In this document: positions 1-20,398 of the stretch, in pieces
Layout of the letters: the number at the start of each line of letters is the position of its first letter
Numbering within the stretch: the stretch's first letter is position 1
DNA from: a virus
Virus record (IMG/VR): IMGVR_UViG_3300022200_002327
Span: 1 to 20,398 of that record
DNA: 20,398 nt
Reading direction: 5' to 3' (one strand)
Position numbers and translations under genes: made by a program
The notes under the pieces: generated by a model
The model's input: only the letters and a program-made list of their open reading frames with translations
What the model was told of the DNA's origin: nothing
Databases searched by the model: none

Positions 1-80
1 TTGAATCCTAGCAATTCTCTTTTGGTAGCATACTTGGTGGCATACTTTGCCATTGTTAATCTTTTTCTACGTTTACCCAT
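1..80 (-). CDS. Small basic protein, N-terminal part only
   Basis: The first 26 codons of a minus-strand gene run off the left edge of the window. The start ATG is at 80-78, with a good Shine-Dalgarno (AAAGGAG) seven bases upstream. The visible N-terminus is very basic (MGKRRKRLTM) and holds a short internal duplication, KYAT-KYAT, also visible at DNA level as near-identical 12-mers. Short Lys/Arg-rich proteins with this kind of N-terminus occur in marine T4-like phages, but I cannot assign a function. It lies beyond the terminator at 121-150, so it probably has its own promoter in the AT-rich stretch between. Confidence 0.6.
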   Translation of the reverse strand, partial: MGKRRKRLTMAKYATKYATKRELLGF

Positions 81-120
81 CTTAAACTCCTTTAACTTAA
101 ACTAGTATAACATTATTTAC

Positions 121-150
121 AAAAAAATAAACCCCCCTTTCGGGGGGTTT
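121..150 (-). terminator. Strong intrinsic terminator, minus strand
   Basis: A perfect 9-bp stem (129-137 pairs with 142-150, AAACCCCCC/GGGGGGTTT) closes on a GAAA tetraloop when read on the minus strand. It is followed by a T-rich run at 128-121 (ATTTTTTT). It sits just after the stop of the repeat-peptide gene, where the capsid-side transcript would be expected to end. Confidence 0.9.
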
Positions 151-162
151 GTGAAAAAGATT

Positions 163-297
163 CTACCCTTCTTCTTTTTCAGTTTCTTCAACCTTTGGTT
201 CTTCAACCTTTGGTTCTTCAACCTTTGGTTCTTCAACCTTCTTCACCCTTTTGGGTGCTGCCTTTTTCTCAGGAGCATTACCATCTGTACAAATCAT
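163..297 (-). CDS. 44-residue Lys/Glu-rich peptide with VEEPK repeats
   Basis: ATG at 297, stop TAG at 163. The Shine-Dalgarno is near consensus (AAGGAGG about 6 bases upstream). Another ATG at 302 runs into a stop after two codons, so 297 is the start. The product begins MICTDGNAPEKKAAPKRVKK, then repeats V-E-E-P-K three times plus a diverged fourth unit, and ends TEKEEG. It has no hydrophobic core and should be disordered and highly charged, with a basic front half and an acidic, Pro-spaced back half. No family is recognised. Its place after two probable structural genes and before a terminator suggests late expression. Such tails sometimes act as binding linkers, but that is speculation. 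Confidence 0.65.
   Translation of the reverse strand: MICTDGNAPEKKAAPKRVKKVEEPKVEEPKVEEPKVEETEKEEG
186..240 (-). repeat. 15-bp tandem repeat inside the VEEPK peptide gene
   Basis: The 15-mer CTTCAACCTTTGGTT (plus-strand sense) occurs three times without mismatch at 186-200, 201-215 and 216-230. A partial fourth copy covers 231-240. Each unit encodes one V-E-E-P-K block. Identity at the third codon positions shows recent expansion by slippage or unequal recombination. Confidence 0.9.
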
Positions 298-316
298 ATC
301 ATATCCTCCTTATGAC

Positions 317-895
317 TTATGACAAATCAATGTCTGCGCTCTTAAGTCCGACAAATCTAATAACCAACTGACCTGCATTTAAAGCAGTGTCTGCATTGTC
401 ATCGCCAGTAAGGAAAAGATACTTACCATCTGGTGATGCTGACTGTGCATTTACGACTGCTGCGCCAATTCTCTTGGCACTGGTTGCAAATCCAGCGTTG
501 ATATCTGCTCTGTTTGTTAACGCAACGTCAATTGCTGCTTCAGCGTCACCCTGCGCAATGCTCATTGCAGTTACTGTAGTTGCTGCTTCATATACATAAG
601 TTTCTGTGTTTAAAAGCAGTCCATGGATATCGTCTTCCCACAACATCAAGTGTGCCGAATCAGTGCTTCCTTGGAGACCCACCGGTCTATCAACCGTCGA
701 AGACCTAATGTCTGCAGCACTTGTACCCAAGTCTAAAACAATTTCTGTTATGACAAATACACCTTCATTGTACATTCTGTGACTAACTACAGCATCTGAA
801 ATCCCAGCACCTGCTTGATAACTTGTGTCCTTCCCAGTAACACCTCTTCTAAGAGCAGCATCTAATCTTCTTGCTCCCAATCTTCTATTACCCAT
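317..895 (-). CDS. Probable virion structural protein (192 aa)
   Basis: ATG at 895 with an excellent Shine-Dalgarno (AAAGGAGG). The product starts with an Arg-rich segment (MGNRRLGARRLDAALRRG, residues 1-18). The rest is rich in Ala, Thr, Val and Gly with alternating hydrophobic residues, suggesting a beta-rich fold, for example ITEIVLDLG at about 50-58 and GQLVIRFVGL near the C-terminus. No signal peptide, membrane segment or catalytic motif is seen. In marine T4-like phages, proteins with an N-terminal RRLG.RRL pattern lie near capsid or tail genes and are usually considered structural. Its position directly after gp23, with a separate leader and strong ribosome site, fits an abundant head decoration or fibre protein. 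The structural role is inferred from composition and context. Confidence 0.75.
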   Translation of the reverse strand: MGNRRLGARRLDAALRRGVTGKDTSYQAGAGISDAVVSHRMYNEGVFVITEIVLDLGTSAADIRSSTVDRPVGLQGSTDSAHLMLWEDDIHGLLLNTETYVYEAATTVTAMSIAQGDAEAAIDVALTNRADINAGFATSAKRIGAAVVNAQSASPDGKYLFLTGDDNADTALNAGQLVIRFVGLKSADIDLS

Positions 896-913
896 AATTT
901 ATTTCCTCCTTTA

Positions 914-1015
914 TTATGTGGTTAACGTTAACCTGAACTTCCACGAAATATAATCAGCCACCTCAATTATATCTCTTCAAGGGCCAGTGGCATTACGACC
1001 CAGGAGGTTATTCAA
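914..1015 (-). other. Short reading frame interrupted by TGA, possible gene remnant
   Basis: On the minus strand one frame reads LNNLLGRNATGP (from TTG at 1015), then TGA at 979-977. It continues in the same frame as RDIIEVADYISWKFRLTLTT up to TAA at 916-914. The second half has protein-like composition. No convincing Shine-Dalgarno precedes the TTG or the internal GTG at 961. It may be a decayed small gene, a readthrough peptide or chance. Confidence 0.2.
920..933. promoter_or_regulatory. 14-bp perfect palindrome upstream of the 192-aa gene
   Basis: GGTTAACGTTAACC is its own reverse complement. It ends about 8 bases before the Shine-Dalgarno of the gene starting at 895. It could be an operator half-site pair or fold as a small hairpin in the leader mRNA. 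There is no T-run, so it is not a terminator. Confidence 0.4.
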
Positions 1016-1035
1016 ATCACAACTAAATAGATTAC

Positions 1036-1074
1036 AGAAAAGACAAAACCCCCGCCAAATGAATGACGAGGGTT
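1036..1074 (-). terminator. Intrinsic terminator after the major capsid gene
   Basis: Read on the minus strand, AACCCTCGTC (1074-1065) pairs with GGCGGGGGTT (1056-1047) over ten base pairs, two of them G-T. The loop is 8 bases (1064-1057) and a T-rich tail TTTTGTCTTTTC follows. It begins about 30 bases after the gp23 stop, as expected for a highly expressed capsid gene. Confidence 0.8.
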
Positions 1075-1106
1075 AAATCTTTGTTATGATTGACCTAAGT
1101 CAAATC

Positions 1107-2936
1107 TTAACTAGCGCCTTGCTCACCAAGGAGACCACGCACGATAACAAGACCATACATATCTGGTCTAACCATCTTCTTAGCGTAACGAGTCATAACA
1201 CCCTTACGTGGTACAAAGTCTTCCGTACCGAAGATAGTAGGCGTAACCTGCAATGGCACGTATGGAGCATATACATAACCGCTCTCAAGGAACGAGTTAC
1301 CTCTACGACCTACGAGGAGCACGTTGCGTGGGAAGTATGGGTCAACCATGACGTCAAACTTCTTGCTAAGTGAACCTGCCTTTACAGCACCGATGTCACC
1401 ACGGTCAGCGTCTGCAGTAACAGAAGCACGGAAACCACTTGTGAACTCAAGGATGTTAGCAACTTCTGGAGAACAAACAACAAAGTTTGCACCACCACGA
1501 AGTGTCTTTCTGTGAATCTGAGCGCTTACGTCATTGATTGTCTCAATGAGAGTCTCGTACCACTCGCTAACGGTACCGGTGAAGTCAGGAGCAGCAGAAC
1601 TAGCACCCAACTCAGAACCCGAACTGTCAACAAAAAGACCTGGAGCACGTGACCAGTAACGAGTACCTGCCTTTGCACCCTGGATTAAGTCGCTAAGGAT
1701 TTCTTGGTCGATTTCGAGAGCAATCTGCTCAGAAAGAATACCAGTCAACTCAACCTCTGCGTCCAAGTTGTGATAAGCATTGAGGTCCTGACCTAACTCA
1801 GGAGTCCACTTTGCCTTCAACTTCTTGGTCTGTGCGGTAACAGCGATGCTGTCAACCTTGATGTCGATTTCTGGGATTCTTGAATCCTTTCCGAGTGAAG
1901 ACCTGTTAGCGTTGCCGTCAGCAGCACCTTCCAATGGGAAGTCACTAGCAACAACTGCGCCGAGACCACTTGGAGAACCTGCTGCACTAAAACTATCGTT
2001 TACAGGGAAACTTACCGCGCCAAGAGCGTCACCAGCTGCGAGTGCAGCAGTTCCGTTTACGTGAGTAATCGCAGTTCCTGCTGTGTTAACAAGAACGAAA
2101 CGAAGCGTAGTGGCGTCAACCTTCTGAGTAAGTCTTCTAATGCAACGTGTGTTTGCAACGAGAGTTGTAGCAGCGGTACCGTCGTCAATAGATACGATAG
2201 CAGTACCTACACCCAAGTCAATTGCCTGAAGTGCATCTTCGTTAAGGTTTGACATCTTGGCGAAATCAGTAGTCACGATTGCAATCGCATCACTTGAGTT
2301 TGCCAAAACATCTGGGTCAAACTTCATCAACTTCTTCTCTGCCTCAGTAAGAGCAGAAACCAACTTAGATGCAACCTCAATTGTCTGGATTACAAGACCA
2401 CCATTAGTAGCGTGGTCTGCATCAGTGCCGGTCGGGACAACTGAACCAGTTGCGTGAGAGTATCCAGTACCAAGGTCATAAAAACCACCAGGTCCACCTT
2501 GAGTCAAGTCATCATCAAGGTCAACACCGTTAATCAAGTTACGACCTACAACGTTACCACCGTAGATTGACTCACCAGCAGCAAGACCTGCGATGCTATC
2601 GCTGTGGACAAAATCCAAGAAGAAGATAAGTCCACTTGGAAGACTCATTGGTTGTACACTAACCAAATCATTTGCAATCAAACCACCGAATACACGACGG
2701 ACGATTGGGAAAGCAACTGATGCGAAACCTTCGACATCACCTGCAGACATTGAGGACGCTTCACGAAGAAGTTCCTTTGCTTGGTTCTCAAGAAGAACCG
2801 CCATACCATTTCTCTGGTTCTCGTTCGTAATTCCTTCAAGAAGTCCAGTTTGCTCCCACTTTGCAAGAAGTGCTTGACCTTCCTTCGAGACGTCACGACG
2901 AACAATACCTTCAGTTAATTTTTCTAATACAGACAT
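1107..2936 (-). CDS. 23: Major capsid protein gp23, T4-like (609 aa)
   Basis: This is the main shell protein of the prohead. ATG at 2936 is preceded by AGGAGG. Family landmarks: VQPMSLPSGLIFFLDF at about 94-109, the long conserved block from SRIPEIDIKVD (352) through AYHNLDAEVELTGILSEQIALEI (388-409), and a C-terminal block with YAPYVPLQVTPTIFG (556-570) and KGVMTRYAKKMVRPDMYGLVIV. Proteins of this family are trimmed by gp21 after an L/I-x-E site. The sequence LLRE-ASS at residues 56-62 offers such a site at E59/A60, close to the position of the T4 cut. At 609 residues it is longer than T4 gp23 (521). Extra Ala/Thr/Val-rich sequence at about 230-335 looks like an inserted domain. A late-promoter-like site precedes it and a terminator follows. 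Confidence 0.96.
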   Translation of the reverse strand: MSVLEKLTEGIVRRDVSKEGQALLAKWEQTGLLEGITNENQRNGMAVLLENQAKELLREASSMSAGDVEGFASVAFPIVRRVFGGLIANDLVSVQPMSLPSGLIFFLDFVHSDSIAGLAAGESIYGGNVVGRNLINGVDLDDDLTQGGPGGFYDLGTGYSHATGSVVPTGTDADHATNGGLVIQTIEVASKLVSALTEAEKKLMKFDPDVLANSSDAIAIVTTDFAKMSNLNEDALQAIDLGVGTAIVSIDDGTAATTLVANTRCIRRLTQKVDATTLRFVLVNTAGTAITHVNGTAALAAGDALGAVSFPVNDSFSAAGSPSGLGAVVASDFPLEGAADGNANRSSLGKDSRIPEIDIKVDSIAVTAQTKKLKAKWTPELGQDLNAYHNLDAEVELTGILSEQIALEIDQEILSDLIQGAKAGTRYWSRAPGLFVDSSGSELGASSAAPDFTGTVSEWYETLIETINDVSAQIHRKTLRGGANFVVCSPEVANILEFTSGFRASVTADADRGDIGAVKAGSLSKKFDVMVDPYFPRNVLLVGRRGNSFLESGYVYAPYVPLQVTPTIFGTEDFVPRKGVMTRYAKKMVRPDMYGLVIVRGLLGEQGAS

Positions 2937-2957
2937 TGTGTTGTAACCTCCTAATTG

Positions 2958-4037
2958 TTATCTGTTTTTATTTATTCCAGCTAATCGCTGCATTCTATCA
3001 GCAAAAATATCTGCTGATGTGTTTCGCTTCTCTTCACGAGAACGAATCAAAAGACTAGACCTTCTATTTGCTGCTTCATTCAATGATTCTGGACTACTCT
3101 CAACCTTGGCAGTCTCCATTGAATTTTGAAGAGTCTCATAAATGACCTTCGCCTCTTTTGCATCTTCAGCCTTTGCGATTGATTCGACAATCTTTTTCTT
3201 CTGTCGCTCATTCAGGGAGTTACAATCCAAAGTGCGATTGATGTATAGTAATTTAGCGTTTGATGTATTTACAGCATCAAACTTCTCTTTTAATTGTTCA
3301 ACTGCATTTTGGTAGGTTTCAACCTCCGCAGTCAATTCGTTATTTTCATTTACCAACTTTTTGTTGTTTTGCTTAAGAGTATTGTTAGATTCTTCTAACT
3401 TATTAAGTGCAGACTTAAGTGCCTCAAGTTGCTCTTTAACTTCGTCGTCTTGTGCTCTAGCAAGTTCCATCTCTACAGCATGGTCAATATCCTCATTGGA
3501 TACACCCATAAATCCTCGCTTTTGTGGTTTCATGTCTACCTTAAGAGATTCCATGATATCGTCAACAAAAGCATCTTCTAATTCTTCTTCTAATTGTGCA
3601 AGGGTTTCAGTCGCAAGAGAGTCAGCATCTGCGGATGCCTGAATTTCGTCATCCATAGAAGCAGCAAGTTCTTCATGGTCTACTTTATCAAACTCAAGTG
3701 CATCACTAGCAGCAATTCCTTCTTCTTCCTCGATTTCTTTGATTCTTGCTTCGATAGCGTCAAGGTCGAGTTCAACTGCTGAAGTGTCAGAAGTCGGTAC
3801 CGCTTCCATTGCTTCATCGTCAGATGCATCTGCAACAGTTACTTCTTCCTCGTCTGGTTCTGCAGCAGCAAGGTCCGCCATTGGGTCCAACTCATCCTCT
3901 TCTTCTTCAAGGAAGGAAGAGACTGCTTCTTTGATTTGGTCAGAATACTTTTCAATAACCAACTGCTCTGCGTTTTTAAGTGCAGCGTCTTTCAATGCTT
4001 TTGCATCAATAATTGCTTGTTCTAGTAGTGAAGACAT
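2958..4037 (-). CDS. 22: Prohead core scaffold protein gp22 (359 aa)
   Basis: This is the internal scaffold around which gp23 assembles; in T4 it is degraded by gp21 during maturation. The start ATG at 4037 follows AAGGGG. The protein is highly charged and almost wholly helical. It has an N-terminal Ala/Lys helix (MSSLLEQAIIDAKALKDAAL), an acidic middle (about residues 43-150, with runs such as EEEEDE), a long coiled coil at about 205-285, and a basic C-terminus (SREEKRNTSADIFADRMQRLAGINKNR). The end with RM.RLAG is typical of T4-like scaffolds. Several L-x-E triplets could be cut by gp21. Position directly before gene 23 agrees with T4 order. Recognition rests on context plus composition, which is usual for this fast-evolving family. 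Confidence 0.88.
   Translation of the reverse strand: MSSLLEQAIIDAKALKDAALKNAEQLVIEKYSDQIKEAVSSFLEEEEDELDPMADLAAAEPDEEEVTVADASDDEAMEAVPTSDTSAVELDLDAIEARIKEIEEEEGIAASDALEFDKVDHEELAASMDDEIQASADADSLATETLAQLEEELEDAFVDDIMESLKVDMKPQKRGFMGVSNEDIDHAVEMELARAQDDEVKEQLEALKSALNKLEESNNTLKQNNKKLVNENNELTAEVETYQNAVEQLKEKFDAVNTSNAKLLYINRTLDCNSLNERQKKKIVESIAKAEDAKEAKVIYETLQNSMETAKVESSPESLNEAANRRSSLLIRSREEKRNTSADIFADRMQRLAGINKNR
2969..2976 (-). promoter_or_regulatory. T4-type late promoter candidate for gene 23
   Basis: Minus-strand AATAAATA matches the T4 late -10 element TATAAATA at seven of eight positions and fits the looser NATAAATA form reported for marine T4-like phages. It lies inside the last codons of gene 22, about 33 bases before the gp23 ATG, leaving room for a short leader with AGGAGG at 2952-2947. 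T4 also has a late promoter directly before gene 23. Confidence 0.55.
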
Positions 4038-4135
4038 AATTTACCCCTTATATTAGAATAATGTTCAATAATAAATAGTTGAAGTGTTTTCTAAACACCT
4101 GAATTTTATTATACTACAATGTATGATATATTTTA
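4038..4135 (-). promoter_or_regulatory. AT-rich leader before gene 22 with hairpin and possible promoter
   Basis: This non-coding gap separates the 55-residue gene from gp22. On the minus strand it holds TATAATAA (4113-4106), which resembles a sigma70 -10 box and loosely the late element. Next comes an 8-bp hairpin (4100-4093 with 4089-4082, loop of three) and then the gp22 Shine-Dalgarno AAGGGG. The hairpin has no T-run after it, so termination is less likely than a leader or mRNA-stability role. No exact TATAAATA is present. Confidence 0.35.
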
Positions 4136-4303
4136 TTATTTTTGAGGATTTGTTCTTAAAGACGAAAGACCGGGAATAACCATTCGTAAAGGTGCCGATG
4201 CCAGGGTTCCATCTTCTTGTTTTGTTGTGATTTGAGTATCATTATTTAAGTCATTGATATTATCGATGGTGAAGTCAGGTTTTATTTTGTGTTGTCTTTT
4301 CAT
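4136..4303 (-). CDS. Hypothetical 55-residue protein
   Basis: ATG at 4303 is preceded by AGGAG about 7 bases upstream. The frame stays open further upstream into the preceding gene, but only this start has a ribosome site. The product starts MKRQHKIKPDFTIDNINDLN and ends RMVIPGLSSLRTNPQK. It is polar and basic at the ends, with no membrane segment, signal or known motif. It lies between the tandem structural paralogs and gp22, so it is probably expressed late with the head genes. I do not recognise the family. Confidence 0.6.
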   Translation of the reverse strand: MKRQHKIKPDFTIDNINDLNNDTQITTKQEDGTLASAPLRMVIPGLSSLRTNPQK

Positions 4304-4313
4304 AACGATACTC

Positions 4314-4739
4314 CTAAAAATTCGAAAGTCCTGCTGCAACCCTGTCGTCACCATGAAAGTTGTGTGCAGACCCCTGAAAGTACAACCTATCAACACCCGC
4401 AATTTCAAAAATTCTGTGGTTGTCCTTTGCTTGGTTAAAAGTTAGTTCAACTTGATTGCCGGAAACATCATAAAGTTCTGCCCAGACTCCTGAAGCATAG
4501 TTGAATCCCCAAACTGTTAAGGTGTGATTCTCGTCGTTCTGACTATTCTTTACATAGATATGAAGAAACCTTTCGTTCTCTGTTCTATACCCATCTGTTG
4601 CTGCTGATGGTGCTGCGGTCGGAAGAGTGGTGAGAGCGTCGTGGAGCATTGTCCCGAAAGCACCTGCAATATTTCTGATACCTCTATGTCTTCCGAAACT
4701 TGAATATCTATGAAAACCTGAACTTGTACTTGCTGCCAT
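4314..4739 (-). CDS. Probable structural protein, second tandem paralog (141 aa)
   Basis: ATG at 4739 follows AGGAG. The protein shares its N-terminus MAASTSSGFH.YSS.GR with the preceding gene (4750-5166). Several later blocks also match: TENERFLHIYV (53-63 region), ASGVWAEL, HRIFEIAGVDRL and a final Ser-x-Phe. The pattern of short alternating hydrophobic strands suggests a small beta-sandwich, as in decoration or tail-tube-type proteins. The second half differs mainly in loops (NSQNDENHT versus TTGGSVAN). No enzymatic residues stand out. Placement between gp21 and gp22 makes a head-associated role likely, but this is inference. The two genes are 10 bases apart and surely arose by duplication. 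Confidence 0.75.
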   Translation of the reverse strand: MAASTSSGFHRYSSFGRHRGIRNIAGAFGTMLHDALTTLPTAAPSAATDGYRTENERFLHIYVKNSQNDENHTLTVWGFNYASGVWAELYDVSGNQVELTFNQAKDNHRIFEIAGVDRLYFQGSAHNFHGDDRVAAGLSNF

Positions 4740-4749
4740 TGCTTATCTC

Positions 4750-5166
4750 CTAGAATGTTGAACAAGCAGCATAAACACTTGTAGTATCCGCACCAAGGTT
4801 AAATGCTACGAGGTCAACTCCATCAATTTCAAAAATCTTATGCTGACCGGTTGCTACCGTACAAGAACTGCCACCGATAATAAGTTCTGCCCATACCCCA
4901 AAGGCATATGAGTAAACAAAAATATTAGCGACAGAACCACCTGTAGTCGCTGTAACATGTAAGTACCTTTGGTTTTCTGTGTTGTAAACTCCGCTTGCCG
5001 GTGCTGCCTTGCTTGTTGTTGTAATAGCATCAGTAATTGCCTTTGCTGCTGCTACAGATGCAACATCCACAACTGCCGTACCATCAGCACCAGTTACAGA
5101 CTTTGGTCTGCGAGTTCTACCCCAACTGCTATACGTGTGAAATCCTGAACTTGTGCTCGCTGCCAT
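4750..5166 (-). CDS. Probable structural protein, first tandem paralog (138 aa)
   Basis: ATG at 5166, with TGGAGAT as the ribosome site. It starts MAASTSSGFHTYSSWGR, followed by an Ala/Thr-rich segment (about 28-58) and then YNTENQRYLHVTA, YAFGVWAEL, GQHKIFEIDGVDLVAFNLG and a C-terminal STF. All of these have counterparts in the next gene at 4314-4739. No signal peptide or membrane helix is seen. The conserved shared core (TEN-R-LH, GVWAEL, H-IFEI-GVD) probably marks the fold, while the Ala/Thr-rich insert is specific to this copy. A capsid decoration or neck/tail role is plausible from location. I know no named T4 equivalent. Confidence 0.75.
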   Translation of the reverse strand: MAASTSSGFHTYSSWGRTRRPKSVTGADGTAVVDVASVAAAKAITDAITTTSKAAPASGVYNTENQRYLHVTATTGGSVANIFVYSYAFGVWAELIIGGSSCTVATGQHKIFEIDGVDLVAFNLGADTTSVYAACSTF

Positions 5167-5191
5167 TTTAAATCTCCATTAATAAATATAT

Positions 5192-5416
5192 TTAGTCTTT
5201 AAACTTGTCTCTGAACTTTCTCGTTGATTCTTGAGAAAGTCTTTTCTTTCTTTCCTTCTTCAACTTCCTAGTTTCAGACTTGGGGGTAAACTGACTCCGT
5301 TTCCTTACCATATCAATCAACCCCTCTTTCTTTGTCTTCTTAACGAATCGCTTAATCATTCTCATTTGGTCTTCGTTATTTCTAGGTTTTACTTCAAAAT
5401 TAACTGCCTTTCCCAT
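5192..5416 (-). CDS. bS21-like ribosomal protein (74 aa)
   Basis: ATG at 5416, with AAGGGA upstream. This small, strongly basic protein follows the bS21 pattern: a short N-terminal strand (VNFEVKPRNNEDQ), then a helix with MIKRFVKKTKKEGLI (residues 20-34), the MVRKR turn, FTPKSETRK (43-51) and a C-terminal Lys/Arg helix (KKERKKRLSQESTRKF). bS21 of bacteria has the same succession (N/E-rich start, RFKR..EKAG, RRREFYEKP..ERK). In bacteria bS21 sits on the 30S platform near the anti-Shine-Dalgarno and affects initiation. Phage-encoded bS21 is known, including from marine phages. Here it sits inside the capsid assembly cassette. The tyrosine of the usual YEKP is Phe and its Glu is Thr (FTPK). An alternative is an unrelated basic core or DNA-binding protein. 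Confidence 0.72.
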   Translation of the reverse strand: MGKAVNFEVKPRNNEDQMRMIKRFVKKTKKEGLIDMVRKRSQFTPKSETRKLKKERKKRLSQESTRKFRDKFKD

Positions 5417-5426
5417 TTGTATTCCC

Positions 5427-5846
5427 TTATTTTAGAGCATTCCATTTGTTTCCAAATGCCCCAAGTAATCCATCTATACTAACACCCTTGTCATTAGGGT
5501 CGATACCACTCATAGGAGAATGCGATGGTGATGCACCAGGTCCTCCACCACTAGAGAGTGGTTCCGTTCCCTCGAATACATTGACTCCGCCATATGCCTC
5601 TCTGCCAATTGCATCAAGCATTTTATTTTTTGATTCCTGCAATCTCTTGGAAACTTGTTCTGTATCTCTTTTAAGAGGAGCGAAGTCTTGCTGCTTTTTC
5701 TGCTCGACAATCGGTTGTCCCATTCCAGTAACAATCTCTGCCACTAGTGTAGACAACACTCCTTCCTCAAAGATTGCTTCTTTGATGCACTCCATGACGA
5801 GTGGTTTTAAAACTTTCTTTAGTTTATCTAATTCTTGTGCTTTCAT
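5427..5846 (-). CDS. Conserved head-cassette protein, possible prohead core component (139 aa)
   Basis: It starts at ATG 5846, overlapping the gp21 stop by four bases (ATGA), so it is translationally coupled to the protease. The N-terminal half is helical and charged (MKAQELDKLKKVLKPLVMECIKEAIFEEG, then a Lys/Gln/Glu-rich segment to about residue 80). The second half is Gly/Ser/Pro-rich (LSSGGGPGASPSHSPMSG, about 97-114). It ends with a conserved-looking SIDGLLGAFGNKWNALK tail. No enzyme motif is present. Marine T4-like phages often keep a protein of this build between genes 21 and 22, where T4 has none. A role as minor core or internal head protein is likely but unproven. Confidence 0.7.
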   Translation of the reverse strand: MKAQELDKLKKVLKPLVMECIKEAIFEEGVLSTLVAEIVTGMGQPIVEQKKQQDFAPLKRDTEQVSKRLQESKNKMLDAIGREAYGGVNVFEGTEPLSSGGGPGASPSHSPMSGIDPNDKGVSIDGLLGAFGNKWNALK

Positions 5847-6445
5847 TTTTCTCTTAAAATACTTTCCATTATGCTGTTGACCTTGTCAACCTTTGTCAAT
5901 TCTCTTGTCATATCCCTTGACTCATTTACTTGGGACATGATAGCGCCCGGAGTCGACGGGTCAGAAACCATATCAAAACAAATCAATTGGAAATCATCTT
6001 CCACCAAAGTAACTCCATTTCTCTCAGTCACTGAACCCATACCTCTAGAAGAGATACCACAAGGAACTCCTGCTTGAACGAGGTTCTTAAGTATGTTACC
6101 AGAAGGCGTAGGCAATACTTCTATCTTGCCCATTACCTTTTGTCCGTCCATCCAAATCTCAGTAACAAGATGTGAAGCGTTCTGGAGATTGATAACTGAA
6201 GACTCAGGGTGGTCAAGTTCACCGAGTGCTCGCCTTTGTTCCACCAACTTCTTATATCTCTCTACCTCTCTCTCCAATAGAGCGTGTGGATAAACTCTGC
6301 CGTTTGCATTCTTTGTCTCGGACATCTGCATTACGCCAGTTAGAATTGTGGCACCATTTGCAACTCTTCTTTTTTCATCTTCTGTGAGAAGGTCTTGACA
6401 TACACCACCATCACACAGTTCAAAATACTCTCTTATTAATCTCAT
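5843..6445 (-). CDS. 21: Prohead maturation protease gp21 (200 aa)
   Basis: This serine protease of the T4 gp21 family cleaves scaffold, core and capsid proteins inside the prohead. Visible landmarks are TGVMQMSETKNANGRVYP at residues 36-53, LGELDHPE at 74-81 with the catalytic His79, and GVPCGISSRGMGS at 126-138 with the nucleophile in the Ser132-Ser133 pair. VSDPSTPGA follows at about 160-168. The length (200) is near T4 gp21 (212). ATG at 6445 has GAGGAT at short spacing and a GC-rich hairpin immediately upstream, which may temper its translation. It is coupled downstream to the 139-aa gene by ATGA. The order portal - protease - scaffold - capsid is that of T4. Confidence 0.93.
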   Translation of the reverse strand: MRLIREYFELCDGGVCQDLLTEDEKRRVANGATILTGVMQMSETKNANGRVYPHALLEREVERYKKLVEQRRALGELDHPESSVINLQNASHLVTEIWMDGQKVMGKIEVLPTPSGNILKNLVQAGVPCGISSRGMGSVTERNGVTLVEDDFQLICFDMVSDPSTPGAIMSQVNESRDMTRELTKVDKVNSIMESILREK

Positions 6446-6458
6446 TCCAAATCCTCAA

Positions 6459-6473
6459 GCGGGGGTCACCCGC
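6459..6473 (-). promoter_or_regulatory. GC-rich hairpin abutting the gp21 ribosome site
   Basis: Minus-strand GCGGG-TGACC-CCCGC forms a 5-bp all-GC stem with a 5-base loop. It ends two bases before the GAGGAT Shine-Dalgarno (6456-6451) of gene 21. No T-run follows, so a role in limiting ribosome access or in protecting mRNA is more plausible than termination. Confidence 0.45.
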
Positions 6474-6478
6474 GTCAG

Positions 6479-6529
6479 TTACTTACCGCTACAGCAACGT
6501 CTAACTCTCTGTAACATCCAACGCTTCAT
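6479..6529 (-). CDS. Tiny ORF, 16-residue basic peptide
   Basis: ATG at 6529 is preceded at good spacing by AAGGAG, which forms the last codons of the upstream membrane-protein gene. The ORF encodes MKRWMLQRVRRCCSGK and then TAA. The peptide is amphipathic and basic, with a Cys pair. The good ribosome site argues for translation. It could be a true micropeptide or a leader ORF that couples ribosomes toward gp21. No homolog is known to me. Confidence 0.4.
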   Translation of the reverse strand: MKRWMLQRVRRCCSGK

Positions 6530-6532
6530 AAC

Positions 6533-6829
6533 CTACTCCTTTTCTATCTTTATCTGAAGTCCCCAGTCCGTAACAAGCATACTAGCAAAGTAGCAAACCA
6601 TCGATGAGTAGCACCCCAGAATAAACGCCGTTACTGGCGTCATATCAAACGTAAATAGTCCTGTGTAGGGACTTATTGCCCACAAAATAATGCCGGTCCA
6701 AAACCCGGTGCACATAGGGCAGGATAGAAGTTTCCCCATCCACCCTTGAGTGGGGCGGATTCTATCAAATATGCTTCCGTAAATAATAATTTGAGTCATG
6801 CCAATACAAGCAATCGTAAAGGTAAGCAT
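6533..6829 (-). CDS. Small membrane protein with CPMC motif, DUF1360-like (98 aa)
   Basis: ATG at 6829 shares its first base with the stop of the preceding gene (TAATG), so translation is coupled. Three to four hydrophobic segments are visible: about 2-20, 42-58, 66-84, and a weak region after that. Between the first two lies the motif KLLSCPMCTGFWTG (33-46) with Cys37 and Cys40. The SCPxCxGFW pattern is that of the DUF1360 family of small integral membrane proteins found in bacteria and in marine phages. The function is unknown; a metal- or redox-sensitive Cys pair near the membrane is possible. A membrane protein between the portal and the protease is unusual in T4 terms, and it may act in host membrane association of prohead assembly or in lysis. 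Confidence 0.7.
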   Translation of the reverse strand: MLTFTIACIGMTQIIIYGSIFDRIRPTQGWMGKLLSCPMCTGFWTGIILWAISPYTGLFTFDMTPVTAFILGCYSSMVCYFASMLVTDWGLQIKIEKE

Positions 6830-7392
6830 TACTTCTCCGTCATTTCCCTCAAGATAGAGTACATGTACTGGTATCCATAAGGTCTGACCTGGTGGTCAAG
6901 GGAACCCTTCTTATCAGCATGGGGAATTTCACCAAGTTCCGTGCTGTCGCCATCATCAGGGTCCAAAAAGAAATCTTGCAATTTATCTTTATACATCTCT
7001 CTCGATTTCATATTTGGTTCCTCTTCCTGCAGGAAGTTGAAAATCTCCAACAACGTTATCTGAAAAGCAGAAACACTATCCTCACTCGAAGCAAGTATCT
7101 CCGCTTCCAAAGAAGAATGAACTGCGCCGGAGCGAATTGTTCCCCTGTCCAAAACTCCGATGCGTGCCAGTGACTCAAGCAAGTCCTTTTGAATATGATA
7201 ACATTCTTCAGTTATGGTATTCTTTGGGAACGTAGAAAGTCTTGACTTTTCTTTAGACACTACAATATCAATAAGGTCGTGGTCAAAGATTAAAAAATCG
7301 CCATTAACCGCCTTTCTTGCTTCGCGAAAAACAACCTCTTTTGTGACTGGTTCCTTGTCCTTCTCACCTCGAATAATATTGATTTTAAGCAT
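6829..7392 (-). CDS. Conserved marine T4-like protein of unknown function (187 aa)
   Basis: The frame is open further upstream, but the ATG at 7392 has a good ribosome site (GGGAG) and overlaps the preceding gene by only 8 bases, so I choose it. The product starts MLKINIIRGEKDKEPVTKEVVF and contains GDFLIFDHDLIDIVV at about 31-45. A helical Ser/Ala/Glu-rich middle follows, including AEILASSEDSVSAFQITLLEIFNFL. The acidic stretch LDPDDGDSTE comes next, and the end is GYQYMYSILREMTEK. No membrane segments or known catalytic residues are seen. Proteins of this build lie between portal and protease in marine T4-like phages, in the slot where T4 carries the core genes 67 and 68. A head-core role is an inference from position. 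Confidence 0.7.
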   Translation of the reverse strand: MLKINIIRGEKDKEPVTKEVVFREARKAVNGDFLIFDHDLIDIVVSKEKSRLSTFPKNTITEECYHIQKDLLESLARIGVLDRGTIRSGAVHSSLEAEILASSEDSVSAFQITLLEIFNFLQEEEPNMKSREMYKDKLQDFFLDPDDGDSTELGEIPHADKKGSLDHQVRPYGYQYMYSILREMTEK

Positions 7393-8194
7393 CTTCCAAC
7401 TCCCTAACCAGTTCTTGGACTTTGAGTACTTCTTCAACCATTGTATCATTAATTTCTTGATTTTTGTAAGATTCTAACCGTTGTAAAATCTGGTCGTACT
7501 TTTCTCTCATCTCTTCCTGTTGAAAGTTTTCGTTACCCGAGAAAGAATACATCTTATCTTTTAGGAGACCAACCTGTTCATTCATGTAAACCTTTAGTCC
7601 AAGAGAATTATCCGAGAACGATGCAATATAGTTTGTCAGTAGTTCCTTTTGATTCTCTGGCAGAGAGGCATACTTTTTGTTGAACCCTTCTACAAAAGTC
7701 TTATAGGTGATATTGTCTATGTGTACCTTATCTTCCTCCTTTTTAGAAGTAAGAGAATCAACCATCTTTTGCTCTAGTAACATCTTTTCTTTAATTGAAG
7801 TCTTGTTATTGAAGATTCCATAGACGGTTGCAAGGTTCTTGTAATTAGGGACAAAGTTATTAAACACGCTCGTGCTCAGGGTGTAGTTGACTTCCTTAAT
7901 CAACTTGTTCTGAGACCTAAAAACTTCTTGACTATCTAGCGATGAATACCTCTGCTTCGCTTCCTGCAGCATCTTACTTGCTTCTTCATGAGATAGGTCC
8001 TCAGTTTCAAGGACTTCTTTGTACACCTTCAATTCCTCACTAAGGACAGACCCCCTGGAAAAGTGCTCTTTGATTATTCTTTTAACAAGCGACTGTCTAG
8101 CGGTGTTTTTCTTTACCACTGCCTTAATGTACTCTCTGGTGAGCGCCTCAAACAAAAACGCTGTATTTCTTTTTTTATTGTGCTTCAGTCTCAT
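7385..8194 (-). CDS. Conserved helical protein downstream of portal (269 aa)
   Basis: I place the start at ATG 8194 (MRLKHNKKRNTAFLFEALTRE), with AGGAAA upstream. An earlier in-frame ATG at 8221 lacks a ribosome site and lies deeper in the portal gene. The overlap with gp20 is 20 bases. The protein is almost entirely alpha-helical, rich in Lys and Glu. It has a basic N-terminal motif (HNKKRNTAFLFEALTREYIKAVVKK), a hydrophobic-polar centre (STSVFNNFVPNYKNLATVYGIFN) and a C-terminal coiled coil (about 215-265). This KRNTAFL.EALTRE start is a recurring feature of proteins after gp20 in marine T4-like phages, but I know of no assigned function. A prohead core or initiation-complex partner of the portal is plausible. 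Confidence 0.75.
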   Translation of the reverse strand: MRLKHNKKRNTAFLFEALTREYIKAVVKKNTARQSLVKRIIKEHFSRGSVLSEELKVYKEVLETEDLSHEEASKMLQEAKQRYSSLDSQEVFRSQNKLIKEVNYTLSTSVFNNFVPNYKNLATVYGIFNNKTSIKEKMLLEQKMVDSLTSKKEEDKVHIDNITYKTFVEGFNKKYASLPENQKELLTNYIASFSDNSLGLKVYMNEQVGLLKDKMYSFSGNENFQQEEMREKYDQILQRLESYKNQEINDTMVEEVLKVQELVRELEDA

Positions 8195-10121
8195 TTTTAG
8201 GTTTCCTATTGTGCAATTCACTGATTAGGTCAGCAACCTCTTTATTTAGAGAAAAGATGTTTTCTTCCTCACTAATGTAAGTAGTGTCGTTAGACTCGGA
8301 AAGTCGTTGCTTATCCTCCTCTACAACTCCTCTGGACAATGACTTTAACTTCTTATAACCTGGAACTGTTCTGTAAGACTGGGTTCTACCGCCATGGTCT
8401 CTCTTGTCTCTTTCCCCAGTCATCTGTTTAGTGATGTGAATCTTGCCCTTTGATTTGTCAATCGGTGCATCTTCACGAGAACCCGGTGCTGCTAGTAGAG
8501 GACTCTCGTCGCCGCCAGGAATCTCTTCGTCCCCTGCGGAAAGCACTTCTTCTCCGCCCGTGAGGTCTAAACCAGAACCACCACCTTCGCCCCCAAGTTC
8601 ATCTGCGCCGAGTAAGTCTTCTTCACCCTCCGTGCTTGCGCCAGAAGCTTCTGCCTGCGCTTGTTCAGATACTGCCTCTAGTCTTGCGTCGAACTGTCTA
8701 TCGTAGTACATCTGTCTTTGGTTCTTAACAAACTCTTCTTCAGTCATATTAAACAATCTAGAAGCAATCCACTGACGACTAAAGTACCCTTCCGTTGCAG
8801 CGGTTGCAACATCAAACTTAGTCTTCCAGTGCTCTAGTTCCTGTAGTTCTGCAATCTTTGATGGACTGTTTAACCTCAACTTAAAGTTAATAAGGTCTTC
8901 ACCACGATAACCCAAAGTATAGAGATGCACAATACCAATTTTCTCCATCTCTGTCACCACAGACCTCTGGAGTCTTTGCACGGTTCTAGCAAATCTTATA
9001 TCTTTCTGTGCAAGAGTGGTTGCATCTTCGCCACCACCTGCTTCGGCATTCGTACTCGTTAAGTAAGAACCTGGAATCTTCAGTGCAGAAAACAACTTAT
9101 CTCTCAGATACTTAACATCGTCAATATCTCCAGTGTAAGTTCCGCCAGGAAGACTCTCTACCTTTGATGAAGAACCGGCACGAGTAGGGATAAAGTAATC
9201 CTCATCCACAGACATTGGGTTATATCTCAAGTCAACTCGACCCGAAGAAGGGTCAACCACCTGATTTCTCTTCATTGAAGTCATAACTTTTTGCATATAT
9301 TGTTCAATGTCTTGGGGTGGAATATTACCTACATCAATATAGAAAACTCTTCTCTCTGGAGAGCGAACAATGCGATATGCCATCATAGCGTCTTCAATAA
9401 GAGTTAACTGTCGCCAGATACGACGTGCAGGTTCAAGAACCGAAGTTCCGTATGGGGTATACTTGTCGTTCCCCAAAATACGAAAGTGACCAATCTGCCA
9501 GTTCTCAAAAGTGAGTCCAGCAGAGTTCCACTGGAATTGACAATAGTTAGGATTCGTCTTGTCCTCACCTTCAAGTCTTTCGACTTCTTGACCAGGCAGA
9601 CCAATAACACTCTTAATTCCCAAAACCTCGTCAATGTCCAAGTATAAAAAGAAGTCACCATACTTACACATCGTGCGACACCAACCAAAAATATTGTATT
9701 CAATATTCATAATGTTAAAATACAGCGCCGACAAGATACCTTTAATTTCTTCGTTGTTGCAGTCAATTGTCATAAGAGGATTCATTGCACTGTGGTTTGT
9801 CATCTCATCTGCATAAATATCAAGAGCAGACGCAATCTCTGGTGTGTACTCCATTTGGTCAAAGTCTACATACCTTTCCAGTCTGTTCTGACTACTTTGA
9901 GCATTACCGTACAGACCTGCAAACGGATTATAATCCATTCTTTTAAATTGCTTTCCACTAGCAGACACAAACTTGTTCGCATACATGTCGAGTTGTCTTC
10001 TTCTCAACCTTCTTGCAGTTTGGGTCCTATAGTTGACAATTGGTCCCGACAACAGTCTTGTTAGTTTCTTGAACAAATTGCTTTGTGCATTTTTTGGATT
10101 TACTTTTCTTCCGCCTGCCAT
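8175..10121 (-). CDS. 20: Portal vertex protein gp20 (648 aa)
   Basis: This dodecameric ring protein is the DNA entry and exit gate and initiates prohead assembly. ATG at 10121 has AAAGGA upstream and lies five bases after the gp17 stop. Family features: the basic N-terminus, RYVDFDQMEYTPEIASALDIYADE (83-106), the YGDFFLYLDID segment (154-164), TPYGTSVLEPARRIWRQLTLIEDAMMAYRIVRSPERRVFYID (222-263) and the later GG-(E)DATTLAQKDIRFARTVQRLQ block. The core sequence is classic for T4-like portals. After it comes a long low-complexity Gly/Glu/Asp/Ser region (about 518-575) and a charged tail, making the protein longer than T4 gp20 (524). The extra C-terminal part is expected to be flexible and may reach into the head. 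Confidence 0.96.
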   Translation of the reverse strand: MAGGRKVNPKNAQSNLFKKLTRLLSGPIVNYRTQTARRLRRRQLDMYANKFVSASGKQFKRMDYNPFAGLYGNAQSSQNRLERYVDFDQMEYTPEIASALDIYADEMTNHSAMNPLMTIDCNNEEIKGILSALYFNIMNIEYNIFGWCRTMCKYGDFFLYLDIDEVLGIKSVIGLPGQEVERLEGEDKTNPNYCQFQWNSAGLTFENWQIGHFRILGNDKYTPYGTSVLEPARRIWRQLTLIEDAMMAYRIVRSPERRVFYIDVGNIPPQDIEQYMQKVMTSMKRNQVVDPSSGRVDLRYNPMSVDEDYFIPTRAGSSSKVESLPGGTYTGDIDDVKYLRDKLFSALKIPGSYLTSTNAEAGGGEDATTLAQKDIRFARTVQRLQRSVVTEMEKIGIVHLYTLGYRGEDLINFKLRLNSPSKIAELQELEHWKTKFDVATAATEGYFSRQWIASRLFNMTEEEFVKNQRQMYYDRQFDARLEAVSEQAQAEASGASTEGEEDLLGADELGGEGGGSGLDLTGGEEVLSAGDEEIPGGDESPLLAAPGSREDAPIDKSKGKIHITKQMTGERDKRDHGGRTQSYRTVPGYKKLKSLSRGVVEEDKQRLSESNDTTYISEEENIFSLNKEVADLISELHNRKPKNETEAQ

Positions 10122-10126
10122 TTTAT

Positions 10127-11713
10127 TTATCCTTTAAACAACCAAGGAAATTGCTCATAAGTTTGAGACTGCTGCTTCCTCTTTTCAAAGACGCTATCAC
10201 CCTCATACCCATGCATTCCTTTTATTGTAGTATTCATTTTAGTTTTTGCTGCCACCATTGTAGCAAGAAATGCTTTATTATATTCTATACTTCTCTTATT
10301 CTCAATCAAAGCAGTATCCCTTACCCAACAACCAATTGCACACGCCATAATCAAGTCATCATTATATGACCGCATTGCTTCAGGTCTCCCGTTGTTCCAT
10401 ACAAACGTTTTCATCTCACTATAGAGACGGGGAGAATTTATCGTAATTAGTTCATTTCTTACAAATTCTTCCAACTTTGCCACAATCAATGGTCTCGTCT
10501 TCTGACTTGTAGTAAACCCTGCCACAGCATTTGATGCTGCTTCAGCAGTAACCTGGTCCACATACTCGTGCGACGATTTGATTGAGTGGTAGATATTAGG
10601 ATACTGCATTTCTTTTAGTTTGTCAAGTACTGCAAAACCAACAGTGTTATTTTCTACAACTATCATGCAATCACCATATTCTCTTCCAGCGTCAAACAAA
10701 ATCTGAGAGAACAAATCTGGAGTCTGTCTTCCTTGGTATTCTGCCACAATCTCCATCGTAAGGGTGTCAAATATATGAAATACTGAAAAGTCTTTCCCGT
10801 CTCCTCTAGCAACATCTGCGCTGAGAAGATAAGGAACACCTGCTTCTGCTTCCTTCCATATCCAATAGTTTCTATCAAATCCTGTTTTATATTTTGGTTC
10901 AGCGACGTGTTGTCTAATCGCTTCCATTCTATCTGGGTGGAATACTGTTTCACCAGACATGTTGAAGTTGCACTCCAACTCTTGAGCGATTTGGCGACGA
11001 GACATATTTTTGGTTTCTTTCTCAAACCATTCCTGACCTCTGTCTGGATGTACATCCCACGGAAGGTTCATTGGGAAAAAATCGTTAGAACCATTCTCTG
11101 CATCAACATAAGTTTTGTGAAACCAGTTGCCAACACCGTTTGGAGTTGAGAGGGCGATACAACGACCACCAGTAGATAGTGTTGGATAAAGACCAGTCCA
11201 CAATTCATCAAGTCCCTCAACGTGTGCCGCCTCGTCCACAACCAAAAGTGATAGCGCTTCTGAACGACCAGCGTCTCCCGAAGTAGAAGATGCTTTAATT
11301 TGAGACCCGTTTGTTAATTCGAACGACGTTCTATTGTCTACAGATACTTGCGCGATGCGTATCCAGTCCGGACAGTTTCTCATAATTGTTTTTACTTTCT
11401 TTACAAGATTTGCCGCAGTACCAAACTTAGTTGCCAGCACCAACACATTCTTTTCCTTGTGAAACATCATCAACCACACCACGTATGCTGCTGTAACGGT
11501 CGATAAACCCAACTGGCGTGCCTTAAGTACAATATTAAACCGATGGTCCTCAAAGTTCTTAAGAGCATCCTTTTGAAATGGAAATGTCTTGAATGGAATT
11601 AAACCTTTTAGTGGGTGTGTGATTTTTGCATAATTTGTGATAAAATAGTCTGGGTCCCTGCCGGACTTAACTATTTCTCGCATTATTTCTTTCTTAGTTA
11701 AGACTGAATTCAT
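10127..11713 (-). CDS. 17: Terminase large subunit gp17 (528 aa)
   Basis: This packaging ATPase and headful nuclease docks on the portal. Translation starts at ATG 11713, overlapping the stop of the upstream gene by four bases (ATGA). ATPase motifs: Walker A-like ARQLGLST at residues 65-72, Walker B LLVVDEAAH at 156-164 with Asp160 and catalytic Glu161, and the coupling motif LST at 188-190. The nuclease domain shows LLSADVARGDGKD with Asp300, MIVVENNTVG with Glu354, and SYNDDLIMACAI with Asp452/453, the three acidic positions of the RNase-H-type fold. Length is below T4 gp17 (610), mainly from a shorter N-terminal part. Unlike T4, where tail genes 18 and 19 separate 17 from 20, the portal gene follows directly. 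Confidence 0.97.
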   Translation of the reverse strand: MNSVLTKKEIMREIVKSGRDPDYFITNYAKITHPLKGLIPFKTFPFQKDALKNFEDHRFNIVLKARQLGLSTVTAAYVVWLMMFHKEKNVLVLATKFGTAANLVKKVKTIMRNCPDWIRIAQVSVDNRTSFELTNGSQIKASSTSGDAGRSEALSLLVVDEAAHVEGLDELWTGLYPTLSTGGRCIALSTPNGVGNWFHKTYVDAENGSNDFFPMNLPWDVHPDRGQEWFEKETKNMSRRQIAQELECNFNMSGETVFHPDRMEAIRQHVAEPKYKTGFDRNYWIWKEAEAGVPYLLSADVARGDGKDFSVFHIFDTLTMEIVAEYQGRQTPDLFSQILFDAGREYGDCMIVVENNTVGFAVLDKLKEMQYPNIYHSIKSSHEYVDQVTAEAASNAVAGFTTSQKTRPLIVAKLEEFVRNELITINSPRLYSEMKTFVWNNGRPEAMRSYNDDLIMACAIGCWVRDTALIENKRSIEYNKAFLATMVAAKTKMNTTIKGMHGYEGDSVFEKRKQQSQTYEQFPWLFKG

Positions 11714-12267
11714 CTTTTCCTGTTTGAGAAATCGTATGCCTTGAAGACCTCAAAAGGGTCTGCTTTTCTTTTATCGTTAGGAGTCTTCTTTGCTTCGGGT
11801 GTCGTTGGGATACCCATCGCTTCTCTTTCGTTTGTTTGTTCTTCGATGCCACCAATCTTGAATGCCTGGCGAGCAGTAACGAGTGTTCTGACTCTTGACA
11901 CTGGTTGGACCAAAACATCAACGTCTCCTTCCTGAGTTAGAGACAAACTGGACTTTGTAAGTGCTCTATACTCTTTCTTAATAAAGGAAGCTACATCAGA
12001 AATCATAGAGGACACATCATTCTCAAGACCTCCGCCATAAACTTCTTTCAGTTTAGTTTCGCTAGAATAAGTAATGAATAGTTTATTGCCAGCAAACTGA
12101 ACTCCAAAACCATCCATCACTCTGGAGTCTATTAGGGGATTTGTATTTTCATCGCCTTCCCTCTTAAGACCAATCTTTAAAGGTTCATCGTTTTCGTCAA
12201 GGGCACCATCGTACTTCTTTGCGAGAACTTGTGAGATACCATTAATAATTTCAAGTGTTGTTGCCAT
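11710..12267 (-). CDS. Conserved protein directly upstream of gp17 (185 aa)
   Basis: ATG at 12267 has a strong Shine-Dalgarno (AAAGGAGC) and overlaps the preceding gene by 17 bases; longer in-frame extensions lack a ribosome site. The product starts MATTLEIINGISQVLAKKYDGALDE. It contains SRVMDGFGVQFAGNKLFITYSSE (about 48-70), a helical segment SSMISDVASFIKKEYRAL, and VDVLVQPVSRVRTLVTARQAFKIGGIEE. The C-terminus is charged and probably disordered. Close relatives occur beside the terminase in marine T4-like phages, but I know no established function. It sits where T4 carries the small terminase gene 16, so a packaging or neck-related role is possible. The mixed alpha/beta sequence does not resemble a typical small terminase coiled coil. 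Confidence 0.78.
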   Translation of the reverse strand: MATTLEIINGISQVLAKKYDGALDENDEPLKIGLKREGDENTNPLIDSRVMDGFGVQFAGNKLFITYSSETKLKEVYGGGLENDVSSMISDVASFIKKEYRALTKSSLSLTQEGDVDVLVQPVSRVRTLVTARQAFKIGGIEEQTNEREAMGIPTTPEAKKTPNDKRKADPFEVFKAYDFSNRKR

Positions 12268-12649
12268 GTATTTGCTCCTTTGTTGGACGCCATCCAGATT
12301 TCCACCTTTCCTCTCTATCCTCGACCCATTGTACATAACACCTAAAACAACATTCAAACTTTGCCATGTACAAGTCGTCTTGAGCGGAAAAGGAATAAGA
12401 ATCACAAACTGGACAGTCCCTTTCGTTTTCTCTAGTAAGTAGTTTTTTGGTTATCAAAAAACCTTTGTAGTTTTCTTTGGACTTCTTCTCGTCTTTAAAG
12501 AACTTTCTTCTATAAAATTCTTTTACCTCTTCTTCGTGCTTTTTCTCCTTTTCGGGAGTCCAATGCTTCTTGGGATTCTCGATTGCTTCTTCGCCCCATC
12601 TTTGAGAAATTGCTTTTTCTAATTTTACAACAAAGTCTTGGTCTTTCAT
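12251..12649 (-). CDS. Cys-rich putative zinc-binding protein (132 aa)
   Basis: ATG at 12649 lies immediately after the TAA of the preceding gene. The N-terminal part (1-60) is a charged helical region with DFVVKLEKAISQRWGEEAIENPK. A segment FLITKKLLTRE follows, then a Cys cluster: CPVC at 79-82 and CCFRC at 100-104, separated by DLYMAKFE. These cysteines fit a treble-clef or ribbon zinc site. The C-terminus is WVEDREERWKSGWRPTKEQ, rich in Trp and Arg. I recognise the layout from conserved marine T4-like proteins near gp17 but not its role. The zinc site and its adjacency to the terminase suggest nucleic-acid or terminase contact, which is inference. The ribosome site is weak, so it may depend on coupling. 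Confidence 0.75.
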   Translation of the reverse strand: MKDQDFVVKLEKAISQRWGEEAIENPKKHWTPEKEKKHEEEVKEFYRRKFFKDEKKSKENYKGFLITKKLLTRENERDCPVCDSYSFSAQDDLYMAKFECCFRCYVQWVEDREERWKSGWRPTKEQIHGNNT

Positions 12650-13096
12650 TTACAAACCCAAAATATAAACTATTCCAACAGTTGTTCCAACACCAATGAT
12701 AAAACCACCTGCCGTAAAAAGATACCAATAATTATTTGGATTGTCAAGAGCAATCTTTTCTAATTTCTCTATCTCTTGGTCTTTTATCGCAATGGTGTCC
12801 TTAAGTTCTTTCTCAAGTGAGTCAACTCTAAGTTTTAGGTCGCCAATCTCAAGATTGAACTTTGCTTCAAGTTTCTCTTTCTGCTCGCCCAATCTTAGTT
12901 GGCACCGTTGTTCTTCCTGCTCTTTATCTGCAATTATTTTTGCCATAGCAGGTTCAGTCAAGCACCAACCAGCAAACGGTACAGTGCTGCCTTGTTCAAC
13001 CTTGACAACACCAGTACCCTGTGCGTGTGCTACCAGCGTGAAACTAGTCAAGGTTAGAAAGATTAAAAAGTTTCTCAATTTTGTCTTTAACTTCAT
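12650..13096 (-). CDS. Exported coiled-coil membrane protein, putative lysis (spanin-like) protein (148 aa)
   Basis: The N-terminus is a clear signal peptide (MKLKTKLRNFLIFLTLTSFTLVAHA, likely cut after AHA at residue 25). Next come TVPFAGWCLTEPAMAKIIADKE (38-59) with Cys45, another Cys at 65, a coiled coil (about 55-115) and a C-terminal membrane helix (about 124-147) rich in Gly. Proteins with this signal-PFxG-coiled coil-TM layout are common in phages and are thought to act near the envelope, perhaps in spanin-like lysis. No lipobox is visible, so it is not a classical o-spanin. The gene starts 53 bases inside the preceding one in another frame, recalling the Rz/Rz1 overlap. The ribosome site (GAGAA) is weak. 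Confidence 0.65.
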   Translation of the reverse strand: MKLKTKLRNFLIFLTLTSFTLVAHAQGTGVVKVEQGSTVPFAGWCLTEPAMAKIIADKEQEEQRCQLRLGEQKEKLEAKFNLEIGDLKLRVDSLEKELKDTIAIKDQEIEKLEKIALDNPNNYWYLFTAGGFIIGVGTTVGIVYILGL

Positions 13097-13430
13097 CTGG
13101 ATTCTCTTTCGATTGTTCTATGACTTCTTTGATTCTTGCCTTGTTTGCTTTAGTAATCTTAACACCTTTCTCGTTGTATTTTTTCTCTATTTCTTCAACA
13201 ACGTGATGATAGTGCTTTATATTTTTGTCTCTTTCGGATAACTCTCTTTGATGGTTCTCTTTCAAAGAAATTATCTGCTTCTGATAAGATTCTTTTCTCG
13301 CCTCAAGTACGTCTATTGCTGCCTGGGCATTCTTTCTAGAAATTGCCCAAATAACAACAGACCACAGAATCAGAAAAGGTATCTTCCAGTTCTCCTTCAA
13401 CCAGACCCATATTGCTTTTATATGATACAT
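13044..13430 (-). CDS. N-anchored coiled-coil protein, i-spanin-like candidate (128 aa)
   Basis: ATG at 13430, six bases after the stop of the holin-like gene. A short N-terminal cytoplasmic-type segment is followed by one hydrophobic helix (IPFLILWSVVIWAI, residues 17-30). A long charged coiled coil with heptads runs over about 36-95. The C-terminus is charged (KIEKLFNLSNLD). This is the architecture of inner-membrane spanins (Rz): one TM anchor and an alpha-helical periplasmic domain. The 3' end overlaps the next gene out of frame by 53 bases. Sequence similarity to named spanins is not evident, so the function is inferred from architecture and neighbours. An alternative is a generic membrane-tethered structural helper. 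Confidence 0.6.
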   Translation of the reverse strand: MYHIKAIWVWLKENWKIPFLILWSVVIWAISRKNAQAAIDVLEARKESYQKQIISLKENHQRELSERDKNIKHYHHVVEEIEKKYNEKGVKITKANKARIKEVIEQSKENPDEVKDKIEKLFNLSNLD

Positions 13431-13436
13431 TTTAGA

Positions 13437-13634
13437 TTATTTTTGTCCGTGCTTCCACTGCACTGCTAAGTCAACTAGTGCCTGAGAACCAATATAGGCA
13501 AGAGTGACGGCGACCCAATCGCCAGAAGTAAGGGACCCAGTTACCGCCAACCCAGTAGCAGTCAACCATGCCAAAAACTTCCTCGAAATGAAACGCTCTA
13601 CATATCTGTCAGCAAACGCTTTTATTGCTGTCAT
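13437..13634 (-). CDS. Holin-like small membrane protein (65 aa)
   Basis: The start at ATG 13634 follows GGAGGG at good spacing; an upstream in-frame ATG near 13673 would overlap the end of the recombination gene and lacks a better site. The product reads MTAIKAFADRYVERFISRKF, followed by hydrophobic segments of about 20-34 (FLAWLTATGLAVTGS) and 41-57 (VAVTLAYIGSQALVDLA), with a short turn LTSGDW between. It ends basic (KHGQK). Size, two weak TM segments and the charged C-terminus resemble phage holins, and the SRKF.AW...SGDW pattern is seen in small phage membrane proteins annotated as holins. No endolysin gene is present in this window. Confidence 0.6.
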   Translation of the reverse strand: MTAIKAFADRYVERFISRKFLAWLTATGLAVTGSLTSGDWVAVTLAYIGSQALVDLAVQWKHGQK

Positions 13635-13647
13635 AATGTTACCCTCC

Positions 13648-16600
13648 TTAGACGCGAACATGTGCAAACCCATTTCTTTTATCTATTATGATTTGCGTAT
13701 CTACTGCGTCTTTAAGAGTATCTAGGTGTGAAATCAAAATAACTGTCTTGAAATATGACTTAACCATGTCAATTATGCGAACAAAACCCTCCATATTTTC
13801 TGCGTCAAGAGCAGTTCCTGGTTCATCCAAGATAAAGATGTCTGGTTTTGGAAGACTAGATACAGACAACAAAGCAAGGCGAATTGCCATCGCAGCAATA
13901 GTCTTCTCAGCACCAGAACCCATCTCTATAAGTCGTGCGCCGTGCTTTGGATGTTTGATAAAAATATCCAAACGCATTTCACTGTTCTCAATAAAGACTT
14001 CAAAATCAACAACACCCGTCAAAACCTTTGCGATTTCCTCATTGATGACAGGCAACCTGTTCTTGATGATATTATGCGAAATGCCATTCTTGTGAAAACA
14101 AGTCATAAACAATTCATAAGCAGCAAACTCAGAGCGTAGCGATTCTAGTTCCGCCTTGTTTTCTTCAAGATTTCTTATCTTCTGTTCTACAGAACCGACT
14201 TCCCTCAAGAGTTGGTTGGTTTCTTTCTTGCAGTCATCACACTGTTTAATATATTTTTTAGACTCTTTTTCCAACCTTCTCTTCTCTGATAAGAGTCCTT
14301 CCAAGTCTTCAATTGCTTCCTTATTATCTTCGTATTGAGTCATCTTGTCGTTAAGTTTATCAAGAATCGTATTTTCCTTAAATAACTCAGAGTCCTTCTT
14401 TTCTATCAAGAGGTTTGCTCTACTTAACTCATCACCGATTTCACCCAGTCTTTCTGCCAGCGAATGATACTTTTCAACATAACCCAGAACCCTTTCTGGG
14501 TCCATATTGTTTGTCTGTAGGTCAAGAGAGTTGATTTGTTTAGAGATGTCTTTCATCAAAACAGTCTTAACTTGAACCAACCCAGTCGCTTCGTGTGCGT
14601 CTTTTATGAACTTACACCCTGGAAAAGAATCACCACAGGGAACTTCTTTTAGAAGGTTCGCTCTTGTTGAGAGTCTAGACTTCTCTGTCGACGCTTCCTC
14701 CAGTTCCTTTGTGTAAGAGTCAATCAACTCTCGGTTTTTTAAAATACGCTCTCTTTTTTCCTCAAACGTATCGATGTCAAACTCTGATAAGAATTGAGAT
14801 ATCTTCTGATGCTTCCCTTTTGATTCTTCAATTTTCTCCAAGAGTTCTTCTTTCTCTTTTTCGATTCTCCGAATGTTAGAAGTTCTTGTTTTAATTTCCA
14901 TACGAACCTTAACCGGGTCAATGACCTCAGTCGGAGCAGATTCAATCTTAGTCCCAATGGAATTGACCTGTTCGCGTATATCTTCAATTCTTCCTTGAAG
15001 CACTTGGCACTCTTCTTGATTCTGTTCCATCCTTTCAGTTTTCTGTAAAAGTTCCTCTTTTGCTCGTTCAATTTGCTCTGCATATTCTACTCCTTCTAGT
15101 CTTTTTAGTGCACCGCGAATGTCCGTTGATTCGGTCTTCGCCTGTTCGAACTTTTTCTCAAATACTTGCAAATCAAGAAATTTTGCAAGCGCTGCTTTCC
15201 TCTTTGTTGACCCGTCATTAATAAACCTCAAAGAGTCAAGTTGTGACGCCATTGAAGTAATATAGAAATCATCTATAGAACCAAAATACTTTCTTATGGC
15301 GGCATCAGTCTTCCTTTTATCCATAGCATTTAAGCAATCCACTATCCCCGATTCATCTTTTGAATAGAATTCTAGACTAGTATCTGCTCCAGTTGGACTT
15401 TTTTCGCTCCTCTCTGCTCCACGTTCTATAACATAAGTCTTTCCTGATATGTTAATTTCCGCTTTCGCATAACAACCATCTGCATGTTCATTGATGATAT
15501 TGGTTATCTTTGAAGATTTAGAAGTTGTATTGTAGATGGAGTAAAGCATACTATCAATGATAGAAGACTTACCAGAAAAATTCTTTCCAAAGATTCCAAC
15601 AGTACCCTCCAGTTTGGTAAAGTCGATAGAGTTTTCATCTCCGTAATTAAACAACCCACCCCATTCAAGTGACTGAAGACTCCAGTTTATGTTTCTGTGT
15701 ACCTCGTTTTCTTCTTCTGCTATCTTGTTTAATCTCGAATTAAGTTCTAAGACCTTAGTCATAACCTCGTCATCACATTGATAGTCTGCAAGATACTCTG
15801 TTATCAGTCTATTTTGGGTCTTAACATTTCTCAAGTCTTCATAGTTTAGACCGTCCGTCTGTACAGGAACTGACGCAGAAGAGACCTTGTTTGAATACCT
15901 CAAACTTTCTGGTTTGAACTTAAACCTAGCAATATCCATACTTTTTCGCCAAACGTCAGGCGAAAGGTTACTCTCTGCCACAAGTCTAACCCTAGCACCA
16001 AGTGGGACATCTATCTCTGGAAGAGACCCGTCTTCGTTCAACACGAGAGTAACATAAGGTATTGGATTCTTGAAAGTTATTAGTCTGTTCTTAAACTTAT
16101 TCTTACTCTCAATGTCCCACAGTAAGTACCCCTTATCCGTAGACTCTCCAAAGTTCTGCTGTACAGTAGAACCCGGATACCATATGCGACCTTCCTTGTC
16201 TAGTTGTTGGGTCTTGTGAATATCACCAAGAAAAGCAAAGTCAAACCTATCAAAGATGCTAATATCATGGTCGCCTCCCAAAGTCCAATTGAGGTCAGTC
16301 TTGGACTTGTTGATAGCACCGTGGTAAAGTGCAATATTAACTATGCTTTCATCCGTAGGATTTTGCCAGTTTTCTTCATCAAACACAGACAATACGTTTA
16401 AACAGAAGTTTTTATCAATCTTAACTTCACCTGCGTTCTTGAGCAAGAACAAGTTATCATTGTTCATCGCTCTTATGATTGGCGATATAGCGTCCTCTCT
16501 CTTGCTGTTTGTGAGGTTACCATCGTGATTACCCAAGATGATATACGTTGGTGCTATTTCTGCAAGATTAGCAAAAAAGCGAGTTGCCATATCAACAAAC

Positions 16601-16764
16601 TCAGGAGATATCTGAGTTTTCGTGTGAGCAATGTCACCACAATGAATAATATAATCCACCTTCTCTTCTCTTAGAGATTGGTATAGTTGTTTAAAAATTT
16701 CGTTGTATTCAAAATGAAATCTAAGGTTGCGGATATGTGTATCCGCAATGTGAGCAAACCTCAT
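13648..16764 (-). CDS. 47-46: Fused recombination nuclease-ATPase, gp47 (SbcD/Mre11) + gp46 (SbcC/Rad50), 1038 aa
   Basis: One open frame joins both subunits. Residues 1-about 345 are the metallophosphoesterase: DTH (8-10), GDIAH (43-47), GNHD (78-81), YHG with His148, and GDIHK with His183, the manganese ligands of Mre11/SbcD. A short link leads to the ABC ATPase: Walker A GKNFSGKSS (393-401) and Q-loop Gln508. A long coiled coil spans about 540-890 and carries Cys710 and Cys717 at its centre. The signature MGSGAEKTIAAMA (948-960), Walker B FILDEPGTALD (977-987) and H-loop His1013 follow. In T4 these are two adjacent genes. The complex processes DNA ends for recombination-dependent replication. 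ATG at 16764 has GGAGG. No internal stop or frame break is seen. Confidence 0.93.
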   Translation of the reverse strand: MRFAHIADTHIRNLRFHFEYNEIFKQLYQSLREEKVDYIIHCGDIAHTKTQISPEFVDMATRFFANLAEIAPTYIILGNHDGNLTNSKREDAISPIIRAMNNDNLFLLKNAGEVKIDKNFCLNVLSVFDEENWQNPTDESIVNIALYHGAINKSKTDLNWTLGGDHDISIFDRFDFAFLGDIHKTQQLDKEGRIWYPGSTVQQNFGESTDKGYLLWDIESKNKFKNRLITFKNPIPYVTLVLNEDGSLPEIDVPLGARVRLVAESNLSPDVWRKSMDIARFKFKPESLRYSNKVSSASVPVQTDGLNYEDLRNVKTQNRLITEYLADYQCDDEVMTKVLELNSRLNKIAEEENEVHRNINWSLQSLEWGGLFNYGDENSIDFTKLEGTVGIFGKNFSGKSSIIDSMLYSIYNTTSKSSKITNIINEHADGCYAKAEINISGKTYVIERGAERSEKSPTGADTSLEFYSKDESGIVDCLNAMDKRKTDAAIRKYFGSIDDFYITSMASQLDSLRFINDGSTKRKAALAKFLDLQVFEKKFEQAKTESTDIRGALKRLEGVEYAEQIERAKEELLQKTERMEQNQEECQVLQGRIEDIREQVNSIGTKIESAPTEVIDPVKVRMEIKTRTSNIRRIEKEKEELLEKIEESKGKHQKISQFLSEFDIDTFEEKRERILKNRELIDSYTKELEEASTEKSRLSTRANLLKEVPCGDSFPGCKFIKDAHEATGLVQVKTVLMKDISKQINSLDLQTNNMDPERVLGYVEKYHSLAERLGEIGDELSRANLLIEKKDSELFKENTILDKLNDKMTQYEDNKEAIEDLEGLLSEKRRLEKESKKYIKQCDDCKKETNQLLREVGSVEQKIRNLEENKAELESLRSEFAAYELFMTCFHKNGISHNIIKNRLPVINEEIAKVLTGVVDFEVFIENSEMRLDIFIKHPKHGARLIEMGSGAEKTIAAMAIRLALLSVSSLPKPDIFILDEPGTALDAENMEGFVRIIDMVKSYFKTVILISHLDTLKDAVDTQIIIDKRNGFAHVRV

Positions 16765-16780
16765 CTAACCTCCGATGCTT

Positions 16781-16972
16781 TTAGATGTTAATGTTTTCGT
16801 TAATGTGATTGAACAGTCTTTCGAGAAAGTTGATTTTCTGGGATTCGTTTAAACTTTCTAGTTTTTCAATTGCCTCTTCTGCTGCGACAAAACCCTCGTC
16901 AGAAGTGTCGAAAGACCTTTGAATCTCTTCGTTTATAAGATTTTTAAGTTTATCTTTTTCTATTTTCATCAT
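16781..16972 (-). CDS. Small acidic helical protein (63 aa)
   Basis: It begins with ATGATG directly at the TAA of the primase gene, with GGAGG ahead of it. Either Met could start; the upstream one at 16972 is given. The sequence MMKIEKDKLKNLINEEIQRS, then FDTSDEGFVAAEEAIEKLESLNESQKINFLERLFNHINENINI, is Glu/Asn/Lys-rich and predicts two or three amphipathic helices. It has no Cys, no membrane segment and no recognised motif. The tight spacing between the primase and the recombination nuclease suggests a helper in replication or recombination, but nothing in the sequence itself shows this. Confidence 0.7.
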   Translation of the reverse strand: MMKIEKDKLKNLINEEIQRSFDTSDEGFVAAEEAIEKLESLNESQKINFLERLFNHINENINI

Positions 16973-17923
16973 TTAACCTCCAAAGTTAAGTTTTTGTAGT
17001 AAATAGTCTTGTCTCGTAACAATAGAAGCACGTTTCTTATACTCACTCAATAAGTGATTTGGTACCTCGCCCAAATCAGAATAGTCATATAATTCTATTT
17101 TACATACTTTGATACCAAAGTCAAGAAGATTTTTAACTATTTTTAATTCTTTCTTTCTCGCGTCCTTGTCTAAACAAACATACACGGTACTACACCTGTC
17201 AACTACCTTACTAAAAAGTTTAGTTTTCATGTTGAGTGTCGAACCCAATACTGGAATGCTATTTTCGTACTTTAGGGAATCAAAAAAACCTTCTACTAAA
17301 ACTACCGGTTTTGTCCAGTCTATAAACAGGTCGTTAAAAACAACATCCTTTGAGCAGGGAGGGTTCTTGTATTTCAGGTAATGTTCATCATACGAGCGAG
17401 CAATAAAATAATTTAAATCTCCACTGTCGTCAAAGGAGGGAACGATGACCCTGCCACCATAAGGACCGTGATGGCAAAAACCAATCTTGTACATAAGAAT
17501 ATCTGAATATGAAACACCCCTGTCTAGAAGATACTCTAACGCCCTTTTGCCCGCTGCAGACAACTTTTTAGTAGACAAGGTAGAATAGTACTCTGGTAGT
17601 TCTAGTTTCTGTGTTTCTTGCTCTTCTTTCTTCTTAAAAATATCTTCAAAAGTAGTCAGGTCAACCTGATTTGTTAACTCTCTCCATCTAGACTTGAGGT
17701 CTTTGTTGACCAGGGGGTCAATCTTGCTTCCACGATAGTCACACACCCAACACTTAAAAACATTTTTATCTATGTTGACTGAAAGTTTTCTTTTTTCATG
17801 ATTGCATTTTGGACAATAAAACAGTATCTCGTCATTCGACCTTTCGTAAGACCCGAGACTCTGTTTTATAATACTTAATTTTTCACTGTACAAAGGATGT
17901 AACCTGCTTTCGCTATAACCCAA
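16973..17923 (-). CDS. 61: DNA primase, gp61/DnaG-like (316 aa), TTG start
   Basis: This enzyme makes RNA primers for lagging-strand synthesis with the replicative helicase. The zinc finger has CPKC at 37-40 and CWVC at 58-61. A linker (about 70-125) precedes the Toprim catalytic domain: VVLVEGFFDSLKY at about 209-221 with the acidic Glu, and VCLDKDARKKE with the DxD-type acidic pair. Length is close to T4 gp61 (342). No ATG precedes the zinc finger in this frame. A stop lies three codons upstream of TTG at 17923, leaving TTG 17923 or TTG 17893 as the start. The first is given. The gene overlaps the RuvC-like gene by 49 bases, so initiation is probably coupled. Confidence 0.85.
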   Translation of the reverse strand: MGYSESRLHPLYSEKLSIIKQSLGSYERSNDEILFYCPKCNHEKRKLSVNIDKNVFKCWVCDYRGSKIDPLVNKDLKSRWRELTNQVDLTTFEDIFKKKEEQETQKLELPEYYSTLSTKKLSAAGKRALEYLLDRGVSYSDILMYKIGFCHHGPYGGRVIVPSFDDSGDLNYFIARSYDEHYLKYKNPPCSKDVVFNDLFIDWTKPVVLVEGFFDSLKYENSIPVLGSTLNMKTKLFSKVVDRCSTVYVCLDKDARKKELKIVKNLLDFGIKVCKIELYDYSDLGEVPNHLLSEYKKRASIVTRQDYLLQKLNFGG

Positions 17924-18405
17924 CTGTCGGACTTATCCATTACGCCCGGTTTTACATTTCCATTCTTTGTATATTCTACTACAAAGGCAGGTTCGTTTGC
18001 AACAACAAAATCAAAACTTTTGTCTTTTCCTTTCTCGCCTTTTGATACTTTTATGCCAACCTGCTTTCTCGCTGATGTTGCGGCGAGCATTTGTGGTTCG
18101 TGACCAAACATATCCCAACACACCCAAGATATCATCCCGTTAAATCTCGACAGTGTCGATAGTGTTTGGGCAGAGGAGAATCCAGACCTAAACGACTGGA
18201 GAGACTGCTCGACGAATATGTGCTCAAACTTGTACCTATCATACAATTCCTGCAGATGTTTTTTAATGTGGTGCGCTTTATGGTAAATTGTTGGATAATG
18301 ATTCTTGTTTCTTGTATCCCAATATTCATTATATACGCACGCACCAGTGCTGTCAAGAACAGTAGCACCCGTTATGCTCGTTGAAATATCTAAACCTAAT
18401 ATCAT
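17875..18405 (-). CDS. RuvC-like Holliday-junction resolvase (176 aa)
   Basis: This is an RNase-H-fold nuclease that would cut four-way junctions made by recombination and replication, clearing branches before packaging. The acidic catalytic positions are visible: GLDISTSITG with Asp6, HIFVEQSLQSF with Glu66, and the C-terminal DKSDSWVIAKAGY with Asp157 and Asp160. The order strand-Asp, Glu, late Asp-x-x-Asp is that of RuvC. T4 itself uses the unrelated endonuclease VII (gp49), whereas marine T4-like phages often carry RuvC-type proteins. ATG at 18405 overlaps the preceding stop (ATGA), and the 3' end overlaps the primase gene by 49 bases. No strong separate promoter is seen. Confidence 0.85.
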   Translation of the reverse strand: MILGLDISTSITGATVLDSTGACVYNEYWDTRNKNHYPTIYHKAHHIKKHLQELYDRYKFEHIFVEQSLQSFRSGFSSAQTLSTLSRFNGMISWVCWDMFGHEPQMLAATSARKQVGIKVSKGEKGKDKSFDFVVANEPAFVVEYTKNGNVKPGVMDKSDSWVIAKAGYILCTVKN

Positions 18406-19073
18406 TTATTCTCAATAATAAAAGAAGCATACCCTTCAATGAGTTTCTTCTTCTGTTCACTATCTTCTAAATGATACCATTCCCATGCAACACTTTTTGT
18501 GATTTGTTTTACCTGATTGTTGATTGATGCAATCTTTTGCTGCAATGAACCAAAATTTATGTTTATCTCTTCTGGTATTTCTATGTCTAGTTTCAAAGCA
18601 GATTCGATTAGTTTAAAATAATCCTCGTTGGTAATTGCCTTGTTGACTTCTTGAAGAATCTTTTTCTTTTCTTCATCATCTTTAATCTTGTCTGGATGGG
18701 TCTTGCTTGCAATCTTTCTATAAAGAGATTTAAATTCTTTTGGAAGTTCCTTTTTTGGTTTGTCTGGTGGAGGTTCGTAGACATGCTGCTCCTGCCTTTC
18801 TTCTACTTTTGTTTCGCCTCTTTTATATTGCTTTTGCTGCTTTGCTCTTTTTGCTGTTTTTGATGACCGCTTCTCGTTCTCTCCGGCGAGACCTGCTGCT
18901 TGTTTTAGTTTGTGTTTTGCATTTCCGTCTTCAACGGAATCGATATATTCCTTGAACATTTCAGAGAACTGAGTCATCGCTTCCTGGTTTATCTTTTGAT
19001 GTATTTCAAGTTTCTTTATCGCAAACTTGAGTTCGTGTATCTTGAGGTCGAGTATCTCGTTTCTGTTCTTCAT
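18402..19073 (-). CDS. J-domain (DnaJ-like) protein (223 aa)
   Basis: ATG at 19073 shares a base with the stop of the upstream structural gene (TAATG). The N-terminal 50 residues form a coiled coil (EILDLKIHELKFAIKKLEIH). A basic disordered segment follows (about 65-110, KRSSKTAKRAKQQKQYKRG and Pro-rich PPPDKPKKELP). The J-domain covers about 112-170: FKSLYRKIASKTHPDK with HPD at 126-128, then the helix ILQEVNKAITNEDYFKLIES. A helical C-terminus ends WYHLEDSEQKKKLIEGYASF. The intact HPD suggests it can stimulate a host DnaK. The coiled coil would target a client, perhaps a virion or replication protein. Related J-proteins occur in marine T4-like phages. Confidence 0.85.
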   Translation of the reverse strand: MKNRNEILDLKIHELKFAIKKLEIHQKINQEAMTQFSEMFKEYIDSVEDGNAKHKLKQAAGLAGENEKRSSKTAKRAKQQKQYKRGETKVEERQEQHVYEPPPDKPKKELPKEFKSLYRKIASKTHPDKIKDDEEKKKILQEVNKAITNEDYFKLIESALKLDIEIPEEININFGSLQQKIASINNQVKQITKSVAWEWYHLEDSEQKKKLIEGYASFIIENK

Positions 19074-20332
19074 TAGACATCCAGTTTAAGTTTAAATGTA
19101 TACTCTCTGTCCTCGGTCTTGCGAACTGGATTGGCAAGTTTAGCAATACCTATAAGTCTCTTTTGACTATCGTAGATGCCAACTTTTGATATGTAGGTTT
19201 GCTTCTTGAACGAACCTGTAGTGACATAATCTGAATGCTCTAACTTTGCAAACTCCAAGTCTTTAAACTCTTGGTAAACCGAACCGTCATTGGTCGGGTC
19301 TCTTAGTTGCGATAATTTAAAGGCAGTTGGATTAGTAGAGTTGTTGAACTCGCCCTTTGGTGCATGTGCGAACATCGTGACTGTCGGCACATAATTGACA
19401 CCCTCAAAACTAATTCTAAACATTACCTTATCAAGTGTTCCTGCACTAGGACCGCCGTCTTCGTTTGCACCTTCTGCGAAATCAACCCACCTTGGTTGCT
19501 GACCAGCATCACCATGTATTGTATCAGTTTCTTCAGACAAATCCCAACTTCCCGTAAGTGCAAGAAATCCTTCATTATAAAGAACAACACCAGCAACTTT
19601 ATTCAAGTCCGTTGCAGCATTGTATGTTCCTGAGACTTGAATCAGTTCCCCATTTCTCTTGATGTCTCTACATTCTGCTGCCAAGGCACCTGTTACGAAA
19701 ACCTGCAACACAACAGAACCTTTTCTAATGCTAGACCCATAAAAAATGCTCGGTATCTCCACAAGAGACATTTCTTGTGTACCCTTGTTCCATTCCGTAT
19801 TCTCATATTCGTATTGATTGCTGATATGAGCATATTCGTTAAATGTATTCTTTAGGGAATTGATATACCTCTTGTTGCTTGTTATAACATTGTAAGTACC
19901 GGCATACCTTTCATCGTTAGATATCTCTACCAAGTCTGCACTGGTATCCTGTAGTCTTGTTCTTTTGATACTAGATGTTAGAGGATAATCTCCCTTAATC
20001 ACATCGCCATAAGCAAATTGTGATGTCGTATCAAATTCTGATGTGCTAACTGTCTTGAATGCTATTCTAGCACCGTCTTTTGTTATGAACGGGTAAATAG
20101 ATTTACCAGAAGGTGGTGCTTCAGAACCGCCGTTATCTATCTCTCTATCAACATTCAATTCGAATAAAGAAATAAATCCCTGTGATGTTCCATGAAGAAT
20201 TCCAAATTGACCTTCTGAGTTTTTGACACCGTTATGATAAACCTTAGAATCGTATATTAAAAACTCATTCTTTGGAAAGGTTTTTACCCGGTTATAGAAT
20301 AAGTCATTTTTTCCAAATTCTCTAAACGGCAT
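19073..20332 (-). CDS. Virion structural protein, probably baseplate/tail (419 aa)
   Basis: ATG at 20332, with AAGGCGG as the ribosome site, 11 bases after the stop of the previous gene. The protein lacks signal or membrane segments and is rich in Ser, Thr, Asp, Gly and aromatic residues with a beta-strand pattern. Recognisable stretches are MPFREFGKNDLFYNRVKTFP at the N-terminus, FYGSSIRKGSVVLQVFVTG in the centre (about 198-216), GVVLYNEGFLALTGSWDLSEE (about 248-268), and the C-terminal TYISKVGIYDSQKRLIGIAKLANPVRKTEDREYTFKLKLDV. This ending is typical of large structural proteins of marine T4-like phages, and a similar ending closes the upstream gene. The exact position in the virion is not visible. 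It is coupled to the J-protein by TAATG. Confidence 0.8.
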   Translation of the reverse strand: MPFREFGKNDLFYNRVKTFPKNEFLIYDSKVYHNGVKNSEGQFGILHGTSQGFISLFELNVDREIDNGGSEAPPSGKSIYPFITKDGARIAFKTVSTSEFDTTSQFAYGDVIKGDYPLTSSIKRTRLQDTSADLVEISNDERYAGTYNVITSNKRYINSLKNTFNEYAHISNQYEYENTEWNKGTQEMSLVEIPSIFYGSSIRKGSVVLQVFVTGALAAECRDIKRNGELIQVSGTYNAATDLNKVAGVVLYNEGFLALTGSWDLSEETDTIHGDAGQQPRWVDFAEGANEDGGPSAGTLDKVMFRISFEGVNYVPTVTMFAHAPKGEFNNSTNPTAFKLSQLRDPTNDGSVYQEFKDLEFAKLEHSDYVTTGSFKKQTYISKVGIYDSQKRLIGIAKLANPVRKTEDREYTFKLKLDV

Positions 20333-20343
20333 AGGACACCGCC

Positions 20344-20398
20344 TTAGTAATCAAGTCTTACTCGTAATGTAAGTTCGTTTGTTGGGTCCTTTCTTAAA
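20344..20398 (-). CDS. C-terminal end of an upstream structural gene, partial
   Basis: Only the last 17 codons are inside the window: LRKDPTNELTLRVRLDY and then TAA at 20346-20344. The ending matches in pattern the C-terminus of the next gene (VRKTEDREYTFKLKLDV): an Arg-Lys-acidic start and alternating Thr-hydrophobic-basic residues closing on Leu-Asp. The frame was chosen on this similarity. The competing frame stops at TGA and reads FKKGPNKRTYITSKT, which resembles nothing nearby. The protein is therefore likely a paralogous structural protein. Confidence 0.6.
   Translation of the reverse strand, partial: LRKDPTNELTLRVRLDY

Follow-up and report, generated by a model that had tools for sequence, protein, structure and literature searches.

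Does the interval 13648-16764 of this viral sequence hold a single gene in which an SbcD/Mre11 nuclease is fused to an SbcC/Rad50 ATPase, and, if so, what enzyme would such a gene provide? The window, by which we mean the whole stretch of DNA analysed, is an IMG/VR virus record of 20,398 bases with T4-type genes, namely those for a Gp23 capsid protein, a Gp21-like protease, a Gp20 portal, a terminase, a DnaG-type primase, and a RuvC-like resolvase (Pfam and PHROGs). Our reading, to which we give a probability of about 0.86, is that a T4-type phage here encodes Mre11-Rad50 (SbcD-SbcC) as one catalytically intact chain, which corresponds to T4 gp47 plus gp46 and most likely works as a homodimeric end-resection enzyme. 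The gene and the neighbors that bear on it are as follows.

1107..2936, minus strand: T4-type major capsid protein, Gp23 (Pfam, PHROGs)
10127..11713, minus strand: terminase large subunit (Pfam, PHROGs)
13648..16764, minus strand: fused SbcD/Mre11-SbcC/Rad50 gene, 1038 aa (ORF list, Pfam, PHROGs, motifs)
16769..16773, minus strand: Shine-Dalgarno sequence GGAGG, 4 nt ahead of the ATG (-9 to -5; printed sequence)
16781..16972, minus strand: 63-aa ORF between the primase and the fusion (ORF list, neighborhood comparison)
16973..17923, minus strand: DnaG-type primase, conserved upstream neighbor of the fusion (Pfam, PHROGs, neighborhood comparison)
17875..18405, minus strand: RuvC-like resolvase, conserved neighbor of the fusion (PHROGs, neighborhood comparison)

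A primase lies at most 1.5 kb upstream of the fused gene in 69 loci, and the 63-aa ORF has a counterpart in L027 (92% identity). Elsewhere in the window, a protein of 223 aa that weakly matches a DnaJ domain (18402-19073) adjoins the RuvC and primase genes and is present in 8 of 108 related loci; two adjacent small proteins (4314-4739 and 4750-5166), both without a PHROG match, have the common N-terminus MAASTSSGFH.YSS.GR and are likely a tandem duplication.

The 1038-codon ORF runs unbroken from an ATG start to a TAA stop on the minus strand, and the plus strand of the same interval has many stops; the initial annotation had therefore placed the ORF correctly while leaving its strand unstated. 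Its further proposals, that one uninterrupted frame contains both domain sets with their motifs in order, and that this is a gp47+gp46-equivalent fusion in which every ATPase chain carries the nuclease at its N-terminus, are borne out by Pfam, PHROGs, and our motif check. Pfam assigns Metallophos to residues 1-183 and AAA_23/SMC_N to residues 372-1029, and the PHROG matches cover residues 1-361 (SbcD) and 313-1035 (SbcC). Both domains thus lie in one unbroken chain with Mre11 first, as in fusions of the R555 type, which we divide as follows.

16030..16764, minus strand: Mre11/SbcD metallophosphoesterase nuclease core, residues 1-245 (Pfam, motifs, alignment, model)
15841..16029, minus strand: Mre11 capping region, residues 246-308, of which 295-306 are modelled poorly (model; probable boundary)
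15709..15825, minus strand: helix-loop-helix, residues 314-328 and 332-352, predicted Rad50-docking motif (AlphaFold2 model)
15688..15708, minus strand: interdomain linker of ~7 residues, 353-359 (AlphaFold2 model)
15169..15687, minus strand: Rad50 ATPase N-lobe, residues 360-532, with Walker A GKNFSGKS and Q508 (Pfam, motifs, alignment, model)
14644..15168, minus strand: ascending coiled-coil arm, residues 533-707 (AlphaFold2 model)
14614..14643, minus strand: hook apex, residues 708-717, with C710-x6-C717 (CGDSFPGC) replacing CxxC (motifs, alignment; putative zinc binding)
14095..14613, minus strand: descending coiled-coil arm, residues 718-890 (AlphaFold2 model)
13651..14094, minus strand: Rad50 ATPase C-lobe, residues 891-1038, with signature SGAE, Walker B ILDEP, and H-loop H1013 (Pfam, alignment, model)

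The nuclease half has the complete SbcD/Mre11 metallophosphoesterase motif set, DxH, GDxx(D/H), GNH(D/E), H, and GxxH, in the form of D8-x-H10, G43-D44-IA-H47, G78-N79-H80-D81, H148, and G180-D181-I-H183; the metal ligands of the core are D8, H10, D44, N79, H148, D181, and H183. The SbcC/Rad50 set is distributed over two lobes flanking the coiled coil and comprises Walker A (G393-S400), the Q-loop (Q508), the SGxE signature (S950-G-A-E953), the Walker B DE pair (D980-E981), and the H-loop (H1013). Aligning 79 full-length sequences (relatives 26-75% identical to the window protein) shows that nuclease residues 8, 10, 44, 47, 79, 80, 148, 181, and 183 and ATPase residues 395, 398-400, 508, 950, 951, 953, 980, 981, and 1013 are invariant (79/79), which excludes chance. 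Judged from these residues, both active sites appear intact, and nuclease activity is predicted. Asp181 stands where T4 gp47 (GHFH) and Pyrococcus furiosus Mre11 (H206) have a histidine, and metal binding may therefore differ. As a marker of fusion, the GDIH motif was ruled out by the split Vibrio phage PG07, whose D12-like protein has GDLH, and by the fused GN1, which has GHIH.

The junction between the two halves was examined in an AlphaFold2 model (mean pLDDT 84.9; overall pTM 0.51, with the relative domain placement not fixed by it). The model places the helix-loop-helix directly ahead of Rad50, where an SbcD/Mre11 has its C-terminal one, and we predict by analogy with Thermotoga maritima Mre11 (PMC3175470) that residues 314-352 are the Rad50-docking motif. 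The Rad50 strand begins at residue 360, so the linker first put at 345-360 holds for the region near 350-360 and narrows to residues 353-359. The segment N346-R357 is 11-13 residues long in all 79 relatives. Seven free residues reach at most ~28-30 Å, which matches the ~28 Å that separates the C-terminus of Mre11 from the N-terminus of Rad50 in the complex of T. maritima (PMC3175470), so that docking in cis would be possible, though tight. In phmmer and profile searches, SbcD/Mre11 and SbcC/Rad50 structures were matched separately, and no solved single-chain fusion structure was among the matches. At the far end of the molecule, a modelled coiled coil of ~175 residues per arm closes in a short apex loop carrying CGDSFPGC. 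Cys717 is present in 76/79 relatives and Cys710 in 55/79, and the hook differs by subgroup, being C-x6-C (CGxx[FY]xxC) in that of the window and C-x2-C in that of Microcystis phage Mel-JY01; the C-x6-C pair may act as a zinc hook.

Our reading draws directly on the single frame, the domain order, the invariant catalytic residues, the conserved linker length, and the predicted fold. Two copies would most likely pair through their nuclease domains and their ATP-bound Rad50 heads, giving a homodimer topologically the same as an M2R2 complex, in which the helix-loop-helix of each chain would dock on its own coiled-coil root via the ~7-residue linker. ATP turnover would then open the heads and let the nuclease reach DNA ends, and the product would probably be 3' single strands, which could feed a phage RecA/UvsX-type recombinase for recombination-dependent replication and repair. 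A single chain fixes a 1:1 stoichiometry, and a natural Mre11-Rad50 this compact (1038 residues, short coiled coil) could be convenient for determining the structure of the complete enzyme. We found no biochemical work on any member of the fusion class.

Among the alternatives, the one that survives best, although we consider it improbable, is that the fusion is a specialised paralogue, serving host-DNA degradation, defence, or counter-defence alongside a normal gp46/47 pair; where a cellular organism has a fusion, it nearly always has the canonical pair as well (PMC3175470). However, in 14 long contigs (95-204 kb; as IMG/VR contigs, possibly incomplete), we found one convincing SbcC place in 14/14 and one convincing SbcD in 13/14, the two together, and no second SbcC or convincing second SbcD, with only G004 giving two extra, weak, near-threshold matches (E 8.5e-4 and 1.1e-4). 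The gene also sits within a primase-RuvC block. A Gp23 capsid gene is present in all 14 long contigs, in Mel-JY01, and in megaphage LR756508, and a RecA-family recombinase gene in 13/14 long contigs, in keeping with a part for the enzyme in recombination-dependent replication.

Marginally less probable still is that the fusion is made as one translation product but functions as two proteins, with proteolysis or internal initiation yielding free Rad50. An in-frame ATG at residue 335 does follow a GAGG, at a spacing of only 2 nt, but conservation of this Met is lacking (Leu is the most frequent residue there among the 79 relatives), a start there would halve the helix-loop-helix, and the linker is short and conserved in length.

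We give next to no weight to an assembly or sequencing artefact (a lost stop, frameshift, or chimera), which is known from Listeria phage LMTA-57, where a missing base in an A-run creates an apparent 1009-aa fusion, but which cannot explain an open frame with a near-constant linker length because every terminase-selected relative with a whole gene, plus an isolate, has it fused. This isolate, Mel-JY01, has a single 1066-aa gene (WWT39521.1) of the same architecture, preceded by a primase and then a 57-aa ORF, the latter at the position equivalent to the 63-aa ORF of the window. In scans of viral contigs with the fused protein, nearly all loci were single ORFs of 1027-1066 aa, and the architecture is common to well over 100 independent contigs; by these counts, the fused gene is not an assembly artefact. 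LMTA-57 itself (L118:3917-6946) was rejected as a further fusion: it is 97.5% identical to P100 (L127) over the region, and the A-run error, a probable homopolymer sequencing error relative to P100, sits at the end of the SbcD gene. In P100, SbcC is annotated as two ORFs owing to another one-base difference.

To see how widespread the fusion is, we used the terminase large subunit as a lineage marker independent of it. Among the 80 loci so selected, 33 have a complete fused gene, 14 have one cut by the contig end, and 33 are too short to reach it; no split or missing gene occurred among the loci with at least 7 kb of upstream sequence, and all complete genes beside a related terminase are fused (33/33). 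A scan with the nuclease motif only, in whose best 80 of at least 589 loci split forms may be under-sampled, gave 69 complete fusions and 11 genes cut by a contig end yet running from nuclease into ATPase. On this evidence from contig sequences, fusion is the fixed state in the gp23-type phage lineage of the window. The initial annotation had supposed the fusion to be uncommon, and had itself named a common fused state in marine T4-like phages as the finding that would overturn this view; it is overturned by the 33/33 terminase-selected genes, by the 80/80 among the best of at least 589 nuclease-motif loci, and by separate isolates carrying different fusions of a class described in 2011 (PMC3175470). 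Plasmid relatives of the fused protein were limited to short partial matches. A 685-aa truncated relative (48% identical) occurs in L134 (CP070664.1, a 2.8-Mb 'chromosome' of a WOR-3 MAG) and would be a prophage, a remnant, or a misassembly.

A tree of the nuclease and ATPase lobes from 25 phages, with LMTA-57 scored as split, groups the window with Mel-JY01, LR756501, and Tenacibaculum phages pT24 and PTm1 in a clade of 13 members, all of them fused (support 100/99); the pairs of T4, S-SKS1, Melnitz, and the SPO1-like and T5-like phages fall outside it. A second fused group (GN1, RHph_TM30, and phiLo) is placed among split phages, so that the tree requires at least two changes between fused and split states, the exact number being unsure given the long branches of PG07, Moor, Nic, phiLo, and GN1. 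With the same caution, the tree does not support one common origin for every phage fusion. A fold search of BFVD with the whole model returned giant-virus DNA-repair proteins first, those of Tupanvirus (E 2.1e-62), Harvfovirus, Yasminevirus, and Catovirus, and then pT24 and PTm1. It is conceivable, at somewhat less than an even chance, that a single ancestral fused gene moved between bacterial and eukaryotic viruses and underlies both the gene of these aquatic T4-type phages and the R555 of giant viruses; if so, the mimivirid repair enzyme would descend from a phage replication enzyme or be its sister.

Sequences outside the window, from a sister sublineage, have the fused gene split anew within its nuclease half, in each case immediately past GDIHK (L026:3304-6547, L233:2301-5556, L234:2443-5698, and L238:3474-6755). 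The first fragment has 224-228 codons, all metal ligands, and a conserved extra tail, e.g. FVIDENDLDQYPGAEIL, and the start for the rest of the nuclease and Rad50 overlaps it or lies after it. That the split is conserved at 47-55% identity speaks for a genuine two-chain nuclease in these four loci. In the 484-kb megaphage LR756508 (L004:7944-12169), a 305-aa ORF with a weak TnsA-like endonuclease match interrupts the fused gene at this same site, and an Rfam scan found no intron above threshold in the insert. Genes split by homing endonucleases exist, for example nrdA of phage Aeh1, and the split past GDIHK resembles them. As the reading frames lie, the re-splitting is at a site other than the nuclease/ATPase junction.

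The Mre11/Rad50 fusion class has been known since 2011, when Yoshida, Claverie, and Ogata described it in Mimivirus R555, Bacillus phage 0305phi8-36, bacterial plasmids, and eukaryotes, and the window is a further member. In their data, R555-like reads were concentrated in the viral fractions of aquatic samples; they suspected that phages were the source and predicted that aquatic phages carry such fusions (PMC3175470). In the passages of a 2021 jumbo-phage review that concern them, SbcC and SbcD are nearly universal and no fusion is mentioned (PMC7824862); a literature search on Mel-JY01 gave no result. What we add is its fixation in a large lineage of aquatic Gp23-type phages, which suggests that many of the abundant R555-like aquatic virome reads are fused end-processing enzymes of Gp23-capsid T4-type phages, as Yoshida et al. 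suspected from fragments.

Like R555, the window protein has an N-terminal Mre11 and a C-terminal Rad50 in one chain; it has both odd active-site residues of R555 (GDxxH, and Asp for P. furiosus His206) and roughly satisfies the R555 linker argument (9-12 residues for ~28 Å; PMC3175470). It differs in belonging to a phage with a T4-type capsid, in its much shorter chain (1038 versus 1351 aa) and coiled coil, and in its C-x6-C hook. The Mel-JY01 protein is collinear over 99% of the query at ~30% identity, and its genome has the same primase-small ORF-fusion order and a Gp23 capsid gene, whereas its hook is C-x2-C (CKHC). T4 gp47/gp46 and the Kyanoviridae-type marine pairs of S-SKS1 and Melnitz have the same domains and a phage replication/recombination role but, as the initial annotation rightly held for T4 and well-known phages, use two separate genes, which the window does not; T4 and S-SKS1 also have a GHxH motif and a CPTC hook in gp46, in place of GDIH and C-x6-C. 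Finally, Escherichia coli SbcCD and the P. furiosus and T. maritima Mre11-Rad50 complexes share the fold and catalytic motifs of both halves, but are built from two chains, and E. coli SbcC (1048 aa) has a longer coiled coil.
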